Source of the DNA: Truepera radiovictrix DSM 17093
GTDB taxonomy: Bacteria > Deinococcota > Deinococci > Deinococcales > Trueperaceae
DNA: 64,000 nt
Assembly (NCBI RefSeq): GCF_000092425.1
Contig: NC_014221.1
Coordinates: forward strand, 90,001 to 154,000
Direction of reading: 5' to 3'
Made by a program: the position numbers and the translations under genes. Positions 1-64,000 of this stretch are shown here, piece after piece (the stretch's first letter is position 1; every line of letters begins with the position of its first letter). Below the pieces are notes generated by a model. It had not been told where the DNA came from. It ran no database searches and saw nothing but the letters and a program-made list of their open reading frames with translations.

Positions 1-1331
<1,331 letters not shown>

Positions 1332-1382
1332 CTAGTTTATGGACTCATCCCCCTTATCGCCGTTTCGCTGTCGTTATTTTGC

Positions 1383-1500
<118 letters not shown>

Positions 1501-1514
1501 CCTTATCTTGAGGT

Positions 1515-1546
1515 GCGCTCATCGGCTACGGCTGGTGGGCGCTTTT
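1515..1546 (+). terminator. Rho-independent terminator of the 23S-5S operon
   Basis: GCGCTCATC at 1515-1523 pairs, with G-U pairs, with GGTGGGCGC at 1534-1542, followed directly by TTTT. It sits 15 bases after the 5S gene. Confidence 0.7.
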
Positions 1547-1793
1547 CTTGTTTTGCCCCTTTTCGCCCCTTTAATTCACTGAGCTCAGTACCGACTCTAC
1601 CTCAAAGGTGTAGAGCATGGACGCAGCTTTGCGTCCCTAGTATGGGCCTGGTATGGGGCAGCAGGCGAGCCTTCAAACCCTGTGGCTTTCAGCAGTGTTC
1701 GTGGCGCAGAAGCTCTCACCACAAGACAGCCTGGTTGCCGACTGCAGCAAAGCTGCTCTCGAGCCCACAGGTCTACAAGCAAATCGGGTCTAT

Positions 1794-1825
1794 AAACAAA
1801 CGAGGTCCGGACGCAACTCCGGACC
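1794..1825 (-). terminator. Terminator-like hairpin after the protease gene
   Basis: GGTCCGGA (1804-1811) and TCCGGACC (1818-1825) form a perfect 8-bp stem with a 6-nt loop. On the minus strand it is followed by a T-rich run (CGTTTGTTT), fitting an intrinsic terminator for the leftward protease operon ending at 1876. The rest of 1547-1793 has no gene I can support. Confidence 0.55.
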
Positions 1826-1875
1826 TTCGCCACTGCTTTGAGTACGGCTTCCTCAGGCCTCGAGCGGCGCCGCGC

Positions 1876-4434
1876 TTACTCGGTAGGTGGGTTCAGGTGG
1901 CGTGTAACGCTGAAGTTGTAGGGGCCGGTGGTGGCGTTTTGCGGGTTGATCGCGTCCCAGGGGGCGACGACGAAGTAGTAGAGGCCACCCGTCTGTGAGG
2001 CATAAAGGACCCTCGAGGCGCGCCCGTTGTAGTCGTCGTTAAAGGCGACCTGTTGACCCGCCTCGTTGTAGACGCCCAACAGGGTGTCGGGCTGCCCGTC
2101 GACAGCGGTCACGATGTCCCCGACGACCGTCGCGCCAGCGGGCACCTCCACCTGGAAGATGTCGGTGTCGCCTTCGGTGAGCTCGGCGTCGAGGGCGCTG
2201 CCCAAGGGGATCCTCTGGGCGTCGGTGAAGTCGATGTTCTGAATCGAGGTGCCGATGACCACCGCCGAGCCGTTGGGCTCTTCCTCCTCGCCGATGTAGC
2301 GCGCGATGTCGAGGTCATAGAGGTTAAAGGGGCTGTTGCTCCCCTCGAGCCCGCTCGTCTCCGTCACCTCGATGTAGGCGAGGCCGTCTTCGGGCGCTTC
2401 GAACTCGACGAAGGGGTTGAGGGTAAAGGCCTGGGTGCTGCCGCTCTGGGCGATCGGCGTGCCGGAGGCGTCGTAGACCGTGAGCGCCGGGGCGACGTTC
2501 CCCGAGGCGGTTTTCAGGCTCGCGCGGTAGACGCTGCCGGCCGTGACGGGGATGCTGTAGACGTCGACGTCGCTCGCAGCTTCCGGGTCGTAGAGGCTCG
2601 CGCGCACGGTGACGCCGACCTCCTCGAGCTCGGCAGCCGTCTCCAGGGTGTTGTTGGGTTCGAAGGGGTCTTCGAAGGGGCTCAGCTCGAGCGCCAACCG
2701 CACCGCCGTGGCTTCGCCGGGGCGGATCTCTACGCTCGTCTGCGCGGTTCCGACCTCGATGCCGTGGACCGACCGGTAGGGTCCGCTGGCCTGAAGGGTG
2801 TAGCGACCCGACGGCATCTGCTGAAAGAGGCCGATGCCCAGGGGGGTGAGCAGGGTGCCGTCGGACGTTTGGGTGTACTTCACCGCGGCGTCCCCGTCTT
2901 CCGGGATGAGCGTGAGCCCAACCTGCGGGACGCGGATGTCGGGGTTACCCGCCCACACGACCTCGGCGAGGAGGGAACCGCCGTCGGGGATGGGGTCGCC
3001 GGAGAGCACCCGGGCCACGGCCGCCGCCGAGTCGGCGATGCCCGCGCCCAGCGCGCTGCGCTCGTAACCGCTCGGTTGGAAGGCCGTTTCAGTCAAAACG
3101 CGCTGCACCTGAGCGGCGCTCGGGAGGGCGGTGATGTTGCCCTCGGCGTCGCGTTCGGCGCCCGCTTCGAGGATGAGCGCTGCGGTGCCGGCGACCGCTG
3201 GGCTCGAGAACGAGGTGCCGTTGATGTAGGTGTAGGCGACCTCCGGCTCCTCCTCGCTGCACGAGGCGCCGTCGGGGGTCGCGAAGATGCAGCCCCGCGT
3301 GGTGGTCGTCCAGATGTTCTCCCCCGGGGCGGCGAGGTCGAGGTGCAACCCGCGGTTGGAGAAGTTCGTACGCGTCCCCCGCGCGGTCGTCGCCGCGACG
3401 TTGATGAGCCCGGGGTTCCACGAGGGGAACGAAGGCCCTTCGGTCGGCGTATTGCCCGCCGAGGTCACCAGCACGATCCCCGAGGCGAGCATCAGGTCCA
3501 TTGTGTCCTTGATGAGTTGGTTGTAGAAGGCGCCGCCCCACGACATGTTGACGATGTGGACGTACGGCCCCGTCTCGGGGTCGGTGCCGGGGGCGCGGTC
3601 GTCGCCGCCGAAGGCGAAGTCGGGGCCCAACACTGCAAAGATCGCCGAGTTGACGATGGCGCTCAGCACCAGACCGCCCTGCTCGGGTTCGTTGATCGCC
3701 AAGGGGACGATGCTGGCGCCGTAGGCGGTACCGCGCCCGCCGAGGTCGTTGCCGACCGCCGCCGCGGTCCCCGCGACCGACGTGCCGTGAAAGCCGACGC
3801 CGTCGTGCGGCGTTTCGGGGGTAATGAGAGCGGCTTCGATGGGAACCTCGGGGTTCGAGGCGGCGAAACCGTCGAAGCCCGGGTAGAACATGTTGTCGAC
3901 CAAGTCGGGGTGGCGGTGGTCGATAAAGTCGTCGTGGATGCCGATGCGGATGCCGCTGCCGGAGACCCCTTGGCTCCACGCCCCGAGCGAATTCATCTGC
4001 CGGTGCATCCACTGCCGGCCAAACTCGGGGTCGGAGACGCTGACCTGGGTGGGCGAAAGGGCGGTCGTCGCGACGCCCCGAGCCGGTTCGGGCCGAAAGT
4101 GCACGAGGTTGGGTTCGGCGTAGCGCACCCCCTCGAGCCGTTCGGCGCTGACCTTGGCTTTGGGGACGCTGAGGCGCGGCGGCAGCTGCAGGAGCGCGGC
4201 GCGCAGGAGTGGCCAGTCTTGCTGCACGGTAGCGCCGAGCCGGCGCGCGATGGCCTCGGGGGAGGCGCCCTCGCGGTAGCCGACGATGAGCTGGCCGCGG
4301 ATAAAGCTCTGGTCGCCGACGCGGTCGATGGTGTAGGAGGGCGTGGGGTTGCGGACGCTGGGGGCGGGCGGGTTGAGGGTGCACGCGGCGAGCGCTAGGG
4401 CGAGGAGCAGCGTGCCGATAACAGAGCGCGTCAC
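1876..4434 (-). CDS. Subtilisin-like serine protease lipoprotein (S8 family)
   Basis: Secreted, lipid-anchored S8 protease of 852 aa. The N-terminus is a lipoprotein signal peptide with lipobox LAAC and lipidated Cys18. A propeptide or inhibitor-like segment follows (about 40-115). The catalytic domain (about 145-475) carries Asp168 in a GIHDDFIDHRHPDL block, His216 in GFHGTSVAGT, oxyanion Asn328 in SAGN and Ser408 in NGTSFSSPAVAG. The usual DTG after the Asp reads DDF. The C-terminal third holds two PPC-like beta domains (about 595-700 and 745-840). Translation starts at GTG with AGGAGG upstream. It lies 9 bp after the lipoprotein gene at 4444-6117, so the two are probably one operon. Confidence 0.9.
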   Translation of the reverse strand: MTRSVIGTLLLALALAACTLNPPAPSVRNPTPSYTIDRVGDQSFIRGQLIVGYREGASPEAIARRLGATVQQDWPLLRAALLQLPPRLSVPKAKVSAERLEGVRYAEPNLVHFRPEPARGVATTALSPTQVSVSDPEFGRQWMHRQMNSLGAWSQGVSGSGIRIGIHDDFIDHRHPDLVDNMFYPGFDGFAASNPEVPIEAALITPETPHDGVGFHGTSVAGTAAAVGNDLGGRGTAYGASIVPLAINEPEQGGLVLSAIVNSAIFAVLGPDFAFGGDDRAPGTDPETGPYVHIVNMSWGGAFYNQLIKDTMDLMLASGIVLVTSAGNTPTEGPSFPSWNPGLINVAATTARGTRTNFSNRGLHLDLAAPGENIWTTTTRGCIFATPDGASCSEEEPEVAYTYINGTSFSSPAVAGTAALILEAGAERDAEGNITALPSAAQVQRVLTETAFQPSGYERSALGAGIADSAAAVARVLSGDPIPDGGSLLAEVVWAGNPDIRVPQVGLTLIPEDGDAAVKYTQTSDGTLLTPLGIGLFQQMPSGRYTLQASGPYRSVHGIEVGTAQTSVEIRPGEATAVRLALELSPFEDPFEPNNTLETAAELEEVGVTVRASLYDPEAASDVDVYSIPVTAGSVYRASLKTASGNVAPALTVYDASGTPIAQSGSTQAFTLNPFVEFEAPEDGLAYIEVTETSGLEGSNSPFNLYDLDIARYIGEEEEPNGSAVVIGTSIQNIDFTDAQRIPLGSALDAELTEGDTDIFQVEVPAGATVVGDIVTAVDGQPDTLLGVYNEAGQQVAFNDDYNGRASRVLYASQTGGLYYFVVAPWDAINPQNATTGPYNFSVTRHLNPPTE

Positions 4435-4443
4435 AAGGGCCTC

Positions 4444-6117
4444 CTAGAAGCTGCCGTCACCGGTCGAGAAGGTGTTGACCGGGCCGTCCGAAACCCCGAA
4501 GCCGACGCCGAGCAGGTCGAAAAAGTCGGCGGCGATGGAGACGGCGTTGACCCCTTCGACCTCGTTGTCTTCCGTGATGGTTCCGTTTGCCGTGACCGCG
4601 ATCGGCTGCCAGTCGTAGCCGTGAAACGGTTGCAGCGTCTCGTTGACGGCGGTGCCGTCGAAGTTGTGGGGGATGCCGCCCGCGGTGATGCCGCTGTCAT
4701 CGCGCAAGACGGCCACCCACTCGACCGGGCTGCCTTCGGCGTGAACGCGGTCTAGCACCAGCGCGCCGATAAAGAGCAAGCTGCTGCGGTTCTCTACGGA
4801 GAACTCGTAGACGGGGGAGACCGAGACGTTGGTCGCGTTGTTGCTGGGGGAGAGCGCGTTCACGTAAAAGGCGGGCAGGGGGGTGACGCTGCTGTCGCCG
4901 GAGAGGGTGTTCTGGTCGCCCAAGATCGCCTCGATGCGGTAGGTGGCCTCGACGCCCGCCTCGAGCCCGGCGGTGGCGTCGCGGAAGGTGCAGATGATCC
5001 CCGCGTCCGGGTCGAGCGGGCCGGGCTGCTCGTCTTCGGTGAGCGTGGCGCAGATCTGCTCCGGACCGACCTGCCCGATGGGCCAGAAGCGGCCCTGGGT
5101 GGCGAGCCGACGGTGCACCCGAAACGCCGTGGGGAGCGCCCCACCCTGGTAGGCGAAGTCGACGTCGACCCAGGTGATGACCTCGTCTAGGGCGTTTTGC
5201 GGCCCCAGCGTCGGCGCTCCCCCTCGAGCCTCGGTGGCGAGGCGTTGCAGCGCGCTGACGTCGTTGTTGCGAACGGCGTCTAAAAGCGCGCGTCCGTCGA
5301 AGGGGCGGATCCGGCTGAGCGGTCCGAAAACGGCCGTGTCGCCGAAGGTCACCGCGAACGCCCCCAGATTGGTGACCTCGGCGAGCCGCCCTGCGGTTTC
5401 GGCCGGGGTGATGGTGACGTAACGGATCACCTCGGTGCGGTTGAAGTTGACGTCGTAAGCCACCACGTGGAGGCTGGTCTCGCCGCTAAAGGCGGCCGTG
5501 GGCAGGTTGACGGTGGTCTCGACCCCGCCGTCGAAGGGGAAGAGCGTCCCGGGGACGGCGGCGTTGAGAAAGCCCGAGGTGCCGCGGCTGGTTCCCAAAG
5601 CGGCGGTACCGAAGCTGAAAAAGCCGTTGCTTTCGGGGGAGGCGACGGTGCCGCTCACCGTAAAGCTGAGCGCCCCCTCGGGGCCCCCGGGGAAGCTGTC
5701 CCCGTTCTCGACGCTAATGCTCAGCGTCGGGGGGATCGTCGGCAAAAAGGGGTCGAACGCCTCGGCCTGGATCGTGTCGTACCTGGTCTCGGCCTGGTCG
5801 TCGACCCGCAGCCCCTCGACCCTCGAGGTGGCGTAACCGTCTTGCGTAAAGGTGAGGGTGTGCAGGCCCGCCGGGACGTCCATGATGCGGTAGAGGCCGC
5901 TTTCGTCGGTAACCGCGCTCAAGTCGGTGCCGGCGACTGCAACGGTGGTGCCCGCGACGTTGGTGCCCGCCTTGCGGTTGACGACGTACCCCGCGATGCT
6001 GCCCGTGCCGGGTTGCCAGGTGGTCTGATCGAGAGGGGGGGTGCCGCTTGGGGTCCGCGCGCACGCCGCGAGCAGGAGGAGCAGGGCAAAAAGCGCCCGT
6101 CTGGGAGTTCGTCTCAT
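4444..6117 (-). CDS. Lipoprotein with carboxypeptidase-regulatory-like domain
   Basis: 557-aa predicted surface lipoprotein of unknown function. The signal peptide is short and ends in a LAAC lipobox (Cys19). Residues about 38-105 look like a CarboxypepD_reg/CNA-B-type beta sandwich (GSIAGYVVNRKAG start, TDESGLYRIMDVPAGLHT core). The rest is beta-rich with Ig-like segments and no catalytic motif I recognise. The ATG start has GGAGG 8 bases upstream. It is first in an apparent two-gene operon with the S8 protease, so it may be a surface partner or substrate-binding companion; that is inference from position only. Confidence 0.75.
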   Translation of the reverse strand: MRRTPRRALFALLLLLAACARTPSGTPPLDQTTWQPGTGSIAGYVVNRKAGTNVAGTTVAVAGTDLSAVTDESGLYRIMDVPAGLHTLTFTQDGYATSRVEGLRVDDQAETRYDTIQAEAFDPFLPTIPPTLSISVENGDSFPGGPEGALSFTVSGTVASPESNGFFSFGTAALGTSRGTSGFLNAAVPGTLFPFDGGVETTVNLPTAAFSGETSLHVVAYDVNFNRTEVIRYVTITPAETAGRLAEVTNLGAFAVTFGDTAVFGPLSRIRPFDGRALLDAVRNNDVSALQRLATEARGGAPTLGPQNALDEVITWVDVDFAYQGGALPTAFRVHRRLATQGRFWPIGQVGPEQICATLTEDEQPGPLDPDAGIICTFRDATAGLEAGVEATYRIEAILGDQNTLSGDSSVTPLPAFYVNALSPSNNATNVSVSPVYEFSVENRSSLLFIGALVLDRVHAEGSPVEWVAVLRDDSGITAGGIPHNFDGTAVNETLQPFHGYDWQPIAVTANGTITEDNEVEGVNAVSIAADFFDLLGVGFGVSDGPVNTFSTGDGSF

Positions 6118-6611
6118 GGCTGCCTCCGTGAAACGGATCGTCTTCCGGATGACGTGAGGAGTTCTGTCGCGCTCCGGAGCACGCTCCGGAAGCCGCTTTT
6201 CGCCGGTGACCTGACGCCTCCTCTCCGGCTCAAAGAGCCTTCACGAACCTCATGCAGGCTGCGCGTATTAAACCACATTCGGTCGTCCGAAAACGTGTCT
6301 ACCGAAGGGGCGAGCGCTCTGCCAAAGCGCTTTTTGGGGGTCCTACCAGACCGAGGAAGCTTCGCCGGGTGGCGCACACGCGAAGGCTCGGCGACGTGCT
6401 ATTGTCACTAGGGTTTTGGCGGCCCTGACGCTGTCCGGCACGCAAGCGCTCAACGGCTCTGACCGCAGCGTCGACGAGCCCGGCGCCCCGGTGGCGCGAA
6501 CCGTACGGTAACGGGTCCCGCACCCAGCAAAGGTGACATCGAGCGCTGGTATCTCGACCTTCGGTCAGCGTGTGCGCCTGACCGACTCGCCGGTAGGAGG
6601 AGGCTTCGGTT
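6118..6611. other. Intergenic region between the lipoprotein gene and speA
   Basis: 494 bases between divergent genes. I see no convincing gene: the longest ORF (6299-6631, minus) has no recognisable protein pattern. The region should hold both promoters, but no -35/-10 pair stands out. Confidence 0.5.
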
Positions 6612-8525
6612 TTGAAAAGCGTGCTAGACAAGCGGCGGCTCAGCGCGAGCGACGCAGCCGACCTCTACGGGGTGCCGACCTGGAATGGCGGCTACTTCCA
6701 GATCGGCGCTGGCGGTCTTATGGAGGTCGTCACCGGCGAACGCGAGCGCGTGCCCCTGCCCGACATCATCGCGGAGCTGCGCGAGCGCGGCGTCTCCCTG
6801 CCGCTTATCCTGCGCTTCCCGCAGATTTTGGAAAACCGCTTAGAGCGCCTTAACCGCGCCTTTGCAGAGGCGCGGGAGAAGTTCGGCTACGAGAGTCACT
6901 ACCAAGGGGTGTTCCCCATCAAGGTCAACCAGCGCCGCGTCGTCGTCGAGACGCTCGCCGAGGCGGGGGCGCGCTTTCGCACGGGGGTCGAAGCGGGTAG
7001 CAAGGCGGAGCTGGCGCTCTGCTTGGTGCAAGACATCCACCCCGAAGCGCTCCTATGCTGCAACGGTTTCAAAGACGACGACTTTATCCGCCTCGCGCTC
7101 TGGGGGCGGCGGCTCGGCAAAAACGTGGTGATCACGCTCGAGAAATTCACCGAGCTCGCGCGCGTGCTGCGTATCAGCGAGGAGATGGGCATTCGGCCGG
7201 CGTTGGGGCTGCGCTACAAGCTGCACGCCCAGGGCTCCGGGCAGTGGGAGGACTCGGGCGGCGACCGCGCCAAGTTCGGCCTCAGCACGAGCGAGATGCT
7301 GAGCGTCACGCAGAGTTTGCGCGAGCGGGGGATGCTGGACACGCTGGTGATGGTGCACTGCCACGTGGGTTCGCAGGTGACCGACATCCGCAAAATTCGC
7401 ACGGCCGTGCGTGAGGCGGCGCAGACCTACGTCGAGCTGCGCGAGCTCGGCGTCGAGATCCGTTACCTCAACGTCGGGGGCGGGTTGGCGGTCGACTACG
7501 ACGGTTCGAAGACGAGCTTTTACGCCTCGGCCAACTACGGGTTGCAGGAGTACGCCGACACAGTGGTCTACACGGTGTTGGAGACCTGTCAACAGGCGTC
7601 GGTGCCGCACCCCGTGCTCGTGTCCGAGTCCGGGCGCGCGCTCACGGCGCACCACGCCCTGTTGGTGCTGCCGGTGATCGACGTCGTGGGGCCCACCAAA
7701 ACGGCCGTGACGCTCCCGCCGCTGGAGGGGGAGCCGCACACGCTGGTCGCCGACATGCGCGAACTTTTAGAGACGCTCAGCGTCAAAAACTACCGCGAGG
7801 TCTTCTACGACGCGGCGAGCAACAAAGACACCATGCATAGCCTTTTCGACCTCGGCTATTTGAGCATCACCGAGCGCGCGCACGTCGAGGAGCTCTACAA
7901 CCGCATCCTCGCCAAAATCGCCCGCATCATCCGCGACCTCGACTACGTCCCGGACGACTTCGAGGATCTGCCCAAACTGCTGGCGGACAAGTACATCTGC
8001 AACTTCAGCCTCTTCCAGAGCCTCCCCGACCACTGGGCGATCGGTGCGCTTTTTCCCATCGTCCCCCTTTCGCGCCTCGACGAGCCGCCCACCCGCGACG
8101 CGACGCTCGTCGACATCACCTGCGATTCGGACGGCAAGATTGAGAAGTTCATCGACCTGCGCGACGTCAAAGCGACCCTGCGGCTGCACGAGGTGCGCAA
8201 GGGCGAGCCGTACTACTTGGGGGTCTTTTTGATGGGCGCCTATCAGGACGTGCTCGCCAACGCCCACAACCTCTTCGGCCGCGTCAACGAGGCGCACGTG
8301 CGCGTCTCCGAGGACGGCTTTACGGTCGAGCGCATCGTCAACGGTCAGAAGGCGCGGCGGGTCATCGAGAACATGGGGTACGAGGCGCCGCAGCTGCGCG
8401 CTTGGCTCTTCGAGGAGGCCGAGGAGGCGCGCGCCGAGGGGCGCCTTTCGGCCGAGGAGGCGGAGGCGCTGGTGGCGACCTACAACGCTGAGCTCGTCGG
8501 CTACACCTACCTCGAGGATATCTAG
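6612..8525 (+). CDS. speA: Biosynthetic arginine decarboxylase
   Basis: PLP-dependent fold-III decarboxylase converting arginine to agmatine, the first step of the agmatine route to polyamines. At 637 aa it has the normal SpeA length. Visible motifs are the PLP lysine Lys104 in FPIKVNQRR, HCHVGSQ, the ESGRALTAHHA segment and the C-terminal CDSDGKI block whose Cys is the substrate-side active-site residue in this family. The start is TTG at 6612 with AGGAGG about 9 bases upstream. It stands alone, but polyamine genes recur in the window: a deoxyhypusine-synthase-like enzyme at 13.9 kb and a polyamine degradation/uptake locus at 46-53 kb. Confidence 0.95.
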   Translation: MKSVLDKRRLSASDAADLYGVPTWNGGYFQIGAGGLMEVVTGERERVPLPDIIAELRERGVSLPLILRFPQILENRLERLNRAFAEAREKFGYESHYQGVFPIKVNQRRVVVETLAEAGARFRTGVEAGSKAELALCLVQDIHPEALLCCNGFKDDDFIRLALWGRRLGKNVVITLEKFTELARVLRISEEMGIRPALGLRYKLHAQGSGQWEDSGGDRAKFGLSTSEMLSVTQSLRERGMLDTLVMVHCHVGSQVTDIRKIRTAVREAAQTYVELRELGVEIRYLNVGGGLAVDYDGSKTSFYASANYGLQEYADTVVYTVLETCQQASVPHPVLVSESGRALTAHHALLVLPVIDVVGPTKTAVTLPPLEGEPHTLVADMRELLETLSVKNYREVFYDAASNKDTMHSLFDLGYLSITERAHVEELYNRILAKIARIIRDLDYVPDDFEDLPKLLADKYICNFSLFQSLPDHWAIGALFPIVPLSRLDEPPTRDATLVDITCDSDGKIEKFIDLRDVKATLRLHEVRKGEPYYLGVFLMGAYQDVLANAHNLFGRVNEAHVRVSEDGFTVERIVNGQKARRVIENMGYEAPQLRAWLFEEAEEARAEGRLSAEEAEALVATYNAELVGYTYLEDI

Positions 8526-8589
8526 GGCGAGATAGCTAGCGGGGCCCACCCCAGACGGCGCGGCGGGGCGTGCGTGTTGCCCCGCAGAC

Positions 8590-8618
8590 TTGCCAAGGGG
8601 GCGAGCGTTTGTTAAACT
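8590..8618 (+). promoter_or_regulatory. Promoter of tRNA-Asn
   Basis: TTGCCA (8590-8595) and TAAACT (8613-8618) are separated by 17 bases and lie 26 bases before the tRNA, a good sigma-70-type match. Confidence 0.6.
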
Positions 8619-8644
8619 ACCCCTTGCCCCTAAGGGGCGCGCGT

Positions 8645-8719
<75 letters not shown>

Positions 8720-8836
8720 AAAGAAAAGCCGTCAGAGACGGCAAAAGTAAAACCCGCCGGGAGTGGCGGGTTCTCTTTTTGGGTGCGTTTGCACCTTATT
8801 TGCACCTACGGTACAGCTTCAGTTAGGCTCACCGCG
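8720..8836 (+). repeat. tRNA 3'-flank repeat, copy A
   Basis: 117 bases directly after the CCA end of tRNA-Asn. They align at roughly 85% identity by eye with the 118 bases after tRNA-Ile2 at 22543-22660 (opposite strand). Shared parts are a CCCGCC/GGCGGG terminator, the block GTGCGTTTGCACC, a second TTTGCACCTAC, and the end CAGTTAGGCTCACCGCG. The two copies are inverted and point at each other. Confidence 0.85.
8753..8780 (+). terminator. Terminator after tRNA-Asn
   Basis: CCCGCC (8753-8758) pairs with GGCGGG (8765-8770), then TTCTCTTTTT. The same hairpin follows tRNA-Ile2 on the other strand. Confidence 0.75.
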
Positions 8837-8906
8837 TTCGGTGAGTAAGCCGACAGCGAGATGGGGGCGCGTCTTACGGGGCCAAGCCGTTGTGCCGAAG
8901 CCCCGT

Positions 8907-9905
8907 TCACCACCACCCCTTGCGCTTAAAGAACACGAGCAGCGACCCCCCGATGGTCACAAAGGTGGCCCAAGCGAAGAGGTAGCCGTAGCGCCAGGCG
9001 AACTCGGGTTCGTACTGAAAGTTCATCCCCCACACCCCTGCCAAAAAGGTCAGCGGCAAGAAGACGGTCGAGACGGTCGTCAGCGTGCGCATGACCTCGT
9101 TGAGGCGTTGGTTTTCGATGTTGAGGTAGACCTCGAGCAACCCCGTGAGCACGTCGCGCGCGGTGTCGAGGCCGTCGTAGACCCTGGCCAGGTGATCGGC
9201 GACGTCGCGCAGATAGAGCGCCCCTTCGGGGGAGAGCTCGCTCGCGTGCCGGGAGAGCTGCGCGACGTTTTCGCGGGCGCTAGAGGCGTGGCGACGGGCG
9301 GCGATCATCGTGCGCCGCAGCGTAAAGACCTCCTGGTAGAGGGGGCTTTCGCGTCGTCCTCCGCCGTGGTCCTCAAACGCGCGGCGCTCGAGCGCGTCGG
9401 TGCGGTCCTCGAGCTCGTCCAAAAAGGTGAAGAAGGTGTCCGTGCCGCGCTGCAGCAGGGTGTAGAGCACCTCGACGGGGGTGCGCTCGGCGAAGCGGTC
9501 GAGCTCCTGCCAGACGGCCTCGAGGTAGCCGACCGGTTCGTGGCGGAAGGTGATGAGCGCGCGCTGCTGGGGAAACCAGAAGAGGTCGATCTCCTCGGTA
9601 CGTTCGGTGAGCGCTCCGGGTTCGGCGAGGGTGCGGAAGATCAGGAAGAGGTGCTCGGGGTAGCGCTCGAAGCGGCTCCAGTGCTCGGTGGCGAGGGCGT
9701 CCTCGAGGGCGAGGGGGTTAAACGAGAAGCTCTCCTGGAGCGCCGCGACCTGCTCGCGGGTGGGGTTCTCGAGATCGATCCAGACGCCGTGACGTTGCCC
9801 GCACCAGGGCGCGTCGGCGCACGCTGAAAGGTCCTTGACGCGGATGTTGGGGTGCGGCGCTAGGGCGGGCTCGGGGTGGGGCGTGAGGGGCGCGGGGTCT
9901 GCCAT
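8907..9905 (-). CDS. corA: CorA-family divalent metal (Mg/Co) transporter
   Basis: Inner-membrane channel of the CorA family, which carries Mg2+ or related divalent cations as a pentamer. A long cytoplasmic helical domain precedes two C-terminal membrane helices. The signature GMN is present in GVWGMNFQYEPEF between the two helices, and the end KRKGWW is basic as usual. I start at the ATG at 9905 (MADPAPLTP), giving 332 aa; the open frame continues upstream but that part is atypical. It is divergent from the Clp-N gene, with about 150 bases between. Confidence 0.9.
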   Translation of the reverse strand: MADPAPLTPHPEPALAPHPNIRVKDLSACADAPWCGQRHGVWIDLENPTREQVAALQESFSFNPLALEDALATEHWSRFERYPEHLFLIFRTLAEPGALTERTEEIDLFWFPQQRALITFRHEPVGYLEAVWQELDRFAERTPVEVLYTLLQRGTDTFFTFLDELEDRTDALERRAFEDHGGGRRESPLYQEVFTLRRTMIAARRHASSARENVAQLSRHASELSPEGALYLRDVADHLARVYDGLDTARDVLTGLLEVYLNIENQRLNEVMRTLTTVSTVFLPLTFLAGVWGMNFQYEPEFAWRYGYLFAWATFVTIGGSLLVFFKRKGWW

Positions 9906-10056
9906 AGAGCGCAGCCTACTCGGACCGGCGGTGGCTTTGCCGCTTCGCGTGACATACGCCGCCCGCGGGGTTGGGGCCATCGCTAGAGCCGTCAAACACG
10001 CTGTTAAAAGCGTGATAGCGTTGAGGCCTAACGTAACTAGCGGAGGGGTGAGACGG

Positions 10057-10626
10057 TTGAACCACTTTGATCGTGGGGCAAGGTTGGTGGTTCACTTCGC
10101 GCGCGAGGAGAGCGCGCAGCTCGGCCACACCATGGTGGGGCCCGAACACCTGCTGCTGGGGCTGCTGCGCGAGGGCGGGGGCGGCGCTAGGGTGTTGCAC
10201 GAGCTGGGGTTGAGCCTCGAGGGGGCGCGCCGGCGCGTCGTCGCGCTCATCGGTGTCGGTGCCGGTCTGCCGCGCGGCGAGGTCGCCGCGCTCACCCCGA
10301 GCGCGCGCCTGGTGATGGCGTTCGCGCTCTCCGAAGCGCGCGCGCTTGGGAGCCGTTTGGTGACGACCGAACACCTGCTCCTCGGGCTCTTACGCGGCGG
10401 TGACGGGCTGGTTTTCAGGGTGCTGCAGCGCGCCGGGGTGGCGCCGAGCGAGCTTCGCCGCCGCCTTAAGCTCTCGGGCGCCGCTGCGGGGATGCCCGAG
10501 GAGCGGCTGCTGGCGCCCCTGTACTTTCGGGCTGCCCCCGAAGCGGCGCCCCCGCCCGCGACGGCGACCCGGGGGGGGTGGCGGCTGCTGGGGCGCGGGG
10601 CGCGGCACCTGCTGCGGCGGCGTTAG
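10057..10626 (+). CDS. Stand-alone Clp N-terminal repeat protein
   Basis: 189-aa protein made mainly of two Clp-N repeats. The first has HFAREESAQLGHTMVGPEHLLLGLLREG and the second has LVMAFALSEARALGSRLVTTEHLLLGLLRGG, split here by description only. In ClpA/ClpC these domains bind adaptors and substrates; here no AAA+ ATPase follows, so it may be an adaptor or a decoy. The C-terminus is Pro/Ala-rich and ends in a basic tail. The start is TTG at 10057 with GGAGGGG 9 bases upstream; an in-frame GTG at 10048 overlaps that site and is less likely. Confidence 0.75.
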   Translation: MNHFDRGARLVVHFAREESAQLGHTMVGPEHLLLGLLREGGGGARVLHELGLSLEGARRRVVALIGVGAGLPRGEVAALTPSARLVMAFALSEARALGSRLVTTEHLLLGLLRGGDGLVFRVLQRAGVAPSELRRRLKLSGAAAGMPEERLLAPLYFRAAPEAAPPPATATRGGWRLLGRGARHLLRRR

Positions 10627-10662
10627 GGGGTGCTGCTCGGAGCCGAACGGGGCGCGGGCTGC

Positions 10663-10668
10663 TATGCT
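10663..10668 (+). promoter_or_regulatory. -10 element for (leaderless) hisF
   Basis: TATGCT lies 6 bases before the GTG start of hisF, where there is no Shine-Dalgarno sequence. This is the spacing of leaderless transcripts in Deinococcus. Confidence 0.5.
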
Positions 10669-10674
10669 GCTAGG

Positions 10675-11475
10675 GTGTTAGCCAAACGCATCATCCCCTG
10701 CCTGGACGTGCACAACGGGCGCACGACCCGCGGCCAACAGTTCGGCCGAGCCGAGCACGGTGAGCTAAGAGACGTCGGCGACCCCGTCGCCCTGGCGCTG
10801 CGCTACGACGAGGGGGGCGCCGACGAGCTCGTCTTTTACGACATCACCGCGACCGCGGAGGGGCGGGGCGCGATGCTCGACATCATCACGCAGGTGGCCG
10901 AGCGCTGCTTTATGCCCCTCACCGTCGGCGGAGGGGTGCGGACGCTCGCCGACTTTCGCGCGCTCTTTTTGGCGGGGGCCGACAAGGTCTCCATCAACTC
11001 GGGGGCGGTGGCGAACCCCGAGGTGGTGCGCGCGGCAGCCGAGCACTACGGGTCGCAGGCGGTGGTGTTCTCCATCGACGCCAAAAAGCGCCCGGACGCC
11101 TCCGGTTGGGAGGTCTACGTGGCGGGGGGGCGCAAGGCCACGGGGTTGGACCTGCTCGAGTGGGCCGTGCGGGGTCAGGAGCTCGGGGCGGGGGAGATCG
11201 TCTTAAATAGCATCGACGCTGACGGGATGAAAACGGGGTACGACCTTGAGGCGACCCGCGCCGTGGCGCGCGCCGTGGACATCCCTGTGATCGCCTCGGG
11301 GGGGGCTGGCAACGCCCTTCACATGCGCGACGTACTGCTCTACGGCGAGGCCGACGCGGCCCTGGCGGCGGGCATCTTCCATAGCGGCCAGACGACCGTG
11401 GGCGAGGTCAAGCGCCTCTTGGCCGCGGCGGGCGTGCACGTGAGGCTCGTGCAGCATGCTACACTCGGTTGGTGA
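10675..11475 (+). CDS. hisF: Imidazole glycerol phosphate synthase cyclase subunit
   Basis: HisF closes the imidazole ring in histidine synthesis, using ammonia from HisH and PRFAR as substrate. The start at GTG puts the two catalytic aspartates at the family positions: Asp11 in IIPCLDV and Asp130 in FSIDAKK. It is a full (beta-alpha)8 barrel with both phosphate-binding glycine-rich loops. The 266-aa length is slightly longer than usual (about 253) because the frame runs on at the C-terminus ([11 protein letters not shown]) into the promoter and start of the next gene. No other his gene is nearby. Confidence 0.93.
11460..11465 (+). promoter_or_regulatory. -10 element of the toxin-antitoxin operon, inside hisF
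   Basis: TACACT sits in the last codons of hisF, 6 bases before the GTG at 11472, suggesting a leaderless start for the antitoxin. Confidence 0.45.
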
Positions 11476-11669
11476 AAGCCTTTGAGGTGCCCGTCAAACT
11501 CTCCGAAGGGAAGCTCGAGCTGCCCGACGAGCTTTTGGGTCTCGCCCAGAACCCCAGCGCGCGCCTGTTGCTCCTCGTCGACGAGGAGGACGATTGGGTA
11601 CGGCTGAGCGAAACCCAGTTCGCCGCGGGCTATACGGACGCAGACAGCATCTACGATACGCTTGAGTAG
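11472..11669 (+). CDS. Putative antitoxin of a PemK/MazF-type pair
   Basis: A 65-aa acidic protein with a short beta-rich N-terminus ([16 protein letters not shown]), reminiscent of AbrB/MazE-like antitoxins, and an acidic C-terminal half ending in [10 protein letters not shown]. It overlaps the end of hisF and its own end overlaps the start of the toxin gene by 8 bases, the usual antitoxin-toxin order. Either TTG 11469 or GTG 11472 could start it; the -10 at 11460 favours GTG. The role is inferred from size and neighbour. Confidence 0.6.
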
Positions 11670-11997
11670 CCCCCGCTTCTCTGCGGGTGAGGTCGTCTTG
11701 CTCACCTTCCCCTTTACCGGAGTGCTCGGCGCAAAGCGCCGCCCAGCTCTCGTTCTTTTGGACGCGGGCGACGAGGACATCCTCGTGGCCCGCATCACGA
11801 GCGCTCTTGCACGTAGCGCCTTTGACGTCAAGGTGCAGAACTGGCGGGGTGCAGGGTTGTTGCTCCCTTTGGTGGTCAGGCTCCACAAGCTCGCGACCCT
11901 CGAGAAGCGGCTCGTGGCGCGCATGTTGGGGGCGCTCGGCGCAGAGGACAGGGACGCCGTACGTGGCGTGCTCGCCACCATGTGGACGGCGTTATGA
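11662..11997 (+). CDS. PemK/MazF-family toxin (endoribonuclease)
   Basis: 111-aa protein with the PemK/MazF fold pattern: GEVVLLTFPFTGV at the N-terminus (GD/GE-V-hydrophobic strand), KRRPALVLLDAG and LVARITSA, then LPLVVRLHKLATLEKRLV. The family cleaves mRNA at short sequences when freed from its antitoxin. The start is TTG at 11662 within the antitoxin's last codons. Its stop overlaps the ATG of the next gene (ATGA), so the trans-sulfuration gene may be read through from this promoter. Confidence 0.75.
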   Translation: MSSPRFSAGEVVLLTFPFTGVLGAKRRPALVLLDAGDEDILVARITSALARSAFDVKVQNWRGAGLLLPLVVRLHKLATLEKRLVARMLGALGAEDRDAVRGVLATMWTAL

Positions 11998-13136
11998 ACC
12001 GCGAGCTTCGGCTCGAGACCCTCGCCGTGCACGCGGGCGCCGAACCCGACGCGGCGACCGGCGCGGTCACCCCACCCATTCACCTCTCGACGACCTTCGA
12101 GCGCGACCCCGACGGCTCATACCCCAAGGGCTTCGTCTATAGCCGCACGGACAACCCCAACCGGCGCGCGCTCGAGGCGGCCCTGGCGGCGCTCGAGGGG
12201 GGCGAGGCGGCGGCCTGCTTCGCCTCGGGTTCGGCGGCCGTCGCCAGCGTGTTGCGCACGCTCCGCCCCGGCGACCACGTGCTCGCCCCCGACGACCTCT
12301 ACCACGGCGTCCGCAAGCTGCTCCAACAGGTCTTCGTCCCGTGGGGGCTAGCGGTCAGCTTCGCCGACCTGTCGGACACGGCGGCGGCGGCGCGCGCGCT
12401 GCGGCCCAACACGCGGCTTATCTGGGTCGAGACCCCCTCGAACCCGCTGCTCAAACTCACGGACATCGGGGCGCTCGCGGCGCTCGCGCGTGACGTCGGG
12501 GCGCTCTTGGTGTGCGACGCGACCTGGACGCCGCCACCGGTGACGCGCGCGCTGACGCTGGGCGCCCACCTGGTGGTGCACTCCACGACGAAGTACTTAG
12601 CGGGACACTCGGACGTGCTCGGCGGGGCGGTGGTAGCGGCGCGCGCCGACGGGACCTTCGAGCGGCTGCGCGCGGTGCAGAACCTCGAGGGGGCGGTCCC
12701 GTCGCCCTTCGACTGCTGGCTGGTGCTGCGCAGCCTCCGCACGCTCCCCTACCGGATGCGCGCTCACTGCGACAACGCCGCTAGGGTGGCCGCCTTTTTG
12801 GCGGGGCACGCGCGGGTTGCGAGCGTCCACTACCCCGGCCTCGCCTCGCACCCGGCCCACGCGCTCGCCGCGCGGCAGATGGCCTACCCGGGCGGGATGC
12901 TCTCGTTCCGGGTCCGCGGGGGAGAGGCGGCGGCGATGGCGGTCGCGGCCCGCGTGCGGCTCTTTACCCGCGGCACCAGCTTAGGCGGGGTGGAGAGCCT
13001 CATCGAGCACCGCGCCAGCATCGAGGGGCCGGAGAGCACCACCCCCCGCGACCTCCTGCGCGTCTCCGTGGGGCTCGAGCACCCGGACGACCTGATCGAA
13101 GACCTCGAGCAAGCTATGGCTGAGGACCTCACGTAG
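11994..13136 (+). CDS. Cys/Met trans-sulfuration PLP enzyme (cystathionine synthase/lyase type)
   Basis: 380-aa fold-I PLP enzyme of the Cys/Met metabolism family. It has YSRTDNPNRRALEAALAALEGG near the N-terminus, FASGSAA for cofactor phosphate contact, WVETPSNPLLKLTDI, the DATWTPPP segment and the PLP lysine in HSTTKYLAGHSDVLGG. Members act as cystathionine gamma-synthase, gamma-lyase or beta-lyase; the sequence alone does not separate these. The usual DNTFATP reads DATWTPP, a small active-site change. The ATG overlaps the toxin stop, and the kinase-like gene follows after one base. Confidence 0.9.
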   Translation: MNRELRLETLAVHAGAEPDAATGAVTPPIHLSTTFERDPDGSYPKGFVYSRTDNPNRRALEAALAALEGGEAAACFASGSAAVASVLRTLRPGDHVLAPDDLYHGVRKLLQQVFVPWGLAVSFADLSDTAAAARALRPNTRLIWVETPSNPLLKLTDIGALAALARDVGALLVCDATWTPPPVTRALTLGAHLVVHSTTKYLAGHSDVLGGAVVAARADGTFERLRAVQNLEGAVPSPFDCWLVLRSLRTLPYRMRAHCDNAARVAAFLAGHARVASVHYPGLASHPAHALAARQMAYPGGMLSFRVRGGEAAAMAVAARVRLFTRGTSLGGVESLIEHRASIEGPESTTPRDLLRVSVGLEHPDDLIEDLEQAMAEDLT

Positions 13137-13137
13137 G

Positions 13138-13794
13138 ATGAACCTTCGCCGAGCGCTCCTCGAGGCGGTCGCCGAACGTCTCTTGGCGACCCCTTCGCCC
13201 TTCGTCCTCCGGGTCGCCATCGACGGGGTGGACGGCGCGGGCAAGACGACCTTCGCCGACGAACTCGCGCCCCTTCTCGCCCCAAGCCGAGCGGTCATCC
13301 GCGCCTCCGTGGACGGCTTTCACCATCCGAGAGAGGTGCGCTACCGACGTGGGCGCACCTCGCCGGAGGGGTTCTACCGCGACTCGTACAACTACGGGGC
13401 GCTAAAGCGCTTTTTGCTGGACCCCCTGAGCCCCGGTGGGTCGGGGTACTACCGGACTGCCGTCTACGATGTTGAAGCGGAGCGGCCGGTCGAGGTGCCC
13501 GAGAAGCTCGCGGCGCCCGGTAGCGTGCTGCTGCTCGACGGTATCTTTTTGCACCGCCCCGAACTGCGCGACGCCTGGGACGTGTCGGTGTGGCTCGAGG
13601 TCCCCTTCGAGGTGTCCGTACCCAGAGGCGCTGCTCGCGGGCCCGGCTTCGGCTCCCCCGACCCCCACGCCGAGAGTAACCGCCGCTACATAGAGGGGCA
13701 GAGGCTATACATGTCTGAAGCCGAGCCTCGGCGCCACGCCACGATGGTCGTCAACAACGAGGATGTGAACGCACCCTATGTCGTGGCGCGATGA
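13138..13794 (+). CDS. Uridine-kinase-like P-loop phosphotransferase
   Basis: 218-aa P-loop kinase of the uridine kinase/phosphoribulokinase group. The Walker A motif is GVDGAGKTT at residues 30-38; a DGFHHPR substrate segment and a VLLLDGIFLHRPEL Walker-B-like strand follow. The family phosphorylates nucleosides or related hydroxyl substrates, often uridine; the substrate here is unknown. It begins one base after the trans-sulfuration gene, so they are probably cotranscribed. Confidence 0.8.
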   Translation: MNLRRALLEAVAERLLATPSPFVLRVAIDGVDGAGKTTFADELAPLLAPSRAVIRASVDGFHHPREVRYRRGRTSPEGFYRDSYNYGALKRFLLDPLSPGGSGYYRTAVYDVEAERPVEVPEKLAAPGSVLLLDGIFLHRPELRDAWDVSVWLEVPFEVSVPRGAARGPGFGSPDPHAESNRRYIEGQRLYMSEAEPRRHATMVVNNEDVNAPYVVAR

Positions 13795-13896
13795 GTCGGC
13801 AGTGGCGACGCGCAACGAGCGATGCGTGCAGGGTTTCTACTCACTGCTCGTCGCGCGGAACTCACTGCTAAGATAGGCGAGATTGCGAGGAACACC

Positions 13897-14907
13897 ATGT
13901 CTCAGACCGCTCAGACCGCAGCGCAAGCCAAGACCCAAGGTCCTGTTTCCGACTTTATCCGCCACCACTACCGCCACTTCAACGCCGCCGCGCTCGTCGA
14001 CGCCGCCGACGCCTACACGGCGCACCTCGCCTCGGGGGGCCACATGATGGTGACGCTCGCGGGGGCCATGAGCACCGCCGAGCTGGGGCTCTCGCTCGCG
14101 GAGATGATCCGCGCCGACAAGGTGCACATCATCTCGTGCACCGGCGCGAACCTAGAGGAGGATGTCTTTAACCTCATCGCCCACGACTTTTACGAGCGGG
14201 TGCCCGCGTGGCGCGACCTGAGCGCCGAGGACGAGCAGGCGCTTTTGGAGCGCCACATGAACCGCGTGACCGACACCTGCATCCCCGAAGAGGAGGCGAT
14301 GCGGCGGCTCGAGCGCGCTTTGCTCGACGAGTGGCGGCGCGCGGACGCGGCCGGCGAGCGCCTGTTCCCGCACGAATTTCTCTACCGCCTCATCCGCTCG
14401 GGGGCGCTTAAAGAGCACTATCAGATCGACCCCAAAGACTCGTGGTTGGTGGCCGCCGCCGAAAAAGACCTGCCGATCGTTGTCCCCGGTTGGGAGGACT
14501 CGACGACCGGCAACATGTACGCCGCGCACTGCCTCACCGGCGAGATCACAAACGTCCACACGGTCAAGACCGGCATCGAGTACATGATGGCGCTCGCCGA
14601 GTGGTACACGAAGACCGCGCCGGAGCACTCGGTAGGCTTTTACCAGATCGGCGGCGGCATCGCGGGCGACTTTCCCATCTGTGTGGTGCCGATGCTGCAC
14701 CAGGACCTGCAACGCGAAGGCGTGCCGATGTGGGGCTACTTCTGCCAGATCAGCGACTCGACGACCTCCTACGGGTCGTACTCGGGCGCGGTGCCCAACG
14801 AGAAGATCACCTGGGGCAAGCTCTCGGTCGACACGCCCAAGTTCATCATCGAGTCGGACGCGACCATCGTGGCGCCTTTGATGTTCGCGCTGATCCTCGG
14901 CTGGTGA
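13897..14907 (+). CDS. Deoxyhypusine-synthase-like protein
   Basis: 336-aa NAD-dependent enzyme of the deoxyhypusine synthase family. In eukaryotes and archaea it moves the aminobutyl group of spermidine to eIF5A/aIF5A; bacterial relatives include homospermidine-synthase-type enzymes. Visible features are the GHMMVTLAGAMSTAELG N-terminal NAD region, SCTGANLEEDVFN, the GGGIAGDFPI loop and Lys308 in NEKITWGKLSV, matching the catalytic lysine context (WGK) of the family. Start ATG 13897 follows GCGAGGA. Substrate is not decidable by eye; a polyamine such as agmatine, putrescine or spermidine fits the presence of speA. Confidence 0.85.
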   Translation: MSQTAQTAAQAKTQGPVSDFIRHHYRHFNAAALVDAADAYTAHLASGGHMMVTLAGAMSTAELGLSLAEMIRADKVHIISCTGANLEEDVFNLIAHDFYERVPAWRDLSAEDEQALLERHMNRVTDTCIPEEEAMRRLERALLDEWRRADAAGERLFPHEFLYRLIRSGALKEHYQIDPKDSWLVAAAEKDLPIVVPGWEDSTTGNMYAAHCLTGEITNVHTVKTGIEYMMALAEWYTKTAPEHSVGFYQIGGGIAGDFPICVVPMLHQDLQREGVPMWGYFCQISDSTTSYGSYSGAVPNEKITWGKLSVDTPKFIIESDATIVAPLMFALILGW

Positions 14908-14928
14908 GCCCCCGCGGGGCGGTCCGCG

Positions 14929-15201
14929 CTAACTCAGCTCGACCGCCCCGCCCTCGTCGCCGTCAAACCACGCGAGTTCGACCTCCAAGCTGTGCTCGAC
15001 GCCCCGCGCTCCCTTCTCCTCGTCCTCGACCTGGAGCTCGAGCGTGAGCTGCTGCGGGGGCTCGAGCACGACCTCTTCGCCCCCCGAGCGCAGCGTGATG
15101 CGGCCCTCGTCGAGCTTGTCGGCGAGCTGCCGGAGAAACGCGCTCACCTCGCCGCGGCTTTTACGCTCCTCGCTCTTAAACCGTCTCACTTCCCTTCCCA
15201 T
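14929..15201 (-). CDS. Amphi-Trp domain protein
   Basis: 90-aa soluble protein resembling the amphi-Trp domain family (short proteins with alternating beta strands and a conserved Trp, here ELAWFDGD at the end). A helical N-terminus (RGEVSAFLRQLADKLDEG) precedes the strands ITLRSGGEEVVLEPPQQLTL and LELQVEDE. Function is unknown. ATG is preceded by AAAGGAGGA. It is convergent with the deoxyhypusine-synthase-like gene. Confidence 0.65.
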   Translation of the reverse strand: MGREVRRFKSEERKSRGEVSAFLRQLADKLDEGRITLRSGGEEVVLEPPQQLTLELQVEDEEKGARGVEHSLEVELAWFDGDEGGAVELS

Positions 15202-15332
15202 CGGTCCTCCTTTAGGGCTGCGGCCCTCGCCGCTACGGCCCCCTTTAGGCGTACCACCTGAGTGTGAGCGAACGACGAGCCGCGCGCGGCTCTACAGTGA
15301 GGCGCTGAAGCAGCGGTGATCTACTAAATCTA

Positions 15333-16151
15333 GGTTCTGTTGACGTTTCACCGTAGCCAGATGAGGGTAGAGGCAAAATGGAGGAAACTGAGGTAATTGC
15401 GAGCGAGCTTGTCGAAGCGCGAGAAGCAACGTCTGTAGTGTTTCAGCTTGCCAATGAAACATTCGATGAGGTGGCGTTCTTTGTAAAGCTCCGGGTCATA
15501 CGCGCTGGGGTCTTTGCGATTTGACCTGGGTGGAATAACCGCTTGTGCTCCGTTCTCGGCGATAGTGGTGCGGATGTGTTCGGCGTCGTAGCCTCTGTCG
15601 CCAAGAACGAAGTCGGCTTCGTACCCCGTCAGCAAGGCCTCAGCGTGAGGTGCCTCGTGCGCTTGACCTGCCGTGAGCAAGAGACGCAAAGGATTGCCCA
15701 AAGCATCGACGGTTACGTGAATCTTGCTGCTGAACCCACCTCTGCTGTAACCGAGGGCTTGCGCTTCTTGCCCCCTTTTACTTTGGGTGCGCCCGCAGCA
15801 CAAGCATGTGCGCGAATCACTGAGCTGTCAATCATTACGCTTTCCATATCGGGGTCGGCGGCAAAATGCTCGAACATCTCATGCCAGACTCCCCGCTCGC
15901 TCCAGCGGTCAAAGCGTTTGTAGACGCTGTTCCAACTGCCATACTTCTCTGGCAACAAGCGCCACTGTGCGCCGCTGCGGTCCATCCACATCACAGCCTC
16001 GATAAAGCGTTTGCACTTACGCGCTTTGCCCACATGTACCCGAGGGTGCTCGCGTAGAAACTTGAGGATTTTTCGCCACTGGTCTTGCCTGAGTTCTACC
16101 GTGCTCATACCTATTTCTAGCATCTACGCTCGTTAAAGTGTCAACAGAACC
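15333..16151 (-). mobile_element. IS5-family insertion sequence, complete
   Basis: 819-bp element with inverted ends: GGTTCTGTTGAC at 15333-15344 and its complement at 16140-16151, with partial matching further inward. TA flanks both sides, compatible with a 2-bp target duplication. It carries one frameshifted transposase gene with DDE residues. It sits between the amphi-Trp and TetR genes and interrupts nothing obvious. Confidence 0.9.
15348..16108 (-). CDS. IS5-family transposase, joined by -1 frameshift
   Basis: Two overlapping frames on the minus strand (orfA about 15713-16108 or 16123, orfB to 15348) together give a full DDE transposase. OrfA carries the helix-turn-helix start (ELRQDQWRKILKFLREHP) and the first Asp in MIDSSVIRAH; orfB carries the second Asp in VLGDRGYDAEHIR and the Glu in ECFIGKLKHYRR. 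The switch is explained by the slippery heptamer A_AAA_GGG at 15773-15779: slipping back one base turns KGGKKRKP into KRGQEAQALG, the usual continuation in this family. Both catalytic halves look intact, so the element may be active. Confidence 0.88.
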
Positions 16152-16239
16152 TACTCACAGGACGTGGAAGCGAAGGGCGCGGCACCCTCCGAGCTCGCTA
16201 CGCGTTTGGTACCGGGACATCGGGGCGCTGCGTACCCGA

Positions 16240-16836
16240 TCACCCCTTTGCTTGCAGCGCCGCCTTGGTCGGCCCGACGATAAGCGCGCCAAACACGTCC
16301 CCCATGCGCTCAGGGGGATAGGGCATGTCCCGCTCGAGCCACCACTCGAGTAACGCAACGCAGGCGTGGACGACGTGATGCGCGGCGACCTCCAAGGGCA
16401 CAGCGCTCCCCGGACGGTCGTCGAAGGTCTCGCGAAAGCTTCTCGCGGCGACCTCCAGGGCGCGTTGCAAAGGGCCGTGGTGGCGGGTGCGCAGCAGCAC
16501 CCGGTAGAGCGCGGCGTTGGCGGCGGCGTGCCTAAAGAGCCGCGTGCCCGCCCCCCTGGGGTCGTCGGTGGCCGACAGGGGCCCCAAGAGTTCGGTGAGC
16601 TCCCGCAGCGTCGCCTCCGAAACGGCCTCTAAGAGCGCCTCTTTGCTCGCGTAGTGCCGGAAAAAGGTGGCGTAGCCGACGCCCGCCCGCTCGGCGAGGT
16701 CGCGGACGCTCAGGTGCTCGAAGCCGCGCTCGAGGGTGAGCGCGACGAGCGCCTCCCCTAGGGCGCGGCGCGTGCGGGTGACGCGCAGGTCCTCCCCCGC
16801 GGCGCGCTTAGGCGTCTTTAGCGGCGTCGGCGTCAA
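16240..16836 (-). CDS. TetR-family transcriptional regulator
   Basis: 198-aa repressor-type protein. The N-terminal HTH (about 20-65) reads FEHLSVRDLAERAGVGYATFF followed by RHYASKEALL, typical of TetR. The C-terminal ligand domain is all-helical and diverse. It starts at TTG with GGGAGGTGA upstream. It is divergent from a cytochrome P450 gene, with a palindromic site between them, so it probably represses itself and the P450, released by an unknown ligand. Confidence 0.9.
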   Translation of the reverse strand: MTPTPLKTPKRAAGEDLRVTRTRRALGEALVALTLERGFEHLSVRDLAERAGVGYATFFRHYASKEALLEAVSEATLRELTELLGPLSATDDPRGAGTRLFRHAAANAALYRVLLRTRHHGPLQRALEVAARSFRETFDDRPGSAVPLEVAAHHVVHACVALLEWWLERDMPYPPERMGDVFGALIVGPTKAALQAKG

Positions 16837-16874
16837 CTGTCACCTCCCTCATCGTGGTGGGTGCTCCCCAGGGA

Positions 16875-16895
16875 TATGATACACCGTGTTTCATA
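16875..16895. promoter_or_regulatory. Likely TetR operator
   Basis: A 21-base palindrome, arms TATGATACAC and GTGTTTCATA around a central C, with one mismatched pair. It lies midway between the divergent TetR and P450 starts and covers a possible -10 (TATGAT). Confidence 0.65.
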
Positions 16896-16898
16896 CCG

Positions 16899-16918
16899 CT
16901 CGTCACACCGGTGACGAG
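16899..16918 (+). promoter_or_regulatory. Hairpin / second inverted repeat in the P450 leader
   Basis: CTCGTCAC and GTGACGAG form a perfect 8-bp inverted repeat around ACCG, 19 bases before the P450 ATG. It could be a second operator or a leader hairpin near the ribosome site. Confidence 0.45.
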
Positions 16919-16936
16919 ACGAGGGGTGAAGAGGCC

Positions 16937-18148
16937 ATGACGGATTCGAGAGAAGGCTGTCCCGTTCACGCCGCGCCTCAGAGCGGGCTCAAGGATGTCC
17001 GCAAGGTCGCTCGCCGGTCCGCGCCGGGGGCGCCCGCTATAGAGCGCCGCGGCGAGGTCTGGCACGTCCGCTCATACGCGCACGTCAGGGCGATTTTGCG
17101 CGACGCCGAGGCGACCCGTCAAGCGGGCTTTAACGCCGAGAGCGTCGGGGCCATCCGGATGCGCCAACCCGTGCTCTTTCAAGACGGCCCCGAGCACAAA
17201 CGCTACCGGACCGCCGTGGCGCGCTTTTTCACCCCCAAGACGGTGAGCGAGCGCTACCGCGCGATGATGGAGGCGCTCGCTCGCGAGCTGATCGCTGAGC
17301 TTGTCCAGCGCGGCCGCGCCGAGCTGAGCGCGCTGAGCTTGCGGCTCGCGGTGCAGGTCGCGGCGCAGGTCGTCGGGCTGACGAACTCGAGGGGGATGGA
17401 GGGGCGCTTAGAGGCGTTTTTCCGCCTCCAGCGCTTTGACGGCCTCTCCCGGAGCGCGCGCGTTCTAAGCGGCGCGCGCTCCCAACTCCGGCTGCTGCGC
17501 TTCTACCTCCTCGACGTGCGCCCCGCGATCGCGGCGCGGCGCCGCGCGCCCCAAGAGGACGTCATCAGCCACCTCCTCGAGAAAGGCTACAAGGAGGCCG
17601 AGATCTTGAGCGAGTGCGTCACCTACGCGGCGGCGGGGATGGCGACGACGCGCGAGTTTATCAGCTTAGCGGCGTGGCACCTGCTCGAAGATGGCGAACT
17701 CCGGCGCACCTACGTGGCGGGGGACGCCGCCACGCGGCAGCGCGTGCTGAGCGAGCTCTTGCGGCTCGAGCCCGTCGTCGGGCACCTCTACCGCCGCGCG
17801 GTGCAGGAGATCACGCTGGAAGGCGCGGGCCAGACGGTCCGGATCCCCGCCGGCGCCCTTTTGGACCTCTACGTGCACGCTGCCAACACCGACCCCGAGG
17901 CCGTGGGGAGCGCGCCTTTGGCAGCGTGCCCGGCGCGCGCGCTCGCGCCCGGGGTGCAGCCGGCGGTCATGAGCTTCGGCGACGGCGCGCACCGCTGCCC
18001 GGGGGCCTTTATCGCGCTTCAAGAGAGCGACATCTTTCTGCGGCAGCTCCTGGCGCTCCCCGTGCGCCTCGTGCGCCCCCCCACCCTGCGCTACAACGCG
18101 CTGATCGAGAGCTACGAGGTGCGGGGGCTCGAGGTCGCGCTGGATTAG
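16937..18148 (+). CDS. Cytochrome P450
   Basis: 403-aa soluble bacterial P450, a haem-thiolate monooxygenase. Visible motifs: I-helix segment CVTYAAAGMATTREF, the ExxR pair in ELLRLEPV, and the haem ligand Cys354 in SFGDGAHRCPGAF. The I-helix reads AAAGMATTRE, whereas many P450s have AGxDTT, so the Asp/Glu before Thr is replaced here. Substrate is unknown. ATG 16937 has a GGTGAAGAGG Shine-Dalgarno region. Divergent from the TetR gene and probably under its control; no ferredoxin or reductase gene is adjacent. Confidence 0.9.
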   Translation: MTDSREGCPVHAAPQSGLKDVRKVARRSAPGAPAIERRGEVWHVRSYAHVRAILRDAEATRQAGFNAESVGAIRMRQPVLFQDGPEHKRYRTAVARFFTPKTVSERYRAMMEALARELIAELVQRGRAELSALSLRLAVQVAAQVVGLTNSRGMEGRLEAFFRLQRFDGLSRSARVLSGARSQLRLLRFYLLDVRPAIAARRRAPQEDVISHLLEKGYKEAEILSECVTYAAAGMATTREFISLAAWHLLEDGELRRTYVAGDAATRQRVLSELLRLEPVVGHLYRRAVQEITLEGAGQTVRIPAGALLDLYVHAANTDPEAVGSAPLAACPARALAPGVQPAVMSFGDGAHRCPGAFIALQESDIFLRQLLALPVRLVRPPTLRYNALIESYEVRGLEVALD

Positions 18149-18294
18149 CCCGAACGCGCCTGGCGTGGGGGCGACGGTTTCGCGGAGCGTGGCTGCCGGT
18201 GTCTCCGGAACGTCACGAACGTCACCAAGAACGCTTTCCCACGACGCTCTCTCACGTCGTCGACCCGAGGATAGCTGCCATGAGGAGGACACGC

Positions 18295-18822
18295 ATGCCC
18301 ACCCCACGCGCTAAAGCCGCCCACGCACGAGCCGCCTACACACAAGCCGCCCCCGTACAAGCTGCCCTCATAGGCGTCGCCGCCGGGATGCGCGCCGCCG
18401 TCGCCCCCGCTCTCGTCGCGCACCACGTGAGGCGCTCTCCTCACGCTCCCTTGGGGCGGCTCGGCTGGTTGGGCTCGAGGCGGGCGGCGGGGGCGCTCAC
18501 GCTGGCCGCCGCCGGCGAGCTCGTCGGCGACAAGCTGCCCGCGACGCCCGACCGCACGGACCTCGGACCGCTCGTCGGACGCGCCCTCTCGGGGGCGCTC
18601 TGCGGCGCCGCGCTCTGCCGCGCCGCGGGGGGGCGCGGGGCGCGCGGCGCGCTCGTCGGGGCGGTTTCGGCGCTGGGGGGGGCGTGGGCGTTCTTTCACC
18701 TGCGGCGGGCCCTCACGGCGGCGGGGGTGCCGGACCTCGCCGCGGCGCTCGCCGAAGACGGCCTGGTCTTGGCCCTCGCTGAAGCGGCGCTCGGCGCCCC
18801 CCGCAGCGACCGGGTTGGCTGA
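18295..18822 (+). CDS. DUF4126-like small membrane protein
   Basis: 175-aa hydrophobic protein with an N-terminal Ala-rich stretch and several membrane segments. The block GVAAGMRAAVAPALVAHHV, then GELVGDKLPATPDRTDLGPLVGRALSG matches the pattern of DUF4126-type proteins (glycine-rich repeat with GDKLPxxPxRT). Function is unknown. Start ATG 18295 follows GAGGAGG 6 bases upstream; an in-frame ATG at 18280 overlaps that site. Confidence 0.65.
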   Translation: MPTPRAKAAHARAAYTQAAPVQAALIGVAAGMRAAVAPALVAHHVRRSPHAPLGRLGWLGSRRAAGALTLAAAGELVGDKLPATPDRTDLGPLVGRALSGALCGAALCRAAGGRGARGALVGAVSALGGAWAFFHLRRALTAAGVPDLAAALAEDGLVLALAEAALGAPRSDRVG

Positions 18823-18930
18823 GCCCCGCCGCGGACGGTGTAGCGTCAGGGTCTAAGCGCGTGCGCCGGGCGGTGTGCAGGGGCGCGCCTTACACCGCGC
18901 ACCGCACGCACCCCTCTGCTACCGTTTCCG

Positions 18931-18936
18931 TATACT
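18931..18936 (+). promoter_or_regulatory. -10 element upstream of the pnt operon
   Basis: TATACT 54 bases before the pntAA ATG; no clear -35. A leader with its own AAGGA site follows. Confidence 0.45.
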
Positions 18937-18990
18937 GGGGGTGGTCCCCAACTGTTCGGAAGGCTCGCCGTGATCCCTGAAAGGACCCCT

Positions 18991-20190
18991 ATGCGGATTG
19001 CTTTCCCCAAAGAAGCGCCTCCGGAAACGCGCGTGACCCTGACGCCGACGGTCGCCGCGAAGTTCGCCACGTTGGGTGCTGCGGTTAGGCTCGAGGCTGG
19101 CCTCGGCGCCCCCTTAGGCTTCTCCGACGACGCCTACCGCGAGGCCGGTGCGGAGGTCGTCCCCAAGGAGGGGCTTTTGGAGGGCGCTGAGGCCGTGGTG
19201 CGCCTGAACCCGCTACGCGAGGACGAAGCGCGCGCGCTCCCCGCCGGCGCCGTCGTCGTGGGCCTGCTCGACCCCTTTCGTAATCTGGGCGCGGTGCGCG
19301 CGCTCGCCGAGCGGGGCGTCAGCGCGCTCTGCATGGAGCTCATCCCCCGCACGACCTACGCGCAGAAGATGGACGCGCTCTCGTCGCAAGCGAGCCTCGC
19401 GGGCTACGCCGCGGTGGTGCTCGCCGCCGAACGCCTCGACAAGGTGCTGCCGATGATGAGCACCCCGGCGGGCACCATCGCGCCGGCGCGGGTGTTCGTC
19501 GTGGGGGCGGGGGTCGCCGGGCTCCAAGCGATCGCGACCGCCAAGCGCCTCGGCGCGCGCGTCGAGGCCTTCGACACCCGCCCCGTGGTCGAGGAGCAGG
19601 TGCGCTCCTTGGGCGCCAAGTTCGTCAAGATCGACGTCGGCGAAACCGGCCAGACAGCGCAGGGCTACGCCACGGCGCTCACGACGGAGCAGCTCGAGCG
19701 TCAGCGGCAGGGGATGGCGAAGGTCTGCGCGGCTTCGGACATCGTGATTACCACCGCCCAGGTGTTCGGCAAACGCGCGCCGCTACTCCTCACCGAGGAG
19801 ATGGTCGCCGGCATGCGCCCCGGCAGCGTCATCGTCGACCTCGCCGCCGCTACGGGGGGCAACGTCGCGGGCACCGTGGCGGGGGAGGAGGTCGTCAAAA
19901 GGGGCGTGCGCCTCGTCGGGCTCACCAACCTGCCGGGCGCGGTCGCCCGCGACGCCTCGCAGATGTACGCCGCTAATGTCTACAACCTCATCGAGCACCT
20001 GTGGGACAGGGCGCAGGGGCGCGTGGTGCTCAGGCTCGAGGACGAGGTGACGAGCGCGTGCCTGCTGACGCACGAGGGCGCCGTGCGGCACGCGGGGGTG
20101 CGCGAGCTGCTCGAGTCACTCGGGGCGCCTACCCAAGCGGAGGCCGCCAAAGCAACGGTTACGGAGGAGCACCATGAACCCACCCCCTGA
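18991..20190 (+). CDS. pntAA: NAD(P) transhydrogenase alpha subunit, domain I (PntAA)
   Basis: 399-aa NAD(H)-binding subunit of proton-translocating transhydrogenase, which moves hydride between NADH and NADP+ driven by the proton gradient. It begins MRIAFPKEAPPETRVTLTP and carries the Rossmann motif VFVVGAGVAGLQAIATAKRLG and the mobile-loop region after EAFDTRPVVEEQV. The start is ATG 18991 with AAAGGA upstream. The alpha chain is split, so its membrane part is encoded by the next gene, as in Rhodospirillum and Thermus. It overlaps pntAB by 17 bases. Confidence 0.93.
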   Translation: MRIAFPKEAPPETRVTLTPTVAAKFATLGAAVRLEAGLGAPLGFSDDAYREAGAEVVPKEGLLEGAEAVVRLNPLREDEARALPAGAVVVGLLDPFRNLGAVRALAERGVSALCMELIPRTTYAQKMDALSSQASLAGYAAVVLAAERLDKVLPMMSTPAGTIAPARVFVVGAGVAGLQAIATAKRLGARVEAFDTRPVVEEQVRSLGAKFVKIDVGETGQTAQGYATALTTEQLERQRQGMAKVCAASDIVITTAQVFGKRAPLLLTEEMVAGMRPGSVIVDLAAATGGNVAGTVAGEEVVKRGVRLVGLTNLPGAVARDASQMYAANVYNLIEHLWDRAQGRVVLRLEDEVTSACLLTHEGAVRHAGVRELLESLGAPTQAEAAKATVTEEHHEPTP

Positions 20191-20473
20191 CACCCACACC
20201 CTCCTGCTGCTGCTCTTTATCTTCGTGTTGGCCCTTTTTCTCGGCCGCGAACTCATCACCAAGGTGCCGTCGCAGCTCCACACCCCGCTGATGTCGGGGT
20301 CGAACGCGATCTCGGGGATCACCATCGTCGGGGCGATTCTCGCGGCGGGGAGCGAGGGGGCCTTTAGCACGGCGCTCGGGGTCGTCGCCCTGGTCGCCGC
20401 GACCATCAACGTCGTCGGCGGCTATCTGGTCACCGACCGGATGCTCGGCATGTTCAAAAAGGGCGGGCGCTAG
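20174..20473 (+). CDS. pntAB: NAD(P) transhydrogenase alpha subunit, membrane part (PntAB)
   Basis: 99-aa integral membrane subunit with three to four helices (LLLLLFIFVLALFLGRELI, ITIVGAILAAG, ALGVVALVAATINVVGGYLV) and the family signature VPSQLHTPLMSGSNAISG. It forms the proton channel with PntB. Translation is coupled to pntAA by overlap and pntB follows after one base. Confidence 0.93.
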   Translation: MNPPPDTHTLLLLLFIFVLALFLGRELITKVPSQLHTPLMSGSNAISGITIVGAILAAGSEGAFSTALGVVALVAATINVVGGYLVTDRMLGMFKKGGR

Positions 20474-20474
20474 C

Positions 20475-21866
20475 GTGAGCGTGCTGACCAACCTCCTCTA
20501 CATCGCCGCGTCGGTCTTCTTTATCTACGGCCTTAAGATGCTGGGCCGCGCCGACACCGCGCGCCGCGGCAACCTCGTGTCGGCCATCGGGATGCTCCTA
20601 GCGGTCGTCGCGACGCTCCTCGTGGGCGGCCTCAACCTCGTCTGGGTGGCCGTCGGGGTGCTCGTCGGCGCCGCCATCGGGGCGGTCGCCGCGTACCGCG
20701 TCAAGATGACCGCCATGCCGGAGATGGTGGCGCTCTTTAACGGCTCGGGGGGGCTCGCGAGCCTCCTGGTGGGGTGGGCGGAGTACCACCGGGCGCTCCT
20801 GACGCCGACCTTTACCGCTGTGGCCATCTTTTTCGCCGTGCTCATCGGCGGGGTGGCCTTTACGGGGAGCCTCGTGGCGTTCGGCAAGCTCTCCGAACGG
20901 CTCCCGGGGCGGCCCATCCTGTTTCCCAACCAGCACCTCTACAACGCCGCGCTCGGGGCCCTGGCGCTCGCTTTCGGCGCGATGTTCGCCTTAGCGCCCG
21001 ACACGGTGGGCGGCTACCTGGCCTTCGCCCTCGCGCTCCTCGCCGCGCTCGTGCTGGGCGTCACGCTCGTCATCCCCATCGGCGGGGCGGACATGCCGAT
21101 CGTCATCTCGCTGCTGAACGCCTACTCGGGGATCGCGGCGAGCGCGGCGGGGTTCGTGCTGCAAAACAACGTGCTCATCGTCGCGGGCTCGCTCGTCGGG
21201 GCGAGCGGGTTGATCCTGACGAGCATCATGTGCAAGGCGATGAACCGCTCCCTGACCAACGTGCTCTTCGGCGGGTTCGGGGCGGCGCAGGGCGCTTCGG
21301 CTGCGGGGGGGGCGCAGGGGGAGGTCCGGGCGATCACGGCCGACGACGCCTACTTCTTGCTCGAGGCGGCGAGTAACGTGCTCATCGTCCCGGGCTACGG
21401 CATGGCGGTCGCGCAGGCGCAGCACGCCGTCAAGGAGCTGGCTGACCTCTTGGAGGAAAACGGCGCGGAGGTGCGCTACGCCATCCACCCCGTCGCGGGC
21501 CGGATGCCGGGGCACATGAACGTGCTTTTGGCCGAAGCGAACGTGCCCTATGAGCAGCTCGTCGAACCCGACGACGTCAACCCGACGATGGACGCCGTCG
21601 ACGTCGCTATCGTGATCGGCGCAAACGACGTGGTCAACCCCGCCGCCCGTGAAAACCCCGGCAGCCCCCTCTACGGGATGCCGATTATCGACGTTGACAG
21701 AGCGCGCACGGTGTTCGTGCTCAAACGCTCCCTGGCGTCGGGCTTCTCGGGGGTCGAGAACCCACTGTTTTTCAAGGAGAACGCCCGGATGCTCTTTGGC
21801 GACGCCAAGGGGACGGTGTCGCAGCTCGTCGCGGCGTTTAAGGAGGCGTTGCGGGACGCGGCTTAA
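20475..21866 (+). CDS. pntB: NAD(P) transhydrogenase beta subunit (PntB)
   Basis: 463-aa subunit with about eight membrane helices (1-265) and a C-terminal NADP(H)-binding domain. The nucleotide domain shows VPGYGMAVAQAQHAVKEL, HPVAGRMPGHMNVLLAEA and VIGANDVVNPAARENPGSP, all standard for PntB. It starts at GTG one base after pntAB and is the last gene of the three-gene operon. Confidence 0.94.
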   Translation: MSVLTNLLYIAASVFFIYGLKMLGRADTARRGNLVSAIGMLLAVVATLLVGGLNLVWVAVGVLVGAAIGAVAAYRVKMTAMPEMVALFNGSGGLASLLVGWAEYHRALLTPTFTAVAIFFAVLIGGVAFTGSLVAFGKLSERLPGRPILFPNQHLYNAALGALALAFGAMFALAPDTVGGYLAFALALLAALVLGVTLVIPIGGADMPIVISLLNAYSGIAASAAGFVLQNNVLIVAGSLVGASGLILTSIMCKAMNRSLTNVLFGGFGAAQGASAAGGAQGEVRAITADDAYFLLEAASNVLIVPGYGMAVAQAQHAVKELADLLEENGAEVRYAIHPVAGRMPGHMNVLLAEANVPYEQLVEPDDVNPTMDAVDVAIVIGANDVVNPAARENPGSPLYGMPIIDVDRARTVFVLKRSLASGFSGVENPLFFKENARMLFGDAKGTVSQLVAAFKEALRDAA

Positions 21867-22114
21867 GCGTCCACCACCTCGAGCGCCTGGTATACTACGG
21901 TCGTCACTACCCGTGGCGAGAACCTTGACAACCCCCTATAGGTCGTCTCCGATCGGCTCAGTATGTCTCAGAGTTAGTCATTTGTCTTTAGCGGTTATCC
22001 ACAGCCAACGTCTAGTCCTTTTGGGGTTATCCACAGGCCAAGCTGTGGATAACTTAGGGGGTGTCAAATGACCCCTCAAAAACCCCTTGCCAGACGGCCC
22101 TCCCAGAGGGTAGA
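21867..22114 (+). other. Presumed CRISPR leader region with DnaA boxes
   Basis: 248 bases between pntB and the first CRISPR repeat, less GC-rich than the surroundings. Repeat orientation (GATTGAAAC end to the right) puts the leader here. It contains TATACT at about 21892, a TTGACA at about 21928, three DnaA boxes, and an inverted repeat GGGGT/ACCCC around 22056-22075. No ORF is convincing. Confidence 0.5.
21995..22052. promoter_or_regulatory. Cluster of three perfect DnaA boxes
   Basis: TTATCCACA occurs at 21995-22003 and 22027-22035, and its complement TGTGGATAA at 22044-22052. All three equal the canonical high-affinity DnaA box. The last two form a perfect 11-bp inverted repeat (22026-22036 and 22043-22053) with a 6-nt loop. 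Spacing to the first CRISPR repeat is 62 bases. No dnaA, dnaN or origin-type gene is near. Confidence 0.7.
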
Positions 22115-22451
22115 GTTGCAAAAGGGTCTGCCCCGTCAGGGGATTGAAACTTATGAGGCGTTCCAAAGCCCTTTTCACCTCCTGGCTGGTTGCAAAAGGG
22201 TCTGCCCCGTCAGGGGATTGAAACACGGAAACAGGGCCGACCCGTCTCCCCTTCAGAATAAGTATAGTTGCAAAAGGGTCTGCCCCGTCAGGGGATTGAA
22301 ACCGGCACCACCACCCAGTGGGTCTCGTCGGCGTACCAGATGTTGCAAAAGGGTCTGCCCCGTCAGGGGATTGAAACCCTCTGACGGAGAGCCGTAGAGC
22401 CTCCCCGTCATTTTTGTTGCAAAAGGGTCTGCCCCGTCAGGGGATTGAAAC
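22115..22451 (+). CRISPR. CRISPR array, five repeats and four spacers
   Basis: Five identical 36-bp repeats at 22115-22150, 22189-22224, 22267-22302, 22342-22377 and 22416-22451, starting GTTGCAAAAGGG and ending GGGGATTGAAAC, with a CCCC-GTCA-GGGG hairpin inside. Spacers are 38, 42, 39 and 38 bases (22151-22188, 22225-22266, 22303-22341, 22378-22415), all unique. The ATTGAAAC end is typical of type I and type III repeats. No cas gene lies in the window, so the array depends on genes elsewhere. All repeats, including the last, look intact, which suggests a short or recently trimmed array. Confidence 0.97.
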
Positions 22452-22542
22452 TAGTGGTGCACTAGCTGCGCCTCGAAGAGGTCGAGCGGCACGTTTTGAA
22501 CTGGCCTGGGGGTTGGTAGAGGATTGCTCCAGTTGCCTAAAG

Positions 22543-22660
22543 CGCGGTGAGCCTAACTGAGGCTGTCCCGTAGGTGCAAATATGGTGCAAACGCACTCCA
22601 AAAAAAGCGCCCGCCATCTCCGGCGGGTTTTACTTTTACCGTCCCTGACAGGTTTTGTTT
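22543..22660 (-). repeat. tRNA 3'-flank repeat, copy B
   Basis: 118 bases following the CCA end of tRNA-Ile2 on the minus strand, matching copy A at 8720-8836. It includes the CCCGCC/GGCGGG terminator with a T-run and the paired GGTGCAAA units. Together the copies bracket 13.7 kb as inward-facing inverted repeats. Between this block and the CRISPR array (22452-22542) I see no gene. Confidence 0.85.
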
Positions 22661-22737
22661 TGGTGGGCCCTGTTGGACTTGAACCAACGACCAATCGATT
22701 ATGAGTCGACTGCTCTGACCGACTGAGCTAAGGGCCC
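22661..22737 (-). tRNA. tRNA-Ile2 (CAT, lysidine-modified)
   Basis: Cloverleaf with acceptor stem GGGCCCT/AGGGCCC, anticodon loop CTCATAA and encoded CCA. The anticodon is CAT, but the body closely follows bacterial tRNA-Ile2 (TTAGCTCAG, GACTCATAATCG, GGTTCAAGTCC), read as AUA-decoding after TilS modification, not as elongator Met. Confidence 0.88.
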
Positions 22738-22842
22738 GCGTCTAAGAGAGCTGGCCCCAGCATACCACGCTCGAGGCTGTGCGGCCCGCGGGTTCGGTGC
22801 GCTGGAGCGGCGCGTTCTCAAAAAACTCTAGCGCTCCCCGGC

Positions 22843-22848
22843 TAGACT
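22843..22848 (+). promoter_or_regulatory. -10 element for (leaderless) transglycosylase gene
   Basis: TAGACT, 7 bases before the GTG start at 22856. Confidence 0.45.
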
Positions 22849-22855
22849 GGGGAGC

Positions 22856-24700
22856 GTGTCTCGTCGGCAGCGCGTGCTTTCGCTCCTTCTGCTCATCGGG
22901 TGCGCCCTGTGGCTCGCCCTCGAGCTGCGCGTGGGGGCGGCGCGGGCGCTGCCCTACCCCGAGGTCGCGGCCGCGGTGCGTTCGGTGTACGAGGGGGAGC
23001 CGCTCCTGGCGGACTACCGGGCGGTCGAGGCGATGGTGCGCCGCGGCGACATCGAAGGGCTGAGCGCCTTTGTCGCGGAAGCGCCCGAGAGCTTTTTGCG
23101 CTACCGCACCCTGCTCGCGCTCGCGCGCGACGTGCGCGTGCCGATGGCGCGCCGCGCCGCGTTCTACGAGCACCTCCTCGCGGCGGGGCTTATCGAGCCT
23201 CTAGCGCGCGAGGAGGTGCGCGCGGCGTTTCTCGAGGTCGCTCGGGTCGCGGAGCTCGCCGGGCAGACCGAGCGGGCCCTGGACGCCTACACGCGCGCCC
23301 TGCCGCTGCCGGCGGCGGCGCTAGGCGTCGCGCGGCTCGAGCCGGACGCCGAGCGGCGTGCCGAGCTCTTGTTGCGCGTGGGCGCCCCCGCGGACGCGCA
23401 GCGGGCGCTGGCGCGCGCTCCCAAACCCCCGCCGCCGCTTCTGGCCGCGCGGGTCTACCGCGCGCTCGGCGAGCACGAGCGGGCGCTGGAGCAGCTCGAG
23501 CGGCTGCTGCAGGCAGAACCCACGCACCTGGAGGGGCGGACCGAGCGCGCTTGGGTACTCCTCGCGCTGGGCCGCACCGACGAGGCGGCGGCGGCCTTCG
23601 GGTCGCTGGATGAGGTCGCGCGGACGCGCGGGTTGGCCGCGCTCGCCGCCGCGCGCGGCGCGTACGCGGAGGCGGGGGAGCGCTACCGCCAGCTCGCCGA
23701 GAGAAGCGGCGAGGCGGGGGCGCTGTGGCGCGCGACCGAGATGTTGGAGCGCGCCGGGGAGCCCGAGGCGGCGCTGCCGCTCTACCTCGAGCTCGCGCAG
23801 AAGCGTTCGCCCTACCGCACCGACGCTGCGTACCGCGCGCTCGTGCTCGCCGAGCGTCTGGGCGACGCGGCCGTGGCGCAGCGCGCGGCGGCGCTGCTAC
23901 CCGAAGACGCCTACTTCGGCGCGCTGCGCCACGGCCTCCCCGAGCTGCTGCCGGTCTCGCGCCTCGAGCGGGCCGCTCCGGAGGTGCTTGAGCGGGCCGC
24001 GGCGCTCGCGCGCGTGGGCGACCGCGAAGCTGCCATCGGCGAGCTGCTCGTGGCGCTCGCCGCGGCGCGCGGCAGCGAAGCGGAGACGGTCGCCCTCGCC
24101 GAGGCGCTGCAGGACCTCGGTGAGTTTCGCCGGAGCGCGCAGGCCGCGACGCGGTGGCTTGAGCGCGGCAGCCGCGACCCGCGCACCTGGCACGTGGCCT
24201 TTCCGCGGGCCTACGCACAGGTCGTCGAGCGTTACGCGGCAGCGTGGGGGGTCGAACCCGAGCTCGTCTGGGCGGTGATGCGCCAGGAGTCCGCCTTTTA
24301 TCCGCGCGCGGTCTCAACTTCGCGGGCGATGGGGCTTATGCAGATCGTACCGGCGACCTGGGCGTGGCTCGCCGAGCTCTTAGACGACGCCGCCGCCGAC
24401 CCCTTTAGCGTCGCCGACAACGTCCGTTTCGGCGCCTTTTACCTAGGTTCCCTCATGGACCTCTTCGGCGGCGACCTCGAGCGGGTCGTGACCGCCTACA
24501 ACGGTGGGCCGGGTTACATCGGCGCGATCGCCGCGCTCGAGGCGGTGCAGCGCGACCCCGAGGCCTTTTACCGGCTGATCGACCGCCAGGAGACGCGCGA
24601 CTACCTGCAGAAGGTGATGTGGGGGTATCTGGTCTACCGCGACGTGCTGGGCGACACCCGGGTAGCGGAGGTGCAGGCGGCGCGCGCCGACCCCCCGTAG
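22856..24700 (+). CDS. Soluble lytic murein transglycosylase (SLT domain, TPR-rich)
   Basis: 614-aa periplasmic enzyme that cleaves peptidoglycan glycan strands to 1,6-anhydro ends. An N-terminal hydrophobic segment (VLSLLLLIGCALWLALEL) is a signal or anchor. Residues about 60-440 are Ala/Arg/Glu-rich helical repeats of TPR type. The C-terminal SLT domain has catalytic Glu478 in RQESAFYPRAVS, then SRAMGLMQIVPATW and VTAYNGGPG. Start GTG 22856 directly follows a -10 box with no Shine-Dalgarno site. Confidence 0.9.
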   Translation: MSRRQRVLSLLLLIGCALWLALELRVGAARALPYPEVAAAVRSVYEGEPLLADYRAVEAMVRRGDIEGLSAFVAEAPESFLRYRTLLALARDVRVPMARRAAFYEHLLAAGLIEPLAREEVRAAFLEVARVAELAGQTERALDAYTRALPLPAAALGVARLEPDAERRAELLLRVGAPADAQRALARAPKPPPPLLAARVYRALGEHERALEQLERLLQAEPTHLEGRTERAWVLLALGRTDEAAAAFGSLDEVARTRGLAALAAARGAYAEAGERYRQLAERSGEAGALWRATEMLERAGEPEAALPLYLELAQKRSPYRTDAAYRALVLAERLGDAAVAQRAAALLPEDAYFGALRHGLPELLPVSRLERAAPEVLERAAALARVGDREAAIGELLVALAAARGSEAETVALAEALQDLGEFRRSAQAATRWLERGSRDPRTWHVAFPRAYAQVVERYAAAWGVEPELVWAVMRQESAFYPRAVSTSRAMGLMQIVPATWAWLAELLDDAAADPFSVADNVRFGAFYLGSLMDLFGGDLERVVTAYNGGPGYIGAIAALEAVQRDPEAFYRLIDRQETRDYLQKVMWGYLVYRDVLGDTRVAEVQAARADPP

Positions 24701-24726
24701 GCTAAAATCCCAGAGAGAAGGTCGGC

Positions 24727-25251
24727 ATGGCGCAACGCGACAGCCTCAAACCGCTCGAGGGGGCCTCACGCTCCCTGCGCGAACGCCTCAACCTCGCCGA
24801 CGAGCTGGTGATGGCCCTGTTGCCCACCGCGACGGTGCTCACCGTGCTCGCCTTGGTCGAGGTCTTCAGCCAGCAGCGCCTGCTTTTTGCCTCGCTCGCC
24901 TCGAGCGCCTTTCTCATCTACCTCGACCCGCTCCACGGGGCAAACCGCAAACGCACGCTCGTCGGGGCGCAGCTCCTCGCGGCCAGCTTGGGCTTGGTGA
25001 CCTACGTCGCCTTCGGCCCGGGCTACCTCGCGGCGGGGGGTGCGATGACGGCGACAATCCTCCTCATGGTGGTCTTAGACCTCATGCACCCCCCGGCGGT
25101 CGCGACCGCGCTGAGCTTCGCGCTGCGCGCCGAAGGGGCGAGCGACGCGCTCCTGTTTGCCCTCGCGGTGGCGATGACCGCCGCGCTCGTGGGGTTGCAG
25201 CAGTCGGCGCTCTGGTTGCTCGCGCGGGCGAAGCGGCGCGCAGCGCGGTAG
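24727..25251 (+). CDS. HPP-family membrane protein
   Basis: 174-aa membrane protein with about four helices and the defining motif LDLMHPPAVATALSF. An early FLIYLDPLHGANRKRTLVGAQ segment also fits the HPP family, some members of which act in nitrite transport; the role here is unknown. TAAAAT at 24703-24708 may be its -10, and GAGAAGG precedes the ATG. Confidence 0.8.
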   Translation: MAQRDSLKPLEGASRSLRERLNLADELVMALLPTATVLTVLALVEVFSQQRLLFASLASSAFLIYLDPLHGANRKRTLVGAQLLAASLGLVTYVAFGPGYLAAGGAMTATILLMVVLDLMHPPAVATALSFALRAEGASDALLFALAVAMTAALVGLQQSALWLLARAKRRAAR

Positions 25252-25272
25252 CTTGATGGCGTGACAGTCGCG

Positions 25273-25779
25273 CTACGACCAGCGCACCTCGCGGATCGCG
25301 GCGCCCTCGTAGTAGGCGGTGCCTAGGCGCACGGCTTCGCCCCCCTGCGGCGCGCGCATGACGTCGCGCACGAGCTCCGGCAGGACGCGCGCGGTCGTCT
25401 CGATCAGGTCGCGCGCGGCGAGGTCGCGCGGCGACACCCAGTGCAGCGTCCCTTCGGTGCACTCGGGGAGGACGTCCACGGTGAGGCGCGCCGTGAAGTA
25501 GAGCAGGGCGGTCAGCGGTTCGCCGGGGCGGTTGTGCAGCAGCACGCGGCGCAGCGACAGGTCCTCTAGCGCGTCCGCCGAGAGCCCCGTCTCCTCCTGG
25601 AGCTCGCGCAGCGCGGCGCCCCGCAGGTCGCCGAGCTCACCGGGTTCGACGCGTCCGCCGAGGCCCGTCCAACGCCCCGGGGCGAAGCGTTTGTGGGGGG
25701 CGCGCTGGAGCAGCAGCCAGCGGTCGCCGCGCTGGAGGAAGAGGGCGGTGTAGAGGGCGAAGGCGTTGGGTAGGAGCAT
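25273..25779 (-). CDS. Nudix hydrolase
   Basis: 168-aa hydrolase of nucleoside diphosphates linked to another group, likely MutT-like. The Nudix box runs from GGRVEPGE to ALRELQEETGL; the REL-EE-TG core is intact, but there are nine rather than seven residues between the first Glu and the Arg. The N-terminal QRAPHKRFAPGRWTGLGG resembles 8-oxo-dGTPase-type enzymes. It is convergent with the HPP gene. Confidence 0.85.
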   Translation of the reverse strand: MLLPNAFALYTALFLQRGDRWLLLQRAPHKRFAPGRWTGLGGRVEPGELGDLRGAALRELQEETGLSADALEDLSLRRVLLHNRPGEPLTALLYFTARLTVDVLPECTEGTLHWVSPRDLAARDLIETTARVLPELVRDVMRAPQGGEAVRLGTAYYEGAAIREVRWS

Positions 25780-25881
25780 GGGTACGGGTAACGCTAGGCG
25801 AGGGGGCGTCGGGTCGACGAAGGGGGTCTCAAGAAAAAGGCTAGCGCGGGGGCGCCAGCCGTAACGCGTGTGGCTCCGGGA

Positions 25882-27804
25882 CTAAGCCGGCACGTCCTCG
25901 AGGAGCGAGCCGCTGATGTACGCCTTGAGCTCCCGGCGGATGACCGCGTGGTCGGAGCGCAGGGCGGCCTCTTGAAGCGTCTGGACGGTGCGCTCGAGCG
26001 CCCCCTGGTCGAGGGGTGAGGGTTTGGCGACGAAGATCTTTTCGTGGGCAGTGGCGTCACCGCGCTCCTCGTCGGTCATGAGCTCTTCATAGAGCTTTTC
26101 GCCGGGGCGCACCCCGGAGAAGGCGATGGGGATGTCCACGTCGGGCTCGAACCCCGAGAGCTTGATGAGGTCGCGGGCGAGGTCGACGATCCGCACCGGC
26201 TCACCCATGTCGAGGATATAGATCTCGCCGTTTTTCCCCTGACCGGCCGCCTGCAACACGAGCTGCGACGCCTCGGGGATGGTCATAAAGTAGCGCGTCA
26301 TGTCGGGGTGCGTGACCGTCACCGGACCCCCCGCGAGGATCTGCTGCTTAAACACCGGGATGACGCTGCCGCGGCTGCCCAGGACGTTGCCGAAGCGCAC
26401 CGAGACAAAAGTCTGCTCGGGCGAGGCGCGCAGCGCGGCGCTCTGCACGAGCCGTTCGACCATCCGCTTGGAGGCGCCCATGACGGACGTCGGGTTGACG
26501 GCTTTGTCGGTCGAGATGTTGACGAAGTGCGTCACGCCGTACTTAAGGGCGAGCGTCACCAGGTTTTTCGAGCCGATGATGTTGTTAAACACCGCCTCTT
26601 CGGGGTTGAGCTCCATGAGCGGCACGTGCTTGTGCGCGGCGGCGTGAAAGACCACCTCGGGTTGGTAGCGCCGGAAGACGTAGTCGAGCCGGACGATGTG
26701 CTGCACGCCCGCAATGACGCTGTGGTAGGGGATGTCGGGCCAGTCGCGCTCGAGCTCGCGCTCAAGGGTGTAGATGCTGTTCTCGCCGCGCCCGAAGAGG
26801 ATGAGCTCTTTGGGCCGGAAGCGGCAGATCTGCCGCACGAGCTCCGAGCCGATCGACCCGCCCGCGCCGGTAATCATCACCACGCGGTCGGTGAGGTAGC
26901 TTGAAATCGCGGCGGTGTCGAGCTCGACCGGCGGGCGGCGCAGCAGGTCTTCGATCTGCACCTCGCGGATGCGGCTGATCCCGACCTGGCCGCTGAGGAG
27001 CTCGTAGACGCCGGGGATGATGCGGTACTTGAGCCCCGCCTTGGCCCCTTCGATGCGTCCGACGATCTCGCGCACCACGCGGCCGTCCGACGAGGGGATG
27101 GCGATCAGCACCTCGTCGACGTCGTGGCTACGGACCACCTTGTTGATGTCTTGGGTGGTCCCCAAAACCGGCACCGTGGCGATGCGGTAGCCCACCTTTT
27201 TGCGGTCGTCGTCCAAAAAACCCACGGGCCGCAGCCCCATCTCCGGGTGCCGCAGCATCTCGCGGACGACCAGTGAGCCCGCCTCCCCCGCGCCGATCAC
27301 CAGAACCGACTTGGCGCGGCGCGCGCTATGTTGGCCGAGCGAGGCCTCGTGCCGGTAGCGGGCAAACGCGCGCATCCCCGTCATCAAAAAGAGCGTCACC
27401 AGACCGTCGAGAAAGGCGACCGAGCGGGGGATGTCGAGGCTGGGGCCGAGCCACAAGAGGATCAAACTGCCGAGCGCGGCGGCGCCGATAACGGCCCGGA
27501 CGATGTCGCCGAGCTCGCGGAAGGCGACCTTGGTCCAGCTCCGCTGATAGAGGCCGAAAAACGAGGTCGTGGCGAGTTTGAGGGCGAACAGCCCGGCGGT
27601 CGCGACGGCCATCGGGCCCAGCGTGTCGGCCGGGGGCGCCCAGTCGTAGCGGATAAAGAAGGCGATCGGCGTCGCGAGCAGCCACGACAGGGCGTCTAAC
27701 GACAGTTTAAAAAGCCGGTTGAGCCGGCTCGGTTTGCCGCTCGGCGGGGGGGACTTGGGGCTCTCGGTCGCAGGTGGCATCTCAGGCATGGGATCAGGTC
27801 GCAC
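25882..27804 (-). CDS. Membrane nucleotide-sugar dehydratase (WbpM/PglF/CapD type)
   Basis: 640-aa enzyme of the UDP-GlcNAc 4,6-dehydratase group used for surface polysaccharide or glycan synthesis. The N-terminal third has four membrane helices (about 35-145), then a CoA-binding-like Rossmann segment (SVLVIGAGEAGSLVVREML) and the catalytic SDR domain with MITGAGGSIGSELVRQI, AAHKHVPLME and NISTDKAVNPTSVMGASKR. The Met in place of the usual YxxxK tyrosine is typical of this type. It starts at GTG 27804 with GGAGGGG upstream; ATG 27789 is an alternative. Faces the glycan genes at 28.4-32.5 kb. Confidence 0.92.
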   Translation of the reverse strand: MRPDPMPEMPPATESPKSPPPSGKPSRLNRLFKLSLDALSWLLATPIAFFIRYDWAPPADTLGPMAVATAGLFALKLATTSFFGLYQRSWTKVAFRELGDIVRAVIGAAALGSLILLWLGPSLDIPRSVAFLDGLVTLFLMTGMRAFARYRHEASLGQHSARRAKSVLVIGAGEAGSLVVREMLRHPEMGLRPVGFLDDDRKKVGYRIATVPVLGTTQDINKVVRSHDVDEVLIAIPSSDGRVVREIVGRIEGAKAGLKYRIIPGVYELLSGQVGISRIREVQIEDLLRRPPVELDTAAISSYLTDRVVMITGAGGSIGSELVRQICRFRPKELILFGRGENSIYTLERELERDWPDIPYHSVIAGVQHIVRLDYVFRRYQPEVVFHAAAHKHVPLMELNPEEAVFNNIIGSKNLVTLALKYGVTHFVNISTDKAVNPTSVMGASKRMVERLVQSAALRASPEQTFVSVRFGNVLGSRGSVIPVFKQQILAGGPVTVTHPDMTRYFMTIPEASQLVLQAAGQGKNGEIYILDMGEPVRIVDLARDLIKLSGFEPDVDIPIAFSGVRPGEKLYEELMTDEERGDATAHEKIFVAKPSPLDQGALERTVQTLQEAALRSDHAVIRRELKAYISGSLLEDVPA

Positions 27805-28396
27805 GGCCCCTCCGGAAGGTCTCGTCCCTCTTTACCGTAAGCCGGGGTGCGTTAACAGCGCCGAGCGCTGCAGTGTGGGCATAGGTGACCGTGCCACGGG
27901 GCACGCAAAACCCCCCCGGTGCGCGGTGCAGCTCACGGTGCGGCTGGCGCGTGGGGGGCGGCGCCGCACACATGGGGCTATCATGAGAGCTTCGGCGATG
28001 AGGAACGTGACGGCGTTGGGTCATCAAGGTAGGGTTCTGCCTCTCGTGGTGGCGTTCGCGGCGAGCGCGCCAGTCAAAGGCTCGTTGTTTCGGTGCCGAG
28101 GCGGGTTGCTGCCAGCGGCCTAGGGGCACTCGGGGTGACGTGGCGTCGCCGCGTTGCCCGAGCGGTGCGCAACGTCCTCCTAGAGGCGAGCTTAGCGCAT
28201 TCTGCGCGCGAGGGCTGTGACGCAACCGCGTCGGCTGCGCAGCCGACGGCAAACACCAGCCTAGTACACGAGACCACAGCGCCCTTAAGCGAAGCTTAAA
28301 GGCGCAGGCGTGCGTACCGCTCGTCGCGTGAGGGCCGCTGGCTCCCTCGAGGCGTCCGAGCGTGAACGCTGCGGCGCGTCTCACATTTGCTTTCGT
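27805..28396. other. Long divergent intergenic region with two strong hairpins
   Basis: About 590 bases with no convincing gene. An 18-bp perfect palindrome GTCGGCTGCGCAGCCGAC lies at 28230-28247, and a 12-bp near-perfect hairpin (arms GCGCCCTTAAGC and GCTTAAAGGCGC, loop GAA) at 28279-28305. No T-run follows either. Confidence 0.4.
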
Positions 28397-28402
28397 TAAA
28401 CT
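28397..28402 (+). promoter_or_regulatory. -10 element for tandem-GNAT gene
   Basis: TAAACT, 8 bases before the ATG at 28411, with no Shine-Dalgarno site between. Confidence 0.45.
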
Positions 28403-28410
28403 ACACCCTG

Positions 28411-29424
28411 ATGCCGGACGCCGAAACCCCGCCCCCCCGCCCCCGCCCCTTTGTCGAGGCCGACTACCCGGCGCTCGCGGCGTTGCAGCGCCGCGTCTTC
28501 CCCGAAGCGCCCCTCTCCGAAGCGGCGCTTCGTTACGAGGACGCGCGTCTGCAGGAGCCGTACCGGCGCGGCCGGTGGGTGATGGGGCAGCAGGGCGCGC
28601 TGGTCGGTTGGGGGGGGTTTTATCAGCACCCGTCGTGGTATCACCCCGACCGCTACGCGCTCGAGCTCGGCGTCGCCCCCGAAGCGCAGCGGCAGGGGAT
28701 CGGGGGGGCGCTCTACGGGGCGATCATAGGGGCGCTGCAAGCGCACGGCGCGCGCGCTGGTGAGGTGCTCGAGCTGAGGACCTCGGTCAGGGGGCGCTAC
28801 CCGCAGCAGCTGGCGTTTTTTACCCGGCGGGGTTTTGCGGAGCGGCAGCGGAGTTGGCTCCTCACGCTCGAGCTCGCGCGCTTTACACCGGCGCCGTGGG
28901 AACCGCTGCTGGCTGAGCTCGGCCAGCAAGGCTACGCGTTTGCCAGCGTAGAGGAGCTCGAGCGCGACGAGACGCAGCTCTACGCGCTCTACACCTTTTA
29001 CCAGGAGCTCGTCGCCGACGTGCCGCGAACCCAGCCGTTTACCCCCTGGAGCTTCGAGCAGTTTCTCGCGCACCGCCGCAGCGCGCCCAACTTGCTGCCG
29101 GAGGGTTCGTTCGTCGCGCTCTACAGGGGCACCTTCGCGGCGGTGAGCGAACTCAAACGGGGCGCGACGCCCGAGCAGCTGCAAACGGGTCTCACCGCCG
29201 TGCGGCGCGCCTACCGCGGTCAGAAGCTCGCGCTCGCGTGCAAGGTGATGGCGCTGCGCTACGCGCGGGCGTGCGGCGCGGCGGTGGTGACGACGCGCAA
29301 CGCGGCGAGCAACGCGGCGATGCTGAAGGTCAACCGCGCCCTCGGTTTTACCGTCGAAGACGCCGACATCGAGCTCGCTAGAACCCTCGACCCGGGCCGC
29401 GCCGACGGTTCGGGAGAGGCCTAA
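28411..29424 (+). CDS. Tandem GNAT acetyltransferase
   Basis: 337-aa protein with two GNAT folds. The first (about 10-160) has the acetyl-CoA loop VAPEAQRQGIGGALYGAI; the second (about 180-330) has the degenerate equivalent AVRRAYRGQKLALACKVMALRYA followed by TTRNAASNAAMLKVNRALGF. Two-domain GNATs of this layout acetylate small molecules, for example in mycothiol synthesis; the substrate here is unknown. The start codon follows a -10 box closely. Next to glycan genes, so sugar or amino-acid acetylation is possible. Confidence 0.85.
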   Translation: MPDAETPPPRPRPFVEADYPALAALQRRVFPEAPLSEAALRYEDARLQEPYRRGRWVMGQQGALVGWGGFYQHPSWYHPDRYALELGVAPEAQRQGIGGALYGAIIGALQAHGARAGEVLELRTSVRGRYPQQLAFFTRRGFAERQRSWLLTLELARFTPAPWEPLLAELGQQGYAFASVEELERDETQLYALYTFYQELVADVPRTQPFTPWSFEQFLAHRRSAPNLLPEGSFVALYRGTFAAVSELKRGATPEQLQTGLTAVRRAYRGQKLALACKVMALRYARACGAAVVTTRNAASNAAMLKVNRALGFTVEDADIELARTLDPGRADGSGEA

Positions 29425-29683
29425 AGGCCATGGGCGCGCGCTTCCCGGTAGCGGGGTGGCCGTTGCGGGGACGCAAGGGGCTGCGACCCGTTAAGGTGTG
29501 GCGTACGGCTGGCGGTATGAGCGGCGGTGCGGCGTGGTATAAGCTCTTGGCGGATGGGGGGCGGGTACCCGGCTCTGCTACGCCGCCCGCGTGTGGCGCC
29601 TGCCCACGGGCGGTGTCGCGGTCAAGCGGTCAGCCGGTGGCTGCAAAGAGCGAGGGTGCCGCCGCTGGAATGGAGCATCGCAG

Positions 29684-30367
29684 ATGAGTGAGGCGGCAAA
29701 GGGCGCCGCAGGGCTGGCGCAGCGGGTATTGGAGATGAGTGGCGCGCGCTACGAGCGCCTGAAACGGGCGCTCGACGTGACGTTCGCTGCCCTCGGTCTT
29801 CTCGTGTTGGGGCCCCTCATGGCGGTGATCGCCCTCGTCATCCGCTGGCGCATGGGCGCCCCCGTCCTCTTTCGGCAGGTGCGCCCGGGCCGCTTCGAGC
29901 GCCCCTTTACGCTCCTGAAGTTCCGCACGATGCACGACACCAGAGGCGCCGACGGCGAGCTGCTGCCCCCGCCGCAGCGCATCACCCCGCTAGGGGTGTG
30001 GCTGCGCAAGACCAGCCTCGACGAACTCCCGCAGCTTTTTAACGTCCTGCGCGGGGACATGTCGTTCGTGGGGCCGCGCCCGCTGCTCGCGAGCTACTTG
30101 CCCTACTACCGCGAGCGCGAGCGGCTGCGCCACCGCGTCCGGCCGGGGATCACCGGGCTCGCGCAGGTCAGCGGGCGCAACCGCCTCCCTTGGGATGAGC
30201 GCCTCGAGCTCGACGCGCGCTACGCCGAGACGCTCAGCCTCGCGCTGGACGCCCGCATCGTGCTCGCCACGCTCGTCAAGGTGCTGCGCCGCAGCGACGT
30301 GCTCGACATCCCGCTCGACCACGGCGGCTTTATCAAAGAGCGGGCAGCTCGAGGGGAGGGGGGATGA
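29684..30367 (+). CDS. PglC-like phosphoglycosyl transferase (bacterial sugar transferase)
   Basis: 227-aa monotopic membrane enzyme that starts lipid-linked glycan synthesis by moving a phospho-sugar onto undecaprenyl phosphate. One N-terminal hydrophobic hairpin (TFAALGLLVLGPLMAVIAL), then PVLFRQVRPG, FTLLKFRTMHD and the catalytic Asp-Glu pair in KTSLDELPQLFNVLRGDMSFVGPRP, written here in overlapping parts. Start ATG 29684 has GGAG 9 bases upstream. Its end overlaps the ATP-grasp start by 4 bases, so the pair are coupled. Confidence 0.92.
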   Translation: MSEAAKGAAGLAQRVLEMSGARYERLKRALDVTFAALGLLVLGPLMAVIALVIRWRMGAPVLFRQVRPGRFERPFTLLKFRTMHDTRGADGELLPPPQRITPLGVWLRKTSLDELPQLFNVLRGDMSFVGPRPLLASYLPYYRERERLRHRVRPGITGLAQVSGRNRLPWDERLELDARYAETLSLALDARIVLATLVKVLRRSDVLDIPLDHGGFIKERAARGEGG

Positions 30368-31449
30368 AACGCCAGTCAGGGGCCTCCGTACCGGACGCGA
30401 GCGGCGCCGACGTCGGACGTCCGGGGGGGGCGCAGAGCACCCTCAACATCTTGCTCACCAGCGCGGGGCGGCGCAACTACCTCGTCGAGTACTTCCAGGA
30501 GGCGCTCGGCGGCCGGGGGCGCGTGTTCGCGGCCGACGCCAAGTCGAGCGCGCCCGCGCTGCAGGAAGCCGACGGCATCCTCCTGGTGCCGCCTATTGGC
30601 CACAAGCACTACATCGACGCGCTCGTGGAGTTTTGCCAAGAGGAGCGCGTTGCCCTGTTGGTGCCGCTAAATGACCTCGAGCTCCCCCTGCTGGCGTCGG
30701 CCAAAGCGCGCTTCGAGGCAGTCGGGACCACGCTCGTGGTCTCGTCGCGCGAGGTGGTCGACCTCTGCTTTGACAAGTGGGCGGCGTACCGCTGGCTCTG
30801 CGGTGAGGGGTTTTTAACCCCTCAGACCTACCTCAGCCTCGAGGCGGCCAAAGCGGGGCTAGAGCGCGGCGAGCTCCGCTTTCCGCTGGTGTTAAAGCCG
30901 CGCTGGGGGTCGGCCTCGGTGGGGCTCGAGTTCCCCCAAGACCTCGAGGAGCTCGAGCTCGCCTTTGCCCTCGCGCGCCGGCGCCTCGCGCGCACCTCGC
31001 TGGCAGGCGAGGCGCCGGGCAACGCGCTGCTGATCCAGGCCTTTGTCGCCGGCGACGAGTACGGTTTAGACGTCGTCAACGACCTTCAGGGGGGGCACGT
31101 GACGACGTTCGTCAAGCAGAAGCTGGGGATGCGGGCGGGTGAAACCGACAGCGCCGTGACGGTCGCCGACGCGGCGCTGCAAGACCTCGGTGCGGCCTTG
31201 GGGCGGCGCTTGCAGCACCTCGGCAACCTCGACTGCGACGTGCTGGTCAACGAAACCGGGGCGTGGGTGCTCGAGCTCAACCCGCGCTTCGGCGGCGGCT
31301 ACCCCTTTTCGCACGTCGCGGGCGCGAACCTGCCCGCGGCGCTGCTCGCGTGGGCAGCGGGGGAGACGCCGGAGCAGGCGTGGTTCCAGACCCAAGCGGG
31401 GGTGGCCGCGTCGAAGTATAGCCGCCTCATGCTGGTGCGCCGGACGTAG
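30364..31449 (+). CDS. ATP-grasp enzyme, CarB-like
   Basis: 361-aa ATP-grasp ligase. The N-terminal domain (about 27-120) resembles the pre-ATP-grasp fold (ILLTSAGRRNYLVEYF, PLNDLELPLL). The ATP-grasp part carries FPLVLKPRWGSASVGL and LIQAFVAGDEYGLDVV, and the metal-binding end VLELNPRFGGGYPFSHVAGAN. The family forms amide or acyl-phosphate bonds on carboxylates; close relatives occur in surface-glycan clusters and may attach an amino acid to a sugar. The substrate is unknown. ATGA overlap with the sugar transferase gene. Confidence 0.85.
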   Translation: MKRQSGASVPDASGADVGRPGGAQSTLNILLTSAGRRNYLVEYFQEALGGRGRVFAADAKSSAPALQEADGILLVPPIGHKHYIDALVEFCQEERVALLVPLNDLELPLLASAKARFEAVGTTLVVSSREVVDLCFDKWAAYRWLCGEGFLTPQTYLSLEAAKAGLERGELRFPLVLKPRWGSASVGLEFPQDLEELELAFALARRRLARTSLAGEAPGNALLIQAFVAGDEYGLDVVNDLQGGHVTTFVKQKLGMRAGETDSAVTVADAALQDLGAALGRRLQHLGNLDCDVLVNETGAWVLELNPRFGGGYPFSHVAGANLPAALLAWAAGETPEQAWFQTQAGVAASKYSRLMLVRRT

Positions 31450-31467
31450 GGCGGGGGCGCAGGCTCT

Positions 31468-32526
31468 ATGCTCGGTAAGCTGCGGCGCACCGCCCAAACC
31501 CTGCGCAGCGCTGCCCTCGCCGAAGTGGCGGGGGGGGCGGCGCTGCCGTTGCCCCAGAAGCTCGCGCTCTGGCGACGGGGCTTTAAAAGCACCTCGTACG
31601 TCCTGTTCGACCTGGCACACCACCCCCCCGAAGCGTACGTCTCGGACCTCGAGGTCGCCCGAGCGCGTCGCATCAACGGCGCTTTCGGCCGCATGCTTAA
31701 AGACAAGCTGCTCTTTGAGGCGATGCTGCGGCCCTACGCGCGGGTGCCAAAGGTGCTGGCCCTGATCGAGCGCGGGCGGCTCGTCTGGCTGCCCGAGGTG
31801 GGCGAAAGAGGCGATAAAGGGACGCTAGAGGCGCTCTTTGCACTGTCGCCTGCTGGCGTCATCGCCAAACCCGTGCGCGGCAACAAGGGGCGCGGCGTGC
31901 TCAGCTTGCAGCAGCAGGAAGGGGCGCTCCTGCTGAGCGGTCACGCGGTGACGGCGGCGCGCGCCGAGGAGGTGTTCGCGCAGCTCGACGGCTACCTCGT
32001 CGTCGAGCGCGTCGAGCAAGCGCCGTACGCCGCGCAGATCTTTCCGGGGGCGGCCAACACCGTCCGCGTCCTTAGCATGCGCGACCCCGACACCGGCGAG
32101 GTCTTTTTCCCAGCGGCGATGCACCGCTTCGGCGGGGTCCGCACCCAACCGACCGACAACTTCCAGACGGGTGGGGTAAGCGCCGCTATCGACCTCGCGA
32201 CCGGACGTCTCGGGCGCGCGGTGCGCCACCCCAACGTTACGGGGGGGCGGCTCGTGTGGCTCAGCCACCACCCCGACACGGGCGCTCTCATCGAAGGGGT
32301 CGTGCTACCCCACTGGGAGGCGCTCTTGGCGACGTTGGCGCGCGTCTTGGAGGTCTACCCATTTTTGCGCTACGTCGGTTGGGACGTGCTCGTGACCCCG
32401 GAGGGGGTGTGCCTCATCGAGGGCAACCACAACGTCAACCTAGGGTTGCAGGTGCACGGGCCGCTGCTGCGCGACCCGCGCGTGCGGCGCTTTTACGAAG
32501 CGCACGGGGTGCTGAGGCGCCGTTAG
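31468..32526 (+). CDS. Sugar-transfer-associated ATP-grasp protein
   Basis: 352-aa protein resembling the ATPgrasp_ST family, found beside sugar transferases. A helical N-terminal part ([24 protein letters not shown]) precedes the ATP-grasp fold: [18 protein letters not shown] (ATP loop), [26 protein letters not shown] and [19 protein letters not shown], where Glu-Gly-Asn-His-Asn is the metal end. The reaction is unknown. It follows the CarB-like ATP-grasp by 18 bases and ends overlapping the stop of the convergent COG0523 gene. Confidence 0.85.
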
Positions 32527-33722
32527 GGGTGCGGCACCTCCCAGGCCGGCAGCGGGTCGGCGAACTGCGTCCAACGCGCGACGTCCTCTAGCTCCTCGTC
32601 GGTGAGGAGCGCCCAGCTGAGCCGTCGGCGGATCGCCGCTTCGTCCATGTCAACGCCGATAAAGACGAGCTGCTGCTCGCGGTCGCCCCACACCGGGTGC
32701 CACGAGGCGAGCAGCGCCTGGCGCTCGGCCTCCGGCAGCTCCCACGACGCCTCGGGCAGCGTCGCCCACCAGGTGCCGATGGGGTCTAGGGTGTAGGTCG
32801 GTCCGGCTTTGGAGAGGAGGCCGACGTAGTCCGGGCGGGTCGCCAACCAGAAGGTCCCCTTGGCGCGCAGCACCGCCTCTAGGTGCGGGTCGGCGAGCGC
32901 CGCGGCGAGCCGCTGCGGGTGAAAGGGGGCCCGCGCGCGAAAGACAAAGCTCGAGATGCCGTACGTGTCGGTTTCGGGGCGGTGTTCGCTCGCTAGCTCC
33001 TGCAACCACGCCGCGGACTGCGAGGCCGCCTCGAGGTCGAAGCGGCCGGTGTGCAGCACCGCCTCGAGGGGTACGCGGCCCCTTTCGGCGCGGTAGAGGG
33101 CGGCTCGCGGGTTGAGCGCGCGCAGCACCGCCTCGAGGCGCTCGAGCTCGGCGTCGCCCACGAGGTCGGTTTTGTTGACCACGATGACATCAGCCCACTC
33201 GACCTGGTCGGCGAGCAGCGCGGCGACGGTGCGTTCGTCGCCCTCGCCGGCGCTCTCGCCGCGCTCGGCGAGGTCGTCGTCGCAGGCGAGGTCGCGCGGA
33301 AAGGTGGCCGCGTCGACCACCGTCACCAGGGCGTCGAGCCGCGCAACTTCGGACAAGCTCGCACCGGTCGCGTCCTCAAAGACGAACGTCTGCGCGACCG
33401 GTAGCGGCTCCGAGATGCCGGTCGACTCGACGAGCAGGTAGTCGAAGCGGCCCGCGCGGGCGAGCCGGCTGACCTCGCGCAGGAGGTCGTCGCGCAGCGT
33501 GCAGCAGATGCAGCCGTTGCTGAGTTCGACGAGCGTCTCCTCGGTGCGGCTGAGCCCAGCGTCCCCGCGCGCGACGAGCTCGCGGTCGATATTCACCTCG
33601 CTCATGTCGTTGACGATGACGGCGACTTTGAGCCCTTGGCGGTTACTTAGCACGTGGTTGAGCAGCGTCGTTTTGCCCGCGCCGAGAAAGCCGGAGAGGA
33701 CGGTGACGGGAAGGGGGAGCAA
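32523..33722 (-). CDS. COG0523 metallochaperone GTPase (CobW/YjiA/ZNG1 type)
   Basis: 399-aa G3E GTPase. Walker [10 protein letters not shown] is at residues 11-19, the metal-binding CxCC is Cys71, Cys73, Cys74 in NGCICCTL, and Walker B/switch residues lie in [11 protein letters not shown]. The C-terminal CobW_C domain follows from about 265. COG0523 members insert or deliver metals such as zinc or cobalt, and many are controlled by Zur. A weak palindrome about 80 bases upstream could be such a site. An acidic insert ([16 protein letters not shown]) lies mid-protein. Confidence 0.9.
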
Positions 33723-33799
33723 GGGGGCCTCCTAACGGGGAGCTGTGGGGCGGTGAGCCTAGGAATGCGGCGCCTCCGTGACCCTGTCCGGGGCGCTAG

Positions 33800-33817
33800 A
33801 TGAAAAACAGTTATCAT
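33800..33817 (-). promoter_or_regulatory. Possible Fur/Zur-type operator
   Basis: ATGAAAAACAGTTATCAT, an AT-rich imperfect palindrome in a GC-rich setting, 78 bases upstream of the COG0523 start. The halves agree at the ends (ATGA/TCAT) and a few inner positions only. Confidence 0.3.
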
Positions 33818-33960
33818 TTAGGCACACCAGAGGGGTTTCGTCAACCACCTCATCGAGTGCGCCGTATCCCTCTGGATTTTCGGTCCGAAAGAGCAGCGTG
33901 GGGAGAGCGTCGCCGCCCGGGGGTAGGCGCATCCATGAGACAATTTTCTCGACAAAGGCC

Positions 33961-33991
33961 GCGCCCGGATGGGCTCAGCCCATCCGGGCGC
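33961..33991. repeat. Perfect 14-bp inverted repeat
   Basis: GCGCCCGGATGGGC and its exact complement around TCA. No T-run follows, so it is not a typical terminator on either strand. It lies in the 474-base gap (33723-34196) between the COG0523 and nrdB genes, where I see no gene. Confidence 0.75.
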
Positions 33992-34196
33992 CGTCGGTGG
34001 CGCGCACCGTCCGGGAGTGCGCGCCCTCATGGGGCTTGTGGGGAGGGGCGCGTCGCTAGCCTTTCGGCGGGTGTCTTCGCGTTGGCTACGCCCTCACCGT
34101 AAAAGGCGCCCCCAAAGCGCCTTTAAAGCCGCGCACCTCGAGATGAAAGTGGCCGCTTTTCGTGCGGGCGGTTTCGCGCGGCCGCTACCTGGAGCC

Positions 34197-35171
34197 TCAG
34201 ACCGCGAAGAGGTCGTCGGCGGTGATCGGTCTCGTCTTTTTCGCGTACGCCGTCGGGCGTTTGTGGAAAAAGTCCACCTGTTTGCTGCTTAAGAGCTCCT
34301 CCTCGAACCACCTCGTGGGCGCTAGGAGCGCCGGGTCGACCTCCCAGAGGGGCGCCTCACCGAGCGCCACGAGCGCGCCGTTAAAGCGCGCCTGCATAAA
34401 GGCCTCGAGCTGCGCGAGGGGCAGAAACGGCAGCGCGCCGGCTTCGCAGATCCAGCGCAAGATTGCGCGCTCGGCGCGCTCGGCGTCGACGCAGGCCGCT
34501 CTAAGGCGCGCGCTAAAGGCGGCGCCAAACCACTCCGGACGCTCGCGCCTCAGGGTCTCGACGAGCTTGTAGCCGAACATCCCGTGGATCTGCTCCTCTT
34601 TGCTGGTCGCCTCGACGATGTTGGCGACCCCCTTAAAGCGCCCCGTGGCCTGGTTGAAGGCTTTGAGGATGAGAAACTGCCCGAAGAGGCTGACGTGTTC
34701 GACAAAGGCGCTAAAGAGGGCCACGCTAAAGGCGTCGTCTCGGCCGTCTTGCCGCACGGGCACGAGGTGGGCGTCGAGCACCGCGAGGCGTTCGCCGAGC
34801 GCGGGCGCCTCGTGCAGCCGTGCAAACGCGTCGGTCAAGCCGAGCAGCTCGAGCAGGTGCGCGTAGGCATCTTGGTGGCGCACCTCCGACTCGGCGAAGG
34901 TGTAACCCACCGCGCCGACCTCGGGTTTGGGGAACTTCCGGTAGAGGTCGCCCCAAAAGGTCTTGACGGCCACCTCGACCTGGGCGATGGCGAGGAGCGC
35001 GCGCGTCAGCACCTGGCGCTCGGCCTCACGCACCCCGACGCGGTAGTCGTTCACGTCTTCGGTGAGGTTGTACTCGGTGTGCAGCCAGTACGAGTGGCGG
35101 ATCGCGTCGCGGTAGGCCAAAAACTCGGGGTACTCGGCGGGTCGGAGGGTGCTGCGGCGTTCGGTGAGCAT
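34197..35171 (-). CDS. nrdB: Ribonucleotide reductase class I beta (radical) subunit
   Basis: 324-aa ferritin-like subunit that makes and holds the radical for dNTP synthesis. Metal ligands by pattern: Glu66 (QVEVAVK), Glu96 and His99 in FAESEVRHQDAY, Glu158 in EHVSLFGQF, Glu193 and His196 in SKEEQIHGMFG. Tyr103 is at the usual radical-tyrosine position. The first ligand looks to be Glu where Escherichia coli has Asp84, so the metal type is open. ATG 35171 overlaps the nrdA stop (TGATG). Last gene of the B12-switched operon. Confidence 0.92.
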   Translation of the reverse strand: MLTERRSTLRPAEYPEFLAYRDAIRHSYWLHTEYNLTEDVNDYRVGVREAERQVLTRALLAIAQVEVAVKTFWGDLYRKFPKPEVGAVGYTFAESEVRHQDAYAHLLELLGLTDAFARLHEAPALGERLAVLDAHLVPVRQDGRDDAFSVALFSAFVEHVSLFGQFLILKAFNQATGRFKGVANIVEATSKEEQIHGMFGYKLVETLRRERPEWFGAAFSARLRAACVDAERAERAILRWICEAGALPFLPLAQLEAFMQARFNGALVALGEAPLWEVDPALLAPTRWFEEELLSSKQVDFFHKRPTAYAKKTRPITADDLFAV

Positions 35172-36835
35172 CAGGCCTCGCAAGCGGAGCAGGTCAGCAG
35201 CTCGCGGTTCAACGCCTGGGCGGCGCTGATCGCGTGCTGGTAGTAGAGGCTTTTAAGGCCGCGCGCGTGCGCCTCTAACACGAGGGCGTTGAGGTCGCGC
35301 GCGGGGGTCTCGGGGTGGATCATGAGGTTTAACGACTGCCCCTGGTCGATAAACGCTTGGCGCCCCGCCGCCTGCACGATGATGTCGCGCGGGCTGATCT
35401 CGCTAAAGGTGGCGAACACCCCCTTCTCCTCGTCGCTTAAGCAGTCGAGGTGCTGCACGCTGCCGTCGTGCGCCAAGATGCTCCGCCACACCGCAGGGGT
35501 GTCGTGGCCGCGCTCCCGCAATACCTCGCGCAGCGCGGGGTTGCGGTAGGTCACGACCGCCTTGGCGAGGTCGCGCACGTAGTAGTTCGAGCGCAGCGGT
35601 TCGACGCTCGGCGACACCCCGCCGAGGATAAAGGCGCTCGAGGTCGTCGGTGCGACCGCGAGCAAGGTGGTGTTGCGCCGCCCCGTCCCCTCGCAGAGCG
35701 CCGGTTCGCCGTAGCGGCGGGCGAGCTCGGCCGAGGCGTCGTCGGCCGCCTCGCGCAGCTCGCGGAAGATCTGGCGGTTGAGGAGCGCCGCCTGCAGGCT
35801 CCCGAAGGGGACGCGCCGCGCCTGCAAGAGGCTGTGGTAGCCGACGACGCCGACGCCCAGGGCGCGGTGGCGCACGGCGAAGCGCCGCGCCCGCTCGAAA
35901 AAGGGCAGCGAGGCGCTCTTGTCGATAAATTCCGTCATCACCGCGTCGAGGAAAAAGACGAGCAGCCTGACCGCGTCGGTCGCGCGCCACGCGTCATAGG
36001 TCGCGAGGTTCATGCTGGCTAGGTCGCAGACGAACGACTCGTCTTCGGCGACGGGGAGCATGATCTCGGTGCAGAGGTTGCTCGAGCGAACCACTAGCCC
36101 CCGGTCGCGGTAGACCTCGGGGGCGCCGCGCGTGGCGTTGTCGGTAAAGAGCACGTAGGGCAAGCCGACCTCGGTGCGCTTTTGCAGCACCTTGGCCCAC
36201 ACGCGGCGTTTGTCCGCGTCGCCTGCGCGCATCGCCTCGAGCCACGCGTCGCTCACCGCGACCCCGAAAAAGAGGTTTTGGATGGGGTTGCCGTCCGAGC
36301 GGATCGCCAAAAACTCCTCGACGTCGGGGTGGTCGATCGGCAAATAGGCGGCGAACGACCCGCGCCGCGTCGCCCCCTGTTTGGTGACGTCGATGAGCGT
36401 GTCAAAAAGCCGCAAAAAGTTGACCGCCCCCTCGGAAAAGCCGTTGTCGCGAATTGGCGCGCCGCGAGGCCTAAGGTCGCCGAAGTAGGCGCTCGTCCCG
36501 CCGCCATACTTGCTCATGATCCCGACCTCGGCGGCTGCCCCCAAGATCCCCGCCATGCTGTCGGGGACGTACGAGCCAAAGCAGCTGATAGGCAGGCCGC
36601 GCGAGAGGCCGAAGTTCGCCCAGATGGGCGACGAGAGCGAGTAGAAGCCGCGCGCGAGGTAGTCGAAAAAGCGCTCGGCGAAGCCGGGGAGACCGAGGAG
36701 CGCCTCGGCCCGTTCGCTGATCTGCCTGAGGCGCCCTTCGGGGCTCACGCCCGGGAGCAGGTAGCCGCGGCGCAAAAAGGCGCGGCTCTCTTCGGTGAGC
36801 CACGCAAAGCGCGGCGCGCTCACGGGGGCGCTCAC
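35171..36835 (-). CDS. nrdA: Ribonucleotide reductase class I alpha (catalytic) subunit
   Basis: 554-aa short alpha subunit without an N-terminal ATP-cone, so overall activity control by dATP through that domain is absent. Catalytic residues are visible: Cys85 in PISCFGSYV, Asn253-Cys255-Glu257 in NLCTEIMLP, partner Cys270 in VCDLASMNL, the radical-path pair Tyr531-Tyr532 in LKSLYYQHA, and the C-terminal redox pair CSACEA. Starts at GTG 36835, overlapping the thioesterase stop (GTGA). Usual class I alpha chains are about 750 aa; this matches the short group seen in some other phyla. Confidence 0.93.
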   Translation of the reverse strand: MSAPVSAPRFAWLTEESRAFLRRGYLLPGVSPEGRLRQISERAEALLGLPGFAERFFDYLARGFYSLSSPIWANFGLSRGLPISCFGSYVPDSMAGILGAAAEVGIMSKYGGGTSAYFGDLRPRGAPIRDNGFSEGAVNFLRLFDTLIDVTKQGATRRGSFAAYLPIDHPDVEEFLAIRSDGNPIQNLFFGVAVSDAWLEAMRAGDADKRRVWAKVLQKRTEVGLPYVLFTDNATRGAPEVYRDRGLVVRSSNLCTEIMLPVAEDESFVCDLASMNLATYDAWRATDAVRLLVFFLDAVMTEFIDKSASLPFFERARRFAVRHRALGVGVVGYHSLLQARRVPFGSLQAALLNRQIFRELREAADDASAELARRYGEPALCEGTGRRNTTLLAVAPTTSSAFILGGVSPSVEPLRSNYYVRDLAKAVVTYRNPALREVLRERGHDTPAVWRSILAHDGSVQHLDCLSDEEKGVFATFSEISPRDIIVQAAGRQAFIDQGQSLNLMIHPETPARDLNALVLEAHARGLKSLYYQHAISAAQALNRELLTCSACEA

Positions 36836-37233
36836 GCCCCCACCCTTTGCGCCAGCGGCGGGACCGGCACCGGTTTGCCGTCGTCACCGAGCGCCACCAG
36901 GGTAAAGGCGCCGCGGCAGGCGAGCTCGCGCCCCTCGCGCTCCATCGGTTCGATCCACATCTCGACGGCGACCTCGAGCGAGGTGCGGCCGGTGCGCGCG
37001 ACCTGCGCCACGAGCTCGACGATCGACCCTTCGGGGACGGGGCGCCGAAACGACAGGTCGCTCGAGTGCACGGTGACCACCCGGCGGCGGCAGTAGCGGG
37101 TGGCGCAGATAAAGGCGGCTTGGTCCATCCAGGCCATCGCCTGACCACCGAAGAGGGTGTGGTAGTGGTTGGTGTCGCTTGGAAAGACGGGGTGGACGAG
37201 CCGCGTCTCGGCGGCTCTGGTGGTTGTGGGCAT
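36832..37233 (-). CDS. Acyl-CoA thioesterase, hotdog fold (YciA/BFIT type)
   Basis: 133-aa hotdog protein: VFPSDTNHYHTLFGGQAMAWMDQAAF carries the conserved Asn/His-rich start and Gly-Gly, followed by VVTVHSSDLSFRRPVPEGSI. The family hydrolyses acyl-CoAs. ATG 37233 has GGGGGAG upstream. It is first in the operon with nrdA and nrdB and next after the cobalamin riboswitch; its link to nucleotide reduction is not obvious. Confidence 0.87.
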   Translation of the reverse strand: MPTTTRAAETRLVHPVFPSDTNHYHTLFGGQAMAWMDQAAFICATRYCRRRVVTVHSSDLSFRRPVPEGSIVELVAQVARTGRTSLEVAVEMWIEPMEREGRELACRGAFTLVALGDDGKPVPVPPLAQRVGA

Positions 37234-37419
37234 AGACTCCCCCTCGCTCGGAGACGTCCGAACGTCCGGCGCGCTGACGAGCGCCGTGCACAGCTCACGT
37301 GAGCGGTCGACGGGTTGCAGCGGTTGAGATTGCAGCGGGTGGGTGTCCCAGCTGGCCGCGCGCGGCGGCGAGCGGGCGCGCAAGGGTCTAGGGTCCTGCC
37401 ATCGGCCACCTCTTTCGCC

Positions 37420-37615
37420 TCTGACGCGGAGGCTACAGGGTTACGCCGCACCGTGGGTACTCGGGCTTCGCTTGGTGACCCAAGCGTTACCGTTGCGCGA
37501 CAGCGCCGGACTCTCACCGGTCTTCCCCCAAGGCGTCCGTCGGCCGAGGGCCATGGACGACCGAGCGGTGCGGCGGCTGCTACAACTAGCAGCAGGTAAA
37601 GAGCACCCTACAACA
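37420..37615 (-). promoter_or_regulatory. Cobalamin riboswitch
   Basis: On the minus strand this region reads as a B12 riboswitch. It has GGGGGAAGACCGGTGAGAG, then AGTCCGGCGCTG (37500-37532), GCGCAACGGTAA (37487-37498) and GAAGCCCGAGTACC (37456-37469), matching the conserved GGGAA-GGTGNNAATCC-GC-GCNACTGTNA-AGNC-GANACC order. A 5' GGTGC element and stem-loops lie at about 37540-37610. It is about 200 bases upstream of the thioesterase-nrdA-nrdB operon and directed at it. A hairpin at 37417-37433 may belong to the expression platform. Confidence 0.88.
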
Positions 37616-37703
37616 TGTGGTTGGGCTTGGCAAGCGGTCGCCCGGAGCCTCCCGGGCCGCAGCGCGCGGGACGTTTATCCCCCTAGCGCGGCGCGCGGCC
37701 TGT

Positions 37704-37709
37704 TAGGAT
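37704..37709 (+). promoter_or_regulatory. -10 element for the small membrane protein gene
   Basis: TAGGAT, 10 bases before the ATG at 37720. Confidence 0.35.
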
Positions 37710-37719
37710 ACGCAGCGAG

Positions 37720-38070
37720 ATGAGCGCCAGGGGTTGGTGGAGGTCGGGTGCGTGGACGCCGGACGTGGGGACGTCGCTCCGCCGCGGCTTCCGCGTGGGC
37801 GTGGCCGGTTACGCGCTCGCCTTTCTCGTCACCGCGCTGCTGCTCGCCCCCCTGATCGCGGACAGCTGCAGCTTCGGCCTTCACCCCCATAGCGACGCCC
37901 AAGCACACCACCTCTGCGCCACGGTTTCGGTGGCCTCAGCTGAGGCGACGGTCGACGCGCCGAAGCCTCAGCTGAGCCGCGTTGGCGTGCGCCCCAGGGG
38001 CGGCGTGCAGTACCTCGAGCGCCGCACCCCACCCCGCGCCAACGGTTCGCGCGCCCCCCCTGTCGCCTAG
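37720..38070 (+). CDS. Small membrane protein with His/Cys-rich segment, unknown
   Basis: 116-aa protein with one clear membrane helix (VGVAGYALAFLVTALLLAPLI) followed by DSCSFGLHPHSDAQAHHLC, a stretch with two Cys and four His that could bind a metal or haem. The C-terminal third is basic and disordered. It lies just upstream of a haem-type uptake operon, which suggests a role in metal or haem handling, but this is inference. I do not recognise the family. Confidence 0.55.
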   Translation: MSARGWWRSGAWTPDVGTSLRRGFRVGVAGYALAFLVTALLLAPLIADSCSFGLHPHSDAQAHHLCATVSVASAEATVDAPKPQLSRVGVRPRGGVQYLERRTPPRANGSRAPPVA

Positions 38071-38326
38071 CGCACGCCCCTCCACAAAGACCAAACGGGA
38101 GCCGTACCGCGGCTACCCCTATGCCGGTGCCGTCGTCCGCGCACCCGCACCGCTGGCGCGGCTCACGGAGCCACGCCCCATACCCGCATCTGGCACGGGT
38201 CGACGGCGTCTACCTGCGGCGTCTTTACACCGGCGCCACCCCGGCGCGGTGAACGCGCGCCGAGACCTCGCTGCAGCGCCGCGCTCACCGCGCGCGCTAC
38301 GTGCCTATGGCGAAAGGAACCCCTTG
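38071..38326 (+). other. Gap before the haem-uptake operon
   Basis: 256 bases upstream of the first binding-protein gene. The reading frame is open through it, but composition and sequence do not look like protein; it probably holds the operon promoter. No riboswitch pattern is visible. Confidence 0.4.
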
Positions 38327-39268
38327 ATGAACGTCTTGTCCGTTTGCCCCCCGCTTCGCGCCCTGCTCGTCGCCCTCGCCGTCCTCGCCCCGGCGCCCGC
38401 CGTCGCCGCGGGCGCTATGGGCGCTGCGGTGCCGCCCGAAGCGCGCATCGTCAGCCTGCACTTCTACGCCACCGAGGCGCTCTTGGAGCTCGGCCTGAGC
38501 GAGCAGGTCGTCGGGATCGACATCATGTCGCGCAGCTACTACGACGCTGCGCTTGACCGCAGCTTTGCAGAGCTGCCCGTCATCGGTCACTGGGCCGACC
38601 TAAGCGCCGAGAGCGTGCTCGCGCTGCAGCCGACGCTCGTCGTCGGGACCGAGCGGAGCGGCCCCGAGACGGCGGTGCGGCAGCTCCAGGGGGCGACCGA
38701 GGTGCTCCTATTGGACCCGCGCGACGACCTTGCGGGGGCGCTGGCGCGGGTCGGGCAGCTCGCGGCCCACCTCGGGCTCGAGGGGCGCGCGGCGGCGCTC
38801 GAAGCCGAGATGGCGGCGGTGCGCGCCGAGCTCGCCGCGCGCACGGCCGCGGTCGAGCCCGTCGGCGCCCTCGCGCTCGCTTCGCACGGCGGCGTCGAAC
38901 GGGTCTGCGGGCGCGGGCCGCACGAGACGCTGCTCGAGCTCGCCGGCCTCACGAACCTCGCGCCGCAGGTGAGCGCCTGCGAGGAGCTGAGCCGCGAGGC
39001 GCTCGTCGGGATCGACGCCGAGGTGCTGGTGTTCTCCAACCCCGAGACCTTCGACTTTTTCGGCGGGCACGAGGGGCTGAGCGCCCACCCGGTCTTCGGT
39101 CGCACCGAGGCGGTGCGCCAGGAGCGCTACATCGTCCTGGGGAGCGCCGAGCAGGTGCTGGGCGTCGGGTTGCGCACCCCGAGCTTTGCGCTGGCGCTGC
39201 ACGAGGCGGTCTACGGCCACGAGGGTCCGGTCGTGATCGAGCGCGATTTGGCGGTGGCGCCGCTATGA
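38327..39268 (+). CDS. Haem-type ABC transporter substrate-binding protein 1 (HmuT-like)
   Basis: 313-aa periplasmic binding protein of the BtuF/HmuT class. A signal peptide (LRALLVALAVLAPAPAVAAG) precedes ARIVSLHFYATEALLELGLSEQVVG. Two lobes joined by a long helix are expected. A Cys pair (VCGRGPHETL and SACEEL) is shared with the next gene. ATG 38327 has AAAGGA upstream. The stop overlaps the next start by 4 bases. Confidence 0.82.
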   Translation: MNVLSVCPPLRALLVALAVLAPAPAVAAGAMGAAVPPEARIVSLHFYATEALLELGLSEQVVGIDIMSRSYYDAALDRSFAELPVIGHWADLSAESVLALQPTLVVGTERSGPETAVRQLQGATEVLLLDPRDDLAGALARVGQLAAHLGLEGRAAALEAEMAAVRAELAARTAAVEPVGALALASHGGVERVCGRGPHETLLELAGLTNLAPQVSACEELSREALVGIDAEVLVFSNPETFDFFGGHEGLSAHPVFGRTEAVRQERYIVLGSAEQVLGVGLRTPSFALALHEAVYGHEGPVVIERDLAVAPL

Positions 39269-40179
39269 GGCGCTACCTAATGGGGGTCGTTTGCGCAGCG
39301 CTGGTTGCGTTGCTGGGCTCGGCGCTGGCCCAAGAGCGCATCGTCAGCCTCCACCAGAAGACGACCGACGTGCTTTTCGACCTTGGGTTGGCCGAGGCGG
39401 TCGTCGGCCGCAGCTTCCACTCGAGCCCCTTCGTCGACCCCGCGTCGGGCGTGAGCGCCGAAGACCTTCCCGACATCGGTTTCGAGTTTAACGTGAGCGC
39501 CGAGGCGGTCCTCGCGCTCTCGCCCACCCTCATCGTCGGCACCGAGGACAACGGCCCGCCGCAGGCGATAGCGCAGCTGCGGGGCGCGGGCGTGCCCGTG
39601 CTGCTGGTGAGCGCTCAGAGCGACCTGGAGGGGAGCGCCGCGCGTATCCGGGAGATCGCCGCGGCGCTGGGGGTGAGTGGGCGCGGCGAGGCGCTCCTCG
39701 AGCGGCTCGAGGCGCAGCGCCAGGCGTTGGAAGCGCGCCTCGCCGCCACCCCCGAGCGCGTCGGCGGCCTCGTGATGGTCGGCTGGTCGGGGGCGCCGCA
39801 GGCCTGCGGCGGCGATTCCGACTTTCACGCCATGTACGTTCTGGCGGGCGGCCACAACCTGTTAGAGGCGCTTAACGGCTGTCCGGAGATCAACCCCGAG
39901 GCGTTGCCCGAACTACCGGTCGATGTCCTTTTCTTCCCCGCCCTCAGCCAGTACGAAGCGGTCGGCGGCGTCGCCGGTCTGCGCGCGCGACCTGGCTTCG
40001 CCCAGCTGCGCGCGGTGCAAACGGGGCGCGCGGTGATCATGGAGAGCCCAGCTTTTCGCGGTATGGGAGCGAGTGCGCCGCGGTTTGCTCAGGCGATCCA
40101 CGAAGCGCTCTATGAGCACGGCGGGGTCGTGCTGGTGACGCCAGAGGGCGCCGTAACCCCCTACGCCGAGGCGCCGTGA
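39265..40179 (+). CDS. Haem-type ABC transporter substrate-binding protein 2 (HmuT-like)
   Basis: 304-aa paralogue of the protein just upstream, with signal peptide (VCAALVALLGSALA) and ERIVSLHQKTTDVLFDLGLAEAVVG. The Cys pair appears again as QACGGDSDFHAMYVL and NGCPEINPEAL. Both proteins read as bona fide binding proteins, so they may bind different ligands or work in relay with the one permease. Four-base overlaps link it to both neighbours. Confidence 0.82.
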   Translation: MRRYLMGVVCAALVALLGSALAQERIVSLHQKTTDVLFDLGLAEAVVGRSFHSSPFVDPASGVSAEDLPDIGFEFNVSAEAVLALSPTLIVGTEDNGPPQAIAQLRGAGVPVLLVSAQSDLEGSAARIREIAAALGVSGRGEALLERLEAQRQALEARLAATPERVGGLVMVGWSGAPQACGGDSDFHAMYVLAGGHNLLEALNGCPEINPEALPELPVDVLFFPALSQYEAVGGVAGLRARPGFAQLRAVQTGRAVIMESPAFRGMGASAPRFAQAIHEALYEHGGVVLVTPEGAVTPYAEAP

Positions 40180-41207
40180 GCGCGCGCTACCGCACGGCGC
40201 TCGTGGGCTGCGCGCTCGCGCTCCCGCCGGCGCTGCTGCTGGCCGCGGGGCTGGGCGCCTTTTACATCCCGCCCCTTGAGATCCCGCGGGTGCTGCTCGA
40301 GCGCGGACTCGGCTACGAGGTGCTGACGCAGATCCGCCTGCCCCGCGTGCTGATGACCGCGCTTGTCGGCGCCGGGCTGGCGGTGGCGGGGGCGGTCTTG
40401 CAGGGGCTCTTTCGCAACCCGCTGGCCGAGCCGAGCTTGATCGGCGTGAGCTCGGGCGCCGCGCTGGGGGCCGCGGTGTGGATCGTGCTCCTGGGCGGGG
40501 GTTTCGGCTCCGGTCAGCCGGTGCGGGCGAGCGCGGCCTTTCAGTGGGGGTTGCCCCTCGCTGCCTTCGTCGGCGCTTGCGTGACCACGCTGCTGGTGTG
40601 GCGCGTCGCGCGAACGGGCGGGCGCACGCTGGTCGTGAGCTTGCTGCTAGCGGGGATCGCCATGAACAGCTTGGCGGGTGCGGGCATCGGCCTGATGCAG
40701 TTTTTCGCCGACGACCAGCAGCTGCGCAGCTTCGTCTTCTGGACGCTGGGCGGTTTTAACCGGGTGAGCTGGCGCGAGTTCTGGGTCGCTGCGCCCCTTA
40801 TCGCGCTCGCGCTGGCGCTCCTGCTGCGCCAAGGGAGGCGCCTCAACGCGCTCGTGCTCGGCGAGTCCGAGGCCTATCTGCTGGGCGTCCAGGTCGAGCG
40901 GGTCAAACGGCGGGCGGTCGTCTTGAGCGCGCTGCTGGTCGGTGCGAGCGTCGCGGTCGCCGGGGTGATCGGTTTCGTGGGGCTGGTGGTGCCGCACATG
41001 TTCCGGCTCGTCGCTGGCCCCGACCACCGCTACTTGCTGCCCGGTGCGGCGCTCATGGGCGCGAGCTTGCTGCTCGTGGCCGACGTGCTCTGCCGCACCC
41101 TGCTGGTTCCGGCCGAGCTGCCCATCGGCATCCTCACTGCGCTCGTCGGCGGCCCCTTTTTCATCTACCTGCTCACCGTTCAGCAGCGCGAGGTGCTGCG
41201 TGCTTGA
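40176..41207 (+). CDS. FecCD-family ABC permease (HmuU-like)
   Basis: 343-aa inner-membrane permease with about ten helices. Family features are IRLPRVLMTALVGAGLAVAGAVLQGLFRNPLAEPSLIGVSSGA in successive parts and GFVGLVVPHMFRLVAGPDHRYLLP near the C-terminus. Transports haem, B12 or siderophores. Start GTG overlaps the upstream stop (GTGA). Its own end overlaps the ATPase start by 8 bases. Confidence 0.92.
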   Translation: MSARYRTALVGCALALPPALLLAAGLGAFYIPPLEIPRVLLERGLGYEVLTQIRLPRVLMTALVGAGLAVAGAVLQGLFRNPLAEPSLIGVSSGAALGAAVWIVLLGGGFGSGQPVRASAAFQWGLPLAAFVGACVTTLLVWRVARTGGRTLVVSLLLAGIAMNSLAGAGIGLMQFFADDQQLRSFVFWTLGGFNRVSWREFWVAAPLIALALALLLRQGRRLNALVLGESEAYLLGVQVERVKRRAVVLSALLVGASVAVAGVIGFVGLVVPHMFRLVAGPDHRYLLPGAALMGASLLLVADVLCRTLLVPAELPIGILTALVGGPFFIYLLTVQQREVLRA

Positions 41208-42009
41208 GGTGTCGGGGCTCGGTTACCGCGCCGCGGGGCGCTGGTTGGTGCGCGACGTCGCGCTGCAGGTGCCGGCGGGGGAGTTCTGCGCCATCTTGGG
41301 GCCCAACGGGGCGGGCAAAACGACCCTGCTGCGCCTGCTCTCCGGCGAGCTTACCCCCAGCCGCGGCGCGGTGCAGCTGTTGGGCAGACCGCTGAGCAGC
41401 TACGCGCCCCTGGCGCTCGCCCAGCAGCGCGCGCTGCTCAGCCAGAAGCGGCACCTCGAGTTCCCCTTCCGCGCCCTCGAGGTGGTGATGCTCGGCCGCT
41501 TGCCGCACCAGGCGCGTGGGCACGAGACGCCGCGCGACCGCGCCGTCGTCGCCGAGAGCCTGACGCGGGTCGAGGCGCAAGGGCTCTCCGAACGCGTCTA
41601 CCCGAGCCTCTCCGGGGGCGAGGCGAGCCGCGTCGACCTAGCGCGCGTCTTGGCCCAAGAGCCGCAGCTGCTGCTGCTCGACGAACCGACCAATCACCTC
41701 GACCCGCGCCATCAGCTGGCGGTGTTGGCGCTGGCGCGGGAGCTCGCCGCCGGCGGTTGCGCGGTTATCGCCACCATGCACGACCTGAACCTAGCGGCGC
41801 GCTTCGCCGACCGCCTGGTGCTGATGCACCGCGGCGAGGTGGTGAGCCTCGGGAGCGCGAGCGAGGTCCTGACCGAAGACCGGTTGCGCAGCGTCTACGG
41901 CGTCGAGGCCCAGGTGACGCAGCTGCGCGGCCGCCCGCTGGTGGTCCTCGAGGGGGCGACGCCGCGCGACCCGCAACCCCATGACCCGCACGCCCTCGTC
42001 AGCGTTTAG
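41200..42009 (+). CDS. ABC transporter ATPase (HmuV-like)
   Basis: 269-aa ATP-binding subunit: Walker A GPNGAGKTT (34-42), signature LSGGEASRVDLARVLAQ, Walker B LLLLDEPTNHLDP and the H-loop in TMHDLNLAAR. It resembles haem-importer ATPases. The frame-correct start is GTG 41200, inside the end of the permease gene. Confidence 0.9.
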   Translation: MLEVSGLGYRAAGRWLVRDVALQVPAGEFCAILGPNGAGKTTLLRLLSGELTPSRGAVQLLGRPLSSYAPLALAQQRALLSQKRHLEFPFRALEVVMLGRLPHQARGHETPRDRAVVAESLTRVEAQGLSERVYPSLSGGEASRVDLARVLAQEPQLLLLDEPTNHLDPRHQLAVLALARELAAGGCAVIATMHDLNLAARFADRLVLMHRGEVVSLGSASEVLTEDRLRSVYGVEAQVTQLRGRPLVVLEGATPRDPQPHDPHALVSV

Positions 42010-42027
42010 ACGCCAGAAGGAGAGACG

Positions 42028-42621
42028 ATGATCGTTGCCATGAACCGGTTCTACCTCCACGACCCCTGGGCCGAGCGGTTGCGCCGGCGCTTTTTGGGGC
42101 TCGAGCCCTCCGACCACGCGCACGCCCCGCCAGCGGGGCTCTTGCGCAGCTGCATGCTCGTGCCCCGCTGCGGCGACCTGCCGCACGTCTCGGTGGCGCT
42201 GTGGGAGGACATGGCCGCCCTGCGCCGCTGGGTGCAGTCGGACGCCTTTAAGCGGAGCCACAGCCCCCAGAGCCCCAACCGCCTCCCCCCCGAGGCCTTT
42301 TCCCGGCGGCGCGAGCTCGAGCTCTACACCACCTCCGCCCCGCTCCCCGAGCTGAACGCCGGCGTGGTGAGCTTGTGCCGCGTGCGCCCCCAGGGGGCGC
42401 AGCCGCCGCGCAGCGCTTCAGAGCGCGGGCTCCCCCTGACCCCCATGGGCGCCGGCCAACCGTGGGTGCTCCTCGACGTGTGGCGCGACCTCAGCTGGGC
42501 GCTCGCCGCCGCCGAGCACTACGAAGGCGCGGTGGGGGAAACGGGCGAGGTGAGGCTCGAGGTCTACCCGCAGGTGCTCGTCAAACCCGCAGCGCCCTAC
42601 GCGAGCGCCTCCGAAGCGTAG
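42028..42621 (+). CDS. IsdG-like haem-degrading monooxygenase (ABM domain)
   Basis: 197-aa protein with an ABM-type ferredoxin-like fold at the N-terminus: MIVAMNRFYLHDPWAERLRRRF and SVALWEDMAALRRWVQSDAFKRSH, the latter like the W-x-S-EAFK-x-H pattern of IsdG/HmoB proteins. The C-terminal half may be a second, weaker ABM copy. The family splits haem to release iron. AAGGAGA precedes the ATG. As the last gene after the binding proteins, permease and ATPase, it points to haem as the cargo. Confidence 0.72.
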   Translation: MIVAMNRFYLHDPWAERLRRRFLGLEPSDHAHAPPAGLLRSCMLVPRCGDLPHVSVALWEDMAALRRWVQSDAFKRSHSPQSPNRLPPEAFSRRRELELYTTSAPLPELNAGVVSLCRVRPQGAQPPRSASERGLPLTPMGAGQPWVLLDVWRDLSWALAAAEHYEGAVGETGEVRLEVYPQVLVKPAAPYASASEA

Positions 42622-42656
42622 CGCGCAGCCTGTGGCCCATCACCCACGGGCTACGG

Positions 42657-43616
42657 CTAGTACCCGAGCGCTTTGTCGACCACGTGCGTGAGGGGCTCGC
42701 CGGCGCGGTAGCGCCGCAGGTTCTCGAGGAAGATCGCGAGCGCCCGCGCGTCGTAGTGCGGCGTGTCGCCCGAGGTGTGCGGCGTGATGATGACGTTCTC
42801 CAGCTCCCAGAGGGGCGAACTCTCCGGCAGCGGCTCCTCCTCGAAGACGTCCAAACCGGCGCCGGCGATCCACCCCTCTTGCAGCGCGCGCACGAGCGCC
42901 CCCTCGTCGACGAGCCCGCCGCGCCCGATGTTGACGAGGTGGGCGCTCCCCTTCATCCGCCGCAGCTCGCCCTCGGTGATGACGTGGCGCGTGTCGCGGG
43001 TTAAAGGCAGCGTCAAGACGACGGCGTCGGCCTCGGGCAAGGCCGCGTGCAGGTCGCTAAGCGCGACCATCTCGTCGACGTGCGCCACCGGTCGGTCCGG
43101 GTTGCGCCGCACCCCGACGACGCGCATCCCAAACGCTTGGGCGAGCTGCGCGGTGCGCGCGCCGATAGCGCCCGTGCCGAGGAGCAGCATCGTCTGCCCC
43201 TGAAGCTCGAAAAAGGCACCACGGTCTGTGGGCCACCGGCGCGCGGCCTGGTCGCGCAGCGCCTTGGGAAGACCGCGCGCAAAGGCGAGCAAGTACGCAA
43301 AGATGTGCTCGCTAATCGGCACCGCGTGGATGCCCGAGACGTTGGTGAGCACGAAGTCTTTCGCCACCAGCTCGGGGTGCTTGAGGAGCCAGTCCGCCCC
43401 CGCCCCCCACTGCTGAAACCAGCGCAGACGCGGGGCGCGCTTCATGAGGTCGCGGGGAAAGGAGCCAACAGCCACCTCGATGTCCTCTAGGCGCGCTGTG
43501 ATCTCGGCGCGCTCGCGCGTAAAGACGACCTCTAAGCCCTCGGCCGCCCCCAGGATGGCCGCGCGCTGCTCGGGTGAGAAGCGGTCTTCGGAAAAGCCGA
43601 CGAGAAGAACCCTCAT
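42657..43616 (-). CDS. D-2-hydroxyacid dehydrogenase
   Basis: 319-aa NAD(P)-dependent oxidoreductase of the D-isomer-specific 2-hydroxyacid group. The nucleotide motif is LLLGTGAIGARTAQLAQAFG; active-site blocks are NIGRGGLVDEGAL (Arg), LDVFEEEPLP (Glu) and ITPHTSGDTP (His). Substrate is unknown, possibly a glyoxylate or phenylpyruvate-like acid. It is convergent with the haem operon and monocistronic. Confidence 0.92.
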   Translation of the reverse strand: MRVLLVGFSEDRFSPEQRAAILGAAEGLEVVFTRERAEITARLEDIEVAVGSFPRDLMKRAPRLRWFQQWGAGADWLLKHPELVAKDFVLTNVSGIHAVPISEHIFAYLLAFARGLPKALRDQAARRWPTDRGAFFELQGQTMLLLGTGAIGARTAQLAQAFGMRVVGVRRNPDRPVAHVDEMVALSDLHAALPEADAVVLTLPLTRDTRHVITEGELRRMKGSAHLVNIGRGGLVDEGALVRALQEGWIAGAGLDVFEEEPLPESSPLWELENVIITPHTSGDTPHYDARALAIFLENLRRYRAGEPLTHVVDKALGY

Positions 43617-43686
43617 GAGGCTCGAGTCTACTTTACTGTCGTTCTACTGACGCTGCTTGGGCGCTGACACACCATGAACCCTTCTT

Positions 43687-44585
<899 letters not shown>

Positions 44586-44589
<4 letters not shown>

Positions 44590-44768
44590 CGCTTGCCTGC
44601 GCGCAGCTCAGCGGCAGAAATGCGCAGCAGTTTGCCATCCTTTACCACGACGATTGCCGTATCGGTCTGAATGGCCGTTTGGCGCGCCATTGCCGCCGCG
44701 CGGCGTAGAGCAGCAAGCGAGCCGCGCAAGTCCGGATCTTTCGCCAGAGAAAGCTCCTGCTGTGTCAT
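44586..44768 (-). CDS. Small partner protein of the zeta-like kinase (possible antitoxin)
   Basis: 60-aa protein: an N-terminal helix-rich part (MTQQELSLAKDPDLRGSLAALRRAA), then short strands VVVKDGKLLRISAAELR. It starts by ATGA overlap with the zeta-like gene's stop and ends by GTGA overlap with the next gene. Its position suggests a chaperone or antitoxin for the kinase; no named family is recognised. Confidence 0.6.
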
Positions 44769-45295
44769 TGGTTTTCTCCCCACTCCAGTAGGACAGGCTC
44801 CGTTCCGCTATTGTCGTATATTGCCCATTTACTTACCGCCTGCCGGTAGTGTGGCAGGTTGCGGAGGCCTGACGTGAAGCGTCGGCGGATGACGGCTTCA
44901 GGGATACTGTGCCCGCCCTGACGCACCCGCTCGGCCACGCGGGCGAGGGCGGTCTCCACATTGGGCAGCATCAGAAAGAACAGATTGACCCGGTAGCCCT
45001 GAGCGCGCCACGCTTTGATGCGCCGAAGGTAGCTCAGGCTGGCGAGCGTAGTCTCGAAGGCGAAACTTTCACCGCGCTGCGTGTGCCGTTCGATTTCTTC
45101 CAGCATGAGCCGCCCGGCCTTGATGGCCGCTGTCTCCGGTGCGAACGGCGCGAGGCCTGCCGCGATCAAATCCGCGTTGATGAAGCGCGGCAACCCAGCC
45201 TCGGCGGGCAGGAACGAACGGGCGAAGGTGGTTTTGCCCGCGCCGTTTGGCCCAGCGATGATGATGATTTTCTCCCTCGACGCACCTCCCGGCAT
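44765..45295 (-). CDS. Zeta-toxin-like P-loop kinase
   Basis: 176-aa P-loop protein with Walker A GPNGAGKTT (15-23), Phe-Ile-Asn-Ala-Asp-Leu-Ile after it (zeta-type FINADLI), AFETTLAS in the substrate region, and RVAERVRQGGHSIPEAVIRRRF near the C-terminus. Zeta toxins phosphorylate UDP-GlcNAc; many chromosomal relatives are of unknown function. It lies one base after the methylase fragment's stop, inside an R-M operon. Confidence 0.83.
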   Translation of the reverse strand: MPGGASREKIIIIAGPNGAGKTTFARSFLPAEAGLPRFINADLIAAGLAPFAPETAAIKAGRLMLEEIERHTQRGESFAFETTLASLSYLRRIKAWRAQGYRVNLFFLMLPNVETALARVAERVRQGGHSIPEAVIRRRFTSGLRNLPHYRQAVSKWAIYDNSGTEPVLLEWGENQ

Positions 45296-45296
45296 C

Positions 45297-45950
<654 letters not shown>

Positions 45951-46116
45951 CGATGAAACGGCTTTCTGATGAGTGTTGTGGCAAGGCACAGGGGGCCCGC
46001 GGGTTTTTGCCGCTCTGGGACCGTTACGATCCTTGATAGGTGAGCCGGAAGAGGCGTTCCGGCTGGGCCGCGCCTGTCGACCATCTCATTCTACGGTTTC
46101 GGGTTAGAACACAGCG

Positions 46117-47595
46117 CTACCCCACCCCACCCGTAAAGACCGTCTTGGTCTCCATGTACTCCAAGAGCCCCTCGCTCCCCGTCTCCCGCCCGAACCCGCT
46201 CCCCTTGACCCCGCCGAAGGGCGCCTCGGGGGTCGCGGGCAGCCAGTCGTTGACGCACACCAGACCGACCTCGAGCCCCTCGCTCATGCGGACGCTCGTG
46301 TTGAGGTCGTTGGTGAGCACAAAGCCCGCTAGCCCGTACTCGCTGCGGTTGGCGAGCCCTAGCACCTCGTCGGCGTCCCTAAAGGGGATGAGCGGCATCA
46401 CGGGGCCGAACACCTCCTCGGTGTGCACGGGCATGTCCGGCGTGACCTCGCTGAGCACCGTCGGCCGGTAGAAGTAGCCCTGCCCCGCCGGGCGTTCACC
46501 GCCTGTTTCCAGCTTCGCCCCCGCCGCCACGCTCCGCGCCACAAGGTCCGCGACGCGCTCCCGCTGCGTTTCGTTGATGAGCGGCCCGACCTGCGTGCTC
46601 TCGTCTAAGCCGTGACCGAGCCTGAGCGCGCCCATCAGCTCGGCGACCCGCTCGGCAAACGCGCGGTAGAGGCTCTCGTGGACGTAAAAGCGCTGCGGCG
46701 CGACGCAGACCTGGCCGCAGTTGCGCGTCTTCCAGGTCACGGCGCTCTTGGCCGCTCTCTCCACGTCGACGTCGCCGAAGACGATGACGGGGGCGTTGCC
46801 GCCGAGCTCCAACGAGAGCCGTGTGACGGTCCTGCTCGCCTGGTCCATGAGGAGCTTGCCGACCCGCGGCGAGCCGGTAAAGGCGACCTTGCGGACGCGT
46901 GGGTCGGCCATCATCACCTCGGCGACCGCCGCCGGGTCGCCATTTACGACGTTGATGACGCCGTCGGGCGCGCCGCCCGCTTGGAGCGCCCGGGCGAGCA
47001 GCATGGCGCTGCGGGGGGTGTACTCGGAGGGCCGCCCGACCACCGTGCAACCGGCGGCGAGGGCGGCGGCCCACGTGCGCACGAGGTTGTAGACGGGGAA
47101 GTTCCAGGCGGTGATGGTGCCGATGACGCCCATCGGCTGGTGCAAGACGGTGATGCGGCGGCCCGGCGCGCGCGCCGGGATCACGCGGCCGTAGGCGCGC
47201 ACCCCCTCGCCCGCGAACCACTCGAGGTACCCGCAGGCGCTCGTCCACTCGGCTTTGGCCTCGGCGAGCGGTTTGCCCGACTCCTCGGTCGAGACGCGCG
47301 CGAGCGCCGCCACGCGGGGGCGGATCCAGGCGGCCGCGCGGTTTAAGACCTCGGCGCGCTCGTAAGGCGTCCGCTTCGCCCACGCCGGAAAGGCGGCGGC
47401 CGCCGCGTCCACCGCCGCCTCGGCGTCCTCGCGGCCGCCGAAGGGCACCCTCGCGATCAGCCCTTCGGTCGCCGGGTCGATCAGCTCCCAGGTGCCGCCC
47501 CCGGCGGCGTCCACCCACGCCCCGCCGATGAGCTGTTTAAAGACAAAGCCCTGCTCCGTCTCCGCGTTCATCCCCGCGTTCAGGGTGTTAGTCAC
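46117..47595 (-). CDS. gabD: Succinate-semialdehyde dehydrogenase-like aldehyde dehydrogenase
   Basis: 492-aa NAD(P)-dependent aldehyde dehydrogenase. The general base Glu is in LELGGNAPVIVFGD and the nucleophile Cys in NCGQVCVAPQRF; the cofactor loop FTGSPRVGKLLM precedes them. As the partner of gabT it would oxidise succinate semialdehyde to succinate. GTG 47595 overlaps gabT by 8 bases and has AGGAGG upstream. Last gene of the polyamine degradation operon. Confidence 0.9.
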   Translation of the reverse strand: MTNTLNAGMNAETEQGFVFKQLIGGAWVDAAGGGTWELIDPATEGLIARVPFGGREDAEAAVDAAAAAFPAWAKRTPYERAEVLNRAAAWIRPRVAALARVSTEESGKPLAEAKAEWTSACGYLEWFAGEGVRAYGRVIPARAPGRRITVLHQPMGVIGTITAWNFPVYNLVRTWAAALAAGCTVVGRPSEYTPRSAMLLARALQAGGAPDGVINVVNGDPAAVAEVMMADPRVRKVAFTGSPRVGKLLMDQASRTVTRLSLELGGNAPVIVFGDVDVERAAKSAVTWKTRNCGQVCVAPQRFYVHESLYRAFAERVAELMGALRLGHGLDESTQVGPLINETQRERVADLVARSVAAGAKLETGGERPAGQGYFYRPTVLSEVTPDMPVHTEEVFGPVMPLIPFRDADEVLGLANRSEYGLAGFVLTNDLNTSVRMSEGLEVGLVCVNDWLPATPEAPFGGVKGSGFGRETGSEGLLEYMETKTVFTGGVG

Positions 47596-48949
47596 CGCTC
47601 ACCACCTCCTGGGGCTCTTTGGGCGCGAACGCCGCGGCGAACGCCTCGCGCAGCACCGCCATCCCTTCGTCCAGCTCGTCGTCGGAGAGGTTTAAGGGGG
47701 GCAGAAAGCGCAGGCAGTTGCTGTAGAGACCGGCGCGCAGCACGATGAGGCCGCGCTTTAGCGCTTCGGCCGTCACGCGCTGCACCGCGTCGGGGTCGGG
47801 GGAGCCGTCCTCGCGGACGAGCTCGAGCGCCAGCATCGGCCCGAGGCCGCGCACGTCGCCGATGGCGTCAAACGCGCGCTGCAACCCCTCGAGGTGCCCC
47901 CGCAGCCGCTCGCCCACCTCGCGCGCGCGCCGCAAAAACGCCTCGTCGCGAATCATCGCCACGGCCTCCAAGGCGGCGACGCACGCGAGCGGGTTGCCGC
48001 TATAGGTGCCGCCCAACCCGCCGGGGTGCGGCGCGTCCATCACCTCCGCGCGCCCCACCACGGCCGAGAGCGGCATCCCCGCCGCGAGCGACTTGGCGAC
48101 CGTGACGAGGTCGGGTTCGACGCCGTAGTGCTCCACGGCGAAGAGCTTGCCGGTGCGCCCCATCCCGCACTGGATCTCGTCGGCGACGAGCAGCATCCCG
48201 TGCTCCGTGCAGAGCTCGCGCAGGCGGCGCAAAAAGGGCGCGGGGACGGGGAGAAAGCCGCCCTCGCCCTGTACCGGTTCGATGACCACCGCCGCGACCG
48301 CGCTCGGGTCGACGTGCGCGACGAAGGCGCGCTCGAGCCCGCGGATCGCCTCCTCGACAAAGGCCGCCTCGCTCATCCCCGGGGGGCGGCGGAAGAGGTT
48401 GGGAAACGGCAGCCGGTAGACCTCCGGTGCAAAGGGGCCGAAGCCCTTTTTAAAGAGCCCGTACTTGCTCGTCATGGCGAGCGTCAGGTTCGTGCGCCCG
48501 TGATACGCCCCCTCGAAGACGACCACGGCGGCCCGGCCGGTGTGCGCGCGGGCGACTTTGACCGCCGTCTCGACCGCTTCGGCGCCGCTATTTAAGAGCA
48601 CCGCTTTTTTGGGGCCGCTTACGGGGGCGATCTCGCACAGCAGTTCGGCGAGCGCGACGTAGGGTTCGTAGGTGCCGACGATGGCGCACAGGTGTACGAG
48701 CTTTTCGGCTTGCGCTTTAAGCGCCCCGACGACCCCCGCTGGCGTGTGCCCGACCGCTAACGTCCCGATGCCGCCGGCAAAGTCCAAAAGCGTGTTGCCG
48801 TCGACGTCGGTCACGGCGGCGCCGTGGGCGTGCGCGACGGCCACTGGCGTCAGCTTGGCGGCCCCGCGCGCGGTCGCGGCTTCGCGGCGGCGCGTGAGCT
48901 CCAAGCTCTTCGGCCCCGGCAGTTCGGTGATGAGACGGATGGTTCCCAT
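47588..48949 (-). CDS. gabT: 4-aminobutyrate aminotransferase
   Basis: 453-aa class III PLP aminotransferase. It shows LLNSGAEAVETAVKVARAHTGR, VFEGAYHGRTN, VIEPVQGEGGF, ADEIQCGMGRTG and the PLP lysine in VTVAKSLAAGMPLSAVVG. It moves the amino group of GABA to 2-oxoglutarate. ATG 48949 has GGGAGG upstream; the frame is open further but without protein-like sequence. It sits between the amine oxidase and gabD, linking putrescine to succinate. Confidence 0.9.
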   Translation of the reverse strand: MGTIRLITELPGPKSLELTRRREAATARGAAKLTPVAVAHAHGAAVTDVDGNTLLDFAGGIGTLAVGHTPAGVVGALKAQAEKLVHLCAIVGTYEPYVALAELLCEIAPVSGPKKAVLLNSGAEAVETAVKVARAHTGRAAVVVFEGAYHGRTNLTLAMTSKYGLFKKGFGPFAPEVYRLPFPNLFRRPPGMSEAAFVEEAIRGLERAFVAHVDPSAVAAVVIEPVQGEGGFLPVPAPFLRRLRELCTEHGMLLVADEIQCGMGRTGKLFAVEHYGVEPDLVTVAKSLAAGMPLSAVVGRAEVMDAPHPGGLGGTYSGNPLACVAALEAVAMIRDEAFLRRAREVGERLRGHLEGLQRAFDAIGDVRGLGPMLALELVREDGSPDPDAVQRVTAEALKRGLIVLRAGLYSNCLRFLPPLNLSDDELDEGMAVLREAFAAAFAPKEPQEVVSGD

Positions 48950-49099
48950 AAGCCTCCCTGATGGTGCGCCGGTCGCGCTGCTGAGTCTGCCGCCGGTGCG
49001 CGCGGCAGCTACAAGACGCGTTAGAGCACCCCGACGCCTCGTTGGTGGCACGTATTGTACGGCTTGTGCGTCCTCGACGCGAGGCGCGTCCCGAGGGGT

Positions 49100-50452
49100 C
49101 TAGCTCCTGGCTCGAGGCCGCTCGGCGTGGGCGGCGCGCTCCGGCACCGGGTCGGGTGCGCGCGCGCCGCCGCGGTGGGCGCTTCGGGCGAGGTGGGCGC
49201 AGACCTCGGCGGCGGCGCGACGGCCGCTCAGAAGGGCCCCGTGCACCGTCGCCGCGCGGTGTTCGGGTTCGGTGGCCTCGCCCGCCCAGAAGAGCGGCGG
49301 TGTCGGCGCGGCGAGCTTTTCGCGGGCGCCGTCATGGCCGGGGAGCACGAACGAGTAGCCGCCGCGCGTGTAGGGGTCGTCGGGCCAGTTGACGAGCCGG
49401 GCGCCTAGGGGGGTGAGCTCCGGCCGGCCGAGTTCGCTCCGAAAGGACGCCAAGGCCGCCTCTAGCGCCCCCGCCTCGCCCAGCGAGAGGAGCTCGGAGG
49501 CCCAGTCGCCGGAGACGAACGCCGTCCAGACGTGCTCCTGCGCAGGGGGCGTGTGGCCGAACGACGGCGACCACCACATGGGCGGGTTGAGGCGGCTATA
49601 GAGCGCCATGACGTGCGGGGGCAAGGGCGCCTCGGCGAAGCGGTAGACCAGTTTGATGACCGGCCCCATCTTGAGGCCCAACAGGGCGCTCTGCTTCGCG
49701 TCGGGGAGCTCCGGCGAAAAGCGGATCGCCCCCGCCTGAAGGACGCCTAGGGGTACGGTGATGATCGCGGCTTCGGCGTCGTAGCGCTCCTCCCCCAGGG
49801 TGCGCACGTGCACCCCCGTGCCCGGCGACCAGCGCACCTCGGTGACGGGGTCGTGCAGGTGCACCTCGAGCCCCGCGGCGAGCGCCCGCACGAGCGCGTC
49901 GTAGCCGCTGAGCAGCCGGAAGTCTTCGGAACCGCTCTCCTCGCCCCCTTCGCGCAAGCCCTCCAGCACGGCCCGCGCACTTAAAAAGCGCATCGATTCA
50001 CCGCACGCGTTGGCGAACGAGCGCCGCACGTAACGCAGCTGCGTGGCGGAGAAACCGATGCGTCTTAAGTAGCTGTGAAAATCCTCGCCGGGCAGCGCGT
50101 CGACCTCGGGGAGCGCCCACGAGCGGGTGAGGTCGAAGTCAGGGCATTGCGAGCGCGCCTCGCGCATGCTGAGGAGGCGGCCGTCCTCGAGGCGCACGAG
50201 CGAGTCGTCTTGCTTGGGCCAGGGGAGCGTCTCGAGGCCGAGCGCGCGCACCAGCTCCCAGGTCGCGGCGCGCTCGCCGTGGATGAACTCGGCGCCGAAC
50301 TCGACCGGCACCGAGGCGAAGTCGCGGTTCGTGTAGGTGCGGCCCCCGAGGCGGTCTTTGGCCTCGAGGACGATGACCTGTTGGCCCGCTTCCTTGAGCG
50401 CGCGCGCCGCCGCGAGCCCGGCGACCCCCGCGCCCAGCACGAGCACCCTCAT
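49100..50452 (-). CDS. FAD-dependent amine oxidase (polyamine oxidase type)
   Basis: 450-aa flavin amine oxidase. N-terminal FAD motif VLVLGAGVAGLAAARALKEAG, then LEAKDRLGGRTYTNRDF; the C-terminal FAD block is FWAGEATEPEHRAATVHGALLSGRRAA. The family oxidises polyamines or monoamines to aldehydes. Given gabT and gabD downstream it likely acts on putrescine, spermidine or an acetylated form. The start overlaps the upstream GNAT stop (ATGA). Confidence 0.9.
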   Translation of the reverse strand: MRVLVLGAGVAGLAAARALKEAGQQVIVLEAKDRLGGRTYTNRDFASVPVEFGAEFIHGERAATWELVRALGLETLPWPKQDDSLVRLEDGRLLSMREARSQCPDFDLTRSWALPEVDALPGEDFHSYLRRIGFSATQLRYVRRSFANACGESMRFLSARAVLEGLREGGEESGSEDFRLLSGYDALVRALAAGLEVHLHDPVTEVRWSPGTGVHVRTLGEERYDAEAAIITVPLGVLQAGAIRFSPELPDAKQSALLGLKMGPVIKLVYRFAEAPLPPHVMALYSRLNPPMWWSPSFGHTPPAQEHVWTAFVSGDWASELLSLGEAGALEAALASFRSELGRPELTPLGARLVNWPDDPYTRGGYSFVLPGHDGAREKLAAPTPPLFWAGEATEPEHRAATVHGALLSGRRAAAEVCAHLARSAHRGGARAPDPVPERAAHAERPRARS

Positions 50453-51261
50453 AGACGGGCGCTTGGTTGTGGCCCCGCTGCGGGGAGCCCCTGGGGGGCC
50501 GGGTGCGCCGCTCTTGCCGCGCGCTCCGGGCGCCACACGATCAGCATCCCCGCGTGATCGGCGTCGCTGTCCCAAGCGTAGTCCTCGATGACGCCGCAGG
50601 GTTTAAAGCCGCGCTTCATCTGCACGCTCACCGTCGGGTCGAAAATCTCACCGGCGATAACCTTGGCGGCGTACTCGCGCACCGACATGACGTCACGGTA
50701 GCGCCCGTAGCCCTTGAGCATCCCGCCGGCGTACATCCCCTCGAGCCCCAGCGCCTCGACGAGCGCGAACTGCGCCTTGTAGAGCGCTGAGGCGACGCCG
50801 CGCCCCTGAAACTCGGGGTGCACCGCCTTGTCGACGCCGTAGAGCCAGCGCCCCTCGGGGTCGTGGTTGGGGAGCGTGAGGTCGCCGATCATCGCCGACC
50901 AGCTTAAGGGGCGCGCCGAAGGGGGGTAGTCCGTGCGCATCGCGAGCGCAACGCCGATCACCCGCTCGCCCCCTGGCGTGTCGGTGACGACGACGAACTG
51001 CCCTTCGGGGAAGCGCCGCAGCATCTGCGCGACTTCCGCTTCGGACGCGCAGCCGCGCGTCCCGATGGGAAAACCGTTCGCGCGGCAGATGACCTCGTGG
51101 ATGCCGGCGCCGTGCTCAGGCCGCGCCTGCACGACGTGGTAGGTGAGCTGACGCGGCGTCTGCTTGGGGGTTAGAGAGATGCGTTTTTTGCTTCGTACCT
51201 GGGTAAGGGGGGGTAGACGATCCTGATATATCTGCGATAAAGAACTTCGTGAGCCTCTCAT
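50449..51261 (-). CDS. GNAT acetyltransferase of the polyamine locus
   Basis: 270-aa GNAT-fold protein. Its acetyl-CoA loop is KAVHPEFQGRGVASALYKAQF, preceded by VIGVALAMRTDYPPS. It leads the amine oxidase-gabT-gabD series, so it may acetylate polyamines before oxidation. The true start is uncertain: ATG 51261 is used here, but the frame is open to TTG 51417 and no Shine-Dalgarno site is visible at either. A -10 (TACACT) lies at 51493-51498, which would leave a long leader. Confidence 0.75.
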   Translation of the reverse strand: MRGSRSSLSQIYQDRLPPLTQVRSKKRISLTPKQTPRQLTYHVVQARPEHGAGIHEVICRANGFPIGTRGCASEAEVAQMLRRFPEGQFVVVTDTPGGERVIGVALAMRTDYPPSARPLSWSAMIGDLTLPNHDPEGRWLYGVDKAVHPEFQGRGVASALYKAQFALVEALGLEGMYAGGMLKGYGRYRDVMSVREYAAKVIAGEIFDPTVSVQMKRGFKPCGVIEDYAWDSDADHAGMLIVWRPERAARAAHPAPQGLPAAGPQPSARL

Positions 51262-51721
51262 AACGTCGTTCGGACAAAGCCCTAAACGTTGGAGGTATGA
51301 GTTCGTAAGAGATGGGAAAAACAAAGCGGGACGGCTAGCCTTTACGTCTTGCGTATCAGCCTCGTCCAGTGTCTCTCCACAACCTTCACGCGAGAGTTTT
51401 GGCCTCCCGAAACCCAAACGGCTTCATTTGGTTAACTCACACTTTAGGGTTGTCTTGAAACTTTCACTCTCCCTTTCAGCTCGTCTTAGGCCAGTGTAGC
51501 ACATCCCGGGGCGTTTTGGGTAGGGGCGCACACGTTGCTCCCCACACCGGAGCTCGGCTTCCGGGGCGCGCACCACGACCACCGTCGCGGGAAAAGCGCG
51601 TAAGAGCGTCCGCCCGCGCGGCTGGGGGGAGACCTCCAAGCAGAGGCCGCCGGGATGCGGTATGATGCGCCGCATCTCGCGGTGACGGCGTCACCGGCGC
51701 GCGCGGCCTGAGGAGGCGTAC
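51262..51721. other. Divergent region between the polyamine operons
   Basis: About 460 bases with lower GC than the neighbours between 51240 and 51440. Minus strand: TACACT at 51493-51498. Plus strand: TATGAT at 51661-51666, about 56 bases before potB. The long leftward leader may be structured; no known riboswitch pattern fits. Confidence 0.4.
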
Positions 51722-52576
51722 TTGGCGGGTAGGGTACAAAGGACCGGTACCGGGGCGAGCGTGCTGCTAGCGCTGCCCGGACTTTTCTGGCTCGTCACCT
51801 TTTTTCTGCTGCCGCTCCTTTTCGTGCTCTACGCGAGCTTTCAGACGCGCGGCGCGGGTGGGTTGCCCGTCCCTCCGACGACCCTTGAACACTACGAGCG
51901 CACCTTCGACGTCTTCTGGCCCGTCATCTGGCGCACCCTCTACTTCTCCGGCCTCACGACCCTCGTCTGTTTGCTGCTGGGCTTTCCGGTGGCGTTTTTT
52001 ATCAGCACGCGCAAAAGCGCGCGGGCGCGGCAGCTGCTGCTCTTTCTCATCCTGCTCCCCTTTTGGACGAACTTTCTGGTTCGCACCTACGCGCTGCAGA
52101 CGATCCTCGGCCGCGAAGGCCCCCTCAACGCCCTGCTCTTAAACCTCGGGGTGATCCAGGCGCCGCTGACGATGCTTAACACCCCCTTCGCGGTGATGCT
52201 CGGGCTCGTCTACGGCTTTGTCCCCTTTATGGTGTTGCCCGTTTACGCCTCGGTCGAACGCCTCGACAAGCGGTTGCTCGAGGCCTCGAGCGACCTGGGC
52301 GCCAACGACTGGCACACCTTCTGGCGCGTCGTGTTGCCCCTGACGCTCCCCGGCATCGTCGCGGGTTCGATGCTCGTCTTTATCCCGGCGATCGGCGCTT
52401 TTGTCACCCCCGACCTCTTGGGCGGTACCCGCGGGTTGATGATCGGTAACCTTATTCAGAGCCAGTTCCGCGGGCGTGGCAACATCCCGCTCGGCTCGGC
52501 GATCTCGGTGGTGCTGATGGTGGTGGTGCTGTTGGGGCTGCTCGTCTACACCCGTTTCGGCGAGCGACGTGACTAG
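51722..52576 (+). CDS. potB: PotB-type spermidine/putrescine ABC permease
   Basis: 284-aa inner-membrane permease with six helices. Starts at TTG 51722 after GAGGAGG. The EAA loop reads LLEASSDLGANDWHTFWRVVLPLTLPG, and NTPFAVMLGLVYGFVPFMVLP is typical of PotB. The next gene is the PotC partner. No ATPase or binding-protein gene is adjacent. Divergent from a polyamine degradation operon, which supports polyamines as substrate. Confidence 0.88.
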   Translation: MAGRVQRTGTGASVLLALPGLFWLVTFFLLPLLFVLYASFQTRGAGGLPVPPTTLEHYERTFDVFWPVIWRTLYFSGLTTLVCLLLGFPVAFFISTRKSARARQLLLFLILLPFWTNFLVRTYALQTILGREGPLNALLLNLGVIQAPLTMLNTPFAVMLGLVYGFVPFMVLPVYASVERLDKRLLEASSDLGANDWHTFWRVVLPLTLPGIVAGSMLVFIPAIGAFVTPDLLGGTRGLMIGNLIQSQFRGRGNIPLGSAISVVLMVVVLLGLLVYTRFGERRD

Positions 52577-52603
52577 CCTAGGGGCGGTCGTGAGGAGGCG
52601 AGG

Positions 52604-53515
52604 ATGACGGAGCGGACGGCACGCCCCCCGAACCCTACAGGGGACGCCGAGGGGCGCGGGCGCCTGCGGCGCGATCTCGCGCTGCGGCGCTGGGGCAAGG
52701 TCGGTTTGGTGCTCATCCCCGTACTCACCTACCTGTTTCTCTGGGTGCCCATCGTGGTGCTCATCGTCTTCTCGTTCAACGACGCCGCTTCGGTCTCCGT
52801 GTGGCGCGGTTTTTCGACGCGTTGGTACAGCAACCTCCTCGGGCTCGGTGGGGGCGCCTTTCAGACGGAGCTGCTCTTGCGCTCGGTGCGCAACTCGCTG
52901 CTGGTCGCCGGGGTGGCCACGGCGCTCTCGACGGTGATCGGCACGCTTTTTGCCCTCGCCGTGGCGCGCGGGTCGTTTCCGGGGCGGCGGTTTTTCGAGG
53001 CGCTCTTCTACCTGCCGGTGATCATCCCCGACATCACCCAAGGGGTGGCGCTGGCGGTCTTTTTCAACACGCTCTTCGCCGCCGCGCAAAACCTCTTTGG
53101 CGTGCGCCTGGTGAGCGGTTTCGGCACCATCATCATCGCCCACGTGGCCTTTAACATCGCCTACGTGGCCGTCGTGGTGCGCGCCCGCCTCGCCGCCATG
53201 GACCCCACCCTGGAGGAGGCGGCGCGCGACCTCGGGGCGAACCACTTCCAGACGTTTTGGCGCGTCACGCTCCCCAACCTCATGCCGGGGGTGCTCGGCG
53301 GGGCGCTGCTCGCGTTCACCATCTCGCTCGACGACTTCGTGGTGACCTTTTTTACCGCGGGCGTCGGCACCACCACGCTGCCCCTGTTCGTCTACGGCTT
53401 GTTGAAGCAGCGCGTGCCGCCGGAGATCAATGCGGTCTCGGCGCTTATGATCCTCGTGTCGATCGTGCTGGTCGCGGGGTCGCTGCTGCTGCAGCGGCGC
53501 CGTCCGGAGGCATAA
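52604..53515 (+). CDS. potC: PotC-type spermidine/putrescine ABC permease
   Basis: 303-aa second permease with six helices. It has YLFLWVPIVVLIVFSFNDA, YLPVIIPDITQGVALAVFF and the EAA loop LEEAARDLGANHFQTFWRVTLP, then SLDDFVVTFFTAG. An N-terminal cytoplasmic extension of about 40 residues is hydrophilic. Preceded by GTGAGGAGGCGAGG. Ends the two-gene permease operon; the missing potA and potD must lie elsewhere. Confidence 0.88.
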   Translation: MTERTARPPNPTGDAEGRGRLRRDLALRRWGKVGLVLIPVLTYLFLWVPIVVLIVFSFNDAASVSVWRGFSTRWYSNLLGLGGGAFQTELLLRSVRNSLLVAGVATALSTVIGTLFALAVARGSFPGRRFFEALFYLPVIIPDITQGVALAVFFNTLFAAAQNLFGVRLVSGFGTIIIAHVAFNIAYVAVVVRARLAAMDPTLEEAARDLGANHFQTFWRVTLPNLMPGVLGGALLAFTISLDDFVVTFFTAGVGTTTLPLFVYGLLKQRVPPEINAVSALMILVSIVLVAGSLLLQRRRPEA

Positions 53516-53677
53516 GCTCTCGGTGCCGCTAGAGCATTGAAGTGTGTACCCGTTGTGGTGTAGAAAAGGCATGAAAATAAGCTAGGGCGTATAGAGTTGA
53601 GTTGCGGCATAGATGCTGCAGTTTGTTGGGGTGGGTGGCTCGAGCGCAGTCGGGCAATCCACTCAAAAGGGGGTTTT
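53516..53677 (+). other. AT-richer gap before the tctCBA operon
   Basis: 162 bases, less GC-rich than surroundings; TATAGAG near 53590 is a possible -10. It likely carries the tricarboxylate transporter promoter. Confidence 0.4.
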
Positions 53678-54670
53678 ATGCGCGCTCTTGGTCCCTTTGC
53701 ACGTTTTCAGATCTTCGTTTTCACCTTAGCGGTGTTTGGCTTGGGGTTAGCGCAAGGCTTTACGCCACGTAATCCCACTTGTATCGCACCAGCGGACCCG
53801 GGCGGCGGCTGGGATTTTACCTGCCGCAACATCGCTACGCTCCTCTCGGACATCGGAGCTGTGCGTGGCCGCCTAAGAACGCAGAACATGCCAGGGGCAG
53901 GGGGTGGCGTCGCCTACGCTCACGTCGTCGGTCAGCAGAGCGGTAACGACAACCTCATCGTGGCCGCCTCGACCGCCACAACCACGCGCATCGCCCAGGG
54001 GCAGTTTTCAGGTTTCGATGAGGATGACGTGCGCTGGGTCGCCGCTCTAGGTGCGGATTACGGCGTCATCGCCGTGTCGCCCGACAGCCCCTATGATGAC
54101 CTCACGGAGCTCATGGAGGCGCTGCGAGCCGAGCCGGCGAGCCTCAGCATCGTCGGTGCCTCGGCCGTCGGGGGCTGGGACCACCTCAAGGTGTTGCTCG
54201 TGGCGCAGGCGGCGGGTCTAGAGAACCTGAGCGCTCTGCGTTACGTGTCGTTCTCGAGCGGTGGTCAGGCCATCGTCGAGCTTTTGGGGGGGCGCGCCGA
54301 GGTGTTTTCCGGCGACGTCTCCGAAGCGCTACCGCAGATCGAAGCGGGCAACCTCAAGGTTCTCGGCATCCTCGCCGAAGAGCGCGCCGACGGGCTCCTC
54401 GCCGAGGTGCCAACCGCGGCCGAACAGGGTTACGACGTCGTTGGGGCGAACTGGCGCGGCTTTTACATGCCCGCTGGAACGAGTGACGAGGCTTATACCT
54501 TCTGGGTCGAAGCGTTTAGGGAGCTCGAAGCGTCCGAAGCCTACGCGACCGTGCGCCAGCAGAGTGGGCTCTCCCCCTTCTGGCGCGGCGGCGAAGAGAT
54601 GACAGCGTTCGTCTACGACGAGGTCGAGACCATCCGCGAACTTTCCGAGCAGATCAACCTCACCGAGTAG
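53678..54670 (+). CDS. tctC: Tripartite tricarboxylate transporter substrate-binding protein
   Basis: 330-aa periplasmic binding protein of the TctC/Bug family. Signal peptide (IFVFTLAVFGLGLAQG) is followed by CIAPADPGGGWDFTCRN, the conserved ligand-loop region; NMPGAGGGVAYAHVVGQ and ALRYVSFSSGGQAIVELLGG are standard. It binds citrate or other dicarboxylates/tricarboxylates. ATG 53678 follows AAAAGGGGG. First gene of tctCBA. Confidence 0.9.
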   Translation: MRALGPFARFQIFVFTLAVFGLGLAQGFTPRNPTCIAPADPGGGWDFTCRNIATLLSDIGAVRGRLRTQNMPGAGGGVAYAHVVGQQSGNDNLIVAASTATTTRIAQGQFSGFDEDDVRWVAALGADYGVIAVSPDSPYDDLTELMEALRAEPASLSIVGASAVGGWDHLKVLLVAQAAGLENLSALRYVSFSSGGQAIVELLGGRAEVFSGDVSEALPQIEAGNLKVLGILAEERADGLLAEVPTAAEQGYDVVGANWRGFYMPAGTSDEAYTFWVEAFRELEASEAYATVRQQSGLSPFWRGGEEMTAFVYDEVETIRELSEQINLTE

Positions 54671-54675
54671 CAGCC

Positions 54676-55116
54676 GTGAGCGACCGCGTCGCCGCCCTTT
54701 TGCTTCTCCTCTTAGCGCTTTTTTTCGGCCTCGAAGCGTTAAGCTACCGTGCGGGAGACTTTACCGACGCGCTGGGGGCGCGCGCCTTTCCGCTCGCTGT
54801 AACGGCGCTGCTCGTCCCCTCGGCCCTCTACCTCCTGCTGCGCCCGCAGCCCGATAAGCCTTGGCCCCCCGCCCCCGTGTGGGGGGTTTTGGGGGTGGCC
54901 GTTGCGACCTTTATAGCGTACGCGCTGCTCCTCGAGCCGCTCGGTTTCATTTTCGCCACAACCCTTTTTTTCGTCGTGTTCGGAGCGTTTTTTGCGGCAC
55001 CGTGGTGGCGCAGCGCGCTCGCCGGACTGGCGTTCTCCGCCGCGCTCTACGCCATCTTCGTCTGGGCGCTCGACCTCTACCTGCCCGTCGGCGGCCTTTT
55101 CGAGAGGTTTATTTAG
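54676..55116 (+). CDS. tctB: Tripartite tricarboxylate transporter small membrane subunit
   Basis: 146-aa membrane protein with four helices and the TctB-like opening ALFFGLEALSYRAGDFTDALGARAFPLAV. Forms the transporter with TctA. GTG start 5 bases after tctC; the stop abuts the next GTG. Confidence 0.88.
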   Translation: MSDRVAALLLLLLALFFGLEALSYRAGDFTDALGARAFPLAVTALLVPSALYLLLRPQPDKPWPPAPVWGVLGVAVATFIAYALLLEPLGFIFATTLFFVVFGAFFAAPWWRSALAGLAFSAALYAIFVWALDLYLPVGGLFERFI

Positions 55117-56637
55117 GTGGACGTTCTTAGTTCGCTCGGCAACGGTTTCGGGGTGGCGCTGCAGCCGCTCAACCTCTTGGTCGCCTTTATCGGGGTGTTT
55201 TTGGGCACCGTGATCGGCATGCTCCCCGGGATCGGACCGATCAACGGCATCGCCATTCTCATCCCCATCACCTTCGTATTGGGCCTCGACCCCACCGCGA
55301 TGCTCATCCTTTTCGCCGGCATCTACTACGGTTCACAGTACGGCAACTCGATCAGCACAATTTTGCTCAACGTCCCCGGCACCGCCTCGTCGGTAGCCAC
55401 GGCTCTAGACGGCTACGAGATGACTAAGCAGGGGCGGGGGGGGCCAGCGCTCGCGATCTCCGCTATCGCCTCCTTTGTCGGCGGTACGCTCTCGGTCGTG
55501 GGGCTGATGTTTCTGGCGCCCCTGATGGCGCAGTGGGCGATCCGCTTCGGTCCCGCCGAGTACTTTGTGCTTATCGTCTTTACCTTTAGCACCCTTTCAG
55601 CGCTGACCGGCAAGCAGTTCGTCAAGGGCCTTATCGCCACGGCGCTCGGCCTCATGTTGGCGAGCGTCGGGATCGACCCCGGTACCGGCATCCCGCGCTA
55701 CACCTTTGGTCAGCTCGAGCTCTACGACGGCCTCGACTTCGTGGTGGTGACCATCGGCTTTTTTGCGGTGTCTGAAGTTTTGACGCTCATTGAGAGCAGT
55801 CGTTTCGGCCAGGAGGGGCTGCACAAGGTCGGGCGGATCATGGTGTCTATGCGGGAGTTGGTAATGAGCCTCTGGGTGATGCTGCGCTCGAGCGTGCTCG
55901 GCTTTCTCGTGGGAGTGCTTCCGGGAGCCGGCGCGACCATCGCCTCGTTTCTCGCCTACACTGTCGAGCAGCGCCTCGTGGACCGGCAAGGCAGCTTCGG
56001 CAAAGGTGATATCCGCGGCGTCGCCGCCCCCGAAGCGGCGAACAACGCCTCGGTTTCAGGGGCGCTCATCCCGCTCCTTACCTTGGGTGTACCCGGCAGC
56101 GGCACGACAGCAGTCATTTTGGGGGCGCTCTTGGCTCTGAACCTAACCCCTGGCCCCCTCTTTATCGAGCGCAACCCCGAACTCTTTTGGGGTCTGGTTG
56201 CGTCTATGTACATCGGCAACGTGATGCTCCTGATTCTCAACCTCCCCCTCATCGGCCTTTTCGTCCGCATCTTGTTGGTGCCGCGCTGGATCCTCGTGCC
56301 GGCGGTCGCCACCATCGGTTACATCGCGGTCTACGCCGTCAACTCGTCCGTGTTCGACCTGATGCTGATGACGGCCTTTGGCGTGCTGGGTTACCTCATG
56401 CGGAAAACGGACTTTCCGGTCGCGCCCGTTATCTTGGCACTCGTCTTAGGGCCGCTGATGGAAGTTAATTTGCGCCGCGCGCTGTCGCTCTCGGGCGGCG
56501 ATTGGGGAGCGCTCTTCGGGACACCTTTGGCCGTCGGGCTGTGGGTGTTGGTCGCACTGTCACTCGTGCTGCCACTCGTCACCAACCGTCGTCGCGCTGT
56601 TGGGCTCGAGGCAGGCGTCGACGCCAGCAAGGAGTAA
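55117..56637 (+). CDS. tctA: Tripartite tricarboxylate transporter large membrane subunit
   Basis: 506-aa membrane protein with about ten or eleven helices. Signatures include GTVIGMLPGIGPINGIAILIP, GIYYGSQYGNSISTILLNVPG and GVLPGAGATIASFLAY plus GVPGSGTTAVILGALLALNL. GTG 55117 directly follows the tctB stop. Completes a three-part, ion-driven importer that depends on the TctC binding protein. Confidence 0.93.
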   Translation: MDVLSSLGNGFGVALQPLNLLVAFIGVFLGTVIGMLPGIGPINGIAILIPITFVLGLDPTAMLILFAGIYYGSQYGNSISTILLNVPGTASSVATALDGYEMTKQGRGGPALAISAIASFVGGTLSVVGLMFLAPLMAQWAIRFGPAEYFVLIVFTFSTLSALTGKQFVKGLIATALGLMLASVGIDPGTGIPRYTFGQLELYDGLDFVVVTIGFFAVSEVLTLIESSRFGQEGLHKVGRIMVSMRELVMSLWVMLRSSVLGFLVGVLPGAGATIASFLAYTVEQRLVDRQGSFGKGDIRGVAAPEAANNASVSGALIPLLTLGVPGSGTTAVILGALLALNLTPGPLFIERNPELFWGLVASMYIGNVMLLILNLPLIGLFVRILLVPRWILVPAVATIGYIAVYAVNSSVFDLMLMTAFGVLGYLMRKTDFPVAPVILALVLGPLMEVNLRRALSLSGGDWGALFGTPLAVGLWVLVALSLVLPLVTNRRRAVGLEAGVDASKE

Positions 56638-56640
56638 CGT

Positions 56641-57564
56641 CTACGCCCCGAGCACCCGGACGCTCTTCGGCACCACCTCGACCTGCACGTCGCCGGTAGC
56701 CGGGTGGAGGTCGCCGTCTAGGTGCAGCTTGACGGGGACCGCCCAGTGCAGTGAGGCGCGCTGCCCCCGCGCGTAGACGACCCGCGGATGCTTGAGGTGC
56801 TGCCCGAAGAGGAGCCGCGCGATCAGCGGGACGAGGCCGGCGCGCCCAACCGCCCGGCCGACGATGAGTTCAAGCCGGCCGTCGGTGAGCTCCCCTTCGG
56901 GCGAGATGTGAAAACCGCCGCCGTAGCGCCGACCGTTCATCACCGCGCCTAAAAAGCTGAGGCCAGAGAACACCTCGGCGCCGTCGACCGTGACCGTCAG
57001 CGCCTGCTGGCGCAGGTCGCGAAAGGCGAGCACCACGCCGGCCGCGTAGCTGCCAAACCCCCCCAACGAGCGCGGCATCTCGGCGGCGTAGGCGGCGACC
57101 TGCGCGTCAAAGCCCATGCCGAAGCCGTTCAAGCTGTAACGGGTGCGGCCCCCTAGGGTGACGCGCAGCACGTCGAGCGCCCTCGTCTCCCGCTGGAGCC
57201 GTTCGGCGATCCTCTCGGGTGTCCACCTGCGCCAGCCGAGCGCGTAGGCGAAGTCGTTGCCCCGACCTGCGGGGACGAGGCCGAAGGGGCGCCCCGTACA
57301 GACGGCCGCCGGTAAGAGCGCGCTCACGGTGCCGTCGCCGCCGACCGGGACGATGGCGGTGCCCTGAGGGAGCGTTTGGGCGTGGGCGAGCGCCGCCTCG
57401 GGGCTCGGGTGCAGGGCGACGTCGCAGTGGCGTCCGGCGGCCCGTAAAACGCGGGCCACAGCCTCGGCGAGGCGAGGGGCGCCGCCGCGACCCGCGCGCG
57501 GGTTGACGAAGAGGGTGTAGTCGGTCGTGGTCTGGCCTGTAGCGGTATTGTTCGTAGCGGTCAC
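56641..57564 (-). CDS. Diacylglycerol/lipid kinase family protein (YegS-like)
   Basis: 307-aa lipid kinase-like protein. ATP-binding GGDGT is at residues 75-79, preceded by NPRAGRGG; GLVPAGRGNDFAYALG and NGFGMGFDAQVA are the usual later blocks. It phosphorylates a lipid such as diacylglycerol, or a sphingoid base. TATGCT lies 9 bases before the GTG start, another close -10. Convergent with tctA. Confidence 0.88.
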   Translation of the reverse strand: MTATNNTATGQTTTDYTLFVNPRAGRGGAPRLAEAVARVLRAAGRHCDVALHPSPEAALAHAQTLPQGTAIVPVGGDGTVSALLPAAVCTGRPFGLVPAGRGNDFAYALGWRRWTPERIAERLQRETRALDVLRVTLGGRTRYSLNGFGMGFDAQVAAYAAEMPRSLGGFGSYAAGVVLAFRDLRQQALTVTVDGAEVFSGLSFLGAVMNGRRYGGGFHISPEGELTDGRLELIVGRAVGRAGLVPLIARLLFGQHLKHPRVVYARGQRASLHWAVPVKLHLDGDLHPATGDVQVEVVPKSVRVLGA

Positions 57565-57729
57565 GTTCTGAAGAGCATACGCCGCGCCGCGCTCGGCGTG
57601 GAATAGTCAGCGCTGTTAGACCCGGTTTGAGTCCCTGACACGTGCGTACGGGCTAGGTTGTGTCGGCCTCGTCGCCGGTAGCTTAGGCCACACCTCGCCG
57701 CCAAAACCCTCTGCGCGGCGCGGGGTGGG

Positions 57730-57735
57730 TATACT
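57730..57735 (+). promoter_or_regulatory. -10 element for (leaderless) glyA
   Basis: TATACT, 5 bases before the ATG at 57741, with no Shine-Dalgarno site. Confidence 0.5.
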
Positions 57736-57740
57736 TCGGC

Positions 57741-58985
57741 ATGACGACGAGCACCCCCCCCAAGATGAACACCGACCGGCGCGACGAGGCGCTCTTTGCG
57801 CTTCTCGAGCGCGAGTTCGAGCGGCAGCGGGACGGTCTGGAGCTGATCGCCTCGGAGAACTTTACCTCCCAAGCGGTGATGGCCGCGGTCGGCAGCGTGT
57901 TGACCAACAAGTACGCCGAAGGCTACCCCGGCAAACGCTACTACGGCGGCTGCGAGGTCGTCGACGAGGTCGAGCAGCTCGCCATCGCGCGCGCCAAGGA
58001 GCTCTTCGGCGCGGCTTGGGCGAACGTGCAGCCGCACTCGGGGAGCAGCGCCAATTTGGCCGTCTACTACGCGCTCCTCGAGCCCGGTGACACCGTCTTG
58101 GGGATGGACCTCGCCCACGGCGGGCACCTGACGCACGGTTCACCCGTGAACTTCTCGGGGATGAACTACCGCGTCGTCGGGTACCCCGTCGACCGGGAAA
58201 CCGAGCGGATCGACCTAGGGACTGTGCGGCAACTCGCCCTCGAGCACCGCCCGAAACTCATCATCGCGGGCGCTTCGGCGTACAGCCGCGTGATCGACTT
58301 TGCGGGCTTTCGCGCCGTCGCCGACGAGGTGGGCGCGTACCTGATGGCGGACATCGCCCACATCGCGGGGCTGGTTGCCGCCGGCGTGCACCCCAGCCCC
58401 GTCCCGCACGCGCACGTGGTGACGACCACGACGCACAAGACGCTCCGCGGGCCGCGCGGCGGCCTCATCCTGAGCCGCGACCCGGAGCTCGGCAAACGCT
58501 TTGACAAGATGATCTTCCCGGGCACCCAAGGGGGGCCCTTGGAGCACGTCATCGCCGGTAAGGCGGTCGCCTTTTTCGAGGCGCTGCAACCCGAATTCAA
58601 GACCTACAGCGAGCAGATCGTCCGCAACGCTAGGGCTCTCGCGGGGGCGCTCGCCGGGCGCGGCTACCGCATCGTCTCGGGGGGGACCGACAACCACTGC
58701 TTCGTCGTCGACCTGCGCCCACAGGGGCTGACGGGGAACAAGGCGAGCAAGCTGCTCGACGAGGCGCGCATCACGGTCAGCAAGAGCATGATCCCCTTCG
58801 ACCCGGAAAAACCGTGGGTCACCTCCGGCATCCGCCTGGGCACCCCCGCCCTGACGACGCGGGGCTTTACGGAAAGGGAGATGGTGGCGGTTGCCGACGC
58901 TATCGACCGCACGCTGCGGGGCGAAGACCCCCGCGTAGTCGGCGCCGAGGTGGCCGCGCTGGCGCAGCGCTTCCCCATGCCGTGA
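57741..58985 (+). CDS. glyA: Serine hydroxymethyltransferase
   Basis: 414-aa PLP enzyme interconverting serine and glycine with tetrahydrofolate, feeding one-carbon pools. Landmarks are [45 protein letters not shown] and the PLP lysine Lys233 in [13 protein letters not shown]. Full length. The start codon sits just after a -10 box, so a leaderless message is likely. Confidence 0.97.
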
Positions 58986-59009
58986 CCCCGAGCCGCCGGT
59001 GACAAGGGC

Positions 59010-59039
59010 TTGACATAGCGCAGCCGGGGAGGCTATACT
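59010..59039 (+). promoter_or_regulatory. Promoter of tRNA-fMet
   Basis: TTGACA (59010-59015), 18-base spacer, TATACT (59034-59039); the tRNA starts 15 bases later. Near-consensus. Confidence 0.75.
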
Positions 59040-59053
59040 TACTTTTGCTGCGC

Positions 59054-59130
<77 letters not shown>

Positions 59131-59147
59131 AACCGCCCACTGGGCCA

Positions 59148-59180
59148 AGGGATCCTCGAACGTTCGGGGATCCCTCTTTT
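59148..59180 (+). terminator. Terminator after tRNA-fMet
   Basis: AGGGATCC (59148-59155) pairs with GGATCCCT (59168-59175), then CTTTTT. Confidence 0.85.
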
Positions 59181-59276
59181 TGTCCCCTCTAGGAGCGCGG
59201 CCTGTCGGTGCTATTTGTGGGATCTGCTGTGCTCTTCTCGGTGCCCCCCTCTGTAGACTCTGGGGAGGGAGGGTCT

Positions 59277-59573
59277 ATGCATCAGCTCATCGCACGCCTG
59301 CTGCTAAGTGTCGCGCTCCTCTTGCCGCTGAGTCAGGCGCAGCTCGCTCTAGCGGGGTCGCCCGCACCGCAAGGGGCGACGGCCCCCGCCGCACCGGCGC
59401 CCGCCGACCCGGCTGCGAGCCCGGCTTTGGAGGCGACGCCGGAACCGGTCATCGAACCGGCCGGCGACGCGGAGGCGACGACCGCCATCGGCCTCGGCGT
59501 CATTCTGCTCGCGGCCTTCGTCTTTATCGCCGCTATCGTCGTCGTCGTGAACCTGTTGAGGCGGCGCAGGTAA
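59277..59573 (+). CDS. Small membrane protein with signal peptide, unknown
   Basis: 98-aa protein: signal peptide (IARLLLSVALLLPLSQAQLA), an Ala/Pro/Glu-rich linker, then one membrane helix (AIGLGVILLAAFVFIAAIVV) and a basic C-terminus RRRR. A Type I membrane topology with a short exposed linker is expected. GGGGAGGGAGG precedes the ATG. Not recognised as a named family. Confidence 0.6.
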   Translation: MHQLIARLLLSVALLLPLSQAQLALAGSPAPQGATAPAAPAPADPAASPALEATPEPVIEPAGDAEATTAIGLGVILLAAFVFIAAIVVVVNLLRRRR

Positions 59574-59609
59574 CGCCTCTCGCGCCGCTACCCGCGCGCC
59601 CTGTGCACG

Positions 59610-59643
59610 GCCGGAGCTGGGTTGGTCCCAAGCTCCGGCTTTT
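59610..59643 (+). terminator. Terminator after the small membrane protein gene
   Basis: GCCGGAGCT (59610-59618) and AGCTCCGGC (59631-59639) form a perfect 9-bp stem followed by TTTT. The remaining gap to 59905 has no gene. Confidence 0.8.
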
Positions 59644-59905
59644 GCAGTTCACGGCGGCTGACTGCACGCAAGGGCCCTGGGACCGGCAGCGCCACGAGCC
59701 TCGCCCTCAAGCGCGCTGTTACGGGCAACTCGTAGGGCTCGAGCGAGGACGCGCCAAGACGCCGCTGCCCAGCGCTCGGGCACGGGGTGTTTACGCACCG
59801 CATGAGATTTGTTAAGCTGCCCTGGCAACAACGATGTAACCCGAACGGCAGCCTTCCGCAGCGCTCTTAAGAGCGCCTCGGTCGGGCCGTGCAAGGAGGG
59901 GGAGT

Positions 59906-62900
59906 ATGGGGAAGCTTAGGCGATTGGTCCTGGGTGCGCTGCTCGCGGCGCTGCTGGGCGCGTGCGCGCAGCAGGAGGCGCCGCAGGTCGAACCGGCTCG
60001 GCAGCCGCTGGGGGCGCTCGAGCTGAGCGTGACGGGGCTGCCCGAGGGGACGCCCGCAGCGGTCACCGTTACGGGGCCCGCGCGCTACCGTCAGGTGCTC
60101 ACGCGCAGCACGACGCTGCGGGACCTGCAGCCGGGGGCCTACACGACGCGCGCCGAGGGCGTCAGCTTTTTGGGGGTGACCTACACCCCGACGGTCGACC
60201 CGCAGCGCGCGGTCGTCACCAAAGGGCAGACCGCCAGGGTGGGGGTTCGCTACGCGCGCCCGGCGCCGCAGAGCGCGGAGCTCGTCGTGAGCGTCACGGG
60301 GTTGCCCGACGGGGTCGCCAGCGACGTGACGGTGCTCGGTCCGGAGGGTTTCGAGGTCACCCTGACCGAGAGCGCGCGTCTACGCGACCTGACGCCCGGC
60401 AGCTACACGGTCACGCGCCTCAGCGTCTGGACCGGCAGCGAGGTCTTCGTCCCCGACGCCCCCGCCGAGACGGTGACGGTCGCGGCCGCCGCCGAGACGG
60501 TCGCCGCGGTGACGTACGGCCGACCGGAGCCCGTGGCGCGCCCCGAGCCCACCGATTGGCGGCGCGAGGTCATCTACTTCGCCATGACCGACCGGTTTAG
60601 AAACGGCGACCCCACCAACGACAGCGGCGCGCGGCGCCCCGGCGCTGCCGACGAGGTCACCACCGAGGCCGAGAACCCGCTCGGTTGGCACGGCGGCGAC
60701 TTCGCGGGGCTCACCCAAGCGATCCGCAGCGGCTACTTCCAGGAGATGGGTTTTACCGCCCTCTGGCTCACCCCGGTCTACCTGCAGGTGCCGGCGATCA
60801 CCGTCACCGACGGGGGTAGCCCGAACGACGGCAAGCGCTTCGCGGGCTATCACGGCTACTGGGCCGAGGACTTTTTCCAGGTCGACCCGCACCTAGGGAC
60901 CAAAGAGGAGTACCGCGAGCTCGTCGCGACGGCGCAAGCGCACGGTATCCGGGTGATCCAGGACATGGTCGTCAACCACACCGGTTACGGGGCGACGCTG
61001 ACCGAAACCCGCCCCGAGTGGTTCCACGATGAGGCCGACTGCGCCGCCGGCGACCCCGTGGTCGCCTGCCCGCTCGCGGGGCTCCCCGACTTCGACCAGC
61101 GCCGCGCCGACGTCACGGCCTTCTTAAACGCCACCGTCGACTACTGGGTCGAGCACTTCGGCATCGACGGCATCCGCATGGACACCGTCAAGCACGTCTA
61201 CGACGACTACTGGCGGCAGTTCTTCGCGCCCGGCGGGGTGGGCGACCCCGCGCGCGTGTGGACCGTGGGCGAGCTCTTCGACGGCAACCCCGGCTTTATC
61301 GCGCGCTACTTAGACGACTTGGGGCTCCCCGCCGCCTTCGACTTCCCGCTCTACTTCCGCATCAAAGACCACCTCTCAAGCCCCGCGGGCAACTTAGACG
61401 ACGTCGCGGTCATCTTCGACCAAGACGGCGCGTACGAGGACCCGACGCGGCTCGTGACCTTCGTCGACAACCACGACGTACCGCGCTTTATGTCCGAGGC
61501 GCTGAGCCGCGGCGTCAGCGAAGCGCACGCGCGCGAACGCCTCGACGCGGCGCTGTCACTTATCTACACCGTGCGCGGCACCCCGTCGGTCTACTACGGC
61601 ACCGAAAACGCCGCGACCGGCCGCGGCGACCCCTACAGCTACGGGCCTTTCGAGGGCAACCGCGTGAAGCTCGCGCCGGACGCCCCCGCGCCGCTCGCCC
61701 CGCGCCTCCGCGCGCTCGCCGCTGCCCGCGCGGCCTACCCCGCCCTGACCCACGGCGCGCAGCGCGAGCTGTGGCGCCCCAACGGGCGCGAACCCGTGAT
61801 GGCCTTCCGCCGCACCTTGGCGGGCGAGAGGACGGTCGTCGCGGTGCTCAACAACGGCGACGCGCCCATCGACCTCACCACCCTCTCGGCGGGCGGGATC
61901 CCGCTGCGCGGCACCTTCGCGCTCTCTACCACGCTCACCGAGGTGACGGGTCGGGCGCATAACCTCTCGATCACCGATACCGGGCTCCTGGTCGGCACCG
62001 TCCCGCCGCGCACGCTGCTCGCCGTCGCGGGCGACCCCGGCGAGGACGAGGAGACGGGTACGACGACGGTGACCCTGACGGTCGACGCGCGCTCGCAGGG
62101 GGAGGCGCAGATCGAGCTCCGCCGCTTCGACACGGGCCGTGAGGAGCGGCTGCCGATGACGCCCGTAGCGGGGCAGCCCGGTTTCTGGACGATCACCCTC
62201 TCCGACCTCGAGCGCTTCCGCTCGCTCGCGTTCAAGTTCGGCAACGCCGCGCCGGGGGCGAAGAACGCGGGGTACGAGGGCTTCGGTCAAGGTGACCGCA
62301 CCCTCTACCTAGACGCCGCCGAGATGACCTACGAAGGGGTCTACAACTTCATCAGCGTCCCGGCTCCCGAAACGGCGTTTACGGGTACGGTGACCCTCGA
62401 CGGCGCCCCGGCGACGCGCGCCCTCGTCGAGGCGAGCGACACGCCGGCGCGCTTTTACGCCTTTACCTTCGCCGACGGGTCGTTCTACCTGCCCTACAGC
62501 GGGACGACGGACCTCACGGCGAGTAAAGACGGCCAGTCGCAGACCTTGAGCGGTGTGAGCGCGCCCGCTTCGGGGCTCACCTTCACCCTGGGCGGCAGCG
62601 GGCTGCGCTACGCCATCGACGGCGACCTCGGCGACTGGACGCAGCCCCGCGCGCGGCTCATCAACCCGCCCTATGACGGCGGGTTCGGCCCCGACAACCT
62701 CTTTTCGGAGCTTTTAGTCGACTGGGACGCGACCTACCTCTACCTGGGCTACCGCTACCGCGCGGCGGGCAACTCGGCCATCATCCACCTCGACGTGCGT
62801 GACGGCGGGGTGACGAGCGTGGCGAACCTCAACGCTTGGCCGCGCTTAGCGAGCTTCGCGAACCCCATCGACGCCTTTGTCGCGCAGTACCAGGGGGACC

Positions 62901-63217
62901 CGGCGCAGCTCTGGGAGGTGCGCTCGAGCACCCAAGCCGCCCGTATCGACGACGGGGTGATCACCGCGACCGCGGGCAGCGGCCCGGCGTACACCATCGA
63001 GGTAGCGCTGCCGTGGCGCGCTCTTGGTTTCGCGAGCCGCCCCACGGCGACGCTCAACCTCCACGCCGGCATCTACGGCGGTGACGGCTACGGCGCCGGC
63101 GACATCGCGCCGCACGCGGGTTCGACGCCCCCGGCGAGCGGCAACACGGTCGCGGGGTTTGACGCGAGCCGCCGCGTCGACTTCCAGACGCCCTTCTCGG
63201 TGCCGCTCGGCGACTAG
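59906..63217 (+). CDS. Multidomain alpha-amylase-family lipoprotein (GH13)
   Basis: 1103-aa surface lipoprotein; lipobox LLGAC. Two PEGA-like beta repeats (about 35-115 and 122-203) open the protein. The GH13 barrel (about 216-640) carries DMVVNHT (about 353), nucleophile Asp426 in GIRMDTVKH, acid/base Glu456 in VGELFDGN and the transition-state Asp524 in VDNHDVPRF. After the C-domain come a CBM20- or CBM-like strand region (680-800), a CNA-B-like domain (830-890) and a CBM9-like domain from about 905 (YAIDGDLGDWTQPR). Hydrolyses alpha-1,4-glucans. ATG has GCAAGGAGGGGG upstream. Confidence 0.92.
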   Translation: MGKLRRLVLGALLAALLGACAQQEAPQVEPARQPLGALELSVTGLPEGTPAAVTVTGPARYRQVLTRSTTLRDLQPGAYTTRAEGVSFLGVTYTPTVDPQRAVVTKGQTARVGVRYARPAPQSAELVVSVTGLPDGVASDVTVLGPEGFEVTLTESARLRDLTPGSYTVTRLSVWTGSEVFVPDAPAETVTVAAAAETVAAVTYGRPEPVARPEPTDWRREVIYFAMTDRFRNGDPTNDSGARRPGAADEVTTEAENPLGWHGGDFAGLTQAIRSGYFQEMGFTALWLTPVYLQVPAITVTDGGSPNDGKRFAGYHGYWAEDFFQVDPHLGTKEEYRELVATAQAHGIRVIQDMVVNHTGYGATLTETRPEWFHDEADCAAGDPVVACPLAGLPDFDQRRADVTAFLNATVDYWVEHFGIDGIRMDTVKHVYDDYWRQFFAPGGVGDPARVWTVGELFDGNPGFIARYLDDLGLPAAFDFPLYFRIKDHLSSPAGNLDDVAVIFDQDGAYEDPTRLVTFVDNHDVPRFMSEALSRGVSEAHARERLDAALSLIYTVRGTPSVYYGTENAATGRGDPYSYGPFEGNRVKLAPDAPAPLAPRLRALAAARAAYPALTHGAQRELWRPNGREPVMAFRRTLAGERTVVAVLNNGDAPIDLTTLSAGGIPLRGTFALSTTLTEVTGRAHNLSITDTGLLVGTVPPRTLLAVAGDPGEDEETGTTTVTLTVDARSQGEAQIELRRFDTGREERLPMTPVAGQPGFWTITLSDLERFRSLAFKFGNAAPGAKNAGYEGFGQGDRTLYLDAAEMTYEGVYNFISVPAPETAFTGTVTLDGAPATRALVEASDTPARFYAFTFADGSFYLPYSGTTDLTASKDGQSQTLSGVSAPASGLTFTLGGSGLRYAIDGDLGDWTQPRARLINPPYDGGFGPDNLFSELLVDWDATYLYLGYRYRAAGNSAIIHLDVRDGGVTSVANLNAWPRLASFANPIDAFVAQYQGDPAQLWEVRSSTQAARIDDGVITATAGSGPAYTIEVALPWRALGFASRPTATLNLHAGIYGGDGYGAGDIAPHAGSTPPASGNTVAGFDASRRVDFQTPFSVPLGD

Positions 63218-63259
63218 CGCGGCGGCCAGGATGAAAGGCGTGAGGGCGGTGTAAAGCGG

Positions 63260-63265
63260 TAGAGT
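63260..63265 (+). promoter_or_regulatory. -10 element for (leaderless) trkH
   Basis: TAGAGT, 7 bases before the GTG at 63273. Confidence 0.45.
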
Positions 63266-63272
63266 GGGCGGC

Positions 63273-64000
63273 GTGCGCGGCCGCTTTACGATCTACGTTC
63301 AGGGGGTTGGGCTCCTCGGGCTCGCTGGCCTCGGCCTCGTCTTCGCGACGTACGCGTGGCTGAGCGCCGAACCCACCGACGGGTTTCTCGCCATGGCCCT
63401 CCTCAGCGGCGCGCTGGGGGGGGCGCTTCTTGGCTTGGGGCGCTCGGACGCCGACCCCGGGCGCCGCGAGTCGCTCATCGGCGTGCTCTTGCTGTGGCTT
63501 TTGCTGCCGCTTTTGGGCGGCGTGCCGTTCGCCGTGACGCTCGAGCTGAGCGTGCTCGACGCGGTCTTCGAGTCGATGAGCGGCTTTACGACGACCGGCG
63601 CGACGATGCTGGTGTCGTTCGCCGAGGTCCCCGCGAGCCTCTTTATGTGGCGCGCGCTGACGCAGTGGTTGGGCGGCGTCGGCATCATCGTGATCTTTAT
63701 CGCGGTGTTTCCGCCTTTTGGCGTGGCCGGACGGCAGCTCTTCTTCGCGGAGGTGCCGGGGCCGACCGAAGAGCGCCTGACCCCGCGCCTACGCAACACG
63801 GCCGCCGCCGTGCTGCTCGTCTACCTCCTGCTGACGCTCCTCTGCGGCCTCTCGTATGCGGTCGCGGGGATGAGCCGCTACGACGCCCTCTTGCACGCCC
63901 TGACCACGATCGCCTCGGGGGGCTTTAGCTCGCACCCGCTCTCGTTTGAGGGCTTCTCCCCCGCGCAGAACTGGGTGGCGGTGCTCTTCATGGTCTTCGC
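63273..64000 (+). CDS. trkH: TrkH-family potassium uptake membrane protein, 5' part
   Basis: Partial gene running off the window end; 242 codons are seen. Hydrophobic helices flank pore loops: the first selectivity segment is ESMSGFTTTGATML, the next TTIASGGFSSHP. The block LTQWLGGVGIIVIFIAVFP is a TrkH/KtrB signature. It moves K+ with a NAD-binding regulatory subunit that would be encoded elsewhere or just beyond the window. GTG start follows a -10 box. Confidence 0.9.
   Translation, partial: MRGRFTIYVQGVGLLGLAGLGLVFATYAWLSAEPTDGFLAMALLSGALGGALLGLGRSDADPGRRESLIGVLLLWLLLPLLGGVPFAVTLELSVLDAVFESMSGFTTTGATMLVSFAEVPASLFMWRALTQWLGGVGIIVIFIAVFPPFGVAGRQLFFAEVPGPTEERLTPRLRNTAAAVLLVYLLLTLLCGLSYAVAGMSRYDALLHALTTIASGGFSSHPLSFEGFSPAQNWVAVLFMVF

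Follow-up and report, generated by a model that had tools for sequence, protein, structure and literature searches.

Why does a gene for an acyl-CoA thioesterase stand between a cobalamin (B12) riboswitch and the genes of a class I ribonucleotide reductase (RNR)? This arrangement occurs in Truepera radiovictrix DSM 17093, in the stretch of 64,000 nucleotides analysed here (the window). The original prediction of a thioesterase-nrdA-nrdB operon, joined by start/stop overlaps and preceded by a riboswitch, was confirmed (Table 1). All three genes lie on the minus strand, nrdB and nrdA overlap by 13 bases, and nrdA and the thioesterase gene by 4 bases, the nrdA start overlapping the thioesterase stop as GTGA. 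NrdA reaches 807 bits against TIGR02510 (equivalog cut-off 602), and the thioesterase 74.9 bits against PF03061 (E 6.4e-21, gathering cut-off 20.6). In the translation of nrdB, the metal-ligand and radical-Tyr motifs EVRHQDAY and EEQIH are legible.

Table 1. Features of the thioesterase-nrdA-nrdB operon and its leader (positions in the window)
Feature	Position	Strand	Evidence
nrdB, class I RNR beta subunit, 328 aa	34197-35183	minus	PF00268, E 2.9e-46
nrdA, class I RNR alpha subunit, NrdE-prime (NrdE') type, 554 aa	35171-36835	minus	TIGR02510
4HBT hotdog acyl-CoA thioesterase, 133 aa	36832-37233	minus	PF03061
4-codon ORF, ATG GCA GGA CCC TAG (MAGP-stop)	37388-37402	minus	
Shine-Dalgarno-like AGAGGT	37408-37413	minus	
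Expression-platform hairpin, GCCTC-CGCGTCA-GAGGC, conserved	37417-37433	minus	Trueperaceae alignment
Cobalamin riboswitch aptamer RF00174	37435-37580	minus	cmscan, 31.2 bits, E 3.5e-6
Conserved aptamer core	37452-37531	minus	own covariance model, 88.3 bits

The RF00174 match covers the whole model (1-189), and its score lies 0.3 bits below the gathering score of 31.5, so that cmscan does not list it at the gathering threshold. Our own covariance model, built from 14 orthologous aptamers with the window sequence among them, gave a core nearly identical to the predicted one (37456-37532, minus strand), no other site of the window exceeding 12.1 bits. This core contains the P3-P6 four-way junction, and 9 of its 18 consensus pairs show double-sided compensatory changes among the 14 orthologues. 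Eight of nine relatives having a TIGR02510-type nrdA carry an orthologous riboswitch immediately ahead of this gene, with RF00174 scores of 34-54 bits. As these are above the gathering score, the riboswitch in the window is not a chance match.

On the model of Streptomyces nrdAB, B12 had been predicted to shut off the class I enzyme because a B12-dependent class II RNR serves when the vitamin is present. The probable gene of such an enzyme, nrdJ, lies elsewhere in the genome, about 40 kb off (C1:82597), and is interrupted by an intein. Its visible N-terminal part scores 232 bits against TIGR02504 in four stretches, a value to be read against a whole-protein cut-off of 399.95, the 3' part being N-masked; NrdJ of relatives reaches this cut-off. 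Two more cobalamin riboswitches of the Truepera genome each precede B12 uptake/salvage genes. The ninth relative, G034, has no riboswitch before nrdA, and NrdJ, B12-binding proteins and RF00174 matches are likewise absent from its genome. This joint loss of B12 use and riboswitch lends comparative support to the predicted logic, and that B12 turns the thioesterase-nrdA-nrdB operon off thus appears well supported by comparison of genomes. G034 represents a natural control for the interplay of NrdJ and NrdAB.

The leader downstream of the aptamer contains a hairpin, a Shine-Dalgarno-like sequence and a very short ORF. In eight Trueperaceae leaders the hairpin has the identical position and a length of 17 nt (GCCCT...AGGGC); an ungapped alignment with these shows both partners of pairs 4 and 5 substituted in the window. 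A similar hairpin is present in Thermus leaders. The start codon of the short ORF is the counterpart of the nrdA start in relatives without the thioesterase. Equivalent short ORFs were detected in 25 of 25 Thermus-type leaders, in one f4 leader and in three Deinococcus leaders, the counterparts reading M..GP-stop in Thermus and M.N-stop in Deinococcus; the chance of a stop within nine codons after a single start is 24%. No intrinsic terminator above the shuffled expectation was found in the leader, and folding of the whole leader as a single strand was uninformative (z-score -0.8). Taken together, hairpin, Shine-Dalgarno-like sequence and start codon make regulation of translation initiation more likely than an intrinsic terminator, and the conserved short ORF may reveal a new mode of riboswitch action.

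Three further candidates in this region were rejected. A kissing loop between L5 and the hairpin at 37417-37433 pairs at five of six positions in the window, matches poorly in the Trueperaceae relatives and could be due to chance. A +1 frameshift leading from MAGP to the frame of the thioesterase is unsupported by the relatives, whose thioesterase has its own Shine-Dalgarno sequence. An NrdR box is not claimed because the window version of the CACAAGATGTAGTA element, which is conserved ahead of the leader in relatives, is degenerate with 4 mismatches. At about 37281-37380 there is a C-rich, G-poor stretch, a candidate Rho site.

The subfamily of the thioesterase was found at 49 loci in 45 Deinococcota genomes. 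At all 49 loci it occurs together with a class I RNR behind a riboswitch of the cobalamin clan (RF00174, RF01482 or RF01689), and three additional Deinococcus plasmid loci, among them one of D. radiodurans, show the same combination. The carriers belong to Thermus, Meiothermus-like bacteria, Deinococcus and Truepera. None of the copies found in Deinococcota genomes lies outside such operons. A one-off insertion in Truepera, considered as an explanation, was ruled out by the Thermus, Meiothermus-like and Deinococcus loci of this wider search. Three or more kinds of RNR occur as partners (TIGR02510, class Ib TIGR04170/TIGR04171, a long NrdA) and gene orders differ, e.g. thioesterase-nrdI-nrdE-nrdF after a cobalamin-like RNA in Deinococcus. 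Furthermore, 14 of the 49 operons include metE, which is broken in one case and confirmed by NCBIfam in two. As the loci are kin by descent, the 49 represent far fewer independent events; the independent part of the association lies in the switches between RNR subclasses and between riboswitch classes. At least six Trueperaceae have the methylmalonyl-CoA mutase and riboswitch-nrdAB without a thioesterase of this subfamily, which is therefore not obligatory.

With those of the Thermus-type B12-bypass operons the window thioesterase shares 60-70% identity, and its best solved relatives are 2GVH and TTHB207 of T. thermophilus (2EIS, E 2.3e-47). The putative catalytic Asp37 is unchanged in 47 of 47 thioesterases. 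More distant YciA-like paralogues (38-46%) form a separate clade and have neither RNR nor riboswitch nearby. Against the YciA model NF007970 the window protein scores 63.2 bits, below the equivalog cut-off of 162, and it appears assignable only to the 4HBT superfamily, not to YciA.

For the leader, a different function of the segment after the hairpin has to be weighed, to which we give about an even chance: it might be an L13 loop kissing L5 (GGGAC with GUCCC) and not a translated minigene, the short ORF being a by-product. GGGAC or GGAC is present in all Thermus-type leaders, and GGACA in G047, facing L5 UGUCCC, and two Thermus leaders with a shift of one base have retained GGGAC. These shifted leaders, however, still read GTG GGA CCC TAA, the short ORFs end in any of the three stop codons and use CCC as well as CCT, never TGG, and the start codon aligns with the real nrdA start in relatives. 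Moreover, only three pairs remain in the window, where L5 UGUCGC faces AGGAC. The same change of L5 from UGUCCC, the score just below the RF00174 gathering value, and the position of the thioesterase gene between the old nrdA start codon and nrdA might alternatively suggest that the riboswitch has decayed in Truepera and that the start codon it controlled now opens the four-codon ORF only. This is very improbable, as intact riboswitches of Meiothermus-type operons and the Deinococcus leaders have UGUCGC as well, the hairpin is retained with its two double-sided changes, and the short-ORF layout is shared with the Thermus leaders, which are conserved across many genomes.

The thioesterase itself might be a passenger in a well-expressed, transferable B12 operon and serve acyl-CoA housekeeping that has nothing to do with B12. 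The gene is missing from most sister Trueperaceae that have riboswitch-nrdAB, and the operons of Thermus and Deinococcus reside on megaplasmids, which move as blocks. We nevertheless consider this unlikely, because the thioesterase keeps company with at least three kinds of RNR in varied gene orders and behind varied riboswitch families, and the search showed no member of the subfamily outside such operons. The thioesterase had been noted as having no known link to dNTP synthesis. This holds insofar as the link is probably to B12 shortage and not to dNTP synthesis as such, since the subfamily accompanies a B12-independent RNR, sometimes also MetE, at every locus found; a lone unexplained passenger, by the same token, it is not.

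We therefore regard thioesterase-nrdA-nrdB very probably as a B12-shortage, or B12-bypass, operon. When adenosylcobalamin is plentiful, its binding to the aptamer would lower expression of the operon, since NrdJ then makes the deoxynucleotides; with little B12 available, its genes would be expressed and the class I RNR take over. Both steps are strongly suggested by the comparison. By its association with these operons only, across changing RNR subclasses and sometimes with MetE, the thioesterase strongly appears to be part of the same response. Its task may be the relief of the third B12-dependent step, that of methylmalonyl-CoA mutase, a tentative proposal to which we give somewhat less than an even chance. 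Without adenosylcobalamin the mutase would stop, and propionyl-/methylmalonyl-CoA would build up and trap CoA, which the thioesterase would release by hydrolysis. Against so specific a task speaks the broad substrate range that hotdog thioesterases of this kind often have. RNR would then stand in for NrdJ and MetE for MetH, and the thioesterase would unload acyl-CoA at the stalled mutase. The mutase is present in 45 of 45 thioesterase carriers, yet also in 104 of 111 genomes overall, so this co-occurrence carries almost no weight and was dropped as a test of the thioesterase role. The most far-reaching version appears improbable as a whole: a riboswitch-gated kit of the Deinococcota with a stand-in for each B12-dependent enzyme and a dedicated propionyl-/methylmalonyl-CoA thioesterase, in which the leader riboswitch gates a minigene of 3 to 6 codons whose translation sets downstream expression.

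A B12 riboswitch before a class I RNR is already known; no report linking a thioesterase to B12 riboswitch/RNR operons was found in the open-access literature. That a third enzyme, to which no role has been assigned, accompanies them at every locus of its subfamily across the phylum suggests that B12 shortage has a metabolic effect in bacteria which has so far gone unnoticed. One structure of the family is solved (2EIS), and tractable hosts encode members of it, on MP1 in D. radiodurans and on pTT27-type plasmids in T. thermophilus.

The solved relative, TTHB207, is described as a hypothetical hotdog-fold protein; no function assignment for it and no paper naming it were found in the open-access literature. 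With E. coli YciA and H. influenzae HI0827 the window thioesterase shares the hotdog superfamily, the conserved Asp and the GG(x)xxxxMD motif, but unlike YciA it belongs to a separate clade and stays under the YciA cut-off, and the YciA-like genes of the phylum lie outside B12 operons. Streptomyces coelicolor reportedly has, according to Borovok and co-workers, an nrdABS operon with a B12 riboswitch in addition to nrdRJ. Both systems have a cobalamin riboswitch before a class I RNR, NrdJ and NrdR in the genome, and predicted repression by B12, whereas in Streptomyces nrdS is the third gene, there is no thioesterase, and RNR subclass and phylum differ. In Priestia megaterium and mycobacteria, a cobalamin riboswitch controls metE, encoding the B12-independent methionine synthase (PMC9600662, PMC8088520). 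There, too, the B12-free isozyme is shut down whenever its B12-dependent counterpart is able to function, but metE is a single bypass gene, while the operons of the Deinococcota combine several bypass genes with the thioesterase.

The original prediction had placed a cobalamin riboswitch ahead of a thioesterase-nrdA-nrdB operon joined by start/stop overlaps, and this arrangement was recovered with all three genes on the strand of the riboswitch. The match to the Rfam Cobalamin model (RF00174) was obtained in a permissive search and lies slightly below the cut-off of 31.5 bits; at the Rfam gathering threshold no riboswitch was listed in the window.

Features of the riboswitch operon (coordinates within the window)
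Feature	Position	Strand	Remarks
Cobalamin riboswitch RF00174	37435-37580	minus	whole model matched, 31.2 bits, E 3.5e-6
4HBT thioesterase	36832-37233	minus	first gene after the riboswitch
nrdA	35171-36835	minus	NrdE' alpha subunit, TIGR02510, 807 bits (cut-off 602)
nrdB	34197-35183	minus	third gene after the riboswitch

A CobW-family GTPase downstream of nrdB (32523-33722, minus; nearest to the zinc metallochaperone ZigA with 570 bits, cut-off 600) is probably not part of this operon. A divergent cluster encoding two periplasmic binding proteins, a BtuC/FecCD-type permease and an ATPase (37720-42009, plus) shares the intergenic region with the operon and has no riboswitch of its own.

The thioesterase does head an RNR operon, as predicted, but it is not an oddity of this one locus. 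Searching the phylum with the 133-residue protein gave matches in 111 genomes, 45 of which carry the operon type (49 loci, 56-70% identity), well separated from distant YciA-like paralogues of only 38-46% identity. A class I RNR was found in the same cluster at 49/49 loci, and five YciA-like control loci had neither riboswitch nor RNR. The operon thioesterases form one clade against the YciA-like proteins (support 100/98), and the putative catalytic Asp is invariant (47/47).

Besides the window, the loci comprise 28 Thermus-like, 18 Meiothermus-like and two further ones (genomes G047 and G039, riboswitch-thioesterase-long NrdA); the "-like" names are inferred from kinship, Thermus and Deinococcus being confirmed by named plasmid records. 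Thermus-like loci are ordered riboswitch-thioesterase-(metE)-nrdB-nrdA, with RF00174 upstream of 28/28; a purpose-built aptamer model matched 26/27 fetched loci, the missing one being cut off at a contig end. Meiothermus-like loci (riboswitch-nrdA-(metE)-nrdB-thioesterase or similar) encode a class Ib RNR (TIGR04170/TIGR04171), and AdoCbl-II, AdoCbl or Cobalamin precedes nrdA in 18/18. Three Deinococcus loci (D. radiodurans MP1, D. ficus and Deinococcus sp. AJ005) carry thioesterase-nrdI-nrdE-nrdF-thioredoxin, preceded by an RNA scoring 24-27 bits with the aptamer model (E 1.7e-5 to 1.7e-4). metE occurs in 14/49 loci, once broken, and NCBIfam confirms two. In genome G095 (stretch L212, 3325-3865) only two fragments of metE are left between thioesterase and nrdB; this Thermus-type B12 operon has shed metE and kept thioesterase and RNR.

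The genome (a single contig of 3,260,398 bases) encodes the class II enzyme NrdJ, sought as the B12-dependent counterpart of the class I RNR; this counterpart is therefore present. Its gene contains an intein, starts at G000:C1:82597 (L010:2598), about 7.4 kb before the window, and is masked in its 3' part. Several relatives show NrdJ open frames of 1300-1800 residues, and inteins may be frequent in NrdJ of this family. RF00174 has three matches in the genome including that in the window; by names read from translations, one precedes a BtuF-like binding protein and cobalamin salvage genes, another a truncated BtuF-like frame and a BtuC-like permease. The latter frame (L012, 4150-4396) stops early and is probably a truncated duplicate of the BtuF on L011. 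Of three proteins with a B12-binding domain, one lies in an open frame of 1256 residues, a size that would fit MetH, and another is encoded close to a match for methylmalonyl-CoA mutase.

This type of nrdA occurs in 10/39 genomes of the family, the relatives being labelled Truepera and Trueperaceae. In 8/9 relatives RF00174 scores above gathering immediately upstream of nrdA, and these loci lack the thioesterase. In the ninth, the small Trueperaceae genome G034 (95% complete), we found no NrdJ over the cut-off, no B12-binding domain, no methylmalonyl-CoA mutase and no RF00174, neither ahead of nrdA nor genome-wide. G034 appears to have abandoned B12 entirely, so that riboswitch loss coincides, in this single instance, with loss of B12 use.

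Beyond this family, the order is nrdB-nrdA at almost every other locus with both visible, and AdoCbl-II or Cobalamin riboswitches stand ahead of this RNR in one Verrucomicrobiota and in some genomes of Rhodothermia type. In Longimonas and related Bacteroidota (L122, L123, L190, near 930-1050) AdoCbl-II (RF01689) lies upstream of NrdE-prime-type nrdB-nrdA, another riboswitch family having been recruited to this RNR. In Verrucomicrobiota KLAP133 (L195) a Cobalamin riboswitch (195-313) is followed by a 570-residue NrdB (680-2392), in which, read by eye, N-terminal pyridoxamine-oxidase-like and ATP-cone-like parts are fused to the beta subunit.

A 17-nt hairpin 3' of the aptamer is kept in all leaders, and comparison of the window with its Trueperaceae relatives shows 2/5 pairs changed on both sides. 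Relatives lacking the thioesterase have a Shine-Dalgarno sequence and the start codon of nrdA after this hairpin; the window has these elements too, but here they open the four-codon frame MAGP-stop, 169 bases ahead of the thioesterase start. Short ORFs recur in Thermus-type (MPVGP-stop, MRMGP-stop and similar) and Deinococcus leaders (MLN-stop, MRN-stop, VPN-stop). Since the ORF persists despite changes in its stop codon and in the Pro codon, translation is suggested; the GGGAC of the Thermus leaders could equally be the L13 loop kissing L5, and a stop within nine codons is expected by chance for 24% of starts. No intrinsic terminator stands out in the leader, which makes regulation through translation initiation or Rho more likely than a classical terminator. 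Upstream of the aptamer, a conserved CACAAGATGTAGTA element (L043-L050; degenerate in the window, 37608-37621 minus) may be an NrdR box that overlaps the promoter; NrdR itself is present.

On the simplest reading, the thioesterase has its function in B12 shortage. MetE would then replace MetH and class I RNR would replace NrdJ, leaving methylmalonyl-CoA mutase as the remaining widespread B12 enzyme. If it stalled, propionyl- and methylmalonyl-CoA would back up, and the thioesterase could release them; by elimination, relief of the stalled mutase may thus be its role. Every thioesterase carrier has the mutase, which is no test of this role because 104/111 genomes have it.

Streptomyces nrdAB is a B12-free isozyme under a B12 riboswitch. 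Such control of B12-free isozymes is established, metE being one case (PMC9600662, PMC8088520). No prior report of the thioesterase partnership was found in the open-access literature, a scope excluding most subscription journals. RNR subclass, gene order, metE and riboswitch family vary, the thioesterase subfamily being the constant member, which appears to be new. The riboswitch-RNR arrangement itself is a further member of an already known type; the apparent novelty is the phylum-wide partnership of the thioesterase with such operons.
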